Shown one piece after another: positions 1 through 64,000 of a stretch of DNA of 64,000 nt (positions are counted from its first letter, which is position 1; each line of letters opens with the position of its first letter). The translations under genes and the position numbers were made by a program. The notes beneath the pieces were generated by a model, which did no database searches, was not told where the DNA came from, and saw only the letters and a program-made list of their open reading frames with translations. The DNA is from Bacteroidaceae bacterium (GTDB lineage: Bacteria > Bacteroidota > Bacteroidia > Bacteroidales > Bacteroidaceae): positions 62,001 through 126,000 of the forward strand of contig JAKSIV010000001.1 in NCBI GenBank assembly GCA_024398635.1, given 5' to 3'.

Positions 1-452
1 AGTGGAACCTCACCTGGAATCTGGTTGCCAACTGCATACAGCTCTACCTCAGGTTCGGTGTGGTTCAGGCTCCCTCTGACCGTATCGAGGCCCGCCGTCT
101 GCGTCAGGAGATCACGGAGGGCTTCATCCTATGGGCTGACGAATACTTCAGCAACGAGAGCCGCATAGGCGTTCAGTTGTCCCGTCGTTCCCTGCAGGAT
201 GCCTATTATGAGGCTGACCCGCAGCAGCGCAAGTACGTCTCTCCCAATGAGTTCAAGAAGCGCTTCAAGAAGTGGTGTCAGTACAAGGGGTATATCTTCA
301 ATCCCCAGATGTACGATAAGCTCTCCGGACAGCCCTTCAAGTTCGATAACGATGGCCGTCCCATCACTGATGACAAGAGTGGCGGTATCGAGTATTTTAC
401 CGTAGGTATGCCGAACGGCACCCAGCAGCCTACACAGGAGCGTCTGTTCTGA
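1..452 (+). CDS. C-terminal part of a phage primase/helicase-like replication protein (5' end outside window)
   Basis: The frame is open from position 3, upstream of the first ATG at 60, so this is the tail end of a longer gene rather than a 130-residue protein. The visible part is a helical, Arg/Glu-rich segment followed by a basic stretch with paired aromatic residues (KKRFKKWCQYKGY), ending in a polar tail. This layout resembles the C-terminal accessory domain of D5/VirE-type phage replication proteins, but no ATPase motif is in view. The next gene begins in its stop codon (TGATG at 450-454), so the two are translationally coupled. The functional class is an inference from layout and position only. 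Confidence 0.5.
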   Translation, partial: WNLTWNLVANCIQLYLRFGVVQAPSDRIEARRLRQEITEGFILWADEYFSNESRIGVQLSRRSLQDAYYEADPQQRKYVSPNEFKKRFKKWCQYKGYIFNPQMYDKLSGQPFKFDNDGRPITDDKSGGIEYFTVGMPNGTQQPTQERLF

Positions 453-625
453 TGGAACCGAATACCTCATGCCCCGGTGATTGCACCACCTGCTACTGGT
501 GCCAGCCTGCCTGCCTCTTCGGAGTGCGCCGTCTGGAGTGCTGGCTGCCTCCCTGCGACCATCCCCAGGAGATTGTACCAGGCAAGCGTTGCATCTATCA
601 CACGCCTCTGCCTCACATTGTATAG
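452..625 (+). CDS. Small cysteine-rich protein, probable metal binder
   Basis: 57 codons starting in the stop codon of the preceding gene (TGATG) and ending at TAG 623-625. Eight cysteines sit at residues 7, 11, 14, 17, 21, 30, 35 and 47, several with CxxC spacing (C11-C14-C17), suggesting one or two bound zinc ions or an iron-sulfur cluster. There is no signal peptide, so it should be cytoplasmic. The tight coupling to the upstream gene is the main evidence that it is translated. I do not recognise a family. It lies in the early cluster and may assist replication or regulation. Confidence 0.6.
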   Translation: MEPNTSCPGDCTTCYWCQPACLFGVRRLECWLPPCDHPQEIVPGKRCIYHTPLPHIV

Positions 626-682
626 CGTTATACTCATTTAATTAACTTATAACTCACTTTATTAACTTACAATTCAATTATT

Positions 683-1144
683 ATGAGCACAAACATTACT
701 GAACGCATCAAGACATTCGACGATGCGCTTGCCGCTCTCCCTGCAGAGCATCCGATGGTCCGCAACTGGACCGCTATGCGCGGCCTTGAGGACAAGTTCT
801 CACCTAACTTGGCAGCCTATGCTAAGTTGTGTATCATTGTTGCAGCCCTGAATGAGGACTGGGAACTCCATTGGGGTTCAGACCAGGTGTATTACTATCC
901 CTGGTTCTACATCTATTCCAAGGCTGAAGTGGAGACCATGATGCAGGACCGCAAGGATAAGCTGGTGCTGCTTGGCGGTAATGCGGGCGACGGCTCGTAC
1001 TGCGGTCTCGGTTTCGACAGCTCGGACATCGCCTGGTCGAGTGCGGATGCGGGCGTTGGCTCTCGCCTTGCATTTCGGTCATCAGGGCTGGCCAGGTATT
1101 GCGCTGAGCAGTTCCTTGATATCTGGGCTCAATATATCTCTTGA
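683..1144 (+). CDS. DGR target protein 2 (remote variable protein, C-type-lectin-like C-terminus)
   Basis: 153 residues. The N-terminal ~90 residues are helical and end in an aromatic stretch (YYYPWFYIYSK). Residues 94-129 are encoded by a copy of the DGR repeat (960-1067) containing the typical LVLLGG...GSYCGLG frame, followed by a 25-residue tail (GSRLAFRSS... DIWAQYIS) rich in the hydrophobic residues that close a lectin-like fold. From family knowledge, short proteins with this plan are common in Bacteroides phages and variable surface loops bind ligands. It sits in the early cluster, 32 kb from the template, and not in the tail module. Its partner is unknown; a second adhesin, an anti-receptor or an intracellular diversified binder are all possible. 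A 57-bp AT-rich gap precedes the ATG. Confidence 0.85.
   Translation: MSTNITERIKTFDDALAALPAEHPMVRNWTAMRGLEDKFSPNLAAYAKLCIIVAALNEDWELHWGSDQVYYYPWFYIYSKAEVETMMQDRKDKLVLLGGNAGDGSYCGLGFDSSDIAWSSADAGVGSRLAFRSSGLARYCAEQFLDIWAQYIS
960..1067 (+). repeat. DGR variable repeat VR2
   Basis: 108 bp aligned without gaps to the template repeat at 33437-33544. Fourteen positions differ. Thirteen are template A replaced by G, T or C (for example AAC to GGC, AAC to TAC, AAT to GAT). One is T to A in a GTC codon. The first 20 bp and the last 12 bp are identical to the template, and the copy is continued by CTTGCAT, as in VR1 but not in the template. Confidence 0.97.
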
Positions 1145-1145
1145 C

Positions 1146-1382
1146 ATGTACAAGTACGCCCTTGAGATAACGTCTTACGACCAGGGGTTCGGCGGCCGCC
1201 TGCTTCACCGCTGGCTGCTGCGTAACACGTTCCTCCTCTACAGCCGGCTGGCGCCTGACGCCAGCTCCATGCTGTATTATGTCAAGTGCACTCCGGAGGC
1301 CCTGCGTCATATCATGTTTATCTTCGAGGAGTGTGACGTTTGTTTTGCAATGACCGTCCGCAAGGCACGGATCCAGAACTGA
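1146..1382 (+). CDS. Hypothetical phage protein, 78 residues
   Basis: Starts two bases after the TGA of the DGR target gene (1142-1144), so the two are probably co-translated. The protein has mixed aromatic and basic content with two cysteines near the C-terminus and no membrane segment or signal. I do not recognise a family. Because DGR target proteins often have a small neighbour that helps folding or display, a role as partner of the variable protein is possible, but this is only positional inference. The start at 1146 was chosen because upstream in-frame ATGs lie inside the variable repeat of the preceding gene. Confidence 0.6.
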   Translation: MYKYALEITSYDQGFGGRLLHRWLLRNTFLLYSRLAPDASSMLYYVKCTPEALRHIMFIFEECDVCFAMTVRKARIQN

Positions 1383-1386
1383 CGTT

Positions 1387-1758
1387 ATGGCTAATATTGA
1401 CTTCAGGCAATGGGCCTGCAACACTCCGGGCGACCTCACACCGTTCATCAAGTATGACAAGGCGCGGTATATCGACTTTGTGGCTGAGTTCAACCGCCGT
1501 GTCGATGATCTGCGCCCGGGTGAGGTCCTGTCGGTGTACAGCTATCCTCCGGTGCAGTACAAGCTCTTCGTGAAGCTTGCCACCATGCACTGCTTCATCT
1601 CCGGAATGACATCCTATCAGAACTGCCATGACTGCAAGTTTGAGATGACCGATGACTATTCCGGCATCCGCAAGGTTTCCAACGGCACCCAGCGCGGTCT
1701 CAAGCGTGACGATGCCGTTGTTGCTCCTGACCTTAACCTCTTCCGTCATGACGAATAG
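1387..1758 (+). CDS. Hypothetical phage protein, 123 residues
   Basis: Begins four bases after the preceding stop and overlaps the next gene by 11 bp. It is a soluble protein with an N-terminal RQW...TPFIKYDK segment, a middle CxxC-like pair (residues ~80-83, NCHDC) and a charged C-terminus. No known domain was recognised. Tight packing with 1146-1382 and 1748-2071 marks it as part of the same early transcript. Confidence 0.65.
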   Translation: MANIDFRQWACNTPGDLTPFIKYDKARYIDFVAEFNRRVDDLRPGEVLSVYSYPPVQYKLFVKLATMHCFISGMTSYQNCHDCKFEMTDDYSGIRKVSNGTQRGLKRDDAVVAPDLNLFRHDE

Positions 1759-2071
1759 GCTCATACATCTCGTAGTCGCTCCTGATGAGCGGCAACGTCT
1801 CCAGATGGTGGAGACCTTGGCCGTGCGTAACGGCTTCGCCCTGACCCGCTCTGATGCCCGTAAGATAATACGCGCGTCTCTGGATGAGCAGGTTCTCTCT
1901 GAGGATCCCTGGTTCGTCATGGCGGCCACTGTTCATCCCCGCGTGTCATCCCGGGTATATACCCATTTGTTCAGAATCGCACTCTCCGGGCGATTTGTTC
2001 TCCTTGGTGTCTCGCGCGTGCCGCGTGATATGGACTTTATGTTTGATATCATAACCCCGGCCGACATCTGA
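1748..2071 (+). CDS. Hypothetical phage protein, 107 residues
   Basis: The start at 1748 overlaps the end of the preceding gene (stop 1756-1758), a typical coupled arrangement; the longer open frame upstream only shadows that gene. Basic, predicted mixed alpha/beta, ending in an MDFMFDI segment. Not recognised. It is the last gene of the early cluster; after it comes a terminator (2217-2260) and the non-coding GTAC-rich block. Confidence 0.6.
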   Translation: MTNRLIHLVVAPDERQRLQMVETLAVRNGFALTRSDARKIIRASLDEQVLSEDPWFVMAATVHPRVSSRVYTHLFRIALSGRFVLLGVSRVPRDMDFMFDIITPADI

Positions 2072-2113
2072 GTTTCCCCCTTAACCCCCTTCAGTAGTTA
2101 TTCTACAAAATCG

Positions 2114-2528
2114 GTACAGCTGTACGGAGCAAGAATCCGGAAGCTGGAGGGGGAGGGGCCGCGGCCGTGATCAGGACTCCTGGTACCGGTATTTGAGCAG
2201 CTGCTGTAGAATTTGGTATACCGCGTTGAATTTCAGCGCGGTATATATTTTATTATTTCTTTTAATTTTCTCTTTATAAAGTACCCTATCCAAAAAATCC
2301 GTAAAAAAGAGTACAATAGTACGAAAATCGCGCAACGGACTTATTAACAAGTTATTAACACCGTACTCTTTTCGTACACTTTCGTACTGTTTGTACTAAT
2401 GGCCTAAAAAAGACATTTAGTACGCAAGTGTGCAGAACAGTACAGATTTTCAGCTACTTAACTCGCTGATTTTCATGTAATCTGTGCGAATACCCGTACT
2501 GTTGTACTCTTGCACACTTTTTCTGTAC
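2114..2528. promoter_or_regulatory. GTAC-rich non-coding block (candidate origin or multi-site operator)
   Basis: Fifteen GTAC tetranucleotides occur in 415 bp where about 1.6 would be expected by chance: at 2114, 2122, 2183, 2281, 2311, 2319, 2363, 2374, 2384, 2393, 2420, 2440, 2496, 2504 and 2525. Three pairs have the exact form GTAC-N4-GTAC (2114-2125, 2311-2322, 2496-2507), the first being a perfect palindrome. The block is AT-rich, without genes, and lies between the early cluster and the structural genes. Another spaced pair is near the integrase (38725-38739). It could bind a phage regulator or replication initiator many times. Confidence 0.6.
2217..2260 (+). terminator. Intrinsic terminator of the early cluster
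   Basis: Nine-base-pair stem TATACCGCG / CGCGGTATA (2217-2225 and 2237-2245) with an 11-base loop, followed by a long T-rich tract. It lies 145 bp after the last early gene (stop 2071). Confidence 0.75.
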
Positions 2529-2532
2529 AGAT

Positions 2533-2560
2533 ATCAACAGGGTAAGTCTCATCTGTTGAT
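2533..2560. promoter_or_regulatory. Inverted repeat ATCAACAG-N12-CTGTTGAT
   Basis: Perfect 8-bp arms at 2533-2540 and 2553-2560, directly after the last GTAC site and 90 bp upstream of the next gene. The centre-to-centre spacing of about 20 bp fits a dimeric regulator. The rest of 2561-2651 is AT-rich with no other structure seen. Confidence 0.4.
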
Positions 2561-2651
2561 TATAATTTGGTTTCGGGCTCTATTTTTGGGCTTAAAAATT
2601 TGGATAAGTCTTTTATTATTTGTAACTTACGTGATTATTTGAAGCTGAAAA

Positions 2652-3128
2652 ATGATAACTTTAAGGTTCAACATCAGACCCTATCTGGCCGAGTACATGA
2701 GTATCCGGTACAGCTGGCCTGAGCGCTCAAGTGTCAAGATCCCTCCCAGTACTGATTTATACTATCTGATGATAGACCTCCTCTCCAGGAGACCTCCCAC
2801 TGCAGGTCGTGACATAGGTAACATCGAGTTCCAGTTGCCTCACCGTTCTGCCGGCAAGCGTACTGAGACATTCAACCATCTCTCCAGCCGCAACCAGCGT
2901 AAGATAGAGAGGGCCATCTACGTCATGCACTGGACTGAGTTCCATATGTTCTGCGAGTACCAGATGCACGTCCGTGGCGAAAGCCTCATCATGTCGGTGC
3001 TGCTCTTCAAGAGCAAGTACAATATAGAGTCGCTTTCTCAGGACGCATACATCAAGAACTACCAGCGCTGGAGGGAGAAGCAGCAGGTATGCCGTAGGAT
3101 CTACAAGAACAACCCTCACTTTTATTGA
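2652..3128 (+). CDS. Conserved hypothetical phage protein, 158 residues
   Basis: Basic, helical protein (N-terminal RFNIRPYLAEY, C-terminal YQRWREKQQVCRR). Proteins with this plan recur in Bacteroides prophages just ahead of the structural module, but I know no function. No membrane segment. It is the first gene after the GTAC block, so its expression should reflect whatever controls that block. Possible roles are a transcription activator of late genes or a DNA-binding protein; neither is shown by a motif. Confidence 0.65.
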   Translation: MITLRFNIRPYLAEYMSIRYSWPERSSVKIPPSTDLYYLMIDLLSRRPPTAGRDIGNIEFQLPHRSAGKRTETFNHLSSRNQRKIERAIYVMHWTEFHMFCEYQMHVRGESLIMSVLLFKSKYNIESLSQDAYIKNYQRWREKQQVCRRIYKNNPHFY

Positions 3129-3161
3129 AAATATTTCTGCATTTTTTTGAACTCTTTGTCT

Positions 3162-3620
3162 ATGGAAACGAATCAATCAACTCAAAACTCACAGCTTGGC
3201 GGCATAGTCGAAGCCCGTCTGGTACCGATCCGGCTTGTCGGCTGGTTTATGAAGGTCGGCAGTCGCGCCTTGGTCAGTGTTATCTCTCCTGATTCCTGGT
3301 TACCTCTCCAGCTTGTCAGCCAGAAGAGTCAGGCCGAAGAGTCTGATGATAATGAGAACGGGTTCCTTGTTACCACCTACAGGCTCACCATTCCGCTGCA
3401 CAAGCAGTCTGCGAATAACTTCTACCTGTTGAGAGACTATCTCAATCGAGGATGCCTCATCAAGCTTAGATACGCATCCGGTATCTCCATGGTGTACGGA
3501 TCCAGGCGTCATCCTCTCACCGGTACCATACGCAGCGTGTCTGGTACCAGACACTCGGACCTCTCTCATGACGTCATAGAGGTCTCCGCTCCAGGCGAAG
3601 GATTGCTCGTTGGAGGTTGA
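3162..3620 (+). CDS. Hypothetical phage protein, probably structural
   Basis: 152 residues from the ATG at 3162 (an upstream in-frame ATG at 3147 has no better spacing). Beta-rich sequence with alternating hydrophobics (ARLVPIRLVGWFMKVG), no signal. It sits immediately upstream of the protease/capsid pair, and its stop (3618-3620) is followed within one base by a phage-type promoter box (3622). Family not recognised; position suggests a virion or head-assembly protein. Confidence 0.55.
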   Translation: METNQSTQNSQLGGIVEARLVPIRLVGWFMKVGSRALVSVISPDSWLPLQLVSQKSQAEESDDNENGFLVTTYRLTIPLHKQSANNFYLLRDYLNRGCLIKLRYASGISMVYGSRRHPLTGTIRSVSGTRHSDLSHDVIEVSAPGEGLLVGG

Positions 3621-3621
3621 T

Positions 3622-3656
3622 GTCCTTGACTATTAACACTTCTATCCTCATTTTTG
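3622..3656 (+). promoter_or_regulatory. Phage-type promoter, copy 1 (GTCCTT-N21-CATTTTTG)
   Basis: GTCCTT at 3622-3627 and CATTTTTG at 3649-3656, 22 bp ahead of the protease start at 3678. Spacing is identical to four other copies in this prophage (11457, 16451, 26840, 37841). The second box resembles the Bacteroidales -7 box TAnnTTTG with its first base changed. Confidence 0.6.
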
Positions 3657-3677
3657 CCCATATCAAATTTGAACGAT

Positions 3678-4658
3678 ATGGGCAAGAAAGTAGATAAGAG
3701 GTTTATCCTCACCGATGATTCCATCAACAGCTACGGATTCCGAGTACTCACATCCGGTATCAACCTGGACAGGTTCCGCAAGAACCCTATACTTCTTTGG
3801 ATGCACCTGCGCGATGAAGGATCTCCGGAGTGGTGTGATTACAAGCCTATAGGCCACTGGGAGGATATCGTCTATGATGAGAAGGCTGGTACTCTCTCTG
3901 CAGTACCTTACTTTGACTTGACCGATGACCTGAGTAAGCAGATCTGCGCCAAGGTTGAGGAGGGCACCATCAACGCCACCAGCATAGGTTTCCGCATCAT
4001 CGAGACCTCTGAGGATAAGCAGTACCTGCTTCCCGGTCAGACCCGTGCCACCGTCACCAAGAGTGAGATCATGGAATGCTCCCTGGTTGACATACCGGCC
4101 AATGCCAATGCAGTACGTCTCTATGACAGCAAGGGCAAGGTCAACCTCTCCATATCCGATGCTCTTTTGGAAACTATTCCTTTACTTAAAAACAATACGC
4201 CGATGAAACTTAAATCAACATGGTTGGCTATCCTGGCATTCCTGGGTATAGCCAAGGAGAAAGCTGAGGAGACAGAACTGTCTGCCGAGCAGCTTGAATC
4301 TATCAACGGTGAGATGGCCAGTCTGAAGGACCAGCTGGCAGCGAAGGAGACTGAGATAACCAACCTGAAGACCCAGCATCAGTCTGAGCTCTCCAACCGT
4401 GACTCTCAGATCCAGACTCTCACCACCGAGAAGAACAACCTGGAGTCACAGGTGAATACTCTCACCACTGAGAAGACCAACCTGGAGTCTCAGGTCACCG
4501 CTCTCAAGGGTGCTCCTGCAGGAGGTAGCGCCATCTCTCCCAAGAATGATCCCGATCACCAGGAGCTCTCAGACATCGAACGTCTTGAGAAGCAGCTGGA
4601 GGAGGGTAAGCTCACTTACTCGCAGTTTGCCGAGCAGGCCAAGAAACTTGGCTTCTGA
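3678..4658 (+). CDS. Prohead protease fused to a scaffold-like coiled coil
   Basis: 326 residues from ATG 3678. Residues ~5-165 have the layout of an HK97-type prohead protease: a domain that begins by allowing small 'mutations' in sequence (FRVLTSGINLDRF), a conserved W-M-H segment (LLWMHLRDE) holding the likely catalytic His, and ATSIGFR with the likely Ser, then ECSLVDIPANANA. Residues ~190-270 form a heptad-rich coiled coil (ETEITNLKTQ..., two near-repeats of LTTEKxNLESQV), typical of scaffolding proteins. The fusion fits self-cleaving protease-scaffolds. It is directly upstream of the capsid gene, as expected for head maturation. Confidence 0.85.
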   Translation: MGKKVDKRFILTDDSINSYGFRVLTSGINLDRFRKNPILLWMHLRDEGSPEWCDYKPIGHWEDIVYDEKAGTLSAVPYFDLTDDLSKQICAKVEEGTINATSIGFRIIETSEDKQYLLPGQTRATVTKSEIMECSLVDIPANANAVRLYDSKGKVNLSISDALLETIPLLKNNTPMKLKSTWLAILAFLGIAKEKAEETELSAEQLESINGEMASLKDQLAAKETEITNLKTQHQSELSNRDSQIQTLTTEKNNLESQVNTLTTEKTNLESQVTALKGAPAGGSAISPKNDPDHQELSDIERLEKQLEEGKLTYSQFAEQAKKLGF

Positions 4659-4689
4659 TTCAGATTATTAACAGTTAAATTCTACGACA

Positions 4690-6057
4690 ATGTCAGATCC
4701 TATTCAAAAGCCGATTGATGTCAGTGGTCTTCAGATTACTGCCAAGAAATTCGACAAGACCTTGCGTATGCTTCCCGCGTTCATGCTGGAAGATGCCATA
4801 CGTTCATTGCGTCTCAACGTGCAGCGCGTTCCCATCAAGAATGTGCTGACACACCAGCGCCGTAGGGCAGGTGGCACCCATGCCTATGCTCCCGGCAACG
4901 AGATCACCAACTTCAACAACATCATCAGCTATGAGCACTCAGAGCTGATGGTCCATGAGACCGTGTTCAACACCAAGGATAACATACACAACTACGACAA
5001 CGTGGATGTGCAGTACCTTGGCGGCAAGCCCGTCGATGATGTCGAGAAGCGTCATCCTATGGAGTTCCAGGTCCTCAAGGCCATGGTTAAGTCCCACGCT
5101 GAGGATATCATGTTCGCGCTGTTCCCTGCAGCACGTCAGGACAATGGCTCCAGCCCCGCCACAGCTTTCAATGGTTTCTACACCAACATAGACATCCTGA
5201 TTGCTGACGGTCACTTCTCAGCTGCCCGTGGCAACTATGCACCTACCGGTGCCTTCGAGGCTCCCGTCGACACCAACGACTTCTCTGCCTATGAGAACCT
5301 GGTTGAGTTCATCGGCTCTGCTCATCCCATGCTCAAGAGCCCTATAGGCGGTAACCCCATCCTGTACATCACCGAACTCACCCTGAAGAACGTGCGTGCT
5401 GCCCTGCGTAACAAGCTGGGTAAGATCTATGCCGGTTATCCCACCATGCAGGAGACACTGGAGCATCTGCGCGAGGACGCCCTCTGCCAGACCCTCGAGT
5501 TCGTCACCCATGTTGCTCTCGGTCAGGGTCATCGTGTTATGATGTGTAAGCCCGGTCTCTTTGACTTCGGTTGGAACACCGACGCAGCCTCCAGCTTCGT
5601 ACAGGTGCGTAACATCTACGAGGATCCCAACGAGGTGCAGTTCTGGCTGCAGTCAGCCTATGGTACCCGTCTTCGTGACTGGCACGAGAAGGTCTTCCGT
5701 ATCAACGACCAGACCAACTCAATCCTTGACCTGTCAGGTGACTACTGCCAGACCGGTTCTGTCAAGGTTGACATCACCGGCACCACCGCAGGCCGCTGGT
5801 TCCTGAACGGCAGCGCATCAAAGCGCAGCTCAGGCCAGATGATTCTCGGCCTTGCTCCCGGTAACTACACCATCAAGTTCGATGCTGTAGCTGGATTCAC
5901 CGCTCCTGACGATATCAGCATCACTGTTGAGGCCGGTAAGGACATCAGCAAGTCTGCAGCCTACACCGCAGCAGGTGGCAACGGAGGTGGTGAAGATTTA
6001 GGCGAACAGGGTGGTGAAGATTTAGGCGACCAGGGCGATGAAGGATTGAACCCTTAA
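4690..6057 (+). CDS. Major capsid protein with C-terminal Ig-like decoration domain
   Basis: 455 residues, directly after the protease/scaffold gene. The first ~350 residues have the size and position of an HK97-fold capsid subunit. Residues ~355-430 form a beta-rich module (VKVDITGTTAGRWFLNG, GLAPGNYTIKFDAV, ISITVEAG) typical of Ig-like surface domains. The end is acidic and glycine-rich with a doubled GGEDLG(E/D)QG unit. Such C-terminal domains project from the capsid and often bind glycans. The capsid call rests on order (protease, capsid, terminase) rather than on a specific motif. Confidence 0.8.
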   Translation: MSDPIQKPIDVSGLQITAKKFDKTLRMLPAFMLEDAIRSLRLNVQRVPIKNVLTHQRRRAGGTHAYAPGNEITNFNNIISYEHSELMVHETVFNTKDNIHNYDNVDVQYLGGKPVDDVEKRHPMEFQVLKAMVKSHAEDIMFALFPAARQDNGSSPATAFNGFYTNIDILIADGHFSAARGNYAPTGAFEAPVDTNDFSAYENLVEFIGSAHPMLKSPIGGNPILYITELTLKNVRAALRNKLGKIYAGYPTMQETLEHLREDALCQTLEFVTHVALGQGHRVMMCKPGLFDFGWNTDAASSFVQVRNIYEDPNEVQFWLQSAYGTRLRDWHEKVFRINDQTNSILDLSGDYCQTGSVKVDITGTTAGRWFLNGSASKRSSGQMILGLAPGNYTIKFDAVAGFTAPDDISITVEAGKDISKSAAYTAAGGNGGGEDLGEQGGEDLGDQGDEGLNP

Positions 6058-6081
6058 CGAGACTAATTCACAAGTTTAACC

Positions 6082-6103
6082 GGAGAGTGCTTCGGCACTC
6101 TCC
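6082..6103 (+). terminator. Strong hairpin after the capsid gene
   Basis: Perfect 9-bp stem GGAGAGTGC / GCACTCTCC closed by a TTCG tetraloop. No T tract follows, so it is more likely an mRNA-stabilising or attenuating hairpin that lets the capsid message accumulate over its downstream genes than a full terminator. Confidence 0.6.
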
Positions 6104-6119
6104 TTAACCAATAACAGTT

Positions 6120-6710
6120 ATGTCACAACCTACTTTCAATCCTCTGACCTGGTTACAGGGTCAGAATAACATGGGCGGATATCAGAATTGGGTCGGAATC
6201 ATTCCGCTGGATTTCATATCTTCCATGCCTGAGCTGCCCTCATCACAGACCAGCGATGGTGACTTTGTCACAGCCTCCGGCGCTTTCGTATTTAAGGAAG
6301 AGTCTCAAGGCGTGCCTTACAAGCCTATCTTCATGTACAACACCGAGGAGACTGTCAAGTACTCTTCAGAGTCTGTAGGTGAACGTGACGGCAAGAGTTT
6401 CGAGAATAAGATGGAGTTCTTCCACCCGGGTAACAAGAAGGATGCTCATGCCTTTGCCACCCGTATCAAGAACCGTCCCTGCATCATCGTCTTCGCCGAC
6501 AGCGACGGCAATCAGCAGATCATGGGTTCTAAGTCCCTTCCCGCCTATATCTCTCCGAGTTTTGACGGCGGTCAGAAGCGTGCTGACCAGCGCGGCTTCA
6601 AGTTCGAGGCAGCAGCTGCCTCCAACCAGTCGGCTGTGTTCCTGGAGACTCCTTTCGTCGTTGATCCCCTGGCAGGTACTATCGCCTATGCCCAGGCAGA
6701 TGAAGAATAA
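6120..6710 (+). CDS. Probable tail tube or other major virion protein
   Basis: 196 residues, beta-rich, no signal. It is the second gene of the head region and follows a stabilising hairpin, both typical of abundant virion proteins. Segments such as GDFVTASGAFVFK and PCIIVFADSDGNQ alternate hydrophobic and polar residues as in tube proteins. No diagnostic motif was seen. Alternatives are a head decoration protein or a capsid stabiliser. Confidence 0.45.
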   Translation: MSQPTFNPLTWLQGQNNMGGYQNWVGIIPLDFISSMPELPSSQTSDGDFVTASGAFVFKEESQGVPYKPIFMYNTEETVKYSSESVGERDGKSFENKMEFFHPGNKKDAHAFATRIKNRPCIIVFADSDGNQQIMGSKSLPAYISPSFDGGQKRADQRGFKFEAAAASNQSAVFLETPFVVDPLAGTIAYAQADEE

Positions 6711-6726
6711 CTTAACTGTCTGATTT

Positions 6727-7518
6727 ATGAAGGTTAAGTTAGCTCTTATAGAATGGCTTCAATCCCCTCAGCGCTTATACGCTGAGGGTGTTGAGCTGTT
6801 CGCCCTTCTTGCTCCCAAGGAGATGAAGGACCGTTTCTTGAATTTCTTCAAGGAGATTGAAACCGCATCAGGCACAGACCTGCACCTCACGCTGCTCATC
6901 GATAAGCTCTCACGTATCAACCGTGAGACCTCGAACAACCCGACCCCGTATATGAACATTCTCGAGAAAGAGTTCAAGTTCGGTAAGTCATCTTCCAGGA
7001 CAGCTGCAGCGCCTGCTCCTGACGCTTCCGGTTCCGGCACCGGTTCCGGCTCCGGCTCTGCCGTTACAGACGGCATGCCAGAGAACATCAGCAAGCTCTA
7101 TGCTCGTGTCAAGGAGATTACTCCTCTGTATGCCAAGCTGCATGCAGAACTCACTGCAGTGGAGACCGATGAGGAGCGTAAGGCCATTGCTGAGAAGCTG
7201 GCTGATCTTGATGATGAGCGCCGTCGTGCCTGGGCTAAGATTGATGCCTGGAACAAGGAAGGTAAGGTCACTCTCGATGAGGAACGTCCCAAGTACTCTG
7301 ACAACCCCATGCTCCGCGGCATGCAGCTTGTCAAGAGCATCAAGCGCGTGCGTGACAATATCAACACCGCTAAAGCATCCATCGCCAAGCTGGAGAAGTC
7401 TGATGACCCCAAGAAAGCCGAGAAGCTTGCCAAGGTCAATCAGCGAAAGGTTCTCCTTGAGAAGGATCTTGATGAGCTGCTGAAGGAGAAAGCTGAAGTG
7501 GAGGCTTCCCAGTCCTGA
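6727..7518 (+). CDS. Hypothetical phage protein with C-terminal coiled coil
   Basis: 263 residues. An N-terminal helical domain (residues 1-90) is followed by a low-complexity Gly/Ser linker (~93-110) and a long charged coiled coil up to the C-terminus (KAIAEKLADLDDERRRAW, LLEKDLDELLKEKAEVE). I do not recognise a family. Its place between the probable tube gene and the terminase genes suggests an assembly factor or chaperone. Confidence 0.65.
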   Translation: MKVKLALIEWLQSPQRLYAEGVELFALLAPKEMKDRFLNFFKEIETASGTDLHLTLLIDKLSRINRETSNNPTPYMNILEKEFKFGKSSSRTAAAPAPDASGSGTGSGSGSAVTDGMPENISKLYARVKEITPLYAKLHAELTAVETDEERKAIAEKLADLDDERRRAWAKIDAWNKEGKVTLDEERPKYSDNPMLRGMQLVKSIKRVRDNINTAKASIAKLEKSDDPKKAEKLAKVNQRKVLLEKDLDELLKEKAEVEASQS

Positions 7519-7526
7519 CTCTCTTT

Positions 7527-8009
7527 ATGCCTAAGAAGCAGGGACTTTCACTTGACTTTCTCCGCGACCTCTCGCCTGGTCAGATCGAGCCGTTTGTCCA
7601 TAAGCAGGACTGGTCCGTTCACCAGGTCATCACACCTCTGCTGGACCTTATAGGTCCGGCGGAGGTTCGTATTATGACATTCAACTTCAGTGAGGACAGT
7701 CTGCGTACCTTACTCATGGAGGAACGTATCACCGAACTCAAGCTGCTGGTGGACTTCACCGTCAACCGCAACAAGCTTGACCTGATGTTGTTCGCATCAG
7801 AGATGACCTCCAATATACGTATAGACTCCACTCACGCCAAGGTCCTGCTTGTGCATAACAGCACCATGGACTTCGGTATTGTTGGATCTGCCAACCTCAA
7901 CCTTGAGGTTCGTTATGAGAGCGGATTCTGGTTCACCCAGGGCCGCTTCTACGATTATTTCTCCGACTCGTTTGACCGAATATACGACACCGCGCTACCC
8001 TATGAATGA
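7527..8009 (+). CDS. Phospholipase D-like (HKD) domain protein
   Basis: 160 residues carrying one PLD-type active site: H103-x-K105 in THAKVLLVH followed by GSANLN (residues 120-125). In the family consensus HxK-x4-D-x6-GSxN the Asp would be at position 110, where this protein has His. Single-domain PLD-like proteins act as dimers and are nucleases or phosphodiesterases; the missing Asp may mean altered or lost activity. It lies in the head/packaging gene run and shares an ATGAATGA overlap with the next gene, so it is co-translated with the packaging genes. A nuclease role in packaging or DNA processing is inference. Confidence 0.65.
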   Translation: MPKKQGLSLDFLRDLSPGQIEPFVHKQDWSVHQVITPLLDLIGPAEVRIMTFNFSEDSLRTLLMEERITELKLLVDFTVNRNKLDLMLFASEMTSNIRIDSTHAKVLLVHNSTMDFGIVGSANLNLEVRYESGFWFTQGRFYDYFSDSFDRIYDTALPYE

Positions 8010-8277
8010 ACCCGATCAGGACCGTCTTGCACTCATGGAGCGTTACGGACACGCTCTGATGAAACCCGCCGATATCGCCATCCTTCTTGACATCCCGGCC
8101 GATGAGAAGGATGTCTTCTGCCAGTCCCTCTCTGACTTTGACACTCCGGAGGCCCGTGCCTACCGTAAGGGTGTCGCAAACGCTAAGCTGGAGCTTCATG
8201 AGAATGTCGTCAAGCTTGCCGTCAAGGGCTCTCCTGCAGCACAGCCTATCGCCAACCTCTATCTGAGTGACCTATGA
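8002..8277 (+). CDS. Small phage protein upstream of terminase, HTH-like
   Basis: 91 residues from the ATG at 8002, which lies inside the end of the PLD-like gene; its own stop overlaps the next start (TGAGC region at 8274-8277). The segment MKPADIAILLDIP looks like the first helices of a helix-turn-helix, and the C-terminus (ENVVKLAVKGSPAAQPIANL) is helical. Similar small proteins precede terminase genes in Bacteroides prophages. It may be a terminase small-subunit component. Confidence in translation is high, in function low. Confidence 0.6.
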   Translation: MNEPDQDRLALMERYGHALMKPADIAILLDIPADEKDVFCQSLSDFDTPEARAYRKGVANAKLELHENVVKLAVKGSPAAQPIANLYLSDL

Positions 8278-8885
8278 GCCGTCAGTCTCTTGATAAGGTG
8301 CTCAAGCACCTGTATGATGACGTGGACACACTGAAGGGTGTGCTCACTCAGAACGAGATTGATATGAAGACCCGTTTCATGCTCAGCGTGACACGTAAGC
8401 TGGACCGTCCTCTCACCACAGACCAGGATCTCGTTACATTCCTTATGTCCGGATGTAATGGAACCACCAAGGCCGTCAGCCGCTCACAGGCTTACCGTGA
8501 CATTGCGGCCATCAACCTCATCACCGGTAACATACAGCTGGCATCCAAGAACTGGATGCGTCATATGATTGTTGAAGGTGCCAAGGAAATCTACCAGAAA
8601 GCGCTGAACCGTGGCGACTTCAAGGGTGCAGCAGCTGCTCTTGACAAGCTTGGTAAATATACCAGGTGTGACAAGGAGGATGAGACCATGGACTGGAGTG
8701 AGATGCTGCCTCCTGTATTCGAGCCCAGTGATGACATCACCCTTATCGACGGTCTCGATGTGATGGAAGGTAAGGACATAGAGAAGGAGCGTAAGCGCCT
8801 GCGCAGTCTCTTCAACCGTCTCTCTGCGGATGACGTCCAGGATGCTGAGGTGATACAAGACGAAGAATCCGATGCTGAGTCCTGA
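8274..8885 (+). CDS. Probable terminase small subunit
   Basis: 203 residues, overlapping the upstream gene by 4 bp and the large terminase gene by 14 bp. The N-terminal half is helical with SRSQAYRDIAAI, consistent with a DNA-recognition helix; the middle is a helical oligomerisation-like region, and the C-terminus is acidic (DVQDAEVIQDEESDAES), as in small terminases that contact the large subunit. The call relies mainly on order and overlap with the large subunit. Confidence 0.6.
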   Translation: MSRQSLDKVLKHLYDDVDTLKGVLTQNEIDMKTRFMLSVTRKLDRPLTTDQDLVTFLMSGCNGTTKAVSRSQAYRDIAAINLITGNIQLASKNWMRHMIVEGAKEIYQKALNRGDFKGAAAALDKLGKYTRCDKEDETMDWSEMLPPVFEPSDDITLIDGLDVMEGKDIEKERKRLRSLFNRLSADDVQDAEVIQDEESDAES

Positions 8886-10584
8886 TCTGTTCCGCCAACG
8901 CGCTGAGGAGGTCCAGAAGAAGTTCTTCAACCGCATGCAGCGCAGCGCCATGGCCATCGCGGCTCATGACGAATACTACGTCTGCTCACGTGATACCGGT
9001 AAGTCTGAAGGTATCGATGCCCGGTTCATACTGCAGTGCGTCTGGGAGATGCCCGGCTCTACCGGTGCGCTGCTATCACCCACCTACAGCAAGGCCTGGA
9101 ACAACACCCTCCCGGCCATCTGTCACGCACTCAAGAGCTGGGGTTATGTCGAAGGCCTTCATTATGTGGTAGGTCATAAGGCTCCCTCCAGCATGAACTT
9201 CGCCGAGCCTAAGCGTCCTATCCTGATGGATGCCTATAAGAACGGCATCCAGTTCTGGAACGGTACCTTCATGGTAGTGCTGTCTTTCAACCAGGGAATG
9301 AGTGCCAACTCCATGAGTCTGGATTGGGTCATCGGTCCTGAAGCCAAGTTCCTGGACTATGAGAAGATCAAGAGTGAGGTCAACCCGGCCAACCGAGGTA
9401 ACGAGCAGTACTTCGGTTCCTGTCCTCACCATCACAGTGTATGTTACACAACCGATATGCCTACGTCTCACTCCGGCCGCTGGATCCTGGACAAGGAGGA
9501 GGAGATGAACCCTCAGCATATCACATATCTGCGTAACCTCTACCGTCAGCTCAAGATGACTGAACGTCGTACCGACCTGCAGCCCGACACCATGGAGCGT
9601 ATGACACGTGAGTTGCGCCGTGACCTTAATCTGGCACGTAAGTATCAGCCGCCAGTCAAGCCTATCGCCGGTAAGAACCGCGAGTTCACCGTCTTCTACG
9701 GAGAGTATGATATCTTTGATAACCTGGAGGTGGTAGGTGAGGACTATATATGGCAGATGTACCGCGACAGCCCTCCTCTGATATGGCAGACGGCGTTCCT
9801 GAACAAACGCATATTCAAGCTTCCCAACTGTTTCTACTCGGCCCTGGACGATGATATCCACTTCTACATACCGACTGACTCCGGACAGCTGGCTGGCATA
9901 TCTCATGACTGGAAGACGCTGCGCAAGACAGCCGCCAACTGTCTCGGTGATGATGACCTGGATTATACGGCACCGCTGCACATGGCCTTCGACTCCAACG
10001 CCGCCATCAGCTCGGCCGTCTGTGCCCAGAAGGATGATGACACTATGAAGGTGCTGCGCTCTTTCTTCGTCAAGACCCCATACAAACTGCAGGAGCTGGT
10101 GCAGAACATATGCAACCACTACGAACCAAAGCTCAAGAAAGATGTTGTGGTATACTTTGACCATACCTTCGTCTGGCAGACCGGTACCAACAGCGAGTCG
10201 TACATCGATGTCATAGAACGTATCTTCAAGGGTAACGGCTGGAACGTTGAGCTGCAGTTTGTTGGCCAGGCTCCCCGTCATGACTGGAAGCATGAGTATA
10301 TAGACCTCTCCCTGAAGGGTGATCCCCGTTACCTGCGCATCCGGTTCAACCTTATGAACAACGAGTTCCTCAAGATTGCTATGGAGCAGACCGGTGTAAA
10401 GCAGGGTAAGAACGGATTCGAGAAGGATAAAGGTCCTGAACATACGCCAGACACTCCGGAGACGCCCGATGAATACAAGACTCACATAACGGATGCGTTC
10501 GATACCTTATGGTACGGTATGAACTTCTACTATAAGGACCCGAGCTCAGCATCTATGCCTATCACCATTATTGGCAAAAAGTGA
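8872..10584 (+). CDS. terL: Terminase large subunit (packaging ATPase and nuclease)
   Basis: 570 residues. The Walker A-like loop is CSRDTGKSEG (residues ~43-52), the variant P-loop usual in large terminases. A Walker B-like strand ends in DWVIGPEAKFLD (~158-169). The C-terminal half has acidic residues expected of the RNase-H-like nuclease: AFDSNAAIS (~367) and VVVYFDHTF (~424-432). It pumps DNA into the prohead and cuts concatemers, docking on the portal. It overlaps the small subunit gene and ends the head/packaging transcript. Confidence 0.9.
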   Translation: MLSPDLFRQRAEEVQKKFFNRMQRSAMAIAAHDEYYVCSRDTGKSEGIDARFILQCVWEMPGSTGALLSPTYSKAWNNTLPAICHALKSWGYVEGLHYVVGHKAPSSMNFAEPKRPILMDAYKNGIQFWNGTFMVVLSFNQGMSANSMSLDWVIGPEAKFLDYEKIKSEVNPANRGNEQYFGSCPHHHSVCYTTDMPTSHSGRWILDKEEEMNPQHITYLRNLYRQLKMTERRTDLQPDTMERMTRELRRDLNLARKYQPPVKPIAGKNREFTVFYGEYDIFDNLEVVGEDYIWQMYRDSPPLIWQTAFLNKRIFKLPNCFYSALDDDIHFYIPTDSGQLAGISHDWKTLRKTAANCLGDDDLDYTAPLHMAFDSNAAISSAVCAQKDDDTMKVLRSFFVKTPYKLQELVQNICNHYEPKLKKDVVVYFDHTFVWQTGTNSESYIDVIERIFKGNGWNVELQFVGQAPRHDWKHEYIDLSLKGDPRYLRIRFNLMNNEFLKIAMEQTGVKQGKNGFEKDKGPEHTPDTPETPDEYKTHITDAFDTLWYGMNFYYKDPSSASMPITIIGKK

Positions 10585-10685
10585 CAATCGGCCTCAGAGA
10601 CTATTCTGAGCGAAAACAGGCTCCAACCGCCCCATTCGCACTAATAAATACCTTAAAAATCTTATTATCAGCGAAAAAGGGGTTT

Positions 10686-10706
10686 GGGGAGAACGCGATT
10701 CTCCCC
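10686..10706. terminator. Hairpin after the terminase gene
   Basis: Perfect 8-bp stem GGGGAGAA / TTCTCCCC with a CGCGA loop, 100 bp after the terminase stop. No T tract follows on the plus strand; on the minus strand it is followed by a short T run about 12 bases later. The remaining 10585-10900 holds no gene I can support; the open frame on the minus strand (10601-10816) has no start signal or family resemblance. Confidence 0.5.
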
Positions 10707-10900
10707 ATTATGGCTCTTGAGCCTGCCGCGGCGCCCTCTCGGTAAACTTCGGTCGAACTTTTCGGTTTTATGTTATATGTATCGGCAAGCCGTATGCAAG
10801 CCGTGCAAGGGTGCAAGCCCCGACCCGAGACGCATCGTGCGGGCAGAATTTTAATTCGGCCGGCGCGTTGCGTCCGGTTTGCCGCGGATTAGCGGCAAAT

Positions 10901-10922
10901 AAAAAAGCCAGCCCTCAGGCTG
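10901..10922 (-). terminator. Intrinsic terminator of the small minus-strand gene
   Basis: Read on the minus strand: stem CAGCC / GGCTG with a TGAG loop, then GC and six T residues (10901-10906). It lies 80 bp past the stop of the 61-residue gene and supports that gene being transcribed alone. Confidence 0.75.
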
Positions 10923-11004
10923 ACACATATATACGCAGGTGCTGACGTATTATCCCTGCAGATAAATCCGAAGACTGCCCGCAGTCTCCGGATTGGACTG
11001 AAGC

Positions 11005-11190
11005 TTACCAGATTTCCTGGTATAGGGCCTTGTGCTTGATGAATGTCGTCACGGACGCATCCATGCCGTATGACATGAACTCTTCGGCTGCTGAATAGGC
11101 TGACTGCTCATCGTAGAATCTCTTGTAGAAGGACTGGCCGTTCTGACACAGCGTGACGTACCATAGGTTAGGAACTTGATAGTTATACAT
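11005..11190 (-). CDS. Small hypothetical protein, 61 residues (cargo)
   Basis: Transcribed against the surrounding virion genes, with its own terminator (10901-10922) and the prophage 12-mer TTAAACCCTTAA 12 bases upstream of the ATG, as for the other minus-strand units. Aromatic-rich and soluble, with ten or so Tyr/Trp/Phe in 61 residues. No family was recognised. Independent control suggests a lysogeny-expressed accessory gene. Confidence 0.6.
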   Translation of the reverse strand: MYNYQVPNLWYVTLCQNGQSFYKRFYDEQSAYSAAEEFMSYGMDASVTTFIKHKALYQEIW

Positions 11191-11202
11191 AGCGTGATCT
11201 GA

Positions 11203-11214
11203 TTAAGGGTTTAA
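11203..11214 (-). promoter_or_regulatory. 12-mer TTAAGGGTTTAA, copy 1
   Basis: On the minus strand it reads TTAAACCCTTAA and ends 12 bases before the ATG at 11190. Six copies (three exact, three with one change) lie only in non-coding parts of this prophage: 11203, 11358, 15495, 16102, 26697 and 26753. Confidence 0.55.
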
Positions 11215-11357
11215 CAATTTATGGAAGCGCCTCCCGGTGGCGGTGAGCAGAACCGCAGTCAGGGTGGACGGAAAATTAAGGGCAGGGTTTCACGAATTTA
11301 CCGGACGGGTTCCATGACCGCGGTCCTGCTGCCGCCGTACCTTTGCGCTCCCATCTG

Positions 11358-11369
11358 TTAAACCCTTAA
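11358..11369 (+). promoter_or_regulatory. 12-mer TTAAACCCTTAA, copy 2 (inverted relative to copy 1)
   Basis: Exact copy facing the other way. The similarity extends outward: both copies continue into TCACGCT after a 4-6 base variable stretch. The region 11215-11457 between the small gene and the next promoter holds this repeat and no gene; a TACCTTTG box at 11338-11345 resembles a host -7 box but has no clear -33 partner. Confidence 0.5.
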
Positions 11370-11456
11370 CCGGTCACGCTGTTCCTGACCCATGGCACGT
11401 CCGATGCCACGGCCCTGGGCAAGTGCAGTCAGCCTGTGCGGTGCTGAACGCGTGTT

Positions 11457-11491
11457 GTCCTTCCTGTGCGTGTGTGCGTGACGTACATTCG
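11457..11491 (+). promoter_or_regulatory. Phage-type promoter, copy 2 (GTCCTT-N21-TACATTCG)
   Basis: GTCCTT 11457-11462 and TACATTCG 11484-11491; the ATG of the lipoprotein gene is at 11496, so a start about seven bases after the -7 box would give an almost leaderless mRNA. The segment TTCGTrGCATG is shared with the copy at 26840. Confidence 0.65.
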
Positions 11492-11495
11492 TGGC

Positions 11496-12005
11496 ATGAT
11501 ACATTGCAGGAGGATTCTACCGGCCGTTTTTTCATTTGTTATGTTGTTGGCGGTCTCGTGTGGTACCAGGCGTGAGGTCCTCAGGACCACTCACACCACC
11601 GGTACCACGCTGACCGTTGATTCACTCATGGTCCAGTCCATGCTCTCCAGACTGCGGAGGAATACGCTCGACTTCGGTCTCAAATTCGACCTGGACATAA
11701 TCTGGACGCTCGCTCCGGATTCGGTCACACCGGTACCGGAACATATCAGCATGACCACTACGGGAACCGTCAACAGTGTTGACGATTATACTGAGTCCCG
11801 GGACTCCAGCAGTGTGTCGGTATCGGAGACAACGTCGGAGACTGCCGATACTCTGCGTGAGTCTGAGAGGGTCTCAGGTTCCTCTGCAGCCAGGAAGGAG
11901 TCTCGGACCGCAGGCCTGAGTCTCATTCTTGGGCTGATGGTCCTGCTGGTTGTTGCCGTCTGTGTGTTGCGTTATCTTGGTATAGTCAAACTCCGCAGGC
12001 CATGA
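11496..12005 (+). CDS. Outer-membrane lipoprotein with C-terminal membrane helix, candidate unimolecular spanin
   Basis: 169 residues from the ATG at 11496. A charged N-terminus and hydrophobic stretch end in a lipobox LAVSC with Cys22 as the predicted lipidated residue. The last ~31 residues contain a membrane helix (LILGLMVLLVVAVCVL) followed by basic residues. Lipidation at one end and an inner-membrane anchor at the other is the plan of unimolecular spanins (family model: phage T1 gp11), which fuse the two membranes at lysis. The central part is Ser/Thr-rich. It is unusual that it lies at the head of the portal transcript and not with the holin/endolysin at 37.9 kb. A start at 11466 is also open but would weaken the signal peptide. 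It overlaps the next gene by 4 bp. Confidence 0.65.
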   Translation: MIHCRRILPAVFSFVMLLAVSCGTRREVLRTTHTTGTTLTVDSLMVQSMLSRLRRNTLDFGLKFDLDIIWTLAPDSVTPVPEHISMTTTGTVNSVDDYTESRDSSSVSVSETTSETADTLRESERVSGSSAARKESRTAGLSLILGLMVLLVVAVCVLRYLGIVKLRRP

Positions 12006-12262
12006 GTAATCCGGGATATATAAAGTGGACAAGAATGCTTGAGCTGATGCAGTCGACAGACCGTAACGGTAAGCCTGTCACGTTTGACATCGAGTTTGTC
12101 AAGCTGTCTGACGGCAGCATCCGTGAATATAAGGACTGCCACCTCACATCCAGGTATTCGTCAGGCGGTACTGTCAACATCAGACCTGCAGGTCTCAACG
12201 CGCCACGTAAGATCCGGATCTGCACTATCGTTACGTTTAACAAGAAAAAAGTATACTTCTGA
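12002..12262 (+). CDS. Small phage protein upstream of portal, 86 residues
   Basis: Start overlaps the lipoprotein stop (ATGA) and its stop overlaps the portal start (TGATG). Beta-rich (VTFDIEFVKLSDGSI... VNIRPAGLN), basic, no signal. The family is common in Bacteroides prophages next to portal genes; function unknown. Confidence 0.65.
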   Translation: MSNPGYIKWTRMLELMQSTDRNGKPVTFDIEFVKLSDGSIREYKDCHLTSRYSSGGTVNIRPAGLNAPRKIRICTIVTFNKKKVYF

Positions 12263-13725
12263 TGAAAAAGAAAAAAAATCCGGCATCCGCCCCGGCTACC
12301 AATGCAAGCAATTCAGGAAGTAATATCCTGGTTGATCACGGCAACCTGGTGCTGCTCAAGAACAGCAGCTCCGTGGTCTTCACATTCGAGTCGGCCGATA
12401 TCACCGTCGATTCCGATAGCACCGGTACCAAGGTGCATCCCAAGAACATGAAAGATAAGGTCATCGAGTTTATGCCGAGAGGCAACGGCGATGACCTGCC
12501 CATCGAGGTTATCAAGGCCGCGTACCGTAACGTCACTGTCTCGACCAACATAGACTTCAAGACCAGACTTACATTCGGAGAGGGCGTCCAGGTTCTGCGC
12601 CGCACACGCGGTGAAGACGGACGCATCAAGGTTGAGGAGGTCTTGCCGTCTGAAGAGCCTGTAGTGTTCGAGTGGCTCCGGATGAACAACTACAACAAGT
12701 TCATCATGGAGATAGTGTCGGATCTCAAGCTCTTCTATGACTCGTTCGTGGAGTATATCTTCAGCAACGACGGCACTAAGATTGCCCAGGTCAAGGCACT
12801 GGAGACATGTCTGTCGCGCGTATCCAAGTACAACGAGGACACCGGCCGCATCGAGTGGCACGGCTATAATGCCGACTGGCCACGTAAGGCCGAGACCGAG
12901 ACGGTGGCCACTCCGCTGCTTGACCGTGACTATCCGCTCTGGGACCTTAAGCAGCGTATGGGTCTTTATCCCAACGCTGACGGAAAGAAGCAGCAGGGCA
13001 AAGACCGGATCTTTGTGCAGATGCTCTCGGTCCCGTCACCCGGACGGTTCTTCTACTCCATGCCTTACTGGTACTCTGTGTTCCGGAGCGGCTGGTTCGA
13101 CTTCTCGAACTTCATCATTGATTTCAAGAAGAACCTGCTCATGAACGAGATGGTACCCAAGCATATCGTCTATATCCAGGAGCAGTACTGTGAGAAGCTT
13201 TATAAGAACGCAGGAGCCGTGGATCCGAAGGACAAGCTGGATATCCGTCAGAAGTTCCTCAAGGAGCTGGATGACTTCCTTGCCGGCAAGGATAACGCCG
13301 GTACCAGCATTGTGTCTGACTTCACTTATGATATCCAGTCAGCGCGTGAGCGCAAGGATATCATCATCGAGGAGATTGACAAGGATAAGAAGGGTGGCGA
13401 TTACATCGAGGACAGCGAGGAGTCGAGCAACGTCCTCTGCTACGGCATGGGTGTTCACAGCTCCATCCTTGGCAACTCACCGGGCAAGTCCAAGACCATC
13501 AACGGCACCGAGGCTCGTGAGCTGTTCACCATACAGCAGGCGCTGTCCAAGTACGAGCAGCTGCTGTGTGTCCAGCCGCTCTACATGGTCAAGGAGATCA
13601 ACGGCTGGAGTCCGGATCTGGAGTTCTCGATAGCCAATCTCCAGCTTACCACTCTTGATAAGAACAGCGGCGCTGTCAAGCAGACAGGTATCAAGCCTGA
13701 TGTGCAGCAGCCCGATAAAAAGTAA
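12262..13725 (+). CDS. Portal protein
   Basis: 487 residues, following the terminase block and preceding connector genes. The N-terminus is Lys- and Ser-rich and disordered. The centre has the helical wing/stem features of portals (IDFKKNLLMNEMVPKHIVYI) and a C-terminal segment GTEARELFTIQQALSKYEQLL that resembles the helix and clip of SPP1/HK97-type portals. Twelve copies would form the DNA channel contacted by the terminase. Annotation is from overall plan and position. Confidence 0.75.
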   Translation: MKKKKNPASAPATNASNSGSNILVDHGNLVLLKNSSSVVFTFESADITVDSDSTGTKVHPKNMKDKVIEFMPRGNGDDLPIEVIKAAYRNVTVSTNIDFKTRLTFGEGVQVLRRTRGEDGRIKVEEVLPSEEPVVFEWLRMNNYNKFIMEIVSDLKLFYDSFVEYIFSNDGTKIAQVKALETCLSRVSKYNEDTGRIEWHGYNADWPRKAETETVATPLLDRDYPLWDLKQRMGLYPNADGKKQQGKDRIFVQMLSVPSPGRFFYSMPYWYSVFRSGWFDFSNFIIDFKKNLLMNEMVPKHIVYIQEQYCEKLYKNAGAVDPKDKLDIRQKFLKELDDFLAGKDNAGTSIVSDFTYDIQSARERKDIIIEEIDKDKKGGDYIEDSEESSNVLCYGMGVHSSILGNSPGKSKTINGTEARELFTIQQALSKYEQLLCVQPLYMVKEINGWSPDLEFSIANLQLTTLDKNSGAVKQTGIKPDVQQPDKK

Positions 13726-13728
13726 GAT

Positions 13729-14607
13729 ATGAATACAGCATTCTTCACCTCCATCGATGAGCTGCGTACCTACGTAAAGATGAACGCTTCCCTGCCATGG
13801 GAATCGTTCAGTCCGTATCTTATGTCGGCCGTTGACTCATTCACCGACCGTTACCTTCCTGCAGATTTCATCGACGCCCATGCGTCCGATGAGACCTTCA
13901 TGGTACTGTGCCGCAAGGTGCTTGCACCGCTCGCGGTCTATGAGGCAGCCGATGAGATGTCTATCTCCATCGGCGATTCCGGAATCACCGTTCAGAATGA
14001 CCAGGGCAAGCGCTCTCCAGCCAGTGACATGAAGATAGCAGCCGCCAAGCGCAGCATGCTGCAGCGCAGCAACGCTGCCCTGTCGCGGCTGCTTGACTAT
14101 GTCCTGAACGCATTCCATGATGAGATGGCAGACCTGCCTCTCATCAAGAAGGTGGAAGGCCTTGCCGTGCCGTCGCTTGAGGTCTTCGAGAGGTATGTGT
14201 CGCTTGACTCGGACTATGTGACTTACTTCGCCCTGGTGCCGACGTTACGTACCATACAGACCCAGCTGGCCTCACACATAGGCGAAGACCTCCTGAACGA
14301 ATGCCTCACATCTGATGACGCGGCCAAGAAGGCCATCGGAGGTAAGATACGCGCATACTGTGCATATCAGTGTGCGTATCTGAACACCTCCGACACCACC
14401 AGGCGCGAACGCGGACGCGGCAACCAGACCGAGTGGAGGCCTGTCATCAGGCCGCTGTACTCGGACTTGAACGAGAGCGGCAACTGGTACAAGCAGGTGG
14501 CCGATGAGACCTTGGCAGAGATAACATCCATGATTGACGCCTTGGATGGCGGCAGTCATGATGCGGAAGCTCTGCCTCTCCATGGTAAGCACTTATTCAT
14601 GATGTGA
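13729..14607 (+). CDS. Head-tail connector (DUF6712-like)
   Basis: 292 residues, three bases after the portal stop. It has a helical N-terminal domain like head-completion proteins, with a long helix FMVLCRKVLAPLAVYEAADE and a second helical half. Proteins of this size and location in Bacteroides phages belong to a connector family (DUF6712 from memory). Its stop overlaps the next start (TGATG at 14605-14609). Confidence 0.6.
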   Translation: MNTAFFTSIDELRTYVKMNASLPWESFSPYLMSAVDSFTDRYLPADFIDAHASDETFMVLCRKVLAPLAVYEAADEMSISIGDSGITVQNDQGKRSPASDMKIAAAKRSMLQRSNAALSRLLDYVLNAFHDEMADLPLIKKVEGLAVPSLEVFERYVSLDSDYVTYFALVPTLRTIQTQLASHIGEDLLNECLTSDDAAKKAIGGKIRAYCAYQCAYLNTSDTTRRERGRGNQTEWRPVIRPLYSDLNESGNWYKQVADETLAEITSMIDALDGGSHDAEALPLHGKHLFMM

Positions 14608-15419
14608 TGGAGGAGATCAAGTATGGTCGCAAGACAGTCCGGATTCCCCAGGGCTGGCACGAGCTGTCAACCAGGCAGCTGCTTACTCTGGCGCGACTGG
14701 CCTCCCGAGGCCTCAGCGTTCAGAGCGTCAAGCTGCTGTTCGCCCTGCATGTGATAGGGGCTTGTGTCCTGAGGGCCAAGGGCGACGGCTCGTTTGTCCT
14801 GCTGAAGGACGGCCGGCGGTTTACGCTTTCACTCCTGGAGTGTTCTATCCTGGCATCCAAGTTTGACTATCTCTTCACCGAGGTCAAGGCTGATAACGGC
14901 AATGTCTCCCTGCAGCTCATACCCAAGTTCGTTGCTGCTCCTTATGACAGGATTGGCCGTCTCCATGGCCCCGGTGATTTCTTTGACCGTCTCACATACT
15001 ATCAGTTTATGTTCCTGATGTTCTATGAGAGCCGCCTGGATAAGGATCCTAAAGCTGTCAACAGCCTGCTTGCATGCCTATGGCATTCAGGCCGTGAGTT
15101 TGACAGCGCCAATGTGGAGCGCGACAGCCGCCGCATCAGCCGTCTGAATCCGTATAAGCAGATGCTCATGCTCTGGTATTATGTTGGGTGCAAGGATGCG
15201 CTGCACAAGCGATATCCCCGCATCTTCGGAGGAGACGGCAGCGGCAGCAGCGGTAACATCTTCGAGGATCAGATGCGGGTGGTTGACGCCCTTGCCGGAG
15301 GCGACATGACAAAGAAAGACCTGGTCCGTAAAGGCTATCTGTATGACGCCCTCATCTCCATGGATGAGAGCATACGCCGCAATGAAGAGATGGAGGAGGC
15401 CATGAACAAACATAAATAA
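14607..15419 (+). CDS. Hypothetical phage protein, 270 residues
   Basis: The ATG at 14607 overlaps the previous stop; a GTG at 14604 is an alternative. The N-terminus (VRIPQGWHELSTRQLLTLARL) and a long helical body with few charges resemble uncharacterised proteins between connector and tape measure genes in Bacteroides prophages, where tail-assembly chaperones usually lie. No second overlapping frame typical of a programmed chaperone pair was seen. Function unproven. Confidence 0.6.
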   Translation: MEEIKYGRKTVRIPQGWHELSTRQLLTLARLASRGLSVQSVKLLFALHVIGACVLRAKGDGSFVLLKDGRRFTLSLLECSILASKFDYLFTEVKADNGNVSLQLIPKFVAAPYDRIGRLHGPGDFFDRLTYYQFMFLMFYESRLDKDPKAVNSLLACLWHSGREFDSANVERDSRRISRLNPYKQMLMLWYYVGCKDALHKRYPRIFGGDGSGSSGNIFEDQMRVVDALAGGDMTKKDLVRKGYLYDALISMDESIRRNEEMEEAMNKHK

Positions 15420-15420
15420 A

Positions 15421-15444
15421 AGGAGGAAGGTTGCCCTTCCTCCT
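15421..15444 (-). terminator. Hairpin terminator
   Basis: Perfect 10-bp stem with a four-base loop. The T-rich tract lies on the minus-strand side only, so it serves minus-strand transcription; on the plus strand it would only cap the end of the 14607-15419 message. Confidence 0.65.
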
Positions 15445-15494
15445 CCAGAGTGCCCGGCCGTACGGATTCACATCCCCGTCCGGGAGATTTTTGT

Positions 15495-15506
15495 TTAAAC
15501 CCTTAA
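15495..15506 (+). promoter_or_regulatory. 12-mer TTAAACCCTTAA, copy 3
   Basis: Exact copy in the gap between the 14607-15419 gene and the minus-strand cargo gene, followed by AAAAATCACA, a string also found just beside the copy at 26697. Confidence 0.5.
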
Positions 15507-15551
15507 AAAATCACACTCTGTCTGCAAATATACATATAAAACATCAAATAA

Positions 15552-15583
15552 ACGGAGGCGGTCCGTCAATGGTCCGCCTCCGT
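15552..15583. terminator. Bidirectional terminator of the ArdC-N-like gene
   Basis: Perfect 10-bp stem ACGGAGGCGG / CCGCCTCCGT with a 12-base loop. It is followed by GTGTTTT on the plus strand and TTTATTTGATGTTTT on the minus strand. It lies 60 bp past the stop of the minus-strand gene at 15643. Confidence 0.7.
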
Positions 15584-15642
15584 GTGTTTTCCGGTTGATC
15601 TTGTCACTCTCCCCACAGTTTGACAAAAAAGCAGTCAGCCCG

Positions 15643-16089
15643 TTATTGGGCTGCTGCTGTGGTGAAACTCGGTGTATATACCTGGTGTATGTCATAGACG
15701 AACTTGAGAGGGAAGAAGGTCCTGACTTCCCGGCCCTCGATGCGGGCTTGCTCTTCGGAGTCTGCGTTGGACTGAACTCTGGGTCCCCAGAGGAGGAAAG
15801 GGGCGGATCCGCTGCGTATGTTCTTGCCCTGCTGCTTCCATTCCTCGAATGTGCGCAGTACCGGTGCTCCGCACTGCTCCTTGTAGTACTTGAGCAGCAG
15901 CTGGTTGACCGTGTCGGTGATGCCTTCGGCTTGTGCCTGGAACCTCAGCTTTGAGGTAAGGTCATGCAACTTGGTTCTGCGCTCCTCTTTGGCCACTCCC
16001 TTGAATGGGTTGATGAACTGTACCGCAGCTGCCTTGGCGGTCTTCCTTGAACTCTTGTTAGCACTCTCTGATTTGGTCTTGTTAGCCAT
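15643..16089 (-). CDS. ArdC-N-like single-stranded-DNA-binding domain protein (cargo)
   Basis: 148 residues. After a Lys/Ser-rich N-terminus comes a segment with the landmarks of the ArdC N-terminal domain: FEEWKQQGKNIRSGSAPFLLWGP, compared with the family's T-F-x-Q-W-x-x-x-G-x-x-V-x-K-G pattern, and a hydrophobic strand FKFVYDIHQV near the end, where ArdC proteins have FxVFDVSQ. No metallopeptidase half follows, so only the DNA-binding part is present. ArdC proteins protect incoming DNA against restriction. It has its own terminator and an upstream 12-mer copy, opposite to the virion genes, which suggests a lysogenic or early role. Confidence 0.6.
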   Translation of the reverse strand: MANKTKSESANKSSRKTAKAAAVQFINPFKGVAKEERRTKLHDLTSKLRFQAQAEGITDTVNQLLLKYYKEQCGAPVLRTFEEWKQQGKNIRSGSAPFLLWGPRVQSNADSEEQARIEGREVRTFFPLKFVYDIHQVYTPSFTTAAAQ

Positions 16090-16101
16090 AGTTGTAATGT
16101 T

Positions 16102-16113
16102 TTAAGGGTTTAT
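16102..16113 (-). promoter_or_regulatory. 12-mer copy 4 (one change)
   Basis: TTAAGGGTTTAT, 12 bases upstream of the ATG at 16089, the same distance as copy 1 from its gene. The remaining non-coding stretch 16114-16450 contains small hairpins (TGCC-GTAA-GGCA; GTAGC/GCTAC) but no gene that I can support. Confidence 0.5.
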
Positions 16114-16450
16114 AACTTGGTTGAACCCGTGGGTGTCAACCTTAATTTCGGTGCAAGATTGAGCGTAGTAAGCGACAGTATGCAAGGGCCGTCAGACAAG
16201 AATTTTCGGGACCGGGATGCCGTAAGGCAAAAATTGTTGCGGACGGTTCATCTTGACCCTTGCTTACCAAGGAGCGGCGTAGCTATCTTCGCTACCGAAT
16301 TATGGTTGATACCCCGGAGGCTTGACCTGTTATACCCTTTGCGTTACTCTATAGCTACAGACCTTTCAGGGAGTGTTGACTTGAGTTCTTCCAAGCCTGA
16401 CCCGATTGGCATCGTGCGTGTAGGTTGCTAATGAGGCCGCAGCGCATGGT

Positions 16451-16485
16451 GTCCTTTACCCTTGGGATTTGCCGGTATAAATTAG
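16451..16485 (+). promoter_or_regulatory. Phage-type promoter, copy 3 (GTCCTT-N21-TAAATTAG)
   Basis: GTCCTT 16451-16456 and TAAATTAG 16478-16485, with the ATG at 16490: the same 39-bp distance from first box to ATG as at 11457 and 26840. Confidence 0.6.
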
Positions 16486-16489
16486 CAGC

Positions 16490-16966
16490 ATGAACAAGTT
16501 TGATTTCTTTGCTTTTGCCGAGGAGATGGCCCGCCGTCTCAAGGGCATACACCACACCGACCAGAAGTGCCGGTTCTTCAAGGCCAATGGGGCAGACAGT
16601 GCCACCACATTCGATGATAAGCTGTCATCCATAGGCTCTGCGGTCCTGCTTGCTGTTAATAAGGGTGTTGCCGACACCGACATCAACGGCGCTGAAGGTC
16701 TTGAAGACAAGGCCTCATACGCCATCATCATAGCATCACCCACCAATGACAATGTTCCTGGTTCCAGGACAGCTGCCGTGCAGAGTGCTGAGGATATGCT
16801 TGTGCAGATTCGCAATGTCCTGCTGCAGCGCTATGGTACCAGACTCGTGAAGTCATCACGTTATCCAGGTGATGTGCTTGGTGACAACTTCTACGGCAAG
16901 GTGCTCGAGTTCACCATCGCCGATTATCCGGACTACTCAGTTGACAGCAGCTACTTCGATGAATAA
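16490..16966 (+). CDS. Hypothetical tail/neck protein, 158 residues
   Basis: First gene of the tail transcript. Mixed alpha/beta, soluble. N-terminal helix FFAFAEEMARRLKGI and a C-terminal strand pair (VLEFTIADYPDYSVD). In comparable phages this place is held by tail terminator or head-tail joining proteins. Overlaps the next gene (ATGAATAA, 16959-16966), implying coupled translation. Confidence 0.6.
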   Translation: MNKFDFFAFAEEMARRLKGIHHTDQKCRFFKANGADSATTFDDKLSSIGSAVLLAVNKGVADTDINGAEGLEDKASYAIIIASPTNDNVPGSRTAAVQSAEDMLVQIRNVLLQRYGTRLVKSSRYPGDVLGDNFYGKVLEFTIADYPDYSVDSSYFDE

Positions 16967-17624
16967 CAGGCCGAGTATAGATCAGTTCACACTTAACGAC
17001 TGGCTGCAGGCGCAAAGTGAATTGTCTGCGAACAGTTTCAAGCAGCTCAAGAGGCTTGCTACTGTCGCCGGCATACCTATACCTGCGCCTGTGCGTGGAG
17101 TCAACTCCAAGCCTCGTGTCCTGTTTGACTTCGATATGAGCAATACTGCTCGTGAAGTGAGGATATCCGATATTGCAGCATTGAATAAGTTCAAGAGAGA
17201 CCTGGATGAATGGTGTGATCATCTGTTGAGTGATTTGCGCTCCAGCTTGTCATCGATGGGGTTGGTATCCTCCAAGAATCACGATAGGCTCATAGATTCC
17301 CTTGAAACTTACATCAAGTATGATGACGTGTTCAAGGCTGAGCCTGTTAAGATCGGCATTCGGTTTGCCCGTCACGGAGTATTCCTGCACTACGGTGCCG
17401 GACGCGGTTACGGTGGTCGAGTCGGTTCAACCTGGCTTGACCGTTTGGGCTATACCAAGGAGACTAACCCAGAATCTCTCGGTAAGGCTGGTACCGGTAA
17501 GCGTCCTCAGAGGGATTGGTTCAATTCCGTTCTGGATTATCATGTCAATGAACTTGCTGATATCGCTGCCAACTACTGTTCAGATATGATAGTTGACAGC
17601 AGCTACTTTTACTTGGGTTTATAA
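16959..17624 (+). CDS. Tail-completion / HK97 gp10-like protein
   Basis: 221 residues from the ATG at 16959, within the end of the upstream gene. The central part IGIRFARHGVFLHYGAGRG with a following Arg-rich stretch, then a terminal helix NELADIAANYCSD, matches the plan of head-tail joining and tail-completion proteins of siphoviruses. Directly upstream of the tape measure, which supports this. No catalytic motif. Confidence 0.55.
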   Translation: MNNRPSIDQFTLNDWLQAQSELSANSFKQLKRLATVAGIPIPAPVRGVNSKPRVLFDFDMSNTAREVRISDIAALNKFKRDLDEWCDHLLSDLRSSLSSMGLVSSKNHDRLIDSLETYIKYDDVFKAEPVKIGIRFARHGVFLHYGAGRGYGGRVGSTWLDRLGYTKETNPESLGKAGTGKRPQRDWFNSVLDYHVNELADIAANYCSDMIVDSSYFYLGL

Positions 17625-17635
17625 ATCAAATCACT

Positions 17636-20600
17636 ATGGCTAACGATTTCGCGAGAAGCATAAAGGTTTACCTCAATTCAGCTGAGTACTCCAAGTCCAT
17701 GACTCAAATGAAAGGTAAGCTTGAGGAATACAGGAACGAGCTGCAGAAACTGATACAGGCTGGAGAGGGTGGCAGCGAGAAGGCTGAACGTTACCGTAAG
17801 AATATCGAGCGTCTTGACAAGACAGTCAGGACACACCGGCAACGTCTTGAGGAGACGGAGCGTCTGTTGAATAACCTCAGTGGAGCTTCGTTCAATGAGA
17901 TCAATACTGCCGTAAGGCAGATGAGGTCTCATCTGCGAGAGCTTAACACCGACACAGTCGAATACAAGGACAGTCTTCTTTCGTTGCAGAAGGCTGAAGA
18001 GCGTCTCAATCAGATAAACCGCGAGTTGAATGCGCAGAATCAGACGCAAGCCACCTTATGGCAGCGTCTGTCATCAAGTCTGAATAAGTACTTCCTCACG
18101 ATCACCACGTCGATATCAGGACTCTTCATGCTTATATCCGGTGGCCGTAAGGCGGTAGAGGCATACATGGAGGTGGATGAGGCCTTGGCCAGGATCCGCA
18201 AGTATGCCGGCTTGACCGATGAAGAGGTCAGGGCTCTGTCCAAGGACCTCGGCAGCCTTGATAACATAGACACCAGGACGGCGCACCTGCAGCTGCTTGA
18301 TCTGGCGGCCGATGCCGGACGTCTTGGCATCAAGGGCAAGGACAATCTGGAGAAGTTCGTATCTGCAGCTGATAAGATAAAGCTTGCCCTTGGTGAAGAC
18401 CTTGGCGAGGATGCTGTAACCAACATCGGTAAGATAACCAATCTTCTTGGCGAAGACAAGAGGCTTGGCCTGGAGACGGCTATGCTGTCAACAGCGTCGG
18501 CCGTAACCAAACTGGCCAAGTCCAGTACTGCAGCCGAGCCGCCCATGGTGGAGTTTACGGCCCGTATGGGAGGTATAGGTTCTGTGGCCAATATCTCCAT
18601 ACCTCAGATTCTTGGTCTGAGTTCTGCCCTTGACCAGAACATGCAGAGTATGGAGACATCCGCTACGGTCTTCAGTACTCTAATCACGAAGTTGTTCCAG
18701 GATCCTGCTCATTATGCCAAACTTGCCGGCAAGGATGTTGAGGAGTTCACTCAGCTGCTCAAGACCAATGCCAATGAGGCCCTGCTGCAGTTCCTGTCTG
18801 CAATGCGTGAACGTGGAGGCTTTGACCAGATTGCTCCCATGTTTGAGGAGATGCACCTGCAGGGCCGTCGCTCTGTCCAGGTACTCTCAACTGTGGCCTC
18901 ACATGTTGACCAGGTGCGCGAAGCACAGCTCATAGCAACTGAGGCCTACCGTGACAACATTGAGGTTGAGCATGAGTTCCAGATCGTGAATAATACTGCT
19001 CAGGCTCAACTTGACAAACGTAAGAAGCAGCTGCAGCAGATACGCATAGAGGTAGGCGAGAAGCTGCTGCCTATAATGACGCATGTAAAGTCCACTCAGA
19101 ATCTGCTGCTACGTACTCTGAGCAGTCTGATAGACTTGTTCAGCAAGTATGGCGGTTACATACTTAGTGTTGCCGCATCCATAGTCTATTACACAGCTAA
19201 GGTCAATGCCGCGATAATGTATGAGAAGCTGCACCATTTCTGGATCAACCGTGTGCACGGTTCATTTAAGAGTTTGTACAACCTTCTTAAAACTAATCCA
19301 TACGGCTTAATCTTAGCTGGAGCAACTGCGCTGATAACAACCTTAGTCAGATTAGTTAACAGTACAAGGAACCATGTCGATACGCTTGAATCAGTAGAGA
19401 AGGCTCAGCGGCGAGTCGGCGATGCTACAGAAGATGATGCTCGTAAGTTGAATACTCTCCTTAGTATCATCGGTGATGCCAATACTGAGGAGTCTTCACG
19501 CCGTGAGGCAATGAACCAGCTTATAAGTCTCAACCCGGACTTTCTCGGTGCTTTGGATGCCCAGAAGTCCAGCTATGAGGATGCTAAGTATGCTGTTGCC
19601 GATTATATCCAGTATCTCCAGATGCAGGCTGAGATGGAAGAGCTTATGAGCTCAAAGAGGACTCTTAACGAAGAAAAGTCTGCTATCCGGAATGAGCCTA
19701 AAAAGAAACGCCTTGAGTGGACTTTCCGTCAAGCGTCCAAACAGAAGTATACTCTTGACTCCGAAGGTAACACTATTCAGAATCCTGCATATGGCCGATC
19801 CGTCGAAGATTGGTGGGAGGCGTATTATCAAGGTCTTGAGAAACCTTACAACGACCGTATCAATGAGATTGACGCCCGCATGGAGGAACTCCAGAAGAAG
19901 ATGGAGACCATGCTCATCAACGCCCGTAATAGGGTGAGTCAATACACCAAGACCGTGGAGTCCGGATTGATGTCATCAGACCAGCTCAAAGAATCTTATG
20001 AAGGTTCCGGTGGTCTCATCGAGCAGCTCAATGATGAGTATGACCGCATACAGCATGACCTGGAGATGGCACTTGCCCGCCGTCAGATATCAGAGCATGA
20101 ATACGGAGTCCGCTCCGGCAAGAACGAAGCCGAGCGTCAGGCTGCTCTCATCACGCTCTATCAGCGTTATTATGACTCCTTGGATAACGTCACGTTCGAG
20201 AAGGAGGAGAACCGCCAGAAGATGCGTGACGCTGTGAATAAGAACCGTATCAAGGCCGAGGAGAATCTGGAGTCCGCTCTTGTCAACATGGAGAAGTCTT
20301 ACTACGACAGCATGGATGCCGTGCGTAAGCTTAACTCCAAGGCCGAGACCGACCAGACCGAGCAGCTGATGAACGAGTATGAGAAGCGTCGTGCCACCGC
20401 TCTGGAGTGTTATAATGCCATAGCCGCATATATCATGCTCAATGTATCTGACAGTCAGACGGCCTATAACCTGCTGTACCAGGCACAACAGAGCTATTAC
20501 AACACTCTCGGCCAGTTGTCGCAATGGTATAACTACAAGGTGGCCGAGGCTGACCTGAAGACTCAGCGTGAACATCTGAACATGCTCAAGAAGTATGGTG

Positions 20601-21787
20601 CAGACACCAGTGCCCAGGAGCATGAGATTGCGCTGCTGGAGCTTGATATGTATTACCAGGCACGACTGCTTACCGATGAGGAGTATTACCAGGCACGCCG
20701 TAACCTTGAAGACAACTATGCTCTTACAAGTGCGCAGAACCATGAGAAGGTGCTGTCGCAGTATATCACGCAGTCCTTGACGTCCAAGTATCAGCTTGAC
20801 CTGCTTCAGCTTGAGGCTTACCATAAGAAGGGCATGCTGTCCGAGGAGGAGTATCAGAAGTCACTGCTTGCTCTCAAGTATAAGTATGCGCGTGAGTATG
20901 CGTCTCAGTACATGTCCATGGCAAGCAATATGGTACAGGCCATGCAGGATGCTGAGATAGCTGCTGTGGAGAGCAAGTACGAGGTTTTGATCCGTGCAGC
21001 AGAGAACAATGGCGAAGACACTGCCCAGTTGGAGCAGGATGCCGCCAATGAGAAGCTCAAGATACAGAAGAAGTATGCCATGAGCAACCTGGTTGTCAAG
21101 CTCTCGCAGATCACGGCTGATACCGCTGTTGCCATCATGACGGGCTTTGCTCAGCTTGGACCTATAGCCGGTGCCGTGGCTGCCGTGATGCTGGCCATGA
21201 CAGGCGCAGCGCAGTACGCCGCCGCTTTCGCGGAGTACAATAAGATAAGCCGTATCAGCCTGCAGAGCACGCCGTCCAGCACATCGCCTGATGCCGGCAA
21301 CGTACAGCGTGTGGTGCAGTTCGCATCCGGTAAGTATGATGTGATAGGCGCTGATGACGGCCGTACCTACCATGTCCCGTACCTTGGGCCCGCCAGTACT
21401 GGAGTAGTGACACGTCCGGCTCTGGTAGGCGAGCGTGGCACTGAACTCATCATTGCCGCCGACACTCTGGACCGTTTGCGCTCACACATCAACTATCCAA
21501 TGATAGTCAGTGCCATCAATGATGCCAGGTCTGGCCGGGTGCCACAGCATGCGTCAGGATCCTATGACGCCCTTGCGGACCCGACCTCTCCGGCATCGTA
21601 CGTGACAGGTTCTGCAGGGGATGACAAGGCAGGCCTGCTCAAGTGGGTGATAGCAATCTACAACCTGCTCAAGAGCATGCCTACTAACAAGAGGTGTTAT
21701 GTAGTATTGGATGATATCAACGAGGCTCAGGAACTGAAGGACCGCTCATCGGCTCCGTTCACCCGTGGCGATAATAAGAACAAGTAA
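17636..21787 (+). CDS. Tail tape measure protein
   Basis: 1383 residues, by far the longest gene. Residues ~20-140 form a coiled coil. There are hydrophobic membrane-active segments around residue 150-170 (FLTITTSISGLFMLISGG), near 480-540 and near 1160-1190 (AVAIMTGFAQLGPIAGAVAAV). Residues ~170-330 resemble the TP901-type core with periodic leucines, and long charged helices fill 600-1120. It sets tail length and is injected with the DNA. Its length predicts a long tail, roughly 200 nm if the usual relation of about 1.5 Angstrom per residue holds. Confidence 0.9.
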   Translation: MANDFARSIKVYLNSAEYSKSMTQMKGKLEEYRNELQKLIQAGEGGSEKAERYRKNIERLDKTVRTHRQRLEETERLLNNLSGASFNEINTAVRQMRSHLRELNTDTVEYKDSLLSLQKAEERLNQINRELNAQNQTQATLWQRLSSSLNKYFLTITTSISGLFMLISGGRKAVEAYMEVDEALARIRKYAGLTDEEVRALSKDLGSLDNIDTRTAHLQLLDLAADAGRLGIKGKDNLEKFVSAADKIKLALGEDLGEDAVTNIGKITNLLGEDKRLGLETAMLSTASAVTKLAKSSTAAEPPMVEFTARMGGIGSVANISIPQILGLSSALDQNMQSMETSATVFSTLITKLFQDPAHYAKLAGKDVEEFTQLLKTNANEALLQFLSAMRERGGFDQIAPMFEEMHLQGRRSVQVLSTVASHVDQVREAQLIATEAYRDNIEVEHEFQIVNNTAQAQLDKRKKQLQQIRIEVGEKLLPIMTHVKSTQNLLLRTLSSLIDLFSKYGGYILSVAASIVYYTAKVNAAIMYEKLHHFWINRVHGSFKSLYNLLKTNPYGLILAGATALITTLVRLVNSTRNHVDTLESVEKAQRRVGDATEDDARKLNTLLSIIGDANTEESSRREAMNQLISLNPDFLGALDAQKSSYEDAKYAVADYIQYLQMQAEMEELMSSKRTLNEEKSAIRNEPKKKRLEWTFRQASKQKYTLDSEGNTIQNPAYGRSVEDWWEAYYQGLEKPYNDRINEIDARMEELQKKMETMLINARNRVSQYTKTVESGLMSSDQLKESYEGSGGLIEQLNDEYDRIQHDLEMALARRQISEHEYGVRSGKNEAERQAALITLYQRYYDSLDNVTFEKEENRQKMRDAVNKNRIKAEENLESALVNMEKSYYDSMDAVRKLNSKAETDQTEQLMNEYEKRRATALECYNAIAAYIMLNVSDSQTAYNLLYQAQQSYYNTLGQLSQWYNYKVAEADLKTQREHLNMLKKYGADTSAQEHEIALLELDMYYQARLLTDEEYYQARRNLEDNYALTSAQNHEKVLSQYITQSLTSKYQLDLLQLEAYHKKGMLSEEEYQKSLLALKYKYAREYASQYMSMASNMVQAMQDAEIAAVESKYEVLIRAAENNGEDTAQLEQDAANEKLKIQKKYAMSNLVVKLSQITADTAVAIMTGFAQLGPIAGAVAAVMLAMTGAAQYAAAFAEYNKISRISLQSTPSSTSPDAGNVQRVVQFASGKYDVIGADDGRTYHVPYLGPASTGVVTRPALVGERGTELIIAADTLDRLRSHINYPMIVSAINDARSGRVPQHASGSYDALADPTSPASYVTGSAGDDKAGLLKWVIAIYNLLKSMPTNKRCYVVLDDINEAQELKDRSSAPFTRGDNKNK

Positions 21788-21789
21788 GT

Positions 21790-24021
21790 ATGGCAATAAG
21801 GATATCTATTGGTGGTGAGAACCTGGATCTTCCGCAGAACTTCCAGCTGAAGGTTGATTTCTACTCGCCTGTGTTCAACACCCTTGGCAGTCAGTCGATG
21901 ACCGCCACGCTGCCGCCGACACCCCGCAACCTGGAGCTGCTTGGCCATCCGGAACGTCTGGATAATGTGACCCGCACTTCATTCATTGACGGGCTGCTGT
22001 CTGACGGACCTTACACAAGGTCTATCCGTATCAACATACTCTCATCGACAGCATCCGGAATAGAGCTGAGCTTCGGTACTGACGAAAGCCTGCTCTATTC
22101 ATCCTGGAATGATCTCAAGCTCCGCGACATACCTGGTCTTCCTGTGTACACTCCAGCTGGAGAGACTGTGACCGAGAAGGTGAACAATCTTATCACCCTG
22201 ATGAACCAGGTGTATAAGAGAACTCTGGATAACCTGGACTTCCGCGTGTTCCCTGTCGCCCTTGAGTTCGAGGACCGTCCGGATGAACCTTCAGACAAGG
22301 ATTTCCCCAAGTTCACCATACTCAATGATATTAACGTATCATTCGATACCGGTGACCTTGCAATACTGCATACCACTCTCAAGAGCGAAGCCCGCGAGAT
22401 GTCTTTCGGCAAGGACGAAGACAGCAAGGTGTCAGTACCCTTGGGTTACGGCGTCTCGCCGTTCCTCAGGGTCGGCCGGTTCCTGCATCTCCTCTTTGAC
22501 CTGTTTGGGTATACATTGGAAGAGAACATCTTCGACACTGATCCGCAGCTCAAGCAGATGGTGATGCTGAATAACACCATGGATGCTATCTGTGCCGGTT
22601 ATATCGATTATAAGGATTTGCTTCCGGATTGCACCGTCAATGACCTGCTCGAGTCACTGAAGGCTCGGTTCGGTGCTGTATTCTTCCTGAATGGCAATAC
22701 CAAGATTGCCAGACTTATGCTCATACGGGATATCCTGACATCTGATACCATGAACGACCTTACCCCAAGACACTCTGTTCTTCCGTCAAGGTCTTTCAGT
22801 AAGCCATCACGTCTTGTACTCAAGCTCACCAATAACTATGAGCGCAGCGCAACATGTGATGATGAGCTTAACTTCTCTGAGTTCCTGGTCAAGTACCGAG
22901 ACTATTATGACTTTGAGAATGTAGGTGTCTATTCACCAATTCAGTTCTGCGGCTTCGGCCGTTACTTCTGCCGGTTTAACCAGGCAACCAACCACAAGGC
23001 CTTCATGTCATCGTTGTTCTTTGACTGGGATACAAAGGAGAAAGACTATGAGGAGTTCTCCCTGTCCGGCAAGGATATGTCATTACCCATGTACACGAAT
23101 GTAGATCATCTTAACGACTTACCATGGAGCGTGCCTTCCTTGCCCCTCTATCTCTCCGGAGTGCGTAATGCTCATACTTCCATTAAGAACTCATCTGCGC
23201 TGCAGTCGGATGACACACTGGAGCAGGGCACAGATCTTTGCTTCTGCTTTGCCCATGGCGTGCGTCAGGAGATTTCCATGGAGTATGATGATGGTGTCCG
23301 CTATGGTTCACCGTATTGCACAGATAGGTTCGGAGAGAGGTTTGTTGATGCGTCCGGTAATGCATATATCTACTCTCTTGTGGCCGTAGGTAATGACGGA
23401 AGCTATAACCGATTCTTCAAGGACTTTGACCGTTTCTTGAGAGCTGCGAATGACCAGGTGAGTACAACCTGCAATGTCAGCCACTCCGATATCGCCGATC
23501 TGGATCTTGCCGGCAAGTGTCATCTGTTTGGTCAGCCTCTCCTCATCGATAAGGCCTCTGTCACGTTCCCTCTCGCTGAGGGCAGTCAGAGTGAGCTGCT
23601 CATGCGCACTCTGCGCCTGGCCGAGCCTGTTCCTGATGTGGACTCTCTCGTAGACAATGTGACGCAGCCTGTAGAGGTGTGGTTTGTGACTTCTAATATA
23701 GGCGATATCCAGCAGCGTCTGTCAAGCAGACTGCTTGACGATATCCGTCGCCGTCATCAGAGCGTATTTGACATCTCATTCAAATACGGTTATGGCCCCA
23801 GGTCGTATTTCTCTGATATACGCCGGCCGTCAGCCGAGGACTGTGACAATCATGTGACGAAGACCATACGTTACAAGATATACCTCAAATACCAGTACAG
23901 CTACAACGATTCTACCTGGTACACGCCTATTGATAAGGGAACCGTCATAGACTCTGATGAGTCTTACGTTACCGAGACTTGGGAGGCCAGACGTCGTTCT
24001 GAGGTCATACCGCTTCTCTGA
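21790..24021 (+). CDS. Distal tail / tail hub protein
   Basis: 743 residues, one base after the tape measure stop. N-terminus IRISIGGENLDLPQNFQLKVD is a beta-rich tube-like fold, as in distal tail proteins; the remaining ~600 residues are beta/alpha and have no enzymatic motif that I recognise. Its last 17 bp overlap the convergent PcfJ-like gene on the other strand (24005-24021), so the two genes constrain each other's 3' ends. Confidence 0.7.
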   Translation: MAIRISIGGENLDLPQNFQLKVDFYSPVFNTLGSQSMTATLPPTPRNLELLGHPERLDNVTRTSFIDGLLSDGPYTRSIRINILSSTASGIELSFGTDESLLYSSWNDLKLRDIPGLPVYTPAGETVTEKVNNLITLMNQVYKRTLDNLDFRVFPVALEFEDRPDEPSDKDFPKFTILNDINVSFDTGDLAILHTTLKSEAREMSFGKDEDSKVSVPLGYGVSPFLRVGRFLHLLFDLFGYTLEENIFDTDPQLKQMVMLNNTMDAICAGYIDYKDLLPDCTVNDLLESLKARFGAVFFLNGNTKIARLMLIRDILTSDTMNDLTPRHSVLPSRSFSKPSRLVLKLTNNYERSATCDDELNFSEFLVKYRDYYDFENVGVYSPIQFCGFGRYFCRFNQATNHKAFMSSLFFDWDTKEKDYEEFSLSGKDMSLPMYTNVDHLNDLPWSVPSLPLYLSGVRNAHTSIKNSSALQSDDTLEQGTDLCFCFAHGVRQEISMEYDDGVRYGSPYCTDRFGERFVDASGNAYIYSLVAVGNDGSYNRFFKDFDRFLRAANDQVSTTCNVSHSDIADLDLAGKCHLFGQPLLIDKASVTFPLAEGSQSELLMRTLRLAEPVPDVDSLVDNVTQPVEVWFVTSNIGDIQQRLSSRLLDDIRRRHQSVFDISFKYGYGPRSYFSDIRRPSAEDCDNHVTKTIRYKIYLKYQYSYNDSTWYTPIDKGTVIDSDESYVTETWEARRRSEVIPLL

Positions 24022-25330
24022 CCTTATGGCGCAGGCGCTTGCGCCGGATCTTGTCAAGTCTGCGTATCTCACCCATGTTGTCATCCATAGCTTTCAGGAT
24101 CCTGTCATGCCACTTGGTGTGTATATTGCACTTACCCCGTGACTGCAGGACCTTGTAGTCCTTCAGACTCACCTCTATTGTCTCAACCCTCTTGTGCTGT
24201 TCATCCCTGCAGCTCATGATAAGTGAGTCCACCTTGTCGTAGTAACCGCCTACGCAATGCTGCATCTCACTGCCCTCAATGACCATGTCTGCAGGTGACT
24301 GGATGACTGTGAATGTCAGTTTCTCATCCTTGAACTCAAGAGGCAGCAGTTCCTTGAGGCGGTTGATATATTCCTTGCGGTCCTGTTCTGCCTTGATGGC
24401 GCGTCTTATCTCGTTCTCCCGACGTTGCTTCTCGGCCTCTTTGGCTTTCCTGCGGTTGACGATGATGTTTATCCTGGTATGTTCAGCATCGAAGTCTTCC
24501 GGTACCACCATTTTCGGATTATGTGTGTCCATGCCCAGGTACTGGAGGTTCCTGATATGGTCTTCCCAGTCTGACCAGTTGTCAGTGATCCACAGGTATC
24601 TGAGCGCCAGTCTCCAGCAGTGCTCCGGCACCTGACTTGTCATGTAGCTCACCAAGGCGTCACCACCCAGAATCTTCATGATGGTCTCGGCATACCGGCT
24701 CTTGAGTATGGCTGCCGTATATTGTATGATGCTCATGTGACACTTGCCGCATAGCTTCCCGTTCCACATGGGCCCGTATATCCTGGATATATGCTTGTGT
24801 CCGGGCAGTACGTCGTAGTACCAGTCGTTGTGCGGGCCGTAGTTGCCTCTCACAGCGAAGTCTGAGTACAGCGAGTATGTCTGATTCCAGTTCATGTAGT
24901 TGAGATTGCGTGACACTGTTGTTTTCTTTCCATCCTCGCGGATCCAGTTCTGGTTCACCTCCGTGACCTCTATCGTCATATCCTGCTTGCTGAAGTACTT
25001 ATATACAACGTACTTCCGGAATACCTGGTACCCGAAGTGTACCTCAGCCGACAGCAGCCACAGGTCCACTTTCTTTCCGGACGGCAGGTATATGTCGTTG
25101 GTGAACGTGCATCCGCATTCCGGACATGTCTGACCTTTTGCTTTCTTGGGGTCCATCTTCACCATGGAGCCGCAGTGCAGACATCTCACATGTGCCTTGT
25201 AATGGTCACAGTAGAGACCTCTCCAGGCTGTGTCTGTAAGATACAGCTTCTTGCCCTTACCCATGGGCTGTCTGAGAAGTCTGAGGCTCATGCCCCAGAC
25301 TTTCTTCTGTTCATCTGTTTTTGGTTTCAT
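24005..25330 (-). CDS. PcfJ-like protein with zinc ribbon (cargo)
   Basis: 441 residues from the ATG at 25330; the longer frame upstream lies inside the PcfK-like gene. An N-terminal zinc ribbon has CLHCG ... CPECGC (residues ~43-68). The C-terminal third carries the PcfJ signature: EGSEMQHCVGGYYD, then R..K (CRDEQHKRVETIEVSL), then QSRGKCN. PcfJ is known from conjugative plasmid pCF10 and is widespread in phages, but its biochemical function is unknown. The gene is the last of a four-gene minus-strand cassette and its end overlaps the tail gene by 17 bp. Confidence 0.8.
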   Translation of the reverse strand: MKPKTDEQKKVWGMSLRLLRQPMGKGKKLYLTDTAWRGLYCDHYKAHVRCLHCGSMVKMDPKKAKGQTCPECGCTFTNDIYLPSGKKVDLWLLSAEVHFGYQVFRKYVVYKYFSKQDMTIEVTEVNQNWIREDGKKTTVSRNLNYMNWNQTYSLYSDFAVRGNYGPHNDWYYDVLPGHKHISRIYGPMWNGKLCGKCHMSIIQYTAAILKSRYAETIMKILGGDALVSYMTSQVPEHCWRLALRYLWITDNWSDWEDHIRNLQYLGMDTHNPKMVVPEDFDAEHTRINIIVNRRKAKEAEKQRRENEIRRAIKAEQDRKEYINRLKELLPLEFKDEKLTFTVIQSPADMVIEGSEMQHCVGGYYDKVDSLIMSCRDEQHKRVETIEVSLKDYKVLQSRGKCNIHTKWHDRILKAMDDNMGEIRRLDKIRRKRLRHKVREAV

Positions 25331-25331
25331 G

Positions 25332-25886
25332 TCAAAATCCGAATAAAGATCCTGCAAAGTGTTTATCGACCTCTTCCTGCTTCTTACGCAGTGCCTCCAG
25401 ACGCGCTTCCTCCTTACGCTCGGCCTCTTCCTGCTCTCTCTTCTTGCGGTTGGCCTCAATTTGCTCCGGAGTGAGAGGCGTGTATGCTGAAGGTATGTAA
25501 GTCGGCTTAGGCTCAATCTTTATCTGCTCTTCAACTACCGGAGACATGTAGTAGTTGACCAGCAGCGCGAATACTGTGTTGGAGCTTACGGCCGCCACGC
25601 TGCGGTTCTTGTCCTTGAACTTGTCCTTGACATAATCTGCAATGTAACTCTCGGCCTCATCCATCTTATGCGTGCCGTCCTTCATGCTGTCCAGGATATC
25701 CGGATAGACCTGACCGTGCAGGTTGATGTAGTTCTCATATGTCGCTTCATCGTTGTCACCTATGATATCCTCGTTGTAAGGCACTATCTCGACGTTCTCC
25801 ATGTCGAAGTCCTTGATGCGTACCTTCTTCACTGTCTTGAACTGCGGCTGTTCCACCGCGGTCTCTAAAGTCTTGTTCTCTTCCAT
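25332..25886 (-). CDS. PcfK-like protein (cargo)
   Basis: 184 residues, one base from the PcfJ-like gene, as in conjugative elements where pcfJ and pcfK are neighbours. Acidic N-terminal half, a helical middle (YIADYVKDKFKDKNRSVAAVSSNTVFALLVNYYM) and a Glu/Lys/Arg-rich helix near the end (NRKKREQEEAERKEEARLEA). The helix with VFALLVNYYMS and the position support the PcfK call. Function unknown; a structural or regulatory partner of the PcfJ-like protein is likely. Confidence 0.7.
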   Translation of the reverse strand: MEENKTLETAVEQPQFKTVKKVRIKDFDMENVEIVPYNEDIIGDNDEATYENYINLHGQVYPDILDSMKDGTHKMDEAESYIADYVKDKFKDKNRSVAAVSSNTVFALLVNYYMSPVVEEQIKIEPKPTYIPSAYTPLTPEQIEANRKKREQEEAERKEEARLEALRKKQEEVDKHFAGSLFGF

Positions 25887-25898
25887 AGTTGTTGTTGA

Positions 25899-26366
25899 TT
25901 ATAACCGGCCGTGGTCGGCGTATGAGTAATATGCTTCACTTGTCACTATCACGTGGTCTATAAGGTTCATGTCAAAGAACTGGCATGCCTGCTGCAGCAC
26001 ACGTGTTATGTTGTCATCCTGCCTGGATGGTACCAGAGCTCCGGACGGGTGGTTATGGATCATGGCTATCCCGCAGCTGTTGGTCAGCAGCGCTGCCTGC
26101 ATTATCTGGCGGATATCCACCGATGCGGACGTCATGCCGCCTTCCGCCACCTTCCTATATCCGTTCACCTTACCTGCCTGGTTTAACAGCAGTACGTAAC
26201 ACTGTTCGCAGTAGTCCAGCACATCCTTGTCATATATGCTCATGGCCATGTCATATACATCCTTGGATGTACGCACCTCTTTCTGCTCAATGCCTGTGTC
26301 TCGGCGGTAGCTCATCTTGACCTCTGCCACGCAGTGGAGCCCCTGTATTGTGTCTGTCGCATTCAT
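25899..26366 (-). CDS. RadC-like JAB-domain protein (cargo)
   Basis: 155 residues with the RadC/MPN+ metal site HNHPSG ... SRQDDN (residues ~105-119). It lacks the N-terminal HhH domain of full-length RadC, like the short phage and plasmid versions. Such proteins have JAMM-type metal ligands (His, His, Asp), all present here. The role in DNA repair or recombination is not established. It overlaps the upstream gene by 4 bp within the cargo cassette. Confidence 0.85.
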   Translation of the reverse strand: MNATDTIQGLHCVAEVKMSYRRDTGIEQKEVRTSKDVYDMAMSIYDKDVLDYCEQCYVLLLNQAGKVNGYRKVAEGGMTSASVDIRQIMQAALLTNSCGIAMIHNHPSGALVPSRQDDNITRVLQQACQFFDMNLIDHVIVTSEAYYSYADHGRL

Positions 26367-26683
26367 AGTCTTTCTTCGGTTAGATCGGTTAATGACTCAT
26401 TGACCGTGAAGCTCTGTATGTAGAGCCTGCTGAACAGCCCGTCTCCGCGGAACTCCTCGGACTCGACCCGGCTGGCATCGTACGTTACAGGTTCCCGGCG
26501 GATCATGTTCTTGCGCATCATGGCCATACCGGCTTTCTGCTTGCACTTCCTCGCTCTGCGGATGCTGTCATGCACTCCTACGATACTGACACCTCTGACT
26601 CCCGTGGATGTGCTGGTGTCCTTGATGACTGCATACACACGGAGCCACTTGCTGACTCTCACTCTTTGTTTCTCTCTTTCCAT
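26363..26683 (-). CDS. Hypothetical cargo protein, 106 residues
   Basis: Start at 26683 is favoured because the upstream 12-mer copy is 13 bases away, as in the other minus-strand units; the longer frame from 26722 would run through that element. Highly basic N-terminal half (MEREKQRVRVSKWLRVY, RRARKCKQKAGMAMMRKN), acidic C-terminus. No family recognised; nucleic-acid binding is likely from charge alone. First gene of the four-gene cassette, probably its co-expression partner. Confidence 0.55.
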   Translation of the reverse strand: MEREKQRVRVSKWLRVYAVIKDTSTSTGVRGVSIVGVHDSIRRARKCKQKAGMAMMRKNMIRREPVTYDASRVESEEFRGDGLFSRLYIQSFTVNESLTDLTEERL

Positions 26684-26696
26684 TAGTGTTTGTTTT

Positions 26697-26764
26697 TTAA
26701 GGGTTGAACAACGAAAAATCACATTGCAGACAAAAGCCTTTCCCGTGGCCTGTCAAGGGTTTAA
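26697..26764 (-). promoter_or_regulatory. 12-mer copies 5 and 6 flanking the divergent control region
   Basis: TTAAGGGTTGAA at 26697-26708 (13 bases upstream of ATG 26683) and TCAAGGGTTTAA at 26753-26764, each with one difference from the 12-mer. Confidence 0.45.
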
Positions 26765-26825
26765 TGCGCAGCGGCCCTTTACTGGCCGGAAGGAGAGAGG
26801 CTACCTTGCGATGTGATTGTCGTTG
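26709..26825. promoter_or_regulatory. Inverted repeat pair in the divergent control region
   Basis: CAACGAAAAATCACATTGCA (26709-26728) is matched on the other strand by CAACGACAATCACATCGCA (26807-26825), two changes and one gap. The pair sits symmetrically between the minus-strand cargo cassette and the plus-strand tail operon, suggesting a shared regulator or two equal promoters facing apart. Confidence 0.5.
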
Positions 26826-26839
26826 TGACCCTGCAAACT

Positions 26840-26874
26840 GTCCTTTAAGAGAGAATTGCGGGTGATTATCTTCG
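26840..26874 (+). promoter_or_regulatory. Phage-type promoter, copy 4 (GTCCTT-N21-TATCTTCG)
   Basis: GTCCTT 26840-26845 and TATCTTCG 26867-26874; the ATG of the next gene is at 26879, again 39 bp from the first box. Confidence 0.65.
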
Positions 26875-26878
26875 TAGC

Positions 26879-27085
26879 ATGAAAGTTCAACTCGTGCCCC
26901 AGTTTACCGGTGTGGCCGCCAGGGCGGCTGCCTATTACGGCCATCAGCCATCAGAAGATGAGCTGCAGGATTTCTTCTGTCTGCTCACCATGCCGTGTGT
27001 AGAACGTGACCAGATTATTGATGATTCCGATGTCACCGTCCAGGAGACCGGGCACTTCGTAATACCCCAGATATCATGGCCCTGA
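26879..27085 (+). CDS. Small tail-module protein, 68 residues
   Basis: First gene after the control region, overlapping the next gene by 10 bp. Acidic; segments RAAAYYGHQPSEDELQDFFCLL and VTVQETGHF suggest a short helix plus beta-strand. No known domain. Its coupled translation suggests a component or chaperone of the following tail protein. Confidence 0.6.
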   Translation: MKVQLVPQFTGVAARAAAYYGHQPSEDELQDFFCLLTMPCVERDQIIDDSDVTVQETGHFVIPQISWP

Positions 27086-28209
27086 GAGCAACCTTGACAC
27101 CAGCATCGTCGCTGTTTGTCGGAAACCCCGTCAAGCTGGACATATCGTCTTCATCACTGTGCAGGTATAAGATATATGTCGGCGGCAGTCTTGTCTATAC
27201 AGGCAGCGGCATCGGCACCTTCTATACTTATATCCAGGATGTCATCGCCTCGCGTTTGTCGGCTCCCCGGCCGTTCAATAATGATGACCGTCTGCTGATT
27301 CCCTCTACATCCGGAGTGCGCAGCTGCTCAGTGGAAGTGGAGAACGCAGCGGGTGAGACTTGGAGTACTACATTCACCGCGTACCTTGGTGGAGTGAGCC
27401 GTGCTGTGCTGCGCTCCCTTGGTAACAGCAACATCTTCACGAACCGGTTCCTTGCCGATACCGGTAACATCTTCTTTACCTTGAGAGGCTGCAATGACTA
27501 TGTCACCGTCAAGGAGACTGAGATCAGCCCGTTGCTGTTCATCTATCCGCTCACCGGTCAGCTGTCAGTGGAGTCCGGAGGATTCACCTACAACCTGCAG
27601 GGAGAACCTGGTTCTATGTACGCGCTCAACATAGACCGTTTACGCAGGCTCTATCTTGAGGAGTATGACTTGCTGCCTTCATTCTTTACCGTCGTAAACT
27701 CAGGGACTACTGTCATCACTATCGGTATCACTCCGGCAGAGGTGTCGCGTGACCGCTATTACCTGCGGTTCCTCTCTTCACTGGGCGCTTATGAGATTAT
27801 TGAACTGAAGGGCCTGGCCCGCCGTTCTGCCTCTGAGGACACTGCCGAAACTCCCACCTTCGATGTCTTTGATGACCTTGTAGGCGGTTATCGCCAGCAG
27901 CGCGCACGTATGGCTGTAAGGCCTCAGCTCTCGCTGTCCACCGGTGACATCACCGAGGATGAGCTTATCTTCTATCAGGATATGCTGTCATCTGAGGACG
28001 TGACTCTCCTTGGTTACCATGGACAGGAGTTCAAGGTGCTGCCTTCTTCTCCGGAGCTCACCTTCTCGCATAACTTCAGCGGTCTCCAGTCGTTCGTGAT
28101 TGACCTCATCTTCAGCGATCAGGATGACCGTTACTCCAATGACGATATTGATGCGCGTATGGGTGACGGACGCATCCACACCTCCGAGTTCACAGACCAG
28201 TTCAACTAA
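27076..28209 (+). CDS. Tail protein, 377 residues
   Basis: Overlaps the upstream small gene. Beta-rich throughout (SSSLCRYKIYVGGSLVYTG, FTAYLGGVSRAVLRS), no signal peptide, no catalytic motif. Position between tail hub and the DGR target fits a baseplate or tail-fibre attachment protein. Similar proteins are typical of Bacteroides siphophage tails. Confidence 0.6.
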   Translation: MALRATLTPASSLFVGNPVKLDISSSSLCRYKIYVGGSLVYTGSGIGTFYTYIQDVIASRLSAPRPFNNDDRLLIPSTSGVRSCSVEVENAAGETWSTTFTAYLGGVSRAVLRSLGNSNIFTNRFLADTGNIFFTLRGCNDYVTVKETEISPLLFIYPLTGQLSVESGGFTYNLQGEPGSMYALNIDRLRRLYLEEYDLLPSFFTVVNSGTTVITIGITPAEVSRDRYYLRFLSSLGAYEIIELKGLARRSASEDTAETPTFDVFDDLVGGYRQQRARMAVRPQLSLSTGDITEDELIFYQDMLSSEDVTLLGYHGQEFKVLPSSPELTFSHNFSGLQSFVIDLIFSDQDDRYSNDDIDARMGDGRIHTSEFTDQFN

Positions 28210-28211
28210 GC

Positions 28212-29546
28212 ATGGAGACACCCCAGGAATATATTGACAATCTGATCATCTACATCGATGAGGCTGTCGCTCGTGCGTCAGTCTCCAACCGTCATGTAGC
28301 TGCTGTCCTGGATTACCTCAACCGCCGTCTCAAGAGTCTGCCCGAGATATGCAGTCACTTCTCCAATGATGCGGGCCATAACGTCAAGTTCGACGATCAT
28401 GAGATAGCCTATCTCACTGACCTGGTCAAGTTCTTGCGTAAGGACGTGCCGGATGCGGCAGCTGCTCTCATCACGTTCCTGATGGGAGCCAAGTTCGGTG
28501 ATTACATACCTGGTCTTTCCGGCCGTGGTGCCTATATCGATGATAACGGTGATGCTGAGTTCGGCAGTCTCATCATCCGAAAGTTCATCGAGGTGCAGGA
28601 GTTCCGTTGTAACAGAGTGTCGGTCATCATGGGTAACCAGTGGCGTTCCCCGGGTGGCGGACTCATCGAGCGTGTCACTGTTGATACCGATATCTATGGT
28701 AATCCTCTCAATACCGGTATCATCACCCTGCATCTTGAGGATGGTGAGTTCGGTGCCGTGGCTGTGGATGACATCTGCATGGGTTCTTTCCACATGCAGA
28801 ATGACTCATTCAACGCGGTGCAGGATATGGATGACTCCATGGGCAATTTCATGATGACCGGATTCGCCACCTGTTACTTCCGTGTCACCTCAATACTTAC
28901 TCCGGATTGCAGTCAGTTCACCTATCAGCTGCGTGGTGTCTCTGACCGCTGGACTGCACAGAACCATCCTGCAGCCCAGATGAACTTCGTGGCGTATGGT
29001 AACTTCACCGATGCGACACGTCAGGTGTCCCGGTACTCCACACGCACCTATGAACGCTACCTTGCCGGTGTCAACACATGGGAGTTCCAGCCTGGTAATA
29101 TCATGGCTCAGTTCGGTGACCTGAGTAACCTTGATGTTTTCGGCCTCAATATGAGTGGTTACTCGTGCTATCTGAACAACATCTATATGTCCGGTACCAT
29201 TCAGCAGATCGAGAACGCGGCTCTGCGCATCAGTTCTGAGACGGATGGTGACGGATTCCTGGACTGGGGCGAAGAGTCCACCTGGACATTCCAGGTCTGG
29301 AAGGGCTATTATGAGGATATCACTGACCAAGTGACCCGCTGGTCTATCACCCGAGATTCCGGAGACCCTGCCGAGGATGCGGCATGGCTCAACAAGGCCA
29401 AGGTCCGCAATTTCGCCGGAACCATAACAATAGCCTTTAAGGCTGATGACAACGACCTCGCGCCGATGTCATCCACTATCAGTACATTATTCACAGTGAC
29501 GGCTTGGGTCGGCACCCGTTCGGTCCAGCGTCAATATCTTATTTGA
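28212..29546 (+). CDS. Tail/baseplate protein, 444 residues
   Basis: Starts two bases after the previous stop. An N-terminal helical domain (residues 1-100) is followed by a short repeat-like loop (GDYIPGLSGRGAYIDDNGDAEFGSL) typical of the trunk of upper baseplate proteins, then beta-rich trunk modules. The DDNGDAEFGSLIIRKFIEV string is often found at the base of receptor-binding fibres in Bacteroides phages. The next gene starts with GTG at 29548. Confidence 0.6.
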   Translation: METPQEYIDNLIIYIDEAVARASVSNRHVAAVLDYLNRRLKSLPEICSHFSNDAGHNVKFDDHEIAYLTDLVKFLRKDVPDAAAALITFLMGAKFGDYIPGLSGRGAYIDDNGDAEFGSLIIRKFIEVQEFRCNRVSVIMGNQWRSPGGGLIERVTVDTDIYGNPLNTGIITLHLEDGEFGAVAVDDICMGSFHMQNDSFNAVQDMDDSMGNFMMTGFATCYFRVTSILTPDCSQFTYQLRGVSDRWTAQNHPAAQMNFVAYGNFTDATRQVSRYSTRTYERYLAGVNTWEFQPGNIMAQFGDLSNLDVFGLNMSGYSCYLNNIYMSGTIQQIENAALRISSETDGDGFLDWGEESTWTFQVWKGYYEDITDQVTRWSITRDSGDPAEDAAWLNKAKVRNFAGTITIAFKADDNDLAPMSSTISTLFTVTAWVGTRSVQRQYLI

Positions 29547-29547
29547 T

Positions 29548-30756
29548 GTGGAAACGATTAAGAAAAGAAAACGTAAAGTCTTCGCGCCACTGACAACTTC
29601 TGTCACTGTGGCCTGTGACAGCGCCTTCTCATCGGTGACGCAGGTTTATAACGCCAAGATCCAGGAGTACGAGCCTGACCGCACTGTTATCGCTACGGTG
29701 TTGCGTCCTGTGGTGACCGCCAACGCAGTTGACGGCAGTTGGAATGACCCTTATGTCAACAAGCTGCTGGCCGACATGCACTGGTTCGCCAACGGACAGG
29801 ATATATCCACCCTCGATGACTGGACCGGCAAGTATGAGATATCGCAGGTGGGAGCGGAGCGTGGCAGTCTCATCATAAGGCGTAACGTAGCACCTGGAGA
29901 GCGTATTGACCTGCACTTTGAGGCGGTCCTTCCGGATCCGCGTATCGGTGAGAACATAGATATCGTCAGTGAGGCCGTCTGCCTGTCCACTACGGATAAG
30001 TCCTTCGACTCATACGCTGCCTCTCTCTCTGAGGATTCCAGTATCGTCTATCGGCCTCTGCTGGATAAACTCTACCTCTATTCATGGCGTGTTGCCCAGG
30101 GCCTTATTGCTGCATCACCTGCAGCTGAAGCTGCCTGCCGTAACGGCAATGAATATGAACGTGTTCTGAACTTCGCGCTCTTCAGAGGCATCACACGTCT
30201 CAATTCCGGATATACCGTGAAGCTCTTCCGTATCAATAATATCCTCAATATGACTGAGGTGACGCTGCCTGACCCGCTTGTCATCGGTATGACCCTGACC
30301 ACTCTCACCTTGGATCTGAGACTGATGGATAAGGATGACTTTGCCCTGCTTTTCTATGTCGACAACAATGAGGTGGCCAGGCTCCAGTTCAGCGTCTCTC
30401 TTGGACGCTTCCCCATCGAGAACGCCGAACCTGTTGACAGCTGCGATATCAGCCCCATTGACACTGAGATTTACAACCGCCTCAGCGCCCATTCTGAAGG
30501 TGTTGTGATTGAGGATGCCGGCGCTTTCCTCAACATAACCTGGTTGACCGATTCGGCCACTAAGAATGCCGTCCAGCATAATGACGGTGAGCGTACAGTC
30601 ATCCAGCTTGCAGACACAGGTATAGGGTCCGGTGCTGATGACAGCTGGCTGAATGTTTATGCGTCAATCAAACAGAAGCCTGCATACAGGGTGGCCGTTG
30701 ACCGTAACGGCAAGGTGTTCACAGATCGTAATGGTGTACCTTATATATTCCGCTGA
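29548..30756 (+). CDS. Tail protein, 402 residues, GTG start
   Basis: The frame begins with GTG at 29548, one base after the previous TGA; an ATG at 29546 is in another frame. Lysine-rich N-terminus then beta-rich body (VTVACDSAFSSVTQVY). No catalytic motif. Third of four consecutive beta-rich tail genes; likely a fibre or fibre-base component. Confidence 0.6.
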   Translation: METIKKRKRKVFAPLTTSVTVACDSAFSSVTQVYNAKIQEYEPDRTVIATVLRPVVTANAVDGSWNDPYVNKLLADMHWFANGQDISTLDDWTGKYEISQVGAERGSLIIRRNVAPGERIDLHFEAVLPDPRIGENIDIVSEAVCLSTTDKSFDSYAASLSEDSSIVYRPLLDKLYLYSWRVAQGLIAASPAAEAACRNGNEYERVLNFALFRGITRLNSGYTVKLFRINNILNMTEVTLPDPLVIGMTLTTLTLDLRLMDKDDFALLFYVDNNEVARLQFSVSLGRFPIENAEPVDSCDISPIDTEIYNRLSAHSEGVVIEDAGAFLNITWLTDSATKNAVQHNDGERTVIQLADTGIGSGADDSWLNVYASIKQKPAYRVAVDRNGKVFTDRNGVPYIFR

Positions 30757-30758
30757 CT

Positions 30759-30965
30759 ATGAAGTACGTTATCTGTCTCCGCTCATCCGCTGAGCTTCAT
30801 GACATCAAGACTGCACATCATCTGATGGATGACACCCGTGTAGCCCTCTCAGAGAAAGAGGTTCTGTCCTGCAATGCTGTTACCGGTACACTCGAAGAGA
30901 GGGCCGGGCAGTTGGGAGGTGTCGTATCGACACTGCAGGAGGTTAAGTTCGTTTTAAATCAATAA
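30759..30965 (+). CDS. Small protein, 68 residues, in tail module
   Basis: Tightly packed between two tail genes (2 and 12 bases). Mixed alpha/beta with a central acidic helix (HHLMDDTRVALSEKEVL). Not recognised. Could be a fibre-assembly chaperone, a common role of small genes next to fibre genes. Confidence 0.55.
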   Translation: MKYVICLRSSAELHDIKTAHHLMDDTRVALSEKEVLSCNAVTGTLEERAGQLGGVVSTLQEVKFVLNQ

Positions 30966-30977
30966 TAATTCAAAGCT

Positions 30978-32018
30978 ATGCCAGACAACTATTCTGCCCA
31001 AGCGTCCTTCACCGTGAGGCGTATCAGGCACAATGATTCACTCTTTCTGACTCTCGAAGGCAATGGCAAGCCGCTCTTCCAGTCGTTTGATAAAGAAACC
31101 GGAGTACCTTCTCCAGACTGGACTCAGGCTGCCAATCAGCCAGTGCTCACACCTCATTCTTCGTCTCTGATGGGGGCGACCGTGAGTCTCTCTCATCATA
31201 GCTGGAGCTATAATGGTACTCTACTTGTATTCAATGGGGCTACCTCCGGAGAATATATCGCAGACAGTACCGGTAAGTTCGCGCTCAACCCAACCACCGG
31301 AGCCCTGAAGATAATAGGCAACCTGGCCAGTGCCACTAATGTAGCCAATGACACTCTCAGCTACTCATGCGTAGCTACTGTAGCCGGTTATGAGTATAAT
31401 CTGAGCAAGTCGCGGGATATCGTCATTCAGGAGGGAGGAGCCAGCTCTTACTATGGATTTATCAATGCAAACTCACTGCAGCTGGACTCTGATGTCAGCA
31501 CTGTCAATCTCGTACCCAACCTCTGGCTTGCCGGCACTCCCGTGCAGTCGTTCTATGTCAAGTGGTACAAGGGTAACGCAGTGTTCCGTGAGAAGTCTGC
31601 AGCAGCAACTGTCAACGTAGGCCGTAGTGATGTTGACGGCAGCGCCACCTTCATCGCTGAGTTCTACCTCAACCAGGCTGATGCCAACTATGTGTTCCGT
31701 GCCGGCATCTCCATACTTGACATCCTGGATGCTATCATCATTGTCCCATATGCCGACGGTGTCAACAAGGATATCGATAACGGCAAGTCCGTCACCGTCA
31801 AGGCCCGTGTCATCAAGGCTAATACAGGTGCGGTACTGACTCCTGTCAACCCTACATGGCACTTTGATGCCTACAATCCCAACACATGGGAGGTAGTCAA
31901 GACATCCGATACAGACAGTATCGTTGTGGGTACCGATGAGTCCGATGAGGCAGATGGCAGCATGCATGACGTGCGTGTCGAGTGCCAGGTACAATTCGAA
32001 TCATACACAACTAACTAA
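30978..32018 (+). CDS. Ig-domain-rich tail protein, 346 residues
   Basis: The mature region shows repeated beta-sandwich strands (TVSLSHHSWSYNGTLLVFNG, DTLSYSCVATVAGYEYNLS), characteristic of Ig-like tail accessory modules. No signal peptide. Eight bases separate it from the DGR target gene, so it may be the immediate shaft of the variable adhesin. Confidence 0.65.
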   Translation: MPDNYSAQASFTVRRIRHNDSLFLTLEGNGKPLFQSFDKETGVPSPDWTQAANQPVLTPHSSSLMGATVSLSHHSWSYNGTLLVFNGATSGEYIADSTGKFALNPTTGALKIIGNLASATNVANDTLSYSCVATVAGYEYNLSKSRDIVIQEGGASSYYGFINANSLQLDSDVSTVNLVPNLWLAGTPVQSFYVKWYKGNAVFREKSAAATVNVGRSDVDGSATFIAEFYLNQADANYVFRAGISILDILDAIIIVPYADGVNKDIDNGKSVTVKARVIKANTGAVLTPVNPTWHFDAYNPNTWEVVKTSDTDSIVVGTDESDEADGSMHDVRVECQVQFESYTTN

Positions 32019-32026
32019 TCATAATT

Positions 32027-33340
32027 ATGGATAACGAACACAGTCAAGATCTTGCGCAGGTGCCGATAGTCACCGCGCTGCTGAGGGGTCAGTACGTCTT
32101 GTGCCAGGTTGACGGCGACATGAAGCGTATCACCCTTGACAACCTTATGAACAGCATCAACTTCGGTAACGAGGAGCTGCTGCGTGAAGTGGCCTGGGGC
32201 TGCCCGATCAAGCAGTCTATCCAGTCATCACAGAACTGGGGTATGGTAGGTAATCGCGACCTCTATGCTCAATACAAGTCCATGGTCGGCCGTTACCTTG
32301 TCAAGAACAACGGTAAGGCTGCCAAGCTCTCTGTAAGTAACTCTAATGTCTATGTCGACGGCACTCCTCTGGATGCCAGCATAGGTCATGTCATGGTCAA
32401 GGCTCCGCGTCTGTATCTTCTCTATAAGGTTGACGCAGCCACTAATATAGGCTATCTCTGGGGTTCCTTCCTGCCCATTGGCGGCTTCTATATTGACCTC
32501 TGCGTAGGAGCTATGCTCGGCTCTATCGTTAGCGGTAAGCTCGTGTCACGTCCTGGCCTGGTACCACAGACTAGTAAGCGCATTGATGAGTTCTTTGCCG
32601 CCGCTCAGGCCAACGGAGCGAGGTTCGGCCTCGTGGATTATGACTGGGCTGTCTGGAATGTTGCCATGAACCTCTTTGAGTTCGGTAACCCCAACATCCA
32701 GGCCAACATAGGCAATGGCATCACCGGTACCAATAGCGGTTCCGACTACCTGACCCCGTGGTCGTGGCCTGTAGGTGACACCATGGCTCTCGGAGACGGT
32801 TGCAGTAAGGTTGACAAGGCATGGACCACTTCTGGAGGTGTTGCTGTCACCGGAGCCTGCCACATCAACTTCTTCGGTCAGGAGGATCCTATCTGCTACT
32901 GGCATATGATGCAGGGTGTATATTGCGGTAACAGCGGCAATGCCGACCAGGACGGTTCGGAGGTCTTCATCTACAAGGGCAACCGTCTGCCTACATCTGC
33001 AGAGCTGGCCACCCATCCGGCCGGTGAGTTCCGTCAGATCACACGTCCCACCACTGAAGGCTTCATCAAGGAGATGATTCTTGGTCCTAAGTTCGACATC
33101 TTTGCTTCCGTCCTCGGCGGTGGAGCAGGTGGCGATTCCTACTGGGGTGACTATCAATATCACAATGCCACAGGTCAGCTGGTGCTGCTTGGCGGTGCTG
33201 CGAGCAACGGCTCGTACTGCGGTCTCGGTTACGTCAGCTCGATCAACGCCTGGTCGAGTGCGTATGCGATCATTGGCTCTCGCCTTGCATATTATGGTGA
33301 GATAGATGTTGTGGACGGTAAGGATATCGCCGCTGCATAA
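32027..33340 (+). CDS. DGR target protein 1: variable tail adhesin
   Basis: 437 residues. The first ~380 form a conserved beta-rich body (SSQNWGMVGNRDLYAQYKS, YLLYKVDAATNIGYLWGSF). Residues ~384-420 are encoded by VR1 and contain the LVLLGGAASNGSYCGLGYVSSINAWSS frame of a C-type-lectin fold; the variable residues lie on the loops that present the ligand-binding face. The protein ends ~18 residues later. By family knowledge (BPP-1 Mtd and relatives) this is the receptor-binding tip of the tail whose diversity alters host range. Nine codons differ from the template, all at template adenines. Confidence 0.92.
   Translation: MDNEHSQDLAQVPIVTALLRGQYVLCQVDGDMKRITLDNLMNSINFGNEELLREVAWGCPIKQSIQSSQNWGMVGNRDLYAQYKSMVGRYLVKNNGKAAKLSVSNSNVYVDGTPLDASIGHVMVKAPRLYLLYKVDAATNIGYLWGSFLPIGGFYIDLCVGAMLGSIVSGKLVSRPGLVPQTSKRIDEFFAAAQANGARFGLVDYDWAVWNVAMNLFEFGNPNIQANIGNGITGTNSGSDYLTPWSWPVGDTMALGDGCSKVDKAWTTSGGVAVTGACHINFFGQEDPICYWHMMQGVYCGNSGNADQDGSEVFIYKGNRLPTSAELATHPAGEFRQITRPTTEGFIKEMILGPKFDIFASVLGGGAGGDSYWGDYQYHNATGQLVLLGGAASNGSYCGLGYVSSINAWSSAYAIIGSRLAYYGEIDVVDGKDIAAA
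33177..33284 (+). repeat. DGR variable repeat VR1
   Basis: 108 bp, gap-free against the template 260 bp downstream. Nine differences, all template A replaced (to G, C or T), giving Ala, Ser, Tyr, Ser, Ile, Ser, Tyr, Ile in place of Asn codons. The 3' end ATTGGCTCTCGCC is shared with the template; just beyond it VR1 has CTTGCAT where the template has CATACTTA. Confidence 0.97.
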
Positions 33341-33393
33341 GTGTTCTTTTGATTTTTTTGTATAAAGGTTATAGTTATTCTGCTTGTATAAAC

Positions 33394-33418
33394 CCGGCGG
33401 TGGCTGTGCCGCCGCCGG
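33394..33418. other. GC-rich hairpin upstream of the template repeat
   Basis: Stem CCGGCGGTGGC / GCCGCCGCCGG (one G-U pair) with a TGT loop, 19 bp before the template. It may separate the adhesin message from the DGR RNA or shape the RNA 5' end. Confidence 0.5.
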
Positions 33419-33436
33419 TAGGCAGGAGGGATAGGG

Positions 33437-33544
33437 AGCTGGTGCTGCTTGGCGGTAATGCGAACAACGGCTCGAACTGCGGTCTCGGTTACGTCAACTC
33501 GAACAACGCCTGGTCGAATGCGAATGCGAACATTGGCTCTCGCC
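33437..33544 (+). repeat. DGR template repeat TR
   Basis: 108 bp with 22 adenines in the diversified part, mostly as AAC/AAT codons, the typical template design that gives the widest amino-acid range when A is randomised. Located between the adhesin gene and the reverse transcriptase. Confidence 0.96.
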
Positions 33545-33746
33545 ATACTTAGGAACAATATATTATTCTTGATTCCCTCAGCCTTGACCCTGCACCTTGT
33601 AGTGCAGCGTAACGACGGAAAGTCGTGATGTCAGAACACAGATCGCGGAAAGGTCGGAGGCACACCGGCAAGTGGCGTTAGTAGGTTAAATCTCGAAGAC
33701 TCCAGGCGGTCATCCTATGCAAGCGAGGATGATGATTTATGTATGT
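33437..33746 (+). ncRNA. DGR RNA (template plus structured spacer)
   Basis: In characterised DGRs an RNA spanning template and the downstream spacer is copied by the reverse transcriptase, with the spacer priming cDNA synthesis. Here the 202-bp spacer has three clear hairpins: CTGCAC/GTGCAG (33590-33607), ACGAC/GTCGT with a GGAAA loop (33612-33626) and CATCCT/AGGATG (33711-33731), the last overlapping the reverse transcriptase start region. The 5' and 3' ends are not visible. No accessory Avd gene was found here. Confidence 0.6.
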
Positions 33747-35182
33747 ATGGTCAAACGCAAAGGTTACATTATCGAGAAGGTTGCCGATATGGACAATCTT
33801 CGCAATGCGGCCCGCGAAGCTCAGCGGAACAAGAACCCTCGCAACGACTCCATCGTGGCTTTTAATGCCAATCCGGAGCCTAAGCTGCAGGCTCTTCGTG
33901 AGATGATCCTTACTCTCCACTTCCCTGAGACACAATACAGGCGTAAGGAACTGCAGAATGACTATGGTAAGGCGCGCTCCCTCTGCTACGAAGACTATTA
34001 TCCCTGGAATGTACTCCAGTATGCCATCATGCGTGTCATCGGCAGGGATGTCTTCTCCGGCATCGTATATGACTCGTTTTCCTGCGTGCCCGGGAAAGGG
34101 ACCCATTGGGGTGTCAAGCGTCTGAAGATGTTCCTCAGACGCTACCCGGAGTTCAAGTGGAGGGTGCAGTGTGACGGCCGTAAGTATTACTTCTCACTGC
34201 CGCATTATATCATACTGCAGCGCTTCAGCCGCAAGTACAAGGATAAGAAGTTTCTGAAACTGCTCGAGGTGGCTGTGCTCAAGTTTGAGTCCGGTCCTGA
34301 GTATATTAAGATATTTGAAGATGAAATTGAGAAACGTGACAAGAGGAGTAAACATAGGAGGGTACATGAGCCAAGCCCTGAGCTTGCTTGCGTCTAACCC
34401 CATAGCGCGTCACATGAAGGAGCATGTCAGAGTCAAGTGTCTGCTCCTGCAGTGTGATGACTGTCTCATGCTGGCCGCTACCAAGGGCGATGCCTGGAAG
34501 TACTTCAACGAGTATGACGCCCAGTGCGCCGCCAATGGCATCGTCATCAAGTCCAGCTATACTGTTGCTCCTATTGCTCACCTGCTTGGCAATAATGAAA
34601 AGAAAAGACGGCGCAAGAGGCAGAGGGGAAGAGGTAGGCGAAAGGTTTGAATTCCTTGGCTACCGCTTCAGCCGGGAGCGCAACCTGATGCGCAAGATGA
34701 CCAAGAAGCGGTTCATACGTAAGACACGAGCCAAGACCTCGGCCGAGCGTCACCGCCAGATCCTTGCCAGCTATTGGGGTATATGCAAGCACGGCCACTG
34801 CCGTCACTTGTGGAACGTAGTAACGAATAACGATATGAGTTTTGCAGAAAAAGGAATAAAGAAACGTGACCGTATCAAGGACGGTCAGAAATTCTTCGAG
34901 GTCGAGGAGCGTAAACTCTTTGACCTGGTCAACCTTCCGATGACCATTGTGGATTTTCAGAAGGATATATCCACCAGGCTCGGAGCCGGCCGGTATTGTG
35001 TGCTGTGTGAGATCGACGGCCGCAGGTTCAAGTTCATCACCAACTCCATTAACATCAAGGACGTCCTTGACCAGGCTGCTGAAGCCGAGGAGAATGGTAA
35101 TAACATCTTCCCCGTTACCAATGTCATCATACGTCGTAAGAGCATCGGAGACGGCAAGAGTATGTATTATTTTGACGAATGA
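33747..35182 (+). pseudogene. DGR reverse transcriptase in three reading frames (two +1 shifts)
   Basis: Part 1 (33747-34397, frame 0) holds motifs 0-3, including CVPGKGTHWGVKRL and the first catalytic Asp in VQCDGRKYYFSL. Part 2 (frame 1, open over 34285-34650) holds GVNIGGYMSQAL (the DGR-type motif 4) and the catalytic pair in LLQCDDCLML, where YxDD is replaced by QCDD. Part 3 (frame 2, to 35182) holds FEFLGYRFSRERN and the C-terminal SYWGICKHGHCRHLW, then a ~115-residue extension. All conserved blocks survive in order, with no internal stops until the frames change; each junction needs a skip of one base. The second is at GTT-TGA-A (34645-34651), resembling the prfB +1 site (CUU-UGA-C) and joining RRKV to EFLGY. 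Either a recent pseudogene, assembly errors or recoding. Starts at 33717 or 33726 are alternatives. Confidence 0.85.
34835..35182 (+). CDS. C-terminal extension of the reverse transcriptase (115 residues), OB-fold-like
   Basis: In frame with the third RT part, but with its own ATG at 34835 (MSFAEKGIKKRD), so it could be made alone even if the RT is dead. Contains strand-rich segments LVNLPMTIVDFQKDIS, GRYCVLCEIDGRRFKFITNS and IIRRKSIGDGKSMYYFDE. From memory, the same extension follows many Bacteroides DGR RTs; the strand pattern suggests an OB-fold or nucleic-acid binding domain. That is inference. Confidence 0.5.
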   Translation: MSFAEKGIKKRDRIKDGQKFFEVEERKLFDLVNLPMTIVDFQKDISTRLGAGRYCVLCEIDGRRFKFITNSINIKDVLDQAAEAEENGNNIFPVTNVIIRRKSIGDGKSMYYFDE

Positions 35183-35208
35183 TTCATTAACAATTAAGCA
35201 AAGAAAAT

Positions 35209-35601
35209 ATGAAAACAACTTATCAGCTTGACAGTGTACCGGCATCCGGCATCATCATTATCCTGGAAGGAGCTCTCATGCGTGTCATGTTCGACATAAC
35301 TCACCGTGAACCCGTCGAGGAGGATGGCCATATAGGCCCCGACAACCTCTATGATGTTGATATCGTCGATGTCAATGGCCGCAGTAAGGGTGACGTCATC
35401 AGCGCCATCGTCAATGACCGTTATACTCCTGACCAGGTGCAGGCCTTGATTGCCAACTATGCGCTGGCCACCGATCCCGACTCCGACATCACTGAGGATA
35501 AGCGTCACGAGTATCGCGAGGAGTACCAGGCTTATCAGGACTGCCGCTCTGAGGCTAAGCAGGTGGCCGCCCTCGTTGTCCTGGAACTTGAAGACATGTG
35601 A
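35209..35601 (+). CDS. Hypothetical phage protein, 130 residues
   Basis: N-terminal beta-strands (IIIILEGALMRVMFDIT) then an acidic helical half (YREEYQAYQDCRSEAKQVAALV). Follows the RT region by 26 bp. Not recognised. Overlaps the possible GTG start of the next gene. Could be a small tail or assembly protein. Confidence 0.6.
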   Translation: MKTTYQLDSVPASGIIIILEGALMRVMFDITHREPVEEDGHIGPDNLYDVDIVDVNGRSKGDVISAIVNDRYTPDQVQALIANYALATDPDSDITEDKRHEYREEYQAYQDCRSEAKQVAALVVLELEDM

Positions 35602-35606
35602 CTGCT

Positions 35607-37835
35607 ATGAGTGTCGGTTATATGCTCTCAGGCTCTCTGATGGTGCGCCGCCGTCCCAAGAATGGTACGGCTGGTAACGGAATCGTTACCGATGATTTCT
35701 ATTACAAGCTGACAGATACCCCTATACCACCATCCGCCACTTCGCTTACGGTTGCAAACGGCTGGTATATCTCCGGATCTGCAGGATGTCCTGTGGCTCC
35801 AGATGATGCCAACCCATACCTGTGGCAGTGCGAATGGATCCAGTACACTCGTGACACCAGCCTTAATAAGAAGGTGCTCAAGCTCTCTCAGGTTCACAAT
35901 ATGCTTCCTCAGCCCAATCTGCTCGAGGATACTGCGTTTGATTCCGAGGACCGTCTTACGCACTGGGAGATTCATAACGGCCGAATCAACCCGGAAGCGC
36001 GTCAGGACAGCAACGGATTCGCCATGTATCCGTCTAATGGCTACACGGATAGCTTGTCGCAGAGACTCTGTAGTCCCGGATTGTTCAGTAAGATTAAACC
36101 TTCAACCTGGTACACGCTGAGCTTCTATAGCCGCACCCGAATCTATGTCAATGCTACCAGCGATGTCTATGGATTCCCATCACCTCAGCCCAGTGCTTTT
36201 GTGTTCAATCTCAAACCTGGAAGATATCGCCTTGTCATCAATGGCCACTGCTCGGCAGCAGCGCGTCAGGCTGCACAGCCTGTTAGTCTTAGGGCCTATC
36301 TCTTCGGTCCTGCATCTGTCGGTACCGGGTGGATATATTCGACATATGCCGAGATAACCTCCTTGTATGATGTAACTGTTCAGGGTGGCTTGCTCACCAT
36401 ACCCAGCGGATATGGAGGTGATTACAAGGTCCTGTTCTATGCCTTTAAGAATCAGGACACTGGCGGTGACGCCGGAGAAACAGTCACTATTAACTGGTTC
36501 CAGATTCTGGATCCTGACAATAGCGTCCAGATGTTCACCAGTATCAGCTCCTCACGATCAGCATTTCCTCTCGAGCCGGACACTAATTTTATTGTCGATG
36601 GCAAGGTCGAGGAGGACTCACCCGCTTCTGGAATTGTCGGCTGGAATTTTGACCGGGACACCCATCCTGATGCTAACGGCTGGACCCGTCACAGTGTGAC
36701 CTACAAGACCAAGGCCTCTATACCCGAAGTCATCCACAGTCTCCTCTTCATGACCTCCAACAGCTATGTGGAGATATGTCAGCCCAAGTTCGAGGAATGT
36801 ATCATGCCTACCGAGTGGATGCGTAACGAGAACGATGCCAAGATGACATTCTCCCGCAACCCAGCTGGAACCTGGACTCACGGTCGGACCTATTATTACT
36901 TCGATGGTATTCAGGACTGTGTCTATGCCCGGCGTGGTGAGAATGACGCTACCAAGATAGTCTATGTCATGAAGAAGCGTACCACCGCTCTTGGCTACGC
37001 ATCCAATACAGAACCGTACCTTGACCCTGTGCACTGGGAACCGGCTTCATACCAGCGCTTCATCTGCTCGGAGGCTATGTTCGCCGAGGAAATCTTCTCG
37101 GACTTCATTAGGTCCAAGAAGCTGCTCGCTGAAGGTGGTGAAACCAAGGTGTCTATTGAAGATGGACTCATGGAGTTCTTTAGCAAGAGTAATGGTTCCT
37201 GGCTCAGCAACATCCGCCTTGGACTTGTTGACGGCAGCGCCTCTCTTATGTTCTATGACAATGCCGGTAATGTGGTCGCAACGCTCGGCCCCGGCGGTCT
37301 GAAGCTGCGTTCTGTTGCCGGCGGTGCCGACCTGTCCGTAGAGCTGCTTCCTGGTCATGAGTGGCCGCTGAAGATCGGCCGGAACTATAGGGTTAAGCGA
37401 GACGGAAGTGTGGAGATGTCGGCCGGCACCTTCTCCGGTAATCTTGTATCTGCAGGCGGTATCTTCCGCGGCGGCCTCAGGTCTCCGTATAAGCTCGTAA
37501 CAAGCAGCTATATTTTGTCGCTTCCGGATGACAGCAGCATATTGGCGCATAATATCTCCGGTACCATCACCATCACTGTCCCGTCAATCACTAACGAATC
37601 TTCCGCATATAATGGGCTTGAGGTGAGGATAACCCGATTCTATTATGAGGAAGGAACAGTCAATGTCCAAATAAATGGAGATGTTGTGAATCAGCACTCT
37701 GACGTCCGTAATACGGATGGCCGCACCATCTCTCTTGGTAGGGGCAGGGAAGTCGTGTTGCGTGCTGTTTTGTTCTCATACGCAGGCCAGGCCTCTGGTT
37801 ACTGGCTCCTGGTCAACTCCAGAGACTTCGCATAG
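35607..37835 (+). CDS. Large tail-associated protein with carbohydrate-binding-like modules
   Basis: 742 residues from ATG 35607 (GTG 35598 is an alternative). N-terminal ~100 residues resemble domains capping phage fibres. Residues ~130-320 are beta-sandwich-like (TWYTLSFYSRTRIYV, FNLKPGRYRLVINGH) as in carbohydrate-binding modules, and further such strands appear around 340-400. The end (SVEMSAGTFSGNLVSAGG, then a beta-rich tip) has a triple-helix or trimeric-fibre look. No DGR repeat is in it. Probably a side fibre binding cell-surface glycans. Confidence 0.6.
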   Translation: MSVGYMLSGSLMVRRRPKNGTAGNGIVTDDFYYKLTDTPIPPSATSLTVANGWYISGSAGCPVAPDDANPYLWQCEWIQYTRDTSLNKKVLKLSQVHNMLPQPNLLEDTAFDSEDRLTHWEIHNGRINPEARQDSNGFAMYPSNGYTDSLSQRLCSPGLFSKIKPSTWYTLSFYSRTRIYVNATSDVYGFPSPQPSAFVFNLKPGRYRLVINGHCSAAARQAAQPVSLRAYLFGPASVGTGWIYSTYAEITSLYDVTVQGGLLTIPSGYGGDYKVLFYAFKNQDTGGDAGETVTINWFQILDPDNSVQMFTSISSSRSAFPLEPDTNFIVDGKVEEDSPASGIVGWNFDRDTHPDANGWTRHSVTYKTKASIPEVIHSLLFMTSNSYVEICQPKFEECIMPTEWMRNENDAKMTFSRNPAGTWTHGRTYYYFDGIQDCVYARRGENDATKIVYVMKKRTTALGYASNTEPYLDPVHWEPASYQRFICSEAMFAEEIFSDFIRSKKLLAEGGETKVSIEDGLMEFFSKSNGSWLSNIRLGLVDGSASLMFYDNAGNVVATLGPGGLKLRSVAGGADLSVELLPGHEWPLKIGRNYRVKRDGSVEMSAGTFSGNLVSAGGIFRGGLRSPYKLVTSSYILSLPDDSSILAHNISGTITITVPSITNESSAYNGLEVRITRFYYEEGTVNVQINGDVVNQHSDVRNTDGRTISLGRGREVVLRAVLFSYAGQASGYWLLVNSRDFA

Positions 37836-37840
37836 TCGTT

Positions 37841-37875
37841 GTCCTTTCTATATGATAATAACGCGCGTTATTTTG
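37841..37875 (+). promoter_or_regulatory. Phage-type promoter, copy 5 (GTCCTT-N21-TTATTTTG)
   Basis: GTCCTT 37841-37846 and TTATTTTG 37868-37875, 22 bp ahead of the holin start, so here the mRNA would have a short leader. A palindrome AACGCGCGTT (37860-37869) overlaps the second box. Confidence 0.55.
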
Positions 37876-37897
37876 CCTGCAAATAATCAGTTTGACA

Positions 37898-38137
37898 ATG
37901 AACAACAAATCCAAAATTGAAATCTGGCTCGCGGTGAGTATGTGTATCTTCGGATGCGCTCTCATCACAGCCGGATTCATCGTAAACCCTGCAGGCCGTA
38001 TAGACCCAACTGTCCTGACGGCATTCGGTGAGATACTCACATTCGCAGGCTCAGTGATAGGTATTGACTATTCGTATCGCCGTAAGGTTAAGGTCAAGCA
38101 GGACGGCGATGAACCCAAAGGGCAGAATAATGATTGA
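37898..38137 (+). CDS. Holin
   Basis: 79 residues from ATG 37898. Two hydrophobic segments (residues ~7-30 IEIWLAVSMCIFGCALITAGFI broken here at 20, and ~40-58 VLTAFGEILTFAGSVIGID) and a basic C-terminus fit a class II holin. It lies directly before the endolysin, with an overlap of 8 bp (ATGATTGA). It permeabilises the inner membrane to release the endolysin. Confidence 0.7.
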   Translation: MNNKSKIEIWLAVSMCIFGCALITAGFIVNPAGRIDPTVLTAFGEILTFAGSVIGIDYSYRRKVKVKQDGDEPKGQNND

Positions 38138-38627
38138 TATCAACAAGCTTGAGAGCAGCTGCGGCTCGGCCGTGTGCGCCTATCGTGGCAAGGGTGTATG
38201 CAATTCTACGGTTAAGGATTACTGCCCTATGTACACCATATATAAGCCTGTGTACTTCGTAGAGAAAGAGTTCCAGAAGTGTAACCCGCCTTGCTCTATG
38301 AAGAATGTTCATCCCGCCCTGCTCAAGCTGCTGGATGACCTGCGCCGTGAGGCCGGAATTCCCATCGTGCTCTCATGCGTATATCGCAGCCGTCAGCATG
38401 ATCTTGACCATGGCCGCTCCGGGAACTCGGCACACACCCTTGGCCTTGGTGTCGATATTCTTTGCCGGACCACCGCCAACCGGTTCAAGATAATAGCTGC
38501 AGCAATAAAGCTTGGTGTTGACCGCATAGGCATTGGTACCACCTTCATTCACATCGATATTGGTGATTCCGATATATTGCCCAGCAATGTCCTCTGGGTT
38601 TATGACTCAAACGGCAAGGCCTTGTAA
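38130..38627 (+). CDS. Endolysin, M15-type D-Ala-D-Ala peptidase
   Basis: 165 residues from ATG 38130. The M15C zinc-site pattern is SAHTLGLGVDI (His and Asp ligands, residues ~107-117) with the terminal FIHIDIG (~144-150); the region VYRSRQHDLDH matches the conserved Ser-Arg. It cuts peptide cross-links of peptidoglycan. An N-terminal ~70-residue domain has several cysteines (CGSAVCAYRGKGVCN...) and may bind the wall. Coupled to the holin by overlap. Confidence 0.85.
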   Translation: MIDINKLESSCGSAVCAYRGKGVCNSTVKDYCPMYTIYKPVYFVEKEFQKCNPPCSMKNVHPALLKLLDDLRREAGIPIVLSCVYRSRQHDLDHGRSGNSAHTLGLGVDILCRTTANRFKIIAAAIKLGVDRIGIGTTFIHIDIGDSDILPSNVLWVYDSNGKAL

Positions 38628-38724
38628 CCTCGCTGTCCGGTGCTCATAAGCATAATTGGTTAGTAATTTTAGAACTGTGATTGGAGCTGGATGTGAATCC
38701 GGCTTCAGTTGTTTTTATACAATC

Positions 38725-38739
38725 GTACAAAAACAGTAC
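38725..38739. promoter_or_regulatory. GTAC pair near the integrase end
   Basis: GTAC-N7-GTAC (38725-38739), with another GTAC at 38785, in the 180-bp gap between endolysin and integrase. Same tetramer as the array at 2.1-2.5 kb. Confidence 0.35.
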
Positions 38740-38806
38740 GTGTCTAATACCATGACTTACAGCATCATGAGCAACACCTGTTCAAAAGTACGGTTCTAAA
38801 CCCCAA

Positions 38807-39964
38807 TCAGCAGAATCCCTGGAAAGCGATATCCACACCTTCCGTCTTGCTCTCCTCCATGACGTGCGCATACACCAGTGTCTCCCGGAACTCCGAATGT
38901 CCCATTATTTCCTTCAGGGCTGCAAGGTCTCGTGTCTTACGCAGGAATATGGTAGCGAAGGTGTGTCTTGCTACCTTCAGAGTCACCTTCTTGCTGATGC
39001 CGGCATCTGCCGTTATGAGTTTCAGCTTCTCGTTTATGGTCTGCTCGCACGGATATCCCAGCAGGACCTTGCCTTTCCGGCGCACACCCACTATGTTCTG
39101 CAGGATCCTGCGCAATGGTTCACACACCGGTACCAGGATAGGATGTGGATTCCTGGTTTCCAGCTTCTTTCTATAATATGTGAAACTCCTTTCGCCTATC
39201 TGCTCCAGCTGCAGGGCCAGCGCGTCACCTATATGGAGTGATGAGAACGCAAGGAATAGGAACACCTCGAGAGACTGATGCTTGACCAGGCTCAGGCTTC
39301 CGGACTCGTATATCTGCAGCAGCTGCTTGAGTTCTTCCTCATCAAGGTATGTGATGCTTGGTGTGGTCTTCTGTATCTTCCAGTCGCGGAACGGGTCTTC
39401 CTCCATATATCCGGCTCTCCAGGCGGCCCTCGCAAACTTCTTGAGGATTGTCATGTTCTTCATGGCCGTGTTGCGGTTGTTACCAAGGTCACGCATCAGA
39501 TAGCTGAAGAACCCGTCCAGCTTGTCCTCGTCAAGCTCATCGATGGCCATGTTCGGATAACACTCCTGCAGCTTCGTCAGGACCACATCTTCGGTCTTCC
39601 TGGTTGACTCTGCCTCACGTGCTGATATCTTGCTTTGGTGATATCGGGCAAAGTCAACGAATGTGTCAAAGTCGCTCGGCCGACGGTATGCCCTGAGGAA
39701 AGTCTCTCTTGTTAGCTTGCGGTCCTTCAGCCGGTACTTGACCAGCACATTGTTGATTCGTGCTCTGATACTCTCTATTATCAGGTTCTTGTCCTTATGG
39801 TAAGGATCCTTGGTTGTGACCGCCTGCTGCTTGTCCGACCAGGCCGTCCCCTTTACCTCTACTTTAGTTGAAAAGTGTACTTTCTCCCGGTTGACGTAGA
39901 AGCACACCCATATATACCCGCTATTGCCGGAATACTCCCTGTATTGGAACTTAACATTAGCCAT
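38807..39964 (-). CDS. int: Tyrosine integrase
   Basis: 385 residues. An N-terminal arm-type DNA-binding domain (to ~90), a SAM-like core-binding domain (~100-190) and the catalytic domain. Visible catalytic residues: Arg333 in VARHTFAT, His356 in MGHSEF and the nucleophile Tyr365 in TLVYAH. The first Arg of the usual G-L-R-I-S-D box is His244 (SSLHIGD), and the His of HxxR is Lys330. Loss of Arg I is known in Bacteroidota integrases such as IntDOT, so it is probably still active. It faces inward from the tRNA-Cys end and should integrate the phage there. Confidence 0.88.
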   Translation of the reverse strand: MANVKFQYREYSGNSGYIWVCFYVNREKVHFSTKVEVKGTAWSDKQQAVTTKDPYHKDKNLIIESIRARINNVLVKYRLKDRKLTRETFLRAYRRPSDFDTFVDFARYHQSKISAREAESTRKTEDVVLTKLQECYPNMAIDELDEDKLDGFFSYLMRDLGNNRNTAMKNMTILKKFARAAWRAGYMEEDPFRDWKIQKTTPSITYLDEEELKQLLQIYESGSLSLVKHQSLEVFLFLAFSSLHIGDALALQLEQIGERSFTYYRKKLETRNPHPILVPVCEPLRRILQNIVGVRRKGKVLLGYPCEQTINEKLKLITADAGISKKVTLKVARHTFATIFLRKTRDLAALKEIMGHSEFRETLVYAHVMEESKTEGVDIAFQGFC

Positions 39965-40036
39965 CGGTCTACACTTTGTACGCTTTTTCAGCGAAAAACA
40001 ACACTACTATTATTACGATATCCCTTAAAACGACAT

Positions 40037-40062
40037 AAGGAGATTGGTCACCCAATCTCCTT
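40037..40062. terminator. Hairpin between integrase and tRNA-Cys
   Basis: Perfect 11-bp stem AAGGAGATTGG / CCAATCTCCTT with a TCAC loop. Lies 73 bp upstream of the integrase start; probably marks the prophage-host boundary region or ends the tRNA transcript. The attachment core itself was not located. Confidence 0.6.
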
Positions 40063-40135
40063 GTAAACAGCCGATTCCGGACTGTCAATGATTCATGGCC
40101 AGCGCAGCGGCCATTCTCTCTAAAACTCTCTGTTG

Positions 40136-40206
40136 AGGTACCTGGCGGACTCGAACCGCCGTACTCGGTTTTGCAGACCGATACCTAGCCGCTCGGTCAA
40201 GGTACC
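40136..40206 (-). tRNA. tRNA-Cys (GCA)
   Basis: Read on the minus strand: seven-base acceptor GGTACCT/AGGTACC, D arm, anticodon arm CGGTC-TGCAAAA-CCG with anticodon GCA, T arm GGCGG-TTCGAGT-CCGCC and discriminator U73, as usual for Cys. 71 nt, CCA not encoded. It sits at the integrase end of prophage 1, so its 3' part is the likely attachment site. Confidence 0.95.
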
Positions 40207-40223
40207 ATTTGCATTTGCGGTTG

Positions 40224-40231
40224 CAAAGGTA
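40224..40231 (-). promoter_or_regulatory. Host -7 box of tRNA-Cys (TACCTTTG)
   Basis: On the minus strand TACCTTTG ends 17 bases before the tRNA. No clear -33 partner. Confidence 0.5.
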
Positions 40232-40373
40232 ATTGATTTTTTGATACCTGCCTTATACTGCATGATTTTATTTCCAAAAAATTGATTCGGCTGAAAATGA
40301 AATTTTTAAAAAGTGTGAAATTCCTGTTATACTTGGTATTATGGAACAAATCTTAATCAAATAGGAAACAAAA

Positions 40374-40454
40374 ATGAATTCCGTGAATATTTCGGTAATT
40401 AATTTTGCAACAGATCAGAAAGGAAAAAATAAAATCAGATACCTTTTCCAATAA
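40374..40454. other. AT-rich gap between tRNA-Cys and clpB
   Basis: The stretch 40232-40465 is AT-rich. It holds one 26-residue open frame (40374-40454) that lacks any support. I see nothing else there. Confidence 0.2.
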
Positions 40455-40465
40455 TTGATAAAAAA

Positions 40466-40501
40466 CGATCCCGAGTGATTTGATTGTAGTCACCCGGGAC
40501 G
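40466..40501 (-). terminator. clpB terminator
   Basis: 11-bp stem ATCCCGAGTGA / TCACCCGGGAC (two wobble pairs) flanked by A5 and T6 tracts, so active on both strands. Lies just after the clpB stop. Confidence 0.8.
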
Positions 40502-40508
40502 TTTTTTG

Positions 40509-42665
40509 TTAGCTGAATATAAGTTGTCCGTTTTGGGCACGGGCTGTAACGGGCTTGCTGCGGTCAACTTCTCCCGACAATATCATTGTGGACAGTTTGT
40601 TGAGCAACAGCGTCTGCAAGGCACGCTTGACAGGACGTGCACCGAATTCCGGATCATAGCCTGCACTGGATATCAGGTCTATTGCAGAGTCATCAATAGT
40701 AAGATTGATTCCACTCTCGGCAAGCATACGGCATACACCCTGTGCCTGGAGTTTTACAATCTGACGGATCTCTGATTCGCGCAGCGGCATGAATACCACA
40801 GTCTCGTCTATACGGTTCAGGAACTCAGGACGGATGGTCTGCTTAAGCATTTCAAGCAGATGCTTGCGGGTCTCGTCAAGCCACTGCTGACGGCTTTCAT
40901 CGGTTGTGCCTACCTGTGCCGAACGCTCACGTATATAATCGCTTCCCAGATTGCTGGTCATGATTATTATTGTGTTCTTGAAGTTTACCGTACGGCCCTT
41001 GTTGTCGGTCAGACGGCCGTCATCAAGTACCTGCAGCAGTATATTGAACACATCGGGGTGAGCCTTCTCGATCTCATCAAACAGTACTACGGAGTAGGGC
41101 TTACGGCGCACGGCTTCGGTCAGCTGACCGCCCTCATCGTAACCCACGTATCCGGGAGGTGCTCCGATAAGACGTGTCACTGAGAATTTCTCCTGATACT
41201 CACTCATATCGATACGGGTCATCAGTTTCTCGTCGTTGAACAGATATTCGGCCAGGGCTTTTGCAAGTTCGGTCTTACCGACACCGGTGGTGCCCAGGAA
41301 GATGAAACTGCCTATTGGACGTTTGGGATCCTGCAGTCCCGCACGGCTGCGGCGTACTGCGTTGGCTACAGCGCTAATGGCCTCTTCCTGACCTACAACA
41401 CGCTTGTGCAGCTCCTCTTCAAGGTGCAGAAGCTTTTCACGCTCGCTCTCCAGCATACGGTTTACAGGTATGCCGGTCCAGCGTGATACGACCTCGGCTA
41501 TATCATCGGCGGTAACCTCCTCCTTGACAAGGGCGCTGTCGCCCTGTTTGGAGTGGAGTTCCTCCTGTATCCTGGCTATATCGGCTTCCAGCTCTTTGAG
41601 CTTGCCGTAACGGATTTCGGCCACACGACCGTAATTGCCGTCACGCTCGGCATTGTCGGCCTCTATCTTGAGCTGCTCAATGCTCTGCTTATCCTGTTGG
41701 ATCTTGGCTACAAGAGCCTTTTCTGACTCCCATTTACTGCGAATCTGCTTTTCCTGGCTCTGCAGTTCATCGATTTCGGCATTGAGCTGTTTGAGTTTTA
41801 CGGTATCGTTCTCGCGTTTGATTGCGGCACGCTCTATCTCAAGCTGCTTTAGCCTACGTGTAATCTCATCCAGCTCCTCGGGCACTGAGTTACGTTCCAT
41901 ACGCAGTTTTGCGGCTGCCTCATCCATAAGGTCGATGGCCTTATCGGGAAGGAAACGCTCGGTAATATAACGGTTGGAGAGCTCCACGGCAGCTATCACG
42001 GCTTCATCCATGATACGTACTTTGTGGTGGTTCTCATAGCGCTCCTTCAGTCCACGCAGTATAGAGATTGAGCTCTGTACATCAGGTTCATCAACCATTA
42101 CGGTTTGGAATCGGCGTTCCAGGGCCTTATCCTTCTCGAAGTATTTCTGATACTCGTTAAGGGTAGTGGCTCCTATGGCACGCAGGTCACCGCGGGCCAG
42201 GGCAGGTTTGAGGATGTTTGCGGCATCCATTGCGCCTTCGCCGGCTCCGGCACCTACAAGAGTATGAATTTCATCTATGAATAGGATATAGTTGCCGTCT
42301 GACTGTATGACCTCGTTGATCACTCCTTTAAGACGTTCCTCGAATTCACCTTTATATTTTGCACCGGCCACCAGTGCACCCATATCAAGTGAATAGACGG
42401 TCTTGGATTTAAGGTTCTCGGGCACATCGCCGCGTACAATACGCTGGGCGAGACCCTCAATTATTGCGGTCTTGCCGGTACCCGGCTCACCAATCAGGAT
42501 AGGATTGTTCTTGGTTCGGCGGCTCAGTATCTGCAGGACACGCCTTATCTCCTCGTCACGGCCTATGACCGGATCGAGTTTGCCCTTGCGCGCACGCTCA
42601 TTCAGATTGATGGCGAACTGCTCAAGGTTCTGAGGCTTGTTCTGATTGTTAGAGTTGTATTCCAT
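40509..42665 (-). CDS. clpB: ClpB-type disaggregase without N-terminal domain
   Basis: 718 residues. NBD1 Walker [10 protein letters not shown] (~61-69); the coiled-coil middle domain spans ~275-390; NBD2 Walker [10 protein letters not shown] (~462-470) with the ClpB-type linker. The AAA+ proteins ClpB and ClpA/C differ by the long middle domain, so this is ClpB. The usual ~140-residue N domain is absent: the protein begins 30 residues before NBD1, and the upstream 120 bp hold no coding trace. It would still extract aggregated proteins with DnaK but may have altered substrate choice. A promoter and palindrome lie upstream (42725-42770). Confidence 0.95.
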
Positions 42666-42724
42666 AATTGCTTGTTTTTATTCCTGCTAAAAGGTACGCA
42701 ACAAGCAAGCCACAAGCCATTCTG

Positions 42725-42770
42725 CGACAAATTGTCGTAGATTATAATCGTGTGGCTGACAGATTGACAA
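42725..42770 (-). promoter_or_regulatory. clpB promoter with palindromic operator
   Basis: On the minus strand TTGTCA (42765-42770), 18 bp, TATAAT (42741-42746), close to the classical sigma-70 form and unlike the TAnnTTTG boxes elsewhere here. An inverted repeat CGACAA-A-TTGTCG (42725-42737) covers the expected start. It suggests dedicated stress control by a repressor. Confidence 0.45.
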
Positions 42771-42799
42771 TCAGCGTTTTAGTAAATAAATCCTATGAT

Positions 42800-43534
42800 T
42801 TATGAGAGTCTTTGCTTAACTATCTCATACATAAGAACTCCCGCAGCAACAGAGACGTTGAGCGACTGTATCTTGCCCAGGATAGGAATGCGTGCCCATT
42901 CGTTGCATAGGGCCAGATGCTCCTGCGGAATTCCCTTGTCTTCGGCACCCATGATGAGGCATACAGGTCCGGTATAATCACCTTTGGTGTAGTCCTGATC
43001 ACCTTTCTCGGTGGCTCCTACAATACGTAATCCGCTGTTTTTTAGGAATCTTATTGTCTGACTGATGTTATTCTCGCGGCATACGGGCAGGGTATGGAGT
43101 GCTCCGGCCGATGTCTTGATGGCATCGGCGTTCACGCTTACGCTGTTACGTGAAGGTATTATGATGGCATCTACGCCTGCACATTCGGCCGTACGTGCTA
43201 TGGCGCCGAAATTACGGACATCGGTCACACCGTCAAGCAGTACAAAGAATGGATCCTTGCCCTGCTCAAAAAGCATCGGGACAAGGTCTTCGACATGCTG
43301 ATATGTAATCTGGGTGGTGAATGCAATCACTCCCTGATGGTTCTTGCGGGTTATGCGGTTGAGTTTCTCAACGGGAACACGCTGAACCGGGATGTCCAGC
43401 CCTTTGATGGCAGCAAACAGCTCACGTGAAAGCTCACTCTGCATGTCTTTCTTTATGAGCAGGCGGTCTATCTCTTTACCGGCCTCTACAGCCTCAATGA
43501 CGGCACGTATGCCGAATATCATTTCATCTTCCAT
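42800..43534 (-). CDS. rlmB: 23S rRNA 2'-O-methyltransferase RlmB (SpoU/TrmH family)
   Basis: 244 residues from ATG 43534, chosen over 43558 because MEDEMIFGIRAVIEA is the usual family N-terminus. Substrate-binding domain at ~1-75, then SPOUT motif 1 (DGVTDVRNFGAIARTAE, Asn and Arg), motif 2 and motif 3 (GAEDKGIPQEHLALC; LNVSVAAGVLMYE). It methylates 23S rRNA with AdoMet. It starts inside the end of recN, a common Bacteroidales arrangement. Confidence 0.88.
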   Translation of the reverse strand: MEDEMIFGIRAVIEAVEAGKEIDRLLIKKDMQSELSRELFAAIKGLDIPVQRVPVEKLNRITRKNHQGVIAFTTQITYQHVEDLVPMLFEQGKDPFFVLLDGVTDVRNFGAIARTAECAGVDAIIIPSRNSVSVNADAIKTSAGALHTLPVCRENNISQTIRFLKNSGLRIVGATEKGDQDYTKGDYTGPVCLIMGAEDKGIPQEHLALCNEWARIPILGKIQSLNVSVAAGVLMYEIVKQRLS

Positions 43535-45194
43535 TGTTGTCGATAAGTGCTTTTGCATTGTCGAGAGCAGCCTGGGTGAGGGTAGATCCGCTCATCATTC
43601 CTGCTATCTCGCGTATACGGTCGTCACCGTTGAGCACGGTAATACGTGTGTGGGTGGCGTCCTTTTCGTCGGTCTTGAATACTTTGTAATGTGTCTGTCC
43701 CAATGCCGCTATCTGAGGCAGGTGGGTTATGGCCAGTACCTGGCGGTTGCCTGCGGACATCTGTTTCATAAGGAGGGCCATCTTTTCGGCCACTGCACCC
43801 GATACTCCGGTGTCAATCTCATCGAATATGATGGTGGGAAGGGCACGTGCTCCTGCCATGAGGGACTTGATGCAGAGCATGACGCGTGCAATCTCACCGC
43901 CCGATGCCACGGCCTGAAGTTCCTGCATGGGAACGGACTTGTTGGCCGAGAACATGAACCGCAGGTCATCATGTCCGGTACGGTCAAATCCCTGTGAGGG
44001 CTGTATCTCAATGTTGAACTGTACGTTGGGTATTCCCAGCGGAGCCAGAAGGTCTTTTATATCCTTAATGATGATTTCTGATGCCTTTTTCCTGGTTTTG
44101 GACAACTCTGCAGCGTGTTTCTCCATATCGAGACGTGCACTCTCGGTCTGTTTGGTGAGCTGCTCAATGTCAAACTGGTATGAGCCGGTCCGGTCCAGAC
44201 GTTTGCGGATGCCTTCTGCAAATTCCAACAGCTGGGCAATATTATCCTTTTTGTGCTTCTTGAGAAGTGAATAGATAAGATCCAAACGCTCGTTGACCTG
44301 TTCAAGACGGGCAGGGTCAAAGTTTACGCTTTCCTGGTCATCATCAACCGTTGCTGCAATATCCTTAATTTCTATAAGACAACTGTCCAGCCGCTCAGCC
44401 AGTTCCTGTGCCTGCGGATAACTCTTTTGAGCGGCACGAAGTGACTGGAGTGCGCTGCGCAGCTTCTGAATGCAACCGTCTTCATCAGCCGACATGATCT
44501 GGGATGCACAAAACAGATTCTGTTTTATCTCCTCGGCATGGTCCAGAATCCGGGACTCCTGTTCAAGCTCCTCCTGCTCACCATCAGTGAGTTTGGCGCT
44601 GTCGATGCCTTCAAGCTGGAATTCCAGATACTCACGGTCTGTGTTGTCGGACTCAAACTTTTTCTTGAGTTGAGCCAGACGGGTCCTGAGTTCTGTCCAT
44701 TTGTCAAAACTCTGCTCGTATGCGGCCTTGGCTGAGCCGTTGGCAGCTATGGTATCCACAACATCCAACTGGAATGACTGTGTGCCCAATGCCAGATTCT
44801 GGTGCTGTGAGTGAATGTCTATGAGGCGGCAACCCAGATCGCGAAGCTGTGTAAGCGTGACAGGGGTGTCGTTTATGAATGCGCGGCTCTTGCCTGATGC
44901 GGAGAGTTCGCGGCGCATTATGGTCTCGTCGGGATCAAAATCAAGTTCGTTCTCATTGAAGAACTGTTCCAATCCGTATCCTGCAATGGAGAAAATGCCT
45001 TCAATCGTACACTTTTCGGCTCCCTGAATGAGAGTCTTGGAATCAGCCCTGCCGCCCAGAAGCAGGTTCATGGCGCCCAGGATTATGGACTTTCCGGCAC
45101 CGGTCTCACCGGTCATAACCGAGAAGCCGTCCCTGAAATCGATATCAAGACGGTCAATGAGAACGTAATTCCTAATGTGTACCTCCTTTAACAT
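43524..45194 (-). CDS. recN: DNA repair protein RecN
   Basis: 556 residues, SMC-like. Walker A GETGAGKS (30-37), a long coiled coil (~160-360), then signature SGGEIARVML (~424-433) and Walker B PTIIFDEIDTG (~451-461). It joins DNA ends during double-strand break repair. Start overlaps the stop of coaBC (ATGA). Confidence 0.95.
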   Translation of the reverse strand: MLKEVHIRNYVLIDRLDIDFRDGFSVMTGETGAGKSIILGAMNLLLGGRADSKTLIQGAEKCTIEGIFSIAGYGLEQFFNENELDFDPDETIMRRELSASGKSRAFINDTPVTLTQLRDLGCRLIDIHSQHQNLALGTQSFQLDVVDTIAANGSAKAAYEQSFDKWTELRTRLAQLKKKFESDNTDREYLEFQLEGIDSAKLTDGEQEELEQESRILDHAEEIKQNLFCASQIMSADEDGCIQKLRSALQSLRAAQKSYPQAQELAERLDSCLIEIKDIAATVDDDQESVNFDPARLEQVNERLDLIYSLLKKHKKDNIAQLLEFAEGIRKRLDRTGSYQFDIEQLTKQTESARLDMEKHAAELSKTRKKASEIIIKDIKDLLAPLGIPNVQFNIEIQPSQGFDRTGHDDLRFMFSANKSVPMQELQAVASGGEIARVMLCIKSLMAGARALPTIIFDEIDTGVSGAVAEKMALLMKQMSAGNRQVLAITHLPQIAALGQTHYKVFKTDEKDATHTRITVLNGDDRIREIAGMMSGSTLTQAALDNAKALIDNNGR

Positions 45195-47272
45195 CAGTCA
45201 GCCTTTATGGTATTCCATTCATTCGAGAGCGAAGGATTTACCTGACTAAGCAGATCTTTGACTTGCTGCTTCTCCTTGTCTATCCCAGCACTGTATATGC
45301 TTATAAGCTCGTTTTTCTTGATTTCGGTAAACAATGTGGGCAGGGCCGATGTGCTCTTGGCCTGTTTGGCCTGCTGCAAAAGAGCCAGGCTCTCTGTTAT
45401 AGTGGCGCGCCCGCGGTCGGCATTTGCCGTCATGTCATCAAGACCCTGACGGTGATACTTGTACTGGAGTTGCCTGAAAGCCGCCATCGTACCGTTCATG
45501 TAATCGTTTATGAGCGTGTAACGGTTGGCATTGGAGTCAAAAGAGCGCCAGCCGCTGCCAAGTGACTGGGAATTGGCTGCGATATTCTCCACCTGACGCA
45601 GTATGTCTGTTCCGCCGTTGGGAGACATCGTGTCAAAATCAAGTCCGATGATAAGCAGACTGTAGTAGGCCAGTATCGCTGTCAGATTATTGTCGGGAGT
45701 CATTCCCGGCGTATACTCTATGCGGTCCTGCTCGGTGTAGTTGAATTCCACGTCGGCATCACGGAAATTGAATACTGTCGTGTTGTAGGTGGAGCCGTAA
45801 ACGGGACGGCTGCTTTGAACGGTGAGTTCACAACTCATCTTGCCGCTCTGTGCTTCATATTTGTTTACCGTAAGATTGAAGTTGCACTGTATGCGCTCCT
45901 TCTCGGTAAAATGGTATTCGGTCCAAACCTGATTGGACAGAAACTCCTTTATAGCTCTCTCCAGTGATGTGAACACATCCTTGTCCGTGCCCTGAATCTT
46001 TGAAGTGTTGATGGCCAGAGTGGGGTTGAGTTCCTGAGCCGATGCCTTGAATGGCATAAACAGGAACATGAGGCAGAACAGCAGGCCGGCAAGTTTGCTG
46101 ATAATTGCCTTGGCGACATCCTTCTTGGATTGCAGGGGAAACTCCTCTTTGCCTTTGCGGTCTATCAGAGTGACCTTGTTGGTGTCATATCCGAACCCTG
46201 CACCCTCATCGCGCAGCGAGTTTAGTACAATGAAATCCAGGTTCTTGCGCTCCAGCTTGTCCTGGGCGTTGCTGAATTCGTCATTGGTCTCCAGAGCGAA
46301 ACCCACCATGCGCTGGTCCGGACGCTTGATTGCGCCAAGTGATGCGGCAATATCCTCTGTAGGTTTCAGGGTCAGTGTTATCTCGCCTTTACGCTTTATC
46401 TTGCTGTCTGCGGTTACGGCCGGTGTAAAATCAGCTACTGCAGCGCACAGTATTGCGGCATCAGACTCCGGGAAAAGTATCATCGCGGCCTCATACATCT
46501 GGTGGGCCGATGTCACGTCAATTCTTTTTATTCCGGGATTTACGGTCTTGAGGTTGACTGGACCTGCAATCAGGGTTACGTCGGCACCGCGATTGGCACA
46601 CTCCTCGGCCAGCGCGAATCCCATCTTGCCGGTGGAGTAGTTGCCGATAAAGCGTACGGGGTCTATGGCCTCATAAGTGGGACCCGCCGTTATCAGGACT
46701 TTTTTTTTTGAAAGCTGAGACTGCTTTGAGAAATAATCCTCAAGAACGGAAACTATAACCTCAGGCTCCTGCATGCGGCCTTTGCCTACAAGCTGACTTG
46801 CAAGTTCACCGCTTGCCGGCTCAATGAATATGTTGCCGATGGAGGTCAGATACTCTATGTTGCGCTGGGTTACAGGATGGCTGTACATGTCCAGATCCAT
46901 CGCAGGTGCTACGAACACCGGAGCCTTCATCGAGAAGTAGGTGGTGGCGAGCATGTTGTCGGCCACTCCGCTTGCCATCTTGCCGAGTGTGGCTGCGGTG
47001 CAGGGCGCGATGAGCATGGCATCGGCCCATTGTCCCAGATCCACGTGGCTGTTCCATGAGCCGTCACGACGGTCAAAGAACTCGCTTACCACCGGCTTGC
47101 GGGTAAGGGTGGAGAGGGTGAGTGGAGTGATGAACTCCTTGGCGGCCTCTGTCATGACAACCTGAACCTCGGCTCCACGCTTTATGAGCAGACGGACCAG
47201 AAACGCGGCCTTGTAGGCGGCAATGCTTCCGGTTACTCCCAGTACAATATGTTTTCCGTTCAGTATCTCCAT
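45194..47272 (-). CDS. coaBC: CoaBC fused in frame to a DUF4835 secreted-type domain
   Basis: 692 residues without an internal stop. Residues 1-~175 are the CoaC decarboxylase (GVTGSIAAYKAAFLV, PAMDLDMYSHPVT), ~185-390 the CoaB synthetase (ITAGPTYEAIDPVRFIGN). At ~393-410 a hydrophobic run LLFCLMFLFMPFKASAQ with a SASAQ-like cleavage site begins a DUF4835 domain that is normally a separate exported protein. So either the DUF4835 gene starts internally, at ATG 46078 or with a rare AUU/AUC near 46100-46105, or the stop between the genes was lost. CoaBC makes 4'-phosphopantetheine for CoA. Order coaBC-recN is conserved in the group. Confidence 0.88.
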   Translation of the reverse strand: MEILNGKHIVLGVTGSIAAYKAAFLVRLLIKRGAEVQVVMTEAAKEFITPLTLSTLTRKPVVSEFFDRRDGSWNSHVDLGQWADAMLIAPCTAATLGKMASGVADNMLATTYFSMKAPVFVAPAMDLDMYSHPVTQRNIEYLTSIGNIFIEPASGELASQLVGKGRMQEPEVIVSVLEDYFSKQSQLSKKKVLITAGPTYEAIDPVRFIGNYSTGKMGFALAEECANRGADVTLIAGPVNLKTVNPGIKRIDVTSAHQMYEAAMILFPESDAAILCAAVADFTPAVTADSKIKRKGEITLTLKPTEDIAASLGAIKRPDQRMVGFALETNDEFSNAQDKLERKNLDFIVLNSLRDEGAGFGYDTNKVTLIDRKGKEEFPLQSKKDVAKAIISKLAGLLFCLMFLFMPFKASAQELNPTLAINTSKIQGTDKDVFTSLERAIKEFLSNQVWTEYHFTEKERIQCNFNLTVNKYEAQSGKMSCELTVQSSRPVYGSTYNTTVFNFRDADVEFNYTEQDRIEYTPGMTPDNNLTAILAYYSLLIIGLDFDTMSPNGGTDILRQVENIAANSQSLGSGWRSFDSNANRYTLINDYMNGTMAAFRQLQYKYHRQGLDDMTANADRGRATITESLALLQQAKQAKSTSALPTLFTEIKKNELISIYSAGIDKEKQQVKDLLSQVNPSLSNEWNTIKAD

Positions 47273-48036
47273 TATCTGGATTGCAGTTTTATTCTTGTAA
47301 GTACCTGCTTTGTGTTGAGCGCGAAATCACCCTGGAGTATCCATGAGTAGTACCCGGGATCACGCTGGAACACCTCTGCAACAGGTATATCCTTGTATTT
47401 TCCGAAATTGAAGACCTCCTGTCCCTTGTCATTCAGGACTATGCGGCCTGCAAAATCGACGTTACGCGAGAATGATGAGTATTCGGACAGCCATCCCATA
47501 TCGTTCTTGAGGTCATCGGGATAGCGGTCAAGCTGAGCCATGAGCACCTCATAAGTGGCGCGGGTATCGCCGTCGGCGCTGTGGGCATCGGTCAACTCCT
47601 TTCCGCAATAGAACTTGTATGCTGCCGACAGGGTTCGCTGCTCCATCTTGTGGAATATGACCTGCACGTCAATGAAACGGTGACGGCTCAGATCAATGTC
47701 AACGCCCGCGCGGAGGAACTCCTCGGCCAGCAGGGGCACGTCAAAGCGGTTCGAGTTGAAGCCTGCTATGTCGCTGCCCTCAAAGTCACGGGCAACCTCC
47801 TTGGCTATCTCCTTGAATGTGGGGCAGTCCTTGACATCATCGTCATATATTCCGTGTACGGCCGATGCCTGCTCGGGGATATGCATCTCGGGGTTAATCC
47901 TGCGGGTGTGCATGTCCTCATTGCCGTTAGGTGAGACCTTAAGATATGAGATCTCAACTATGCGGTCCTGTACAGTGTTGGTGCCTGTGGTCTCCAGGTC
48001 AAAGAACACTATCGGTTTGTCAAGATTGAGTTTCAT
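47272..48036 (-). CDS. DnaQ-like 3'-5' exonuclease
   Basis: 254 residues with the DEDDh sites: VFFDLETTG (Asp and Glu), FNSNRFDVPLL (Asp), HSADGDTRATYE (His and Asp). A ~50-residue C-terminal part follows. Similar to epsilon-type exonucleases; no polymerase-contact peptide was recognised, so it may be a free exonuclease. Overlaps neighbours by one base (47272, 48036), in one transcript with dnaN and coaBC. Confidence 0.88.
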   Translation of the reverse strand: MKLNLDKPIVFFDLETTGTNTVQDRIVEISYLKVSPNGNEDMHTRRINPEMHIPEQASAVHGIYDDDVKDCPTFKEIAKEVARDFEGSDIAGFNSNRFDVPLLAEEFLRAGVDIDLSRHRFIDVQVIFHKMEQRTLSAAYKFYCGKELTDAHSADGDTRATYEVLMAQLDRYPDDLKNDMGWLSEYSSFSRNVDFAGRIVLNDKGQEVFNFGKYKDIPVAEVFQRDPGYYSWILQGDFALNTKQVLTRIKLQSR

Positions 48037-49160
48037 CAGTCGTTCAGTACCATTGGCATCAGGAGCATAAGCAGGTTCTCACCCTCGGCCTGCTCGGCGG
48101 GAACGATCACACCGGCGCGTGAGGGATCGGCCAGCTGGAATACAATCTCCTGGCTGGGTATGTTGTTGAGGATGTCAATCAGGAATGCAGCCTTGAAACC
48201 GATGCTCATGGCTACGCCCTCATACTGGCATGACAGGCTCTCCTTGGCTGATGTTGAGAAATCAATGTCCTGAGCCGAAATGTCAACCTTATCCTTCTCG
48301 ATGCGCAGTTTGATAAGACCGCTGCTGGCAGGTGAGAATACTGATACGCGGCGCAATGCTGTAACCAGTGTCTGACGGTCCATTACCAGACGGTGCGGGT
48401 TGTTCTGCGGGATTACCGATCCGTAGTTGGGATAACGGCCGTCGATGAGGCGGCATACCATGCGGAACTCGGGCAGCGAGAAGCGTGCAATGCGGCTGTC
48501 AAACTCGATGGTGATCTCCTCAGCCTCCTTGCTGATGAGTGAGCGGAATAGTGATGCGGGTTTCTTGGGCAGGATGAATGATGACTTGCCGTCGGCCTTG
48601 ACATTGCTGTTGCGGTTGCAAACCAGCTTGTGACCGTCAGAAGCTACGAATGTGGCACCCTCCTCATTTATGTCAAAGAATATACCGTTCATGACGGGGC
48701 GGAGCTCGTCATCGGCTGTAGCGAATATCGTACGTACCAGTCCGTCGGCAACTATCTGGGCCGAAAGGGTAAGTGATACGGCATCCTCCTTGAGAACTGC
48801 GGGAGTGGGGTACTCGTCAGCGTTCTGGCCTACCATCTTGTACTCACCGTTCTGGTAGTTTACGGTTATCTCGTAGTTGCTCTCGTTTACGTTGAATGTC
48901 AGGGGCTGCTCGGGGATCTCCTTGAGGGCGTCAAGAAGAGTCTTGGCGGGCAGTGCTATCTGGCCGTCTGCGCTGGAGTCAACAAGGTCGATAATGGTCT
49001 CAAGAGTGGTGTCATTATCGGCAGCGGTTACGGTCAGTTTGCCGTCCTCTATACGGAACAGGAAATCCTCAAGAATAGGGTAAATAGCCTTTGGGTTAAT
49101 AACGCGGCTGATAGCCTGCAGGCGGCTTGAAAGAGCCTGGCTTGATACTGTGAAATTCAT
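48036..49160 (-). CDS. dnaN: DNA polymerase III beta clamp
   Basis: 374 residues, usual length, three similar clamp domains (~1-120, 121-245, 246-374). Conserved features are TVSSQALSSRLQA at the start and a C-terminal hydrophobic/MLLMP end. It tethers the replicative polymerase to DNA. It leads a five-gene minus-strand transcript dnaN - exonuclease - coaBC - recN - rlmB. Confidence 0.95.
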   Translation of the reverse strand: MNFTVSSQALSSRLQAISRVINPKAIYPILEDFLFRIEDGKLTVTAADNDTTLETIIDLVDSSADGQIALPAKTLLDALKEIPEQPLTFNVNESNYEITVNYQNGEYKMVGQNADEYPTPAVLKEDAVSLTLSAQIVADGLVRTIFATADDELRPVMNGIFFDINEEGATFVASDGHKLVCNRNSNVKADGKSSFILPKKPASLFRSLISKEAEEITIEFDSRIARFSLPEFRMVCRLIDGRYPNYGSVIPQNNPHRLVMDRQTLVTALRRVSVFSPASSGLIKLRIEKDKVDISAQDIDFSTSAKESLSCQYEGVAMSIGFKAAFLIDILNNIPSQEIVFQLADPSRAGVIVPAEQAEGENLLMLLMPMVLND

Positions 49161-49198
49161 ATATATTCCTTTTTGTTATTTATCGCTCGTGTGTCTTA

Positions 49199-49206
49199 CA
49201 AAGATA
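49199..49206 (-). promoter_or_regulatory. Host -7 box of dnaN (TATCTTTG)
   Basis: On the minus strand TATCTTTG, 38 bases upstream of the dnaN ATG; the -33 element is not obvious. Confidence 0.55.
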
Positions 49207-49307
49207 GAAAAAAGTAATGGTAATGTGGAAAAAATAGGATGGAAAAATATGTGGCGGAAAAAAGAAAAGTTTTAAATTCGCGCATACAATAAATCAATCT
49301 TAAAGAA

Positions 49308-49691
49308 ATGGATATTACAGGTAAAATTATCGCAGTCCTTGAGGCACGCTCAGGCGTGGCCAAGGCATCAGGCAATCCTTGGAAAATACAGGAGTACGTA
49401 TTGGAGACTATCGGTGAGCAGTATCCCAAGAAGATGATGTTCAGCATCTTCGGCGAGGACAAGATACAGCAGGCCGCCATCAACATAGGTGATGAGGTAG
49501 TAGTAAGTTTTGACATCAACGCCCGCGAGTTCAACGGCCGCTGGTACAACGACATCCGTGCATGGCGCGTAAGTCACGACGTGAACGGCGCAGCCCCTGC
49601 AGCTCCGCAGCCCTTCGCTCCCGCCGGTGCAGCTCCCGCTGCTCCGGATCCCTTCGCTCCAAGTAATGAAAAAGATGACTTACCATTCTAA
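49308..49691 (+). CDS. DUF3127 protein, SSB-like with DDLPF tail
   Basis: 127 residues. N-terminal ~90 residues form an OB-fold-like pattern (ITGKIIAVLEARSGVAKASG, VVVSFDINAREFNGRWYND). A Pro/Ala-rich linker follows, and the last residues are KDDLPF, the form of the SSB C-terminal tip that recruits repair and replication enzymes. From this, binding of single-stranded nucleic acid with partner recruitment is likely. It is divergent from dnaN and convergent with rho, sharing their terminator. Confidence 0.85.
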   Translation: MDITGKIIAVLEARSGVAKASGNPWKIQEYVLETIGEQYPKKMMFSIFGEDKIQQAAINIGDEVVVSFDINAREFNGRWYNDIRAWRVSHDVNGAAPAAPQPFAPAGAAPAAPDPFAPSNEKDDLPF

Positions 49692-49693
49692 AT

Positions 49694-49725
49694 AAAAAAT
49701 CCCGCTCAATCGAGCGGGATTTTTT
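49694..49725. terminator. Shared terminator of DUF3127 gene and rho
   Basis: Stem CCCGCTC / GAGCGGG with AATC loop, flanked by A-rich and T-rich tracts that extend the stem (AAAAAAT ... ATTTTTT). Works on both strands. Confidence 0.9.
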
Positions 49726-49729
49726 ATTT

Positions 49730-51700
49730 TCAGGAATTCATGCTTGCAAGGAATTCTGCGTTGTCTTGAGTATTTTCCAAGCGGTCCTTGACGAACTCCA
49801 TGGCTTCGATGGGATTCATGTCGCTCAGGTACTTGCGGAGTATCCACATGCGGTCAAGGGTGGTCTGGTCAAGCAGCAGGTCGTCGCGACGGGTGCTTGA
49901 TGCCACGATGTTCACGGCAGGGAAGATACGCTTGTTGCTCAGGTTGCGGTCCAGCTGGAGCTCCATGTTACCTGTACCCTTGAACTCCTCAAAGATAACC
50001 TCATCCATCTTGGAGCCGGTATCGATAAGGGCGGTAGCAACGATTGTGAGTGATCCGCCGTTCTCGATGTTACGTGCGGCACCAAAGAAACGCTTGGGCT
50101 TATGCAGTGCGTTGGCATCGACACCACCTGAGAGAACCTTGCCTGATGCAGGTGCAACGGTGTTGTAGGCGCGTGCCAGACGGGTGATAGAATCAAGGAA
50201 TATAACTACGTCATGTCCGCACTCAACCATGCGCTTGGCCTTCTCGATAACGATGCTGGCAATCTTAACGTGATGCTCGGCGGGCTCATCGAAGGTTGAT
50301 GCAATGACCTCGGCCTTTACGCTGCGGGCCATATCGGTAACCTCCTCAGGACGCTCATCGATGAGCAGCATTATCATATATGCCTCAGGATGGTTTGCGG
50401 CAATTGAGTTTGCTATATCCTTTAGCAGAATGGTCTTACCGGTCTTAGGCTGGGCCACGATCAGGGCACGCTGTCCCTTACCTATGGGGGCGAACATGTC
50501 AACCACGCGGGCCGACAGGTTGTCATTCTTGCCGTTGCACAGAGTGAATTTCTCATCCGGGAACAAAGGAGTCAAGTGCTCAAACGGAACGCGGTCACGT
50601 GCTACAGATGGCTCCAGACCGTTTATGCGGAACACCTTAACCAACGGGAAGTATTTCTCACCTTCACGCGGCGGACGGATGACACCCTCAACTACATCGC
50701 CGGTCTTAAGGCCGAAGAGCTTTATCTGTGACTGTGAAACGTATATGTCATCAGGCGATGCCAGATAGTTGTAGTCCGATGAACGCAGGAATCCGTAGTT
50801 ATCGGGCATAATCTCCAGGACACCCTCACCGCGCAATACGTCACCGAAGTCATACATGCGCTCCTCCTGACGGCGGTTCTGCTGTCCGTTCTGCTGGAAC
50901 TGCTGTCCGTTCTGGTTCTGCTGACGCTGGTTGTTCTGCTGCTGGCGCTGACCGTTCTGCTGATACTGCTGCTCTCCGCGGAACTGCTCCTGACGGGGCT
51001 GCTCCTGCATCTCCTGCATATCGGCTGGGGCGGGTTGCTCCAACTGCGGCGCCGGCTCGGATACCTGACGCATGGGCTCATCCTCCTGCTCGTAGACATC
51101 GGCCACGGCTTGAGTTACGTTCTCGTCATCGATCTCTGGCAGAGGTACCTCTATCTGCTGCTTGCGGGGACGGCCGCGACGTTTGGATGCATCGGCCTTC
51201 TGAACGGGCTGGGGGAGTTCCTCCTTTACAGGCTCAATTGCAGGGTGCTCCTGTACGGGCTCCTGTACGGGCTGCTGCTGAACAGGTTCCTCCTGCAGAG
51301 CTGCCTTCAGTTTGTCCTGGTTGCCGCCACGGCTGCGTTTTTTCTTTCCTTGAGCCGGGGCATTCTCCTGCTGGGGCTTCTCCTCTTTGGGAGCCTGGGG
51401 CTTTTCGGTCTCCTTTACCTCTTTTTGCTGGGGTTTGGGAGCGTTGTTCTTCTTTTCAACTGATTTGGCCTGGCCGTTCTCATCGGCAGTGTAGACTTTC
51501 TCGGGGCCATTCTTGCGGGTAACCTTCTTGCGGTCACGACGCTCTTTTTCGGGCTTGTTCTTGGCAGCCGATATGGCCTGCTCGTCAAGGATATCATACA
51601 CAAGCTGGTTCTTGTCATCCTTGGTCTTGATGCCCATCTCCTTTGCAATTGCCTGGAGCTCATCCAGACTCTTGCTCTTTAATTGCAGTATGTCAAACAT
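49730..51700 (-). CDS. rho: Transcription termination factor Rho with Q/N-rich disordered insertion
   Basis: 656 residues from ATG 51700 ([12 protein letters not shown], the usual start). Rho N-domain (~1-45), then a ~240-residue disordered region, first Lys/Glu/Pro-rich, then strongly Q/N-rich ([18 protein letters not shown]), then RNA-binding domain and the RecA-like motor with P-loop AQPKTGKT (~390) and the Q/R loops. Bacteroides Rho is known to have such an insertion that supports phase separation in the gut. Located beside DUF3127. Confidence 0.95.
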
Positions 51701-51896
51701 TGTTTTATTGAACCTTGGCAATATCCATGGCACAAGGAAGGCACACTGATATTACGTAAGGTATGTGTAAATGAAAAATCGGATTGAATACCGCTATCGA
51801 TTATCCTTGAATAGGACTGTATTGCGGCTTACGGGTACAAAGATACTGCAAAAATTCGATATGATGCGCTGTCAAGGCGATTTTTTTTTGTTTCCC

Positions 51897-52037
51897 GCCA
51901 AAGTGTCCCACAGCACCCTTACCCACAGCGCTTGTGTGCCGGCTCGTTTGTGGGACACCCCCGCCAAATGAACTAGTGTCCCACATTAACCCGCGAGAGA
52001 ACGTATTCTTGGTAGGGTGAGTGTGGGACACTTTGGC
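51897..52037. repeat. Inverted-repeat element, copy 1 (141 bp)
   Basis: Perfect 15-bp terminal inverted repeats GCCAAAGTGTCCCAC / GTGGGACACTTTGGC. Inside are a second inverted pair GTGGGACAC (51950-51958) and GTGTCCCAC, so it could fold as two adjoining hairpins. Lies between rho and the small membrane protein gene. The same termini bound the 67-bp element at 56672. No coding capacity: a MITE- or REP-type repeat. Confidence 0.8.
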
Positions 52038-52087
52038 GAAAACAGTACAAAAGGGGTCAGACCCCAATTGTATCAATTGTACCATTT

Positions 52088-52417
52088 TTATAGGTGGGTG
52101 ACGAGGAGAGCAAAGTTGACATCGCCCTCGGCTAAGCTGCGGCAGGTGTCGGCGTAGTTGAAGGCTGTCTTGACGCCATTGTCAGAGCTTCCCAGTTTAG
52201 GCATAGCAAAGCCGATGACGATGCCCGCAAGCATGGCGGCAACTGCAACCCATGAGGGTATGCGGCGACGCAGCAGTTTTGGCTCGTTTTCGGTGATGTC
52301 CAGCGAGGGCAGGGGCATCTCCAGGTTTTCCTTTTCGGCCATTGATTTGATTGAGGTGAGCATTTCCTGACTCTCTTTCTCAAGTTCTTTCAGTTTGTCC
52401 ATATTATTGATTTTCAT
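52088..52417 (-). CDS. Small membrane protein downstream of an ECF sigma gene
   Basis: 109 residues from ATG 52417 (start at 52402 possible). Acidic coiled N-terminus, one membrane helix (VAVAAMLAGIVIGFAMP), short C-terminal part facing the other side. Placed directly after the sigma gene with a short overlap, where anti-sigma factors usually lie; the N-terminal cytoplasmic part is short, so a regulator of unknown type. Not a recognised anti-sigma domain. Confidence 0.6.
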   Translation of the reverse strand: MKINNMDKLKELEKESQEMLTSIKSMAEKENLEMPLPSLDITENEPKLLRRRIPSWVAVAAMLAGIVIGFAMPKLGSSDNGVKTAFNYADTCRSLAEGDVNFALLVTHL

Positions 52418-52910
52418 TGTTTTTGCAATATTCACGCACGGCTGTCAGCGCGCTGAACAGACGTGATTTAACTGTGCCCTCCGGGATGCTGCACACCCGG
52501 GCGATCTCTGACAGAGGCAGTTCCTCTTCATATCTTAATAGGAACACCACTTTTTGAGGTTCAGGAAGACGGCCGATGGCACTGCGCAGCATCTGGTCGC
52601 GCTGCTCCTGTTCCAGATGATCGGTCTCTGTTACGGGCTCCTCCTTATCGGCATTATCTACATACTCCATGACGGTCATGCGGCGGCGGTACTCGTTCTT
52701 GAGCATGTTGTATGCGATTGAGAACATCCAGGTGCTGAAAGGCCGTCCTTCATCATAGCTTCCTCTGGCGGACCACAGGCGCATGAACAGGTCCTGCGTG
52801 AGGTCACGGGCCAGTTCACGGTCATAGCCGGTCATGCGCAGGAAGAAACCTTGGGCACGCGGGCCGTGCTCAAGGTAGAGGGTACGGAACGTTTCAGCGG
52901 TCAATCTCAT
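52404..52910 (-). CDS. ECF-type RNA polymerase sigma factor
   Basis: 168 residues. Region 2 (DLTQDLFMRLWSARGSYDEGRPFSTWMFSIAYN, in parts) and region 4 helix-turn-helix (LPLSEIARVCSIPEGTVKSRLF). It redirects RNA polymerase to a regulon. Overlaps the 3' end of the upstream gene by 17 bp and the downstream membrane gene, so the three are one operon. Confidence 0.9.
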   Translation of the reverse strand: MRLTAETFRTLYLEHGPRAQGFFLRMTGYDRELARDLTQDLFMRLWSARGSYDEGRPFSTWMFSIAYNMLKNEYRRRMTVMEYVDNADKEEPVTETDHLEQEQRDQMLRSAIGRLPEPQKVVFLLRYEEELPLSEIARVCSIPEGTVKSRLFSALTAVREYCKNNENQ

Positions 52911-54105
52911 CGTAGTAATGCTTCAATGTGAATTGATCCTCCTTGCTGTCCGGGTCACAGACGTGCTCCTTGTACATATCCACAATGTGAATCATTATCC
53001 TGCGCAGTTTGTCATACTCGGACTTGAGCCCTTGAGCCTTGTAATAATCCAGCAAAGACTTGAAGTTGGCAATGTAATTGAGACTGAGTTTGTAAGCAAT
53101 CCTGTCAAACGTATCGGCCGAGAATGATTCAAGCAGATAGTCTGTGAGATAGACCGATTCAAAGTTCCTGCGCTTGGCTGCGAGATTGTCATACCGGCGG
53201 GTGCTGTATCTGTTAATAAGACCTTCTGAGTACAGATGCTCTCTGAAATTCTGATTATTGATTGTGCAGGAGAAATAGACGGTACGTCCGGAGTTCTGGG
53301 CGATATAGAAAATAAGGTTGTCAAGCCACTGGTTCATCTCTTTCTGATCGCTGAATGTTTCAGGCTCCTCATATGGCTCTATGCCTAACTGGCGGAATAA
53401 TGTCTTACGATATTCTGGTTTCCACAGCATGCTCTCGTTTATGACAATACGGTCCTGGAAAAGTCCTTTGCCATACTGTATCATAAGAGGACTGAAAGTG
53501 TCGATGTCGCCCCCCACAAAGAGGATACCGTTTTCCTCCATGCCAGCCAGTGCGTTATAGAAGAATGCTAGGGTGGCATATGAGTAATCGCCTGATTCAT
53601 ACCATTTTTTAAGGACTCCGGGCATAAGGTCGGTTCTGCCAATCTGAGTCAGGTATATCACATATTGGGGATATAACGGCTCAAAGTCGGGTCGCATTTG
53701 CATCGCCCTGAGCATGTTGTCCTGAAGGTCATCGGGCATATTCTTACGGCTGATGAAATGATTGCACTCATAATCGATGACATAGCGCGCGTAACTCTCG
53801 GGGCGCTCTTTATGAAGCCTGTATGCTATGTCGGTCAGAGCTTTGTCATAAACATCCTGCTCGGCATCATTGAACATCTGATAGTAACGTGTGGCTGTAA
53901 ACCAGTAGTACCAGGCATCGTCATTATCGGGATGCTTATTTACCTCTTTCTCCCAAAGAGCGGCTTGGTGGGCATACCACTCCGTGTCGTATTGGTTCTT
54001 GATGAATGACTCTATCTTTTCTGGCTTATCCGTGCGGGTCTGGGCCGATGCTATTGCAGTAACCAGGGCTGCTGCAAGGACTAATGGAAGCAATATCTTT
54101 TTCAT
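52894..54105 (-). CDS. Exported protein of unknown function in the sigma operon
   Basis: 403 residues. Signal peptide LLPLVLAAALVTAIASAQ. The mature region is helical with aspartate- and tyrosine-rich parts (HPDNDDAWYYWFTATRYYQMF) resembling TPR-like repeats early on. No catalytic motif. Position upstream of the sigma factor suggests it senses or senses through periplasmic partners, but this is unproven. Confidence 0.75.
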   Translation of the reverse strand: MKKILLPLVLAAALVTAIASAQTRTDKPEKIESFIKNQYDTEWYAHQAALWEKEVNKHPDNDDAWYYWFTATRYYQMFNDAEQDVYDKALTDIAYRLHKERPESYARYVIDYECNHFISRKNMPDDLQDNMLRAMQMRPDFEPLYPQYVIYLTQIGRTDLMPGVLKKWYESGDYSYATLAFFYNALAGMEENGILFVGGDIDTFSPLMIQYGKGLFQDRIVINESMLWKPEYRKTLFRQLGIEPYEEPETFSDQKEMNQWLDNLIFYIAQNSGRTVYFSCTINNQNFREHLYSEGLINRYSTRRYDNLAAKRRNFESVYLTDYLLESFSADTFDRIAYKLSLNYIANFKSLLDYYKAQGLKSEYDKLRRIMIHIVDMYKEHVCDPDSKEDQFTLKHYYDEIDR

Positions 54106-54173
54106 CTTTTATTCTTTAATGTGATACACTTGTTGTTTTTGAAGCGCTTCACGAATGCATACACGCAAAAATG

Positions 54174-54204
54174 AAAAAAGTTCGCCACAGGAGCGAACTT
54201 TTTC
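54174..54204. terminator. Bidirectional terminator
   Basis: Stem AAGTTCGC / GCGAACTT with extended A6/T5 tails. Lies between the exported protein gene start side and 54222; serves the minus-strand gene at 54222-54734. Confidence 0.85.
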
Positions 54205-54221
54205 ATTTACGTTAATGGTTT

Positions 54222-54734
54222 TTATTCTTTTTCTTTGATTTGGATTCCGTCCAGCAGTTTCTTGATCTTGTGCTTGAGTTCCTTCTGCGTCTGACGGTCT
54301 CCCTTGCAGAGTTTCTTTATTTCCTTGTTTGACCTCTTTGTGAACTGCCTTTTGAGTTTGTTGAGAGTCTTTTCATCAAATTTCTTGATCTCCTTGTCTT
54401 TCAGCTGGTTAATCATGCCGTCTTCGCCTGAAAGGGTATTGTAGACCACCTGAAAGAACAGGAAAGGCTGGCTGCCTTTAAAATCAAAATCAAATTTGAG
54501 GTTAAGGCTGATGGGATCGGCGCCATCGGCCACTCTTATTGAAAGGTCACTGAGAATATTCTGTACGGACTGAAGTATCTCGTTGAGATTAAGATTGTCA
54601 AAACTTTTGGATATGCTTACTGAATCACCTCTTAATGCGGTATTATTTCTGGCACCTGCAGATTGCGGAATGCAAACCAGAAACATAAGCAGAAGTGTTC
54701 CAAACACGCTTTTCAAAGTGGCTCTTTGGGTCAT
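54222..54734 (-). CDS. Exported hypothetical protein, 170 residues
   Basis: Signal peptide (VFGTLLLMFLVCIPQSAGA). Mature part begins with Ser-rich residues, has a helical centre and a very basic Lys-rich C-terminus (KEIKKLCKGDRQTQKELKHKIKKLL). Not recognised. Own terminator downstream. Confidence 0.7.
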   Translation of the reverse strand: MTQRATLKSVFGTLLLMFLVCIPQSAGARNNTALRGDSVSISKSFDNLNLNEILQSVQNILSDLSIRVADGADPISLNLKFDFDFKGSQPFLFFQVVYNTLSGEDGMINQLKDKEIKKFDEKTLNKLKRQFTKRSNKEIKKLCKGDRQTQKELKHKIKKLLDGIQIKEKE

Positions 54735-54885
54735 ATTGAGATAATTTTAAGGTTTAGTAGTCTGCAAAAAGACGTACAGTACTATAAAATGTTATAATAA
54801 GTCCGATAAAATTATAAAATTTAGTTGGAAATCCTGCGGTAATGTCCGTATTACCTATATTTGTATAATCAACAATTACCGAGTA

Positions 54886-55233
54886 ATGACTTTATTGCGC
54901 AAAATTCAATTGTCATTCAGATACGGCAGCGGCTATTTTGTCGTTGCCGGTCTGGTGTCATTGTGCGCGTTTGTCATTGTGGGAGTACATTCGGGTGATA
55001 CTGAGGGGCTGTCCGAAGGGATATTTATATGCAAGATTTTCAAGATACTCTCAATACCCATTATCCTGTATCTGTTCCGCAAGTTTGACCGCAGCAGTGC
55101 CATATACTTCTGGCTCAATCTTGGTATAAGCAGTGTGGAGTACTATGTCATTCCCATTGTGATAGAGTATATATTTTTCAGGCTGCTCATTTTTATTGCG
55201 CCGCCGTTGTTCACCTTATTGCATTTGAATTGA
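54886..55233 (+). CDS. Membrane protein, 115 residues, partner of an ABC ATPase
   Basis: About three or four hydrophobic segments (FVVAGLVSLCAFVIVGV, KILSIPIILYLFR, SSVEYYVIPIVIEYIFFRLLIFI). One base from the following ABC gene, so likely co-expressed; it may be the membrane part of the exporter or only a neighbour. A TATATTTG box lies at 54856-54863, upstream. Confidence 0.75.
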   Translation: MTLLRKIQLSFRYGSGYFVVAGLVSLCAFVIVGVHSGDTEGLSEGIFICKIFKILSIPIILYLFRKFDRSSAIYFWLNLGISSVEYYVIPIVIEYIFFRLLIFIAPPLFTLLHLN

Positions 55234-55234
55234 G

Positions 55235-55906
55235 ATGGAGCAGGAGGATGAAAACGGAAAACTGCTGATTGACAGCGTGCAGCTGCGCTTTGGCGAAAAG
55301 GTCATCCTGCAGAGCGCATACGTGACATCTTACAAGGGTAGGGTGACCGGCGTACTGGGACGCAACGGAACCGGTAAATCGTGCCTGTTCAAGTGCATCA
55401 TGGGTGGCATCAGGCCGCAGAACAAGTATGTCCGGCTTAACAGTGAGCCACGAACGGATTACGGGCATATAGGCCTTAGGGTAAAATATCTGCCGCAGGA
55501 ACATTTCATTCCGTCGGGCATGACATTGCCGCAGGCTTTTGAGCTTTATGGTGTTGATTATGAGGGCCTGGTCCGGTTTGCGGAGCAGTTTGACTGTTTC
55601 AGGAATGTTAAGGTAAAGACCCTGTCGGGTGGAGAATGCCGTCTGGCGGAACTCTATCTGGTCCTCCATTCGGATGCCGAGTTCTGCATACTCGATGAGC
55701 CATTTTCAAATATAGCTCCAGTTTACGATGAGAAGATCCGTGCCCTGATCAATGAGCAGAAGGCAAACAAGGGCATCATTATAACAGACCACATCTACGA
55801 GGAGATACTAAAGGTCGCCGATGACCTGTATCTCCTTCGTGATGGGTTTACTTATCTGATTCACTCCCGCGACGATCTGGTTCGTCTGGGGTACATCTTA
55901 GCTTAA
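55235..55906 (+). CDS. ABC transporter ATP-binding protein
   Basis: 223 residues. Walker A GRNGTGKSC (~44-52), signature LSGGECRLAEL (~131-141), Walker B FCILDEPF (~152-159), H-loop IITDH (~184-188). Powers transport or acts as a single-domain ABC. Adjacent one-base gap to a membrane gene. Confidence 0.9.
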   Translation: MEQEDENGKLLIDSVQLRFGEKVILQSAYVTSYKGRVTGVLGRNGTGKSCLFKCIMGGIRPQNKYVRLNSEPRTDYGHIGLRVKYLPQEHFIPSGMTLPQAFELYGVDYEGLVRFAEQFDCFRNVKVKTLSGGECRLAELYLVLHSDAEFCILDEPFSNIAPVYDEKIRALINEQKANKGIIITDHIYEEILKVADDLYLLRDGFTYLIHSRDDLVRLGYILA

Positions 55907-55952
55907 TCTGTATACAATCTTTGTATTTCACATGAAATAATTGTAAAAGAGG

Positions 55953-55983
55953 TTGCAATTCGGTGGTGTTTTGGTTATATTTG
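55953..55983 (+). promoter_or_regulatory. Host promoter of the antitoxin gene
   Basis: TTG (55953-55955), 20 bp, TATATTTG (55976-55983), then 18 bases to the ATG at 56002. Matches the Bacteroidales consensus. Confidence 0.7.
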
Positions 55984-56001
55984 CGACCAAACACTATCGA
56001 T

Positions 56002-56316
56002 ATGGGACAGACAGCTTTTACAGTCCGTATGGACTCAGACGTAAAGAAACAGTTTGATGAGCTCTGCAAGGATTTTGGCATGAGTTCAAATACGGCATTC
56101 AATGTCTTTGCCAGAGCGGTTATCAAGAAGCAAAGGATTCCGTTTGAAGTGGAGTCTGAGCGTGAAGCAAAACTACGTCAAGCACGAGAGGCATTCGAGC
56201 GAATAGAAAAGTATAAGGCTGAACATGATTTGCCTGAATTGACAATGGAAGAGATAGATGAAGAGATAAGAAAATATCGTGAAGAACGCCGTCAGAAAAA
56301 GAATAACAACCAATAA
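56002..56316 (+). CDS. RelB/DinJ-like antitoxin
   Basis: 104 residues from ATG 56002. N-terminal ribbon-helix-helix AFTVRMDSDVKKQFDELC, then a conserved SSNTAFNVFARAVIKKQRIPFE typical of DinJ, and an acidic/basic C-terminus that would contact a toxin. It is followed after one base by a PIN-type fragment, implying a toxin-antitoxin locus. Confidence 0.85.
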   Translation: MGQTAFTVRMDSDVKKQFDELCKDFGMSSNTAFNVFARAVIKKQRIPFEVESEREAKLRQAREAFERIEKYKAEHDLPELTMEEIDEEIRKYREERRQKKNNNQ

Positions 56317-56317
56317 T

Positions 56318-56659
56318 ATGAAATACTACGCCGTAATTGATACTAATGTCCTTGTTTCTTACCTATTGACAAGAAGAAACGATTCGTCAGTAGCTTTAGT
56401 TATTCCCAAGAATGGTCATGTGGTTTCACCAGCGGAAATGCTTCAGATAATCCATCTGGCTGAAAGTAAAGGAAATACTGTCTGTGAACCTCCAATGGAA
56501 TATGTGTCTGAAAAAAAGAGACAGATTATTGAGAAAGGTTGGCAGGCTATTGAAAAGATAAGGCTTTGTGCAGAACAAAACGGCCTATCAGATCTGCCTC
56601 TTGAAAGCATAAACCAGATTATCCGCGAGTATAGGGCGGAACGGAAGAAACAGATATAA
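56318..56659 (+). pseudogene. Chimeric remnant: PIN-toxin N-terminus joined to an antitoxin-like tail
   Basis: 113 residues. Residues 1-~29 start like a PIN-domain toxin (YYAVIDTNVLVSYLL with the first catalytic Asp), but the rest of the PIN fold is missing. The C-terminal ~40 residues instead mirror the antitoxin's end: QAIEKIRLCAEQNGLSDLP with IIREYRAERKK, against FERIEKYKAEHDLPELT with IRKYREERRQKK. So a deletion between two tandem loci probably joined them. It should lack ribonuclease activity, as only one acidic residue of the four needed remains. Confidence 0.65.
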
Positions 56660-56671
56660 ACAACAATTATT

Positions 56672-56738
56672 GCCAAAGTGTCCCACGCCAACCTATCTCA
56701 CATGGCTTGTGAGTTGGTTCGTTGTGGGACACTTTGGC
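56672..56738. repeat. Inverted-repeat element, copy 2 (67 bp)
   Basis: Same 15-bp terminal repeats as the element at 51897, but shorter inside. It folds into one long hairpin: outer 15 bp, then CCAAC/GTTGG, then CTCACA/TGTGAG. Lies between two convergent genes (stops at 56659 and 56753). Confidence 0.8.
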
Positions 56739-56752
56739 GAAAGAACGGGAGG

Positions 56753-58273
56753 TTATTTGGCTGCCTGAGTTCCGTTTAGGTAGACTCTGATACCGTTTTT
56801 GGTGTCAATTGTGAGGTTGCCGTCCTCGTCAATGATCTTTGTCGCATTGCTGGCGGGTTCTGCATGCTCCGTTTTGTTTGGATTCAGTTCCTCACCATTG
56901 ACCAGAACTCTGTTGACTTTCTTTCCGTTGACCGTGATATTTCCATCATTGTCAATTTCTACGCCGGGTATGTTTCGTATCACCTCTTCAATATTCGCGT
57001 CATCAGAAAGGGAGAAACTGATACTCGCTTTTGCAACGTCATTAAGTCTCGGGTCATTGGCATCGGTTTTAAACATACCACTGCTTATGGACATACTCTT
57101 CCTGCCGTCGGAGATCGTGCTATATATCGTATCGGTATAAGATACATACTCCTTATCTTTGGTATAATTCATACGAATGGTATGATCAGGGATCTTGGAG
57201 TCTTTATTTTCATATACTGTCTTTCCGTCCATCAGCACTTTCGAAACAAGCTTGCCGTTGACGGTAATGTTGCCATCCTCATCAAACTGTACTCCAGGTA
57301 AAGATTTGATAAGATCGTAGTTGAGCGTTCCCGTAAACTCCAGTGAGTCTTGATTAAGAGTGACCTTGGCGACCGTCACTTTGGGGCTTTGGTCCGCCTG
57401 GTTGTCATTGTACACGTAATTGACCTTAGTTTGGGCATTGAGAGCCAGTGAAATGCAAACTAAGGGGAGAAGATAGAGTGCTCTGAGCAGACTCCTTCTG
57501 GTTGTTCTTTCCTTTTCCATCATAAAAATTCTGTTTTTTAAAATACTGTGATTGAAATTATTAGCTATTGTGTATCCGTTCATTGCGGCCGCTTTGCTTA
57601 TGAGCAGATACTGATAACTGCGTAAGTCGGTGCCGGCGCGCAGTACGGTGTCATCGGCCTCATATTCATGGACGGCGCGCAGGTCAATGCGCAGCATCCA
57701 GATGGCGGGGTTGAACCACTGTATGGCGGCTATGATATCGGTAATTAGTACGTCAATCGAATGACGGAGTGCCACATGGGCTTTCTCATGGCGTATGATT
57801 GCACTTTCGTTGTTGTTCCAATCGGCCTCGGAAATTACAATGTGTCCCATCCAGCTGAATGATGCGGCATTGCCGGGCATAATGTACACAACGGTGCCAT
57901 CGGCCAAAACCTCTTTACGTGCGTCCTTTATAATATTGCGTACGCGAAGGACCGATGCTATTACTCTGGCCAGTACAAAGACTACGCCTGCGGTATAGAC
58001 TGCCATGAGTGCGATGTGCCACCAGGGCGTGGATGGCTGGGCAGGAGTGCTTGAGACGGCTTGCATGAGTTGGGTCATCGGCATAGGCAGTACCTCTGTC
58101 TTGTGGATTGTAACAATGCAAACAGGGAGAAGAAATGATAGCAAAGCCGTACTCAAGAGCACAATCCTGTTGAGTCTGTGCCATGTATCCTTGATAAGGA
58201 ACAGACGATAGAATATGTAGAAGACGGCCATTATGACCGCAACTTTCAATTGGTAGGTAAGGAAGGTGATCAT
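56753..58273 (-). CDS. BlaR1/MecR1-like M56 peptidase with repeated plug-like modules
   Basis: 506 residues. Four membrane helices in the first ~270, with the zinc site HEKAH (HExxH form) and a following Asn-Pro segment FNPAIW, as in M56 peptidases. Thereafter the periplasmic part has two TonB plug-like modules (LNYDLIKSLPGVQFDEDGN-ITVNGK, and IEEVIRNIPGVEIDNDG-NITVNGK) rather than a penicillin sensor, so the signal is unlikely to be a beta-lactam. It probably cleaves and inactivates the BlaI repressor encoded just upstream, with a 4-bp overlap. Confidence 0.88.
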   Translation of the reverse strand: MITFLTYQLKVAVIMAVFYIFYRLFLIKDTWHRLNRIVLLSTALLSFLLPVCIVTIHKTEVLPMPMTQLMQAVSSTPAQPSTPWWHIALMAVYTAGVVFVLARVIASVLRVRNIIKDARKEVLADGTVVYIMPGNAASFSWMGHIVISEADWNNNESAIIRHEKAHVALRHSIDVLITDIIAAIQWFNPAIWMLRIDLRAVHEYEADDTVLRAGTDLRSYQYLLISKAAAMNGYTIANNFNHSILKNRIFMMEKERTTRRSLLRALYLLPLVCISLALNAQTKVNYVYNDNQADQSPKVTVAKVTLNQDSLEFTGTLNYDLIKSLPGVQFDEDGNITVNGKLVSKVLMDGKTVYENKDSKIPDHTIRMNYTKDKEYVSYTDTIYSTISDGRKSMSISSGMFKTDANDPRLNDVAKASISFSLSDDANIEEVIRNIPGVEIDNDGNITVNGKKVNRVLVNGEELNPNKTEHAEPASNATKIIDEDGNLTIDTKNGIRVYLNGTQAAK

Positions 58274-58644
58274 TTTTGTTTCTTTTCCAGGTGTGAGATA
58301 AGTTCCTTGAGTTCATCGACCGATACCTTGCCGTCACCCACAAATGCCGATACCGCATTCAGGTATGACCCAAAGTAGTTGCCTATGAAACCGCCCATGG
58401 AGAACCTGCTGTACTCCTGACGGCTTATGATGGGGAAGTACTGATAGGTGGGGCCGTATGCCTTGTGATCCAGGAATCCGTCCTGCTCCAGCTCACGCAC
58501 CTGTGTGGAGAGCGTGTTGAAATGGGGCTGAGGCTCGGGGTAGAGCTCGCGGAGTTCACGTACAAAGAGTGCTCCCTTATCCCAGAAGTGATTCATTATC
58601 ACCTCTTTCTTCTCACTTAGCTTGGTTATCTCTGTATTACTCAT
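58270..58644 (-). CDS. BlaI/MecI/CopY-family repressor
   Basis: 124 residues, N-terminal winged helix (EKKEVIMNHFWDKGALFVRELRELYPEPQPHFNTLSTQVRELEQDGFL in pieces), and C-terminal dimerisation helix with the cleavage zone. First gene of the two-gene operon; an operator with inverted GTAACTA half-sites lies over its promoter (58653-58693), supporting autorepression. Confidence 0.92.
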   Translation of the reverse strand: MSNTEITKLSEKKEVIMNHFWDKGALFVRELRELYPEPQPHFNTLSTQVRELEQDGFLDHKAYGPTYQYFPIISRQEYSRFSMGGFIGNYFGSYLNAVSAFVGDGKVSVDELKELISHLEKKQK

Positions 58645-58652
58645 AATCCTTT

Positions 58653-58693
58653 GTAACTAGTGACGATGCAAATGTAACTACTAAAATAGTTAC
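58653..58693 (-). promoter_or_regulatory. Promoter and operator of the BlaI/M56 operon
   Basis: Inverted half-sites GTAACTA-N6-TAGTTAC (58674-58693) plus a third GTAACTA (58653-58659) surround the -7 box TACATTTG (58669-58676, minus strand). A TTG about 18-19 bases further upstream can serve as -33 box. Binding of the repressor there would block the promoter. Confidence 0.75.
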
Positions 58694-58776
58694 TCAACGA
58701 TTTGTTTAGTTAATTAATGCAAAACGCAAAATGAACGCCGATATCATATCGACGTTATTATGTGGAAACTGATGTG

Positions 58777-59373
58777 TTAGAGCGTCTTATTGATGCTGGA
58801 AATGTAATCCAGGACATCGTCACGGCCCGATTTATCGAGCGATGAGGTAATGAAGTGGGGGGGTAGTTCCTCCCACTGCTCTTTCAGGGTGTCAAAGAAC
58901 TTCTTTACGTTCTCAGTCAGTCGGCCGCGGCCCAGCTTATCGGCCTTGGTAAAGATAATGCCAAACGGAACGGCGTTCTCGCCAAGCCACTCTATGAATT
59001 CAAGGTCTATCTTCTGGGGTTCCAAGCGGCTGTCAATCAGTACAAACAGTGACGTCAGCTGGGGGCGCTCCAGGATGTAGTCGTTGATGATGCGGGTAAG
59101 TTGCTCCTGCTGGCTTTTGCCGCGTTTGGCGTAACCGTAACCGGGCAGATCCACAAGGTACCAGTTCTTATTGATAAGGAAATGGTTGATAAGTAGGGTC
59201 TTACCGGGTGTGGCCGATGTCATGGCCAGGCCCTTGCGGTTAGTCAGCATGTTGATGAGGCTTGACTTGCCCACGTTGGAGCGGCCTATGAATGCGTACT
59301 CTGGCATGTCATGCTGCGGGCACTTGCTCACGTCGGTGTTGCTGATTATGAATTCGGCGCTCTTAATCTCCAT
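58777..59373 (-). CDS. engB: Ribosome biogenesis GTPase EngB/YsxC
   Basis: 198 residues from ATG 59373 ([10 protein letters not shown] is the usual start; 59397 is an alternative). G1 [10 protein letters not shown]3 DLPGYG, G4 TKAD; G5-like SSLDKSG. Needed for 50S subunit assembly. Divergent from recR. Confidence 0.94.
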
Positions 59374-59394
59374 TTCCAAAAGTGTTTTATGGTG

Positions 59395-59431
59395 CAAAAG
59401 TAGTCAAATTAGGTGTAAAATGCTAAATTTG
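59395..59431. promoter_or_regulatory. Divergent -7 boxes for engB and recR
   Basis: TACTTTTG on the minus strand (59395-59402) and TAAATTTG on the plus strand (59424-59431). The two starts are 78 bp apart. Confidence 0.6.
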
Positions 59432-59450
59432 CACCACATCAGAACTGTAT

Positions 59451-60059
59451 ATGAATAAGGAATATCCGTCATCGGCTTTGGAAAGGGCAGTGGGTGAGTT
59501 TGCCAAACTGCCCGGCATCGGCCGTAAGACTGCGCTGCGTCTCGTACTGCATATGCTTTCAAGACCCGATGAGGAGGTGGGTACGTTCGGGAAGGTGTTC
59601 TCAACGCTCAAGCAGGATATCCATTACTGCAAGGTGTGCCATAACATATCGGATACTGATGTTTGCGATATCTGCGCCAACCCCAAGCGTGACGGGAAAC
59701 TGCTTTGTGTGGTGGAGAACGTGCAGGATGTGCTGGCCATAGAGAGTACGATGCAGTACAACGGCCTGTATCACGTGCTGGGCGGCATCATTTCGCCGAT
59801 GGACGGCATCGGACCACAGGATCTGCAGATTGCCAGTCTGGTGGAGCGTGTGCAGGAGGGCGGTATCGATGAGGTGATATTGGCATTGAGTCCCACCATG
59901 GAGGGTGATACCACAAACTTCTTCATCTCGCGCAAGCTTCAGCCGATGGGTGTCAAGCTGAGCGTGATTGCACGCGGCGTGGCTGTGGGTAATAATCTGG
60001 AGTATGCCGATGAGGTCTCTTTGGGACGTTCAATTGTGGATCGCATACCTTTTCAATGA
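59451..60059 (+). CDS. recR: Recombination protein RecR
   Basis: 202 residues. Helix-hairpin-helix [13 protein letters not shown] (~19-31), Cys4 zinc finger [16 protein letters not shown] (~57-72), Toprim domain ([12 protein letters not shown]; glutamate and DxD-like residues later) and Walker-like C-terminal end. Works with RecO/RecF in gap repair. Confidence 0.95.
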
Positions 60060-60077
60060 TTGATAAAGCTTAGAGAT

Positions 60078-60518
60078 ATGAATACAAAGAAAATGGCTGT
60101 AAAGCTGATGATTGCATGGTGCTCCATCTATATAGTTGCCGGAATCACTGCACTTCTGTTTGAATTCGGACCGCTTAGCGGTATTGCCGTGACCCAGCCC
60201 AAGACGATATATGTGCTTGAGGTGATCGGCGTTCTGGCATCGCTGGCACTCATTCCGCTGGCTTTGCGCGGATTCAAGAGGATGGTGGACCGTTTGGATG
60301 AGAAAGAATACCCGGAGGATAAGATAGAGAGAATCTATATGTTATGCTCGATGCTCCGTATTGAGGCGTTCTTCCTTGTGGTGGAATTCGGAGTGGTGCT
60401 GTACTACATCCTCAACGATACCATCGGCCTTTACATAGCAGCCATTGCAGCGATCTGCTCTATGTTCACCATTCCTACAAAGGCCGGAATTGAGCACGAG
60501 ACGGGTTATTACGATTGA
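60078..60518 (+). CDS. Four-helix membrane protein of unknown function
   Basis: 146 residues from ATG 60078 (TTG at 60060 is weaker). About four hydrophobic segments (AWCSIYIVAGITALLFEFG, VLEVIGVLASLALIPLAL, FFLVVEFGVVLYYILN, LYIAAIAAICSMFTI). Common next to recR in this group; function unknown. Confidence 0.78.
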   Translation: MNTKKMAVKLMIAWCSIYIVAGITALLFEFGPLSGIAVTQPKTIYVLEVIGVLASLALIPLALRGFKRMVDRLDEKEYPEDKIERIYMLCSMLRIEAFFLVVEFGVVLYYILNDTIGLYIAAIAAICSMFTIPTKAGIEHETGYYD

Positions 60519-60521
60519 TAT

Positions 60522-61691
60522 ATGCCTGCCGTAAGCGTCATCATAGTCAGCTATAAAGTAAGGTATTACATTGAGCAGTGCCTTAACTCGGTATTGCGCT
60601 CAGTTCCCGATGCGCAGATACTGGTTGTTGACAATAAGTCCGATGACGGATCGGTGGAATTCCTGCGCGAGCGTTTTCCGCAGGCTGAGATAATCGCGAA
60701 TGATTATAACGCGGGTTTCGGCAAGGCAAACAATATGGCTTTGGCCAAGGCTGTCGGCAAGTATGTGCTGTTCCTTAACCCGGATACCGTAGTTGCCGAA
60801 CGAACCATTCCAGGGTGTATCGCATATATGGATGCGCATCCGGAGACAGGCGCGGTGGGCGTGCGGATGCAGTATGATGACGGCCGTTTTGCGCTCGAGT
60901 CACGACGCTCGCTGCCAACGCCTTCGGTCTCATTCTGGCACATGACAGGTTTGGGACGCCTGTTCCCGCATTCCAGGAAGTTTGCCAAATATCACCTCAC
61001 ATATCTGGATAAGGATGAAGAGTGCCGGATTGATGTCGTGTCTGGAGCATTCATGTTCATTCGCAAGGAGGCACTTGACAAAACCGGAGGGTTTGACGAG
61101 GCGTTCTTTATGTACGGCGAGGATATCGACCTGTCATACAGGATATTGCAGGCCGGATATCATAACCGGTATCTGCCGTTGCCTATCGTACATTATAAAG
61201 GTGAGAGCACAAACAAGACATCATATCGTTATGCCAAGGTCTTTTATGACGCCATGCTGATATTCTTCAACAAGCATTTCCGCGGCAAAAGGGACCTGTT
61301 TGCCTTCTTTGTCAGGATGGTGGTGGGAATAAGGAAGATGAATACTTACGTCCTGCAAAACATCTGGGCGCGTCGTAGGATGCTGTCTGACTATACCGAA
61401 AACTGCCTGTATGTGGGCCGTAGGGAGACATTCGCACAGGTGCAGCAGCTGATATCTGGCAGCGGGATGTTACGGAATCAGTGCTATGTCGAGTCTGAAG
61501 GTGATATCAATGGCTCACTCAGTGATTCTGTCCTTGCCGATGTCAAGGCAATCATATTTGATACTGAATTGTTCTCATACGATGACATTCTGGACTGGAT
61601 GTATGCCAGGGCATCGGAAGGAAAACGATATAGTTTGGGGTTATATTCATCCCAAACAGGGAAACTGATAACAGAAGAAGAAGTTTTATGA
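60522..61691 (+). CDS. Family 2 glycosyltransferase
   Basis: 389 residues. GT-A fold N-terminus VSVIIVSYKVRYYIEQCLNS, the nucleotide-site Asp in ILVVDNKSDDGS (~28-39) and the DxD-like NPDT (~88-91), plus GAFMFIRKEALDKTGGFDE and GEDIDLSYRI (acceptor and catalytic base). Resembles rhamnosyltransferase-like enzymes. A ~120-residue C-terminal domain follows with no known motif. Overlaps the next gene by 4 bp. Confidence 0.88.
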   Translation: MPAVSVIIVSYKVRYYIEQCLNSVLRSVPDAQILVVDNKSDDGSVEFLRERFPQAEIIANDYNAGFGKANNMALAKAVGKYVLFLNPDTVVAERTIPGCIAYMDAHPETGAVGVRMQYDDGRFALESRRSLPTPSVSFWHMTGLGRLFPHSRKFAKYHLTYLDKDEECRIDVVSGAFMFIRKEALDKTGGFDEAFFMYGEDIDLSYRILQAGYHNRYLPLPIVHYKGESTNKTSYRYAKVFYDAMLIFFNKHFRGKRDLFAFFVRMVVGIRKMNTYVLQNIWARRRMLSDYTENCLYVGRRETFAQVQQLISGSGMLRNQCYVESEGDINGSLSDSVLADVKAIIFDTELFSYDDILDWMYARASEGKRYSLGLYSSQTGKLITEEEVL

Positions 61692-62218
61692 CCGAAAAGA
61701 GTTTACTCAGTGATGGAACATACCTGCTCCGTGCTCCTGAGCCGGAGGATCTGGATGTTTTGTTCAACATGGAGAATGATACATCGTTGTGGATGGTATC
61801 GGGTAATGCCGTACCTTACTCACGGTATCAGATCAAGAAGTATATCGTGCAGTCTCAGCACGATTTCTATACCGACCGTCAGGTGCGTTTCATGATTGTG
61901 CGCCTGGCCGATAATGTTGTCATGGGTAGTGTAGACTTGACTGATATCGATCCTTATAACGGTCGTGCCGAGATAGGTATCGCACTGTTGTCTGAGTACA
62001 GAGGGCAGGGAGTGGCATCGGCTACACTCAAGATAGTTTCGGAATACGCAAAGAAGGTGCTGCGTCTGCGCCAACTGTTCTGTCATGTGCCCTCGGACCA
62101 CAAGCAGAGCATTAAATTATTTGCCAGCAATGGGTTCACTAAGACCGGTCGTCTCAAGGACTGGCTTGTCAATGATGATACGTACACAGATGTCCTGATA
62201 CTGCAGAAATTTTTTTGA
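61688..62218 (+). CDS. GNAT-family N-acetyltransferase (RimJ/RimL-like)
   Basis: 176 residues. The acetyl-CoA site is LLSEYRGQGVASATL (~100-114), with LRLRQLFCHVPSDHKQSIKLF and FASNGFTKTGRLKDWL typical of RimJ/SpeG-like enzymes. Start overlaps the glycosyltransferase stop. Ends 20 bp before the tRNA-Asp promoter. Confidence 0.88.
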   Translation: MTEKSLLSDGTYLLRAPEPEDLDVLFNMENDTSLWMVSGNAVPYSRYQIKKYIVQSQHDFYTDRQVRFMIVRLADNVVMGSVDLTDIDPYNGRAEIGIALLSEYRGQGVASATLKIVSEYAKKVLRLRQLFCHVPSDHKQSIKLFASNGFTKTGRLKDWLVNDDTYTDVLILQKFF

Positions 62219-62238
62219 AAAAAAATGTGTACCGACGC

Positions 62239-62268
62239 TTGTGGGAATCAAAAATGTGAGTACCTTTG
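62239..62268 (+). promoter_or_regulatory. tRNA-Asp promoter
   Basis: TTG 62239-62241, 19 bp, TACCTTTG 62261-62268, textbook Bacteroidales spacing; tRNA starts at 62286. Confidence 0.8.
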
Positions 62269-62285
62269 TCACCGCAAAACAGCGA

Positions 62286-62359
62286 GGTGTGTTAGTTCAG
62301 CTGGTTAGAATGCCGCCCTGTCACGGCGGAGGTCATGGGTTCGAGTCCCATACACACCG
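62286..62359 (+). tRNA. tRNA-Asp (GTC)
   Basis: Acceptor GGTGTGT/ACACACC, anticodon loop CTGTCAC (anticodon GTC) on stem CCGCC/GGCGG, T arm ATGGG-TTCGAGT-CCCAT, discriminator G73, as normal for Asp. 74 nt without CCA. Adjoins prophage 2. Confidence 0.95.
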
Positions 62360-62366
62360 CACAAAG

Positions 62367-62400
62367 ATGCCCTACAAGCCTTGTAGGGCATTTCGCTTTT
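62367..62400 (+). terminator. tRNA-Asp terminator
   Basis: Perfect 11-bp stem ATGCCCTACAA / TTGTAGGGCAT, GCC loop, then TTCGCTTTT. Confidence 0.85.
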
Positions 62401-62406
62401 AAAAAC

Positions 62407-62428
62407 CTACCTACATTCTACCTACATT
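62407..62428. repeat. Tandem 11-bp repeat CTACCTACATT x2
   Basis: Two exact adjoining copies (62407-62417, 62418-62428), 48 bp after the tRNA. A place where integrase arm-type sites are often found. Confidence 0.55.
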
Positions 62429-62448
62429 TTTTTGGAGCCCTAATCAAT

Positions 62449-62478
62449 GACCCCGGAATCCGTATGGACTCCGGGGTC
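62449..62478. terminator. Hairpin near the prophage 2 boundary
   Basis: Perfect 9-bp stem GACCCCGGA / TCCGGGGTC with a 12-base loop; no clear T tract. The stretch 62479-62592 is AT-rich with nothing else recognisable. Confidence 0.5.
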
Positions 62479-62592
62479 GGTAGATACTTTAAAATCCGCT
62501 AATCTCATAGCGTATTTCAATACAAAGATAAAGAAAAGCCGATGAAATAACCAATACCCTCAATAATCTATTTTTCAACCCCTAAGCATCTA

Positions 62593-62623
62593 TTGCACAC
62601 TTTTGCCAAAAGTGTTACATTTG
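62593..62623 (+). promoter_or_regulatory. Lysis-module promoter with embedded palindrome
   Basis: TTG 62593-62595, 20 bp, TACATTTG 62616-62623. The spacer contains the 19-bp palindrome ACACTTTTG-C-CAAAAGTGT (62597-62615), perfect 9-bp arms. A repressor bound there would block RNA polymerase; 18 bases separate the -7 box from the ATG at 62642. Confidence 0.75.
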
Positions 62624-62641
62624 CAATAAATCATACACGCC

Positions 62642-63175
62642 ATGAAGAACAAGAACATCACCACCATCGTAGCCATCGGCATATTCCTTCCGATGATACT
62701 CAGCTGCCGCACCGCCTGTCAGACGAGCAGCACCCAGTCCACCATCTCCAGCAGCCTGACGCAGTCGATGGACAGCGTAGCGCAAAGCATCCTGAGCAGC
62801 CGCAGGACAACCACCACCATAACCTTTCTTCCGATGCCCGCACCCGCTCTCCCCAGACCCGCCGCACCCGATATCGCCCCGGGGCCGATGCCCGCACCCT
62901 CCGATATCCCCGCACCAATCCGTGATCTCGCCGCCGCCCTCATGGAGCAGGGTGGAGGCACCATCATCATCACCCAGGATGAACAGCTTCAGAACGACAC
63001 CACCACCGTAACCCATACCACAAATGCAGAACAGACCCAAGAAGGATCAGAGAGCAATGAAACCCAGTCGCAATCAAACCCGCCCCGTGCCTCACCCATA
63101 ATAGACAAGATCTTCTACATCTTCCTGCTCCTGGCATTCATCATCATACTGCTTCAGGGGCGCAGGAATCAATGA
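62642..63175 (+). CDS. Lipoprotein with C-terminal membrane helix, candidate unimolecular spanin
   Basis: 177 residues. Lipobox ILSC with predicted lipidated Cys22. A Thr/Ser/Gln-rich and Pro-rich middle (residues ~60-100), then an acidic stretch, and a C-terminal membrane helix (IFYIFLLLAFIIILL, ~157-171) followed by basic residues. Outer-membrane lipidation plus inner-membrane anchor is the u-spanin plan. It is directly upstream of the endolysin gene, as expected of a lysis module. Unrelated in sequence to the candidate at 11496. Confidence 0.68.
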   Translation: MKNKNITTIVAIGIFLPMILSCRTACQTSSTQSTISSSLTQSMDSVAQSILSSRRTTTTITFLPMPAPALPRPAAPDIAPGPMPAPSDIPAPIRDLAAALMEQGGGTIIITQDEQLQNDTTTVTHTTNAEQTQEGSESNETQSQSNPPRASPIIDKIFYIFLLLAFIIILLQGRRNQ

Positions 63176-63212
63176 CACACCGTTCAAACAACCATATAAA
63201 CACAACACAGCC

Positions 63213-63638
63213 ATGAAATCAACCAACTACGCAATACTGCTCATCAAAAGTTTCGAGCAGCTACGCCTCAACGCATACCTTTGCCCAGCCGGTAAGTGGA
63301 CCATAGGCTACGGCCACACCGACGGCGTCAACCAGGGCATGCTCATCACAGAGAAGACCGCTGATGCCTTCCTGAAGCAAGACATTAAGCATGCTGAAGC
63401 CGAAGTCAACCGCATCGATGCAGACCTCACCCAAGAGCAGTTCGATGCCCTCGTCTCCTTCGTCTTCAACGTCGGCAGACAGAACTTCCGAGTAAGCACT
63501 CTGCGCAAGCTCGTAGAGCGCAATCCAAATGACCCCAAGATAGCCGATGAGTTCCGCCGCTGGATCTATGCCGGCGATAAGAAACTCCCCGGACTCATCA
63601 AAAGGAGAGAGCAAGAAATCAAATTGTATTACTCATAA
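63213..63638 (+). CDS. Phage lysozyme (GH24) with Glu-Cys-Thr triad
   Basis: 141 residues. The GH24 region is SFEQLRLNAYLCPAGKWTIGYGHT: E15, eight residues, C24, five residues, T30, i.e. the E-8-x-5-T pattern with Cys in place of the usual Asp, as in phage P1 Lyz and phage 21 endolysins. It cleaves glycan strands. N-terminus is not a clear SAR or signal segment. Between spanin and the helical protein gene. Confidence 0.9.
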   Translation: MKSTNYAILLIKSFEQLRLNAYLCPAGKWTIGYGHTDGVNQGMLITEKTADAFLKQDIKHAEAEVNRIDADLTQEQFDALVSFVFNVGRQNFRVSTLRKLVERNPNDPKIADEFRRWIYAGDKKLPGLIKRREQEIKLYYS

Positions 63639-63651
63639 TCAGACAAGCACC

Positions 63652-63963
63652 ATGGATACACCAACCATAAACCTGATAACAGACTGCCTGGTACCGCTGA
63701 TAACAGCAGCTGCAGGCTGGCTTGCCGGCAAGCGAAAGCGCCGCAATGACTTCCTCAAGAACATGCAGGAATCCATCGATATCCTCTCCATGGAGAACAA
63801 ACGCCTGATAGAGGACCTGACAACCGTTAACCGTGAGGTAGTCGCCCTCCGCCGTGAGAACGGCGAACTCAAGTACTCAGTGGATCAACTCTGCAAGGAG
63901 AACATCCAACTGAAAGAAGAGGTCCGAAACCTCCGCACCCGGATAACCCAAGCACCTGCGTAA
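63652..63963 (+). CDS. Coiled-coil protein with N-terminal membrane segment
   Basis: 103 residues from ATG 63652. A hydrophobic N-terminus INLITDCLVPLITAAAGWLAG is followed by KRKRR and a long coiled coil (ENKRLIEDLTTVNREVVALRR, ENIQLKEEVRNLRTRI). In a lysis module this may be a membrane-anchored holin-like or spanin-like partner; function unknown. Last complete gene of the window. Confidence 0.7.
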   Translation: MDTPTINLITDCLVPLITAAAGWLAGKRKRRNDFLKNMQESIDILSMENKRLIEDLTTVNREVVALRRENGELKYSVDQLCKENIQLKEEVRNLRTRITQAPA

Positions 63964-64000
63964 CATCCGATGCTGCGCATCGGTTCCGTCCCGTAACCAT

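Follow-up and report, generated by a model that had tools for sequence, protein, structure and literature searches.

Phage DGRs are usually explained by host-receptor switching. The Mtd system of Bordetella phage BPP-1 resembles the DGR analysed here in its TR, RT, adenine mutagenesis and IMH-type 3' end, and differs from it in having a single, adjacent tail-tip target. Accessory proteins of the Avd or HRDC type accompany some DGRs but not all. A second, distal target has been described in Quimbyvirus, where an apparently non-structural gene near defence-like genes is diversified, and both targets are reported to have a C-type-lectin fold (Benler et al., 2021; PMC8008677). Moreover, distal second VRs close to counter-defence genes have been found in four prophage species, and one such phage, LoVEphage, can be induced and is common in human guts (Nature 2025; PMC12629997). 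In tentaclin phages, as in the DNA studied here, one TR serves two different targets that are both variable (PMC10743442).

In the window, meaning the whole 64,000-nucleotide stretch of DNA that was analysed, we identified, in a prophage of a gut-type bacterium, a two-target DGR akin to that of Quimbyvirus, with an RT in three frames, a tail VR and a distal non-structural VR. Its features, and those of the surrounding genes, are as follows:

1..452, + strand: 3' end of a 992-aa ORF with a DnaG CHC2 zinc finger, an early replication gene; the ORF starts 2.5 kb upstream of the window
683..1144, + strand: small variable-protein gene, 153 aa, phrog_11581 family (E=1.1e-41), almost certainly the second DGR target; N-terminal 92 codons with 8 synonymous and 1 nonsynonymous differences between sister phages
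960..1067, + strand: VR2, variable repeat, 94/108 identical to TR, 13/14 differences at a TR A
1049..1073, + strand: VR-type 3' end of VR2, putative IMH (...GGCTCTCGCCTTGCAT), common to VR1; the TR end differs (...GGCTCTCGCCATACTT)
2216..2246, + strand: predicted strong intrinsic terminator, 14 pairs, -21.1 kcal/mol, separating the VR2-gene cluster from the head genes
32027..33340, + strand: gene of the first target, a 437-aa tail protein (phrog_5302) with 47% identity to the tail collar fibre of LoVEphage
33177..33284, + strand: VR1, 99/108 identical to TR, 9/9 differences at A
33437..33544, + strand: template repeat (TR), 23 adenines, all at codon positions 1-2 in the VR2 frame
33717..34397, + strand: N-terminal part of the DGR reverse transcriptase, first reading frame (phrog_1423, E=4e-30)
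34321..34650, + strand: middle part of the RT (GVNIGGYMSQ...QCDD), +1 frame, seen by translation; ATG at 34321 a possible start; same +1 step in LoVEphage, L136, L148 and L149
34595..35182, + strand: RT thumb/C-terminal part with a phrog_19665-like tail, next +1 frame (phrog_1423, E=5.5e-10; phrog_19665, E=1.3e-12)

The alignment of TR with VR2 was ungapped, with mismatches at 13 of the 23 A sites versus 1 of the 85 other sites (Fisher p=7e-10), and each of the nine TR-VR1 differences fell at an A. These TR-VR pairs, together with an RT that adjoins the TR (phrog_1423 matches at 33717-34397 and 34595-35182) and is split over three frames, identify the locus as a DGR. Exactly three related copies (VR2, VR1 and TR) were present in the window, and no fourth was found in the whole 2.36-Mb genome. 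Chance similarity of VR2 to TR was rejected, since in 30 shuffled windows no ungapped 108-mer agreed with TR at more than 53 of 108 positions, versus 94 for VR2 and 99 for VR1. In the VR2 frame, 10 codons of TR adenine sites read AAC or AAT. Both VR1 and VR2 end in GGCTCTCGCCTTGC and the TR in GGCTCTCGCCATAC, so that a VR-type element (CTTGC) is distinct from a TR-type one (CATAC); the two types likewise differ in LoVEphage, at the first positions. VR2 carries the VR-type and not the TR-type end, and its 3' end is therefore that of a recipient and not of a template. The initial annotation of this DNA had described VR2 as aligning with the same TR over 108 bp with 13 of 14 differences at template A, in a gene of 153 residues; the former was reproduced exactly and the latter is correct. 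The second, distant repeat is likewise real, although the start-to-start distance between VR1 and VR2 is 32.2 kb and not 32.5 kb as first given, and the tail assignment of the VR1 gene agrees with its tail-protein family match and its identity to the LoVEphage collar fibre. Elsewhere in the window, a 52-bp direct repeat (77%; 51897-51948 and 56672-56723), which also pairs as an inverted repeat, flanks about 4.7 kb, and these copies are perhaps the ends of a mobile element.

The RT of the window (33717-35182) runs through three successive frames, each step being +1 (or -2), and identical steps occur in LoVEphage, L136, L148 and L149. Each middle RT part has an ATG close to its start, so that instead of frameshifting the frames may give separate, overlapping chains. 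The usual [YF]xDD of RT motif 5 (near 34450) is absent from the window RT, which has QCDD, with Q replacing the tyrosine. Because both Asp residues remain, the change is a deviation from a motif that is usual but not strictly required, and it does not exclude a DGR; the replacement makes the activity of the window copy less certain than that of its relatives. Nearly all relatives have YxDD, and the L133 phage, despite its HCDD, showed 15 of 15 VR2 differences to be adenine-specific. The QCDD of the window possibly reflects drift of an otherwise conserved active-site residue. No close relatives of the window RT were found in the IMG/VR scan. A search of Rfam at the TR-RT region returned nothing credible, including at 33545-33716, the stretch between TR and RT, which may form a structured portion of the DGR RNA.

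Natural variation was compared between close relatives. The IMG/VR contig L016, a sister phage 93-95% identical to the window over the alignable part, differed from the window VR2 at 18 sites, 17 of them TR adenines; between the two small genes, the VR held 0 synonymous and 11 nonsynonymous codon differences, versus 8 and 1 in the N-terminal 92 codons. Two further pairs behaved alike, with 93 identical N-terminal codons and 13 nonsynonymous VR codons in L040/L046, and identical N-terminal codons and 9 nonsynonymous VR codons in L049/L068. Among six LoVEphage genomes with an identical TR, VR2 was as variable as VR1; any two genomes differed in it at 12-20 sites, every one of them a TR adenine, apart from one pair with a common VR2 and differing VR1. 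One LoVEphage record (L185, OY731444.1) has an in-frame 3-nt deletion in VR1 relative to TR, which inflates its raw VR1 count. Across 29 records, 417 of 439 (95%) TR-VR2 mismatches were at TR adenines, and at non-A positions VR2 diverged from its own TR by 0.9%, whereas the TRs of different phages diverged by a median of 32%; VR2 therefore evolves in concert with its own TR. The mutated adenine sites of 28 phages numbered 403 of 709 in VR2 and 397 of 709 in VR1. Several of the phages counted here and below are closely related, so that the counts are not independent events.

A degenerate or constant VR2 was rejected by the L016 differences and the LoVEphage variation, so the comparison of VR1 and VR2 across relatives that the initial annotation had set as a test found VR2 to vary. 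Its proposal that one template diversifies two targets was borne out, VR2 variation being adenine-specific between close relatives and carrying a load about equal to that of VR1. Indeed, as far as aligned repeats can tell, these comparisons show that one TR serves both VRs and that VR2 changes at template adenines, in frame, with one exception in the window copy. On this ground, we have little doubt that VR2 is a genuine, active DGR target.

A profile-guided scan confirmed 392 IMG/VR relatives of the small gene, 80 of which were fetched. A matching RT was detected in 32 of the 40 records tested, and the 3' end of the small gene aligned to a TR beside the RT in all 28 virus records with a fetched RT locus. 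Absence of the gene from relatives, which had also been proposed as a test, was contradicted by this spread and by the own-TR matches. Nearly all of 29 records had a second VR beside the RT, that of L033 being cut by the locus end. In MAGs, the small-gene VR matched a TR in one of two; in the MAG L009, the fetched RT locus had no TR match and may belong to another element. Evenly drawn Bacteroidota genomes matched in 3 of 395 cases. One contig (L058) carried a second small-gene stretch, 93% identical and 3.5 kb upstream (9186-9617 and 5635-5963).

Furthermore, in a Chitinophagaceae genome (L010) and in Apibacter muscae (L011), two members of the family lie in tandem, each with a VR at its end, and after them come a TR and then an RT. 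No tail VR was detected in either, and a whole-genome TR search found cassette copies only. The RTs of these two, in which the motif was resolved, have YADD. A silent-cassette explanation was discarded for both, as the partial downstream copies are the second small gene and the TR that precede the RT. Judging by an rve-like ORF upstream (weak match) and an AAA ATPase, L011 resembles a transposable phage. More stand-alone cassettes occur in the family of the Apibacter genome, again with mismatches at template adenines; small proteins, TR and RT form such cassettes in L165, L166, L168, L169, L172 and L177, and the genome G850 has three cassette loci, two of them with identical protein sequences. 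Taken together, these data show that the small-protein family is a dedicated, widely conserved DGR target and not a by-product.

The phrog_11581 profile covers residues 4-152 of the small protein, and all 70 aligned family members match it. In the protein, a variable segment of 36 residues lies between an N-terminal part and a C-terminal helix, both of them conserved and the former predicted to be helical; AlphaFold2 gave confident helices on both sides of the VR, with pLDDT<50 in the VR itself. A C-type-lectin fold had no Pfam match and was not recovered in these models (VR pLDDT<50). Foldseek returned no fold relative in the PDB, its viral matches being uncharacterised proteins, and with such a poorly modelled VR the assignment of function by fold was dropped. 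Sequence searches gave nothing significant in the PDB and no match in NCBIfam or in the 2023 PADLOC defence library, which covers known defence proteins and not counter-defence.

Regarding its location, the small gene comes after the 992-aa primase-type ORF and an ORF of 57 aa, and downstream of it lie small ORFs, the terminator and the head genes. The previous placement in an early cluster holds, the upstream ORF carrying a CHC2 primase zinc finger. The terminator hairpin (2216-2246) is kept in the sister phage L016; a promoter scan was uninformative (7 sites vs 2.7 expected). When 76 loci were scored for nine early recombination/replication gene families within 3 kb on the same strand, 44 had at least one. 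Two gene arrangements were found repeatedly: SbcC, RecT, metal-dependent hydrolase, small gene, DnaD-like, DnaC; and phrog_3657, small gene, RecE-like nuclease, helicase, DnaD-like, primase/helicase.

This location bears on whether the small protein could be a virion part, namely an early-locus tail-tip or adsorption subunit in which VR2 diversifies a second receptor-binding site. Its VR segment and the one in the tail protein are homologous, and one homologue (Versailles) is annotated as a tail protein; however, the tail homology is confined to the VR (residues 92-132), which may also explain the Versailles annotation. Moreover, the gene lies among recombination and replication genes, a terminator precedes the head genes in the window, and some elements have small-protein targets only, so that we regard a virion role as unlikely.

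Export or display on the surface of the lysogen, for instance for superinfection exclusion or adhesion, would agree with the general rule that DGR targets studied so far mostly recognize ligands outside the cell. By hydropathy, however, the window protein has neither a signal-like nor a membrane segment; 69 of 70 members lacked a hydrophobic N-terminus and 2 of 70 exceeded a weak membrane-segment threshold, figures that are firmest for the window protein because many rows hold only the part of the protein that matched. The small protein showed no lipoprotein or other surface feature, and surface display is, in our estimate, somewhat less probable than a virion role. The initial annotation had suggested that the second target may not be a virion receptor binder, and offered an intracellular or a surface-displayed binder instead; the intracellular option fits best because of the lack of a signal or membrane segment, the early recombination/replication location and the elements without a tail target, whereas surface display gained no positive evidence.

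It is very improbable that VR2 serves partly as a sequence reservoir, trading tested variants with VR1 by recombination. In 27 phages, including that of the window, sites mutated in both VRs had the same base in 48% of cases versus 38% with phages permuted (p about 0.003), but this excess is small and could also result from TR-specific constraints; in addition, the remainder of the VR2 gene encodes a conserved protein, and the stand-alone cassettes have no tail VR to supply. Equally improbable is a functionless VR2 onto which retrohoming spills as onto any VR-like segment, which one TR with two VRs makes mechanically possible, but against which stand the VR-type 3' end of VR2, its presence in every virus record with a fetched RT locus, a reading frame that confines adenines to codon positions 1-2, purifying selection on the N-terminus and stand-alone cassettes that target the VR of the small protein, which make a bystander role unlikely.

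The best reading of the whole, and a probable one, is a genuine second target that acts early in the cytosol as a diversified binder. From the general working of DGRs, the RT would turn the TR transcript into adenine-mutated cDNA, which would replace VR2, as it does VR1, through recognition of the VR-type 3' element common to both. The small gene would be expressed early, and its product, probably non-virion and cytosolic judging by its sequence and neighbours, would act as a hypervariable binder after DNA entry or in prophage life. Its likeliest ligands may be variable proteins of the host, such as nucleases or other components of defence, or proteins made by competing phages; for such an anti-host or anti-rival function we see an even chance. 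Diversification of VR2 would then track an intracellular arms race, as that of the tail VR tracks surface receptors. Phages encode inhibitors of host nucleases, such as lambda gam, in operons that the place of the small gene between recombination and replication genes recalls, by analogy only. More broadly, and at slightly less than even confidence, we propose that a dedicated class of proteins in Bacteroidota phages, early, cytosolic and hypervariable, provides a form of intracellular, phage-side adaptive recognition directed at variable defence or rival-phage proteins and is sometimes the sole DGR target.

Compared with known systems, the window DGR shares with that of Quimbyvirus an RT in three overlapping frames, adenine-specific variation, and two VRs on one DGR, one lying downstream of the tail genes and one in a distal, apparently non-structural gene (PMC8008677). 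In Quimbyvirus, the distal target belongs to an island that also encodes a MutY-like nuclease, methyltransferases and a tRNA ligase, whereas in the window it lies after a DnaG-type primase; LoVEphage has such an island too, and the upstream neighbour in the window is the CHC2 primase ORF. LoVEphage fits the Quimbyvirus description and has homologues of both window targets (47% identity for the tail target, about 40% for the small protein), in a different host and phage. From the LoVEphage neighbourhood, and not from its own sequence, we infer that Quimbyvirus ORF 84 belongs to the small-protein family. Tentaclin DGRs differ from that of the window in having both targets inside the DGR cassette, proposed as surface-ligand binders, and by description their tgt2 is set apart as larger (234-294 aa, DUF6273, C-lec model) (PMC10743442).

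The distal second VRs already published (PMC8008677; PMC12629997) mean that the window system is not the first of its kind; the two-target DGR that had been called unusual is confirmed, but its distal repeat has precedents. The available part of Benler et al. (2021; PMC8008677) neither defines the distal target as a family nor reports stand-alone cassettes, and the literature searched, which left out preprints and most subscription journals, contained no paper on distal targets as one family, on their recombination/replication-operon location or on stand-alone cassettes. Since LoVEphage can be induced and is frequent in human guts, the ligand of the second variable protein is directly testable. 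What this analysis adds to the described systems is one dedicated family, its early-operon location and its stand-alone cassettes; a family hypermutated as strongly as the tail, linked to replication and sometimes the sole target found, points to a second, probably intracellular, job for targeted hypermutation.
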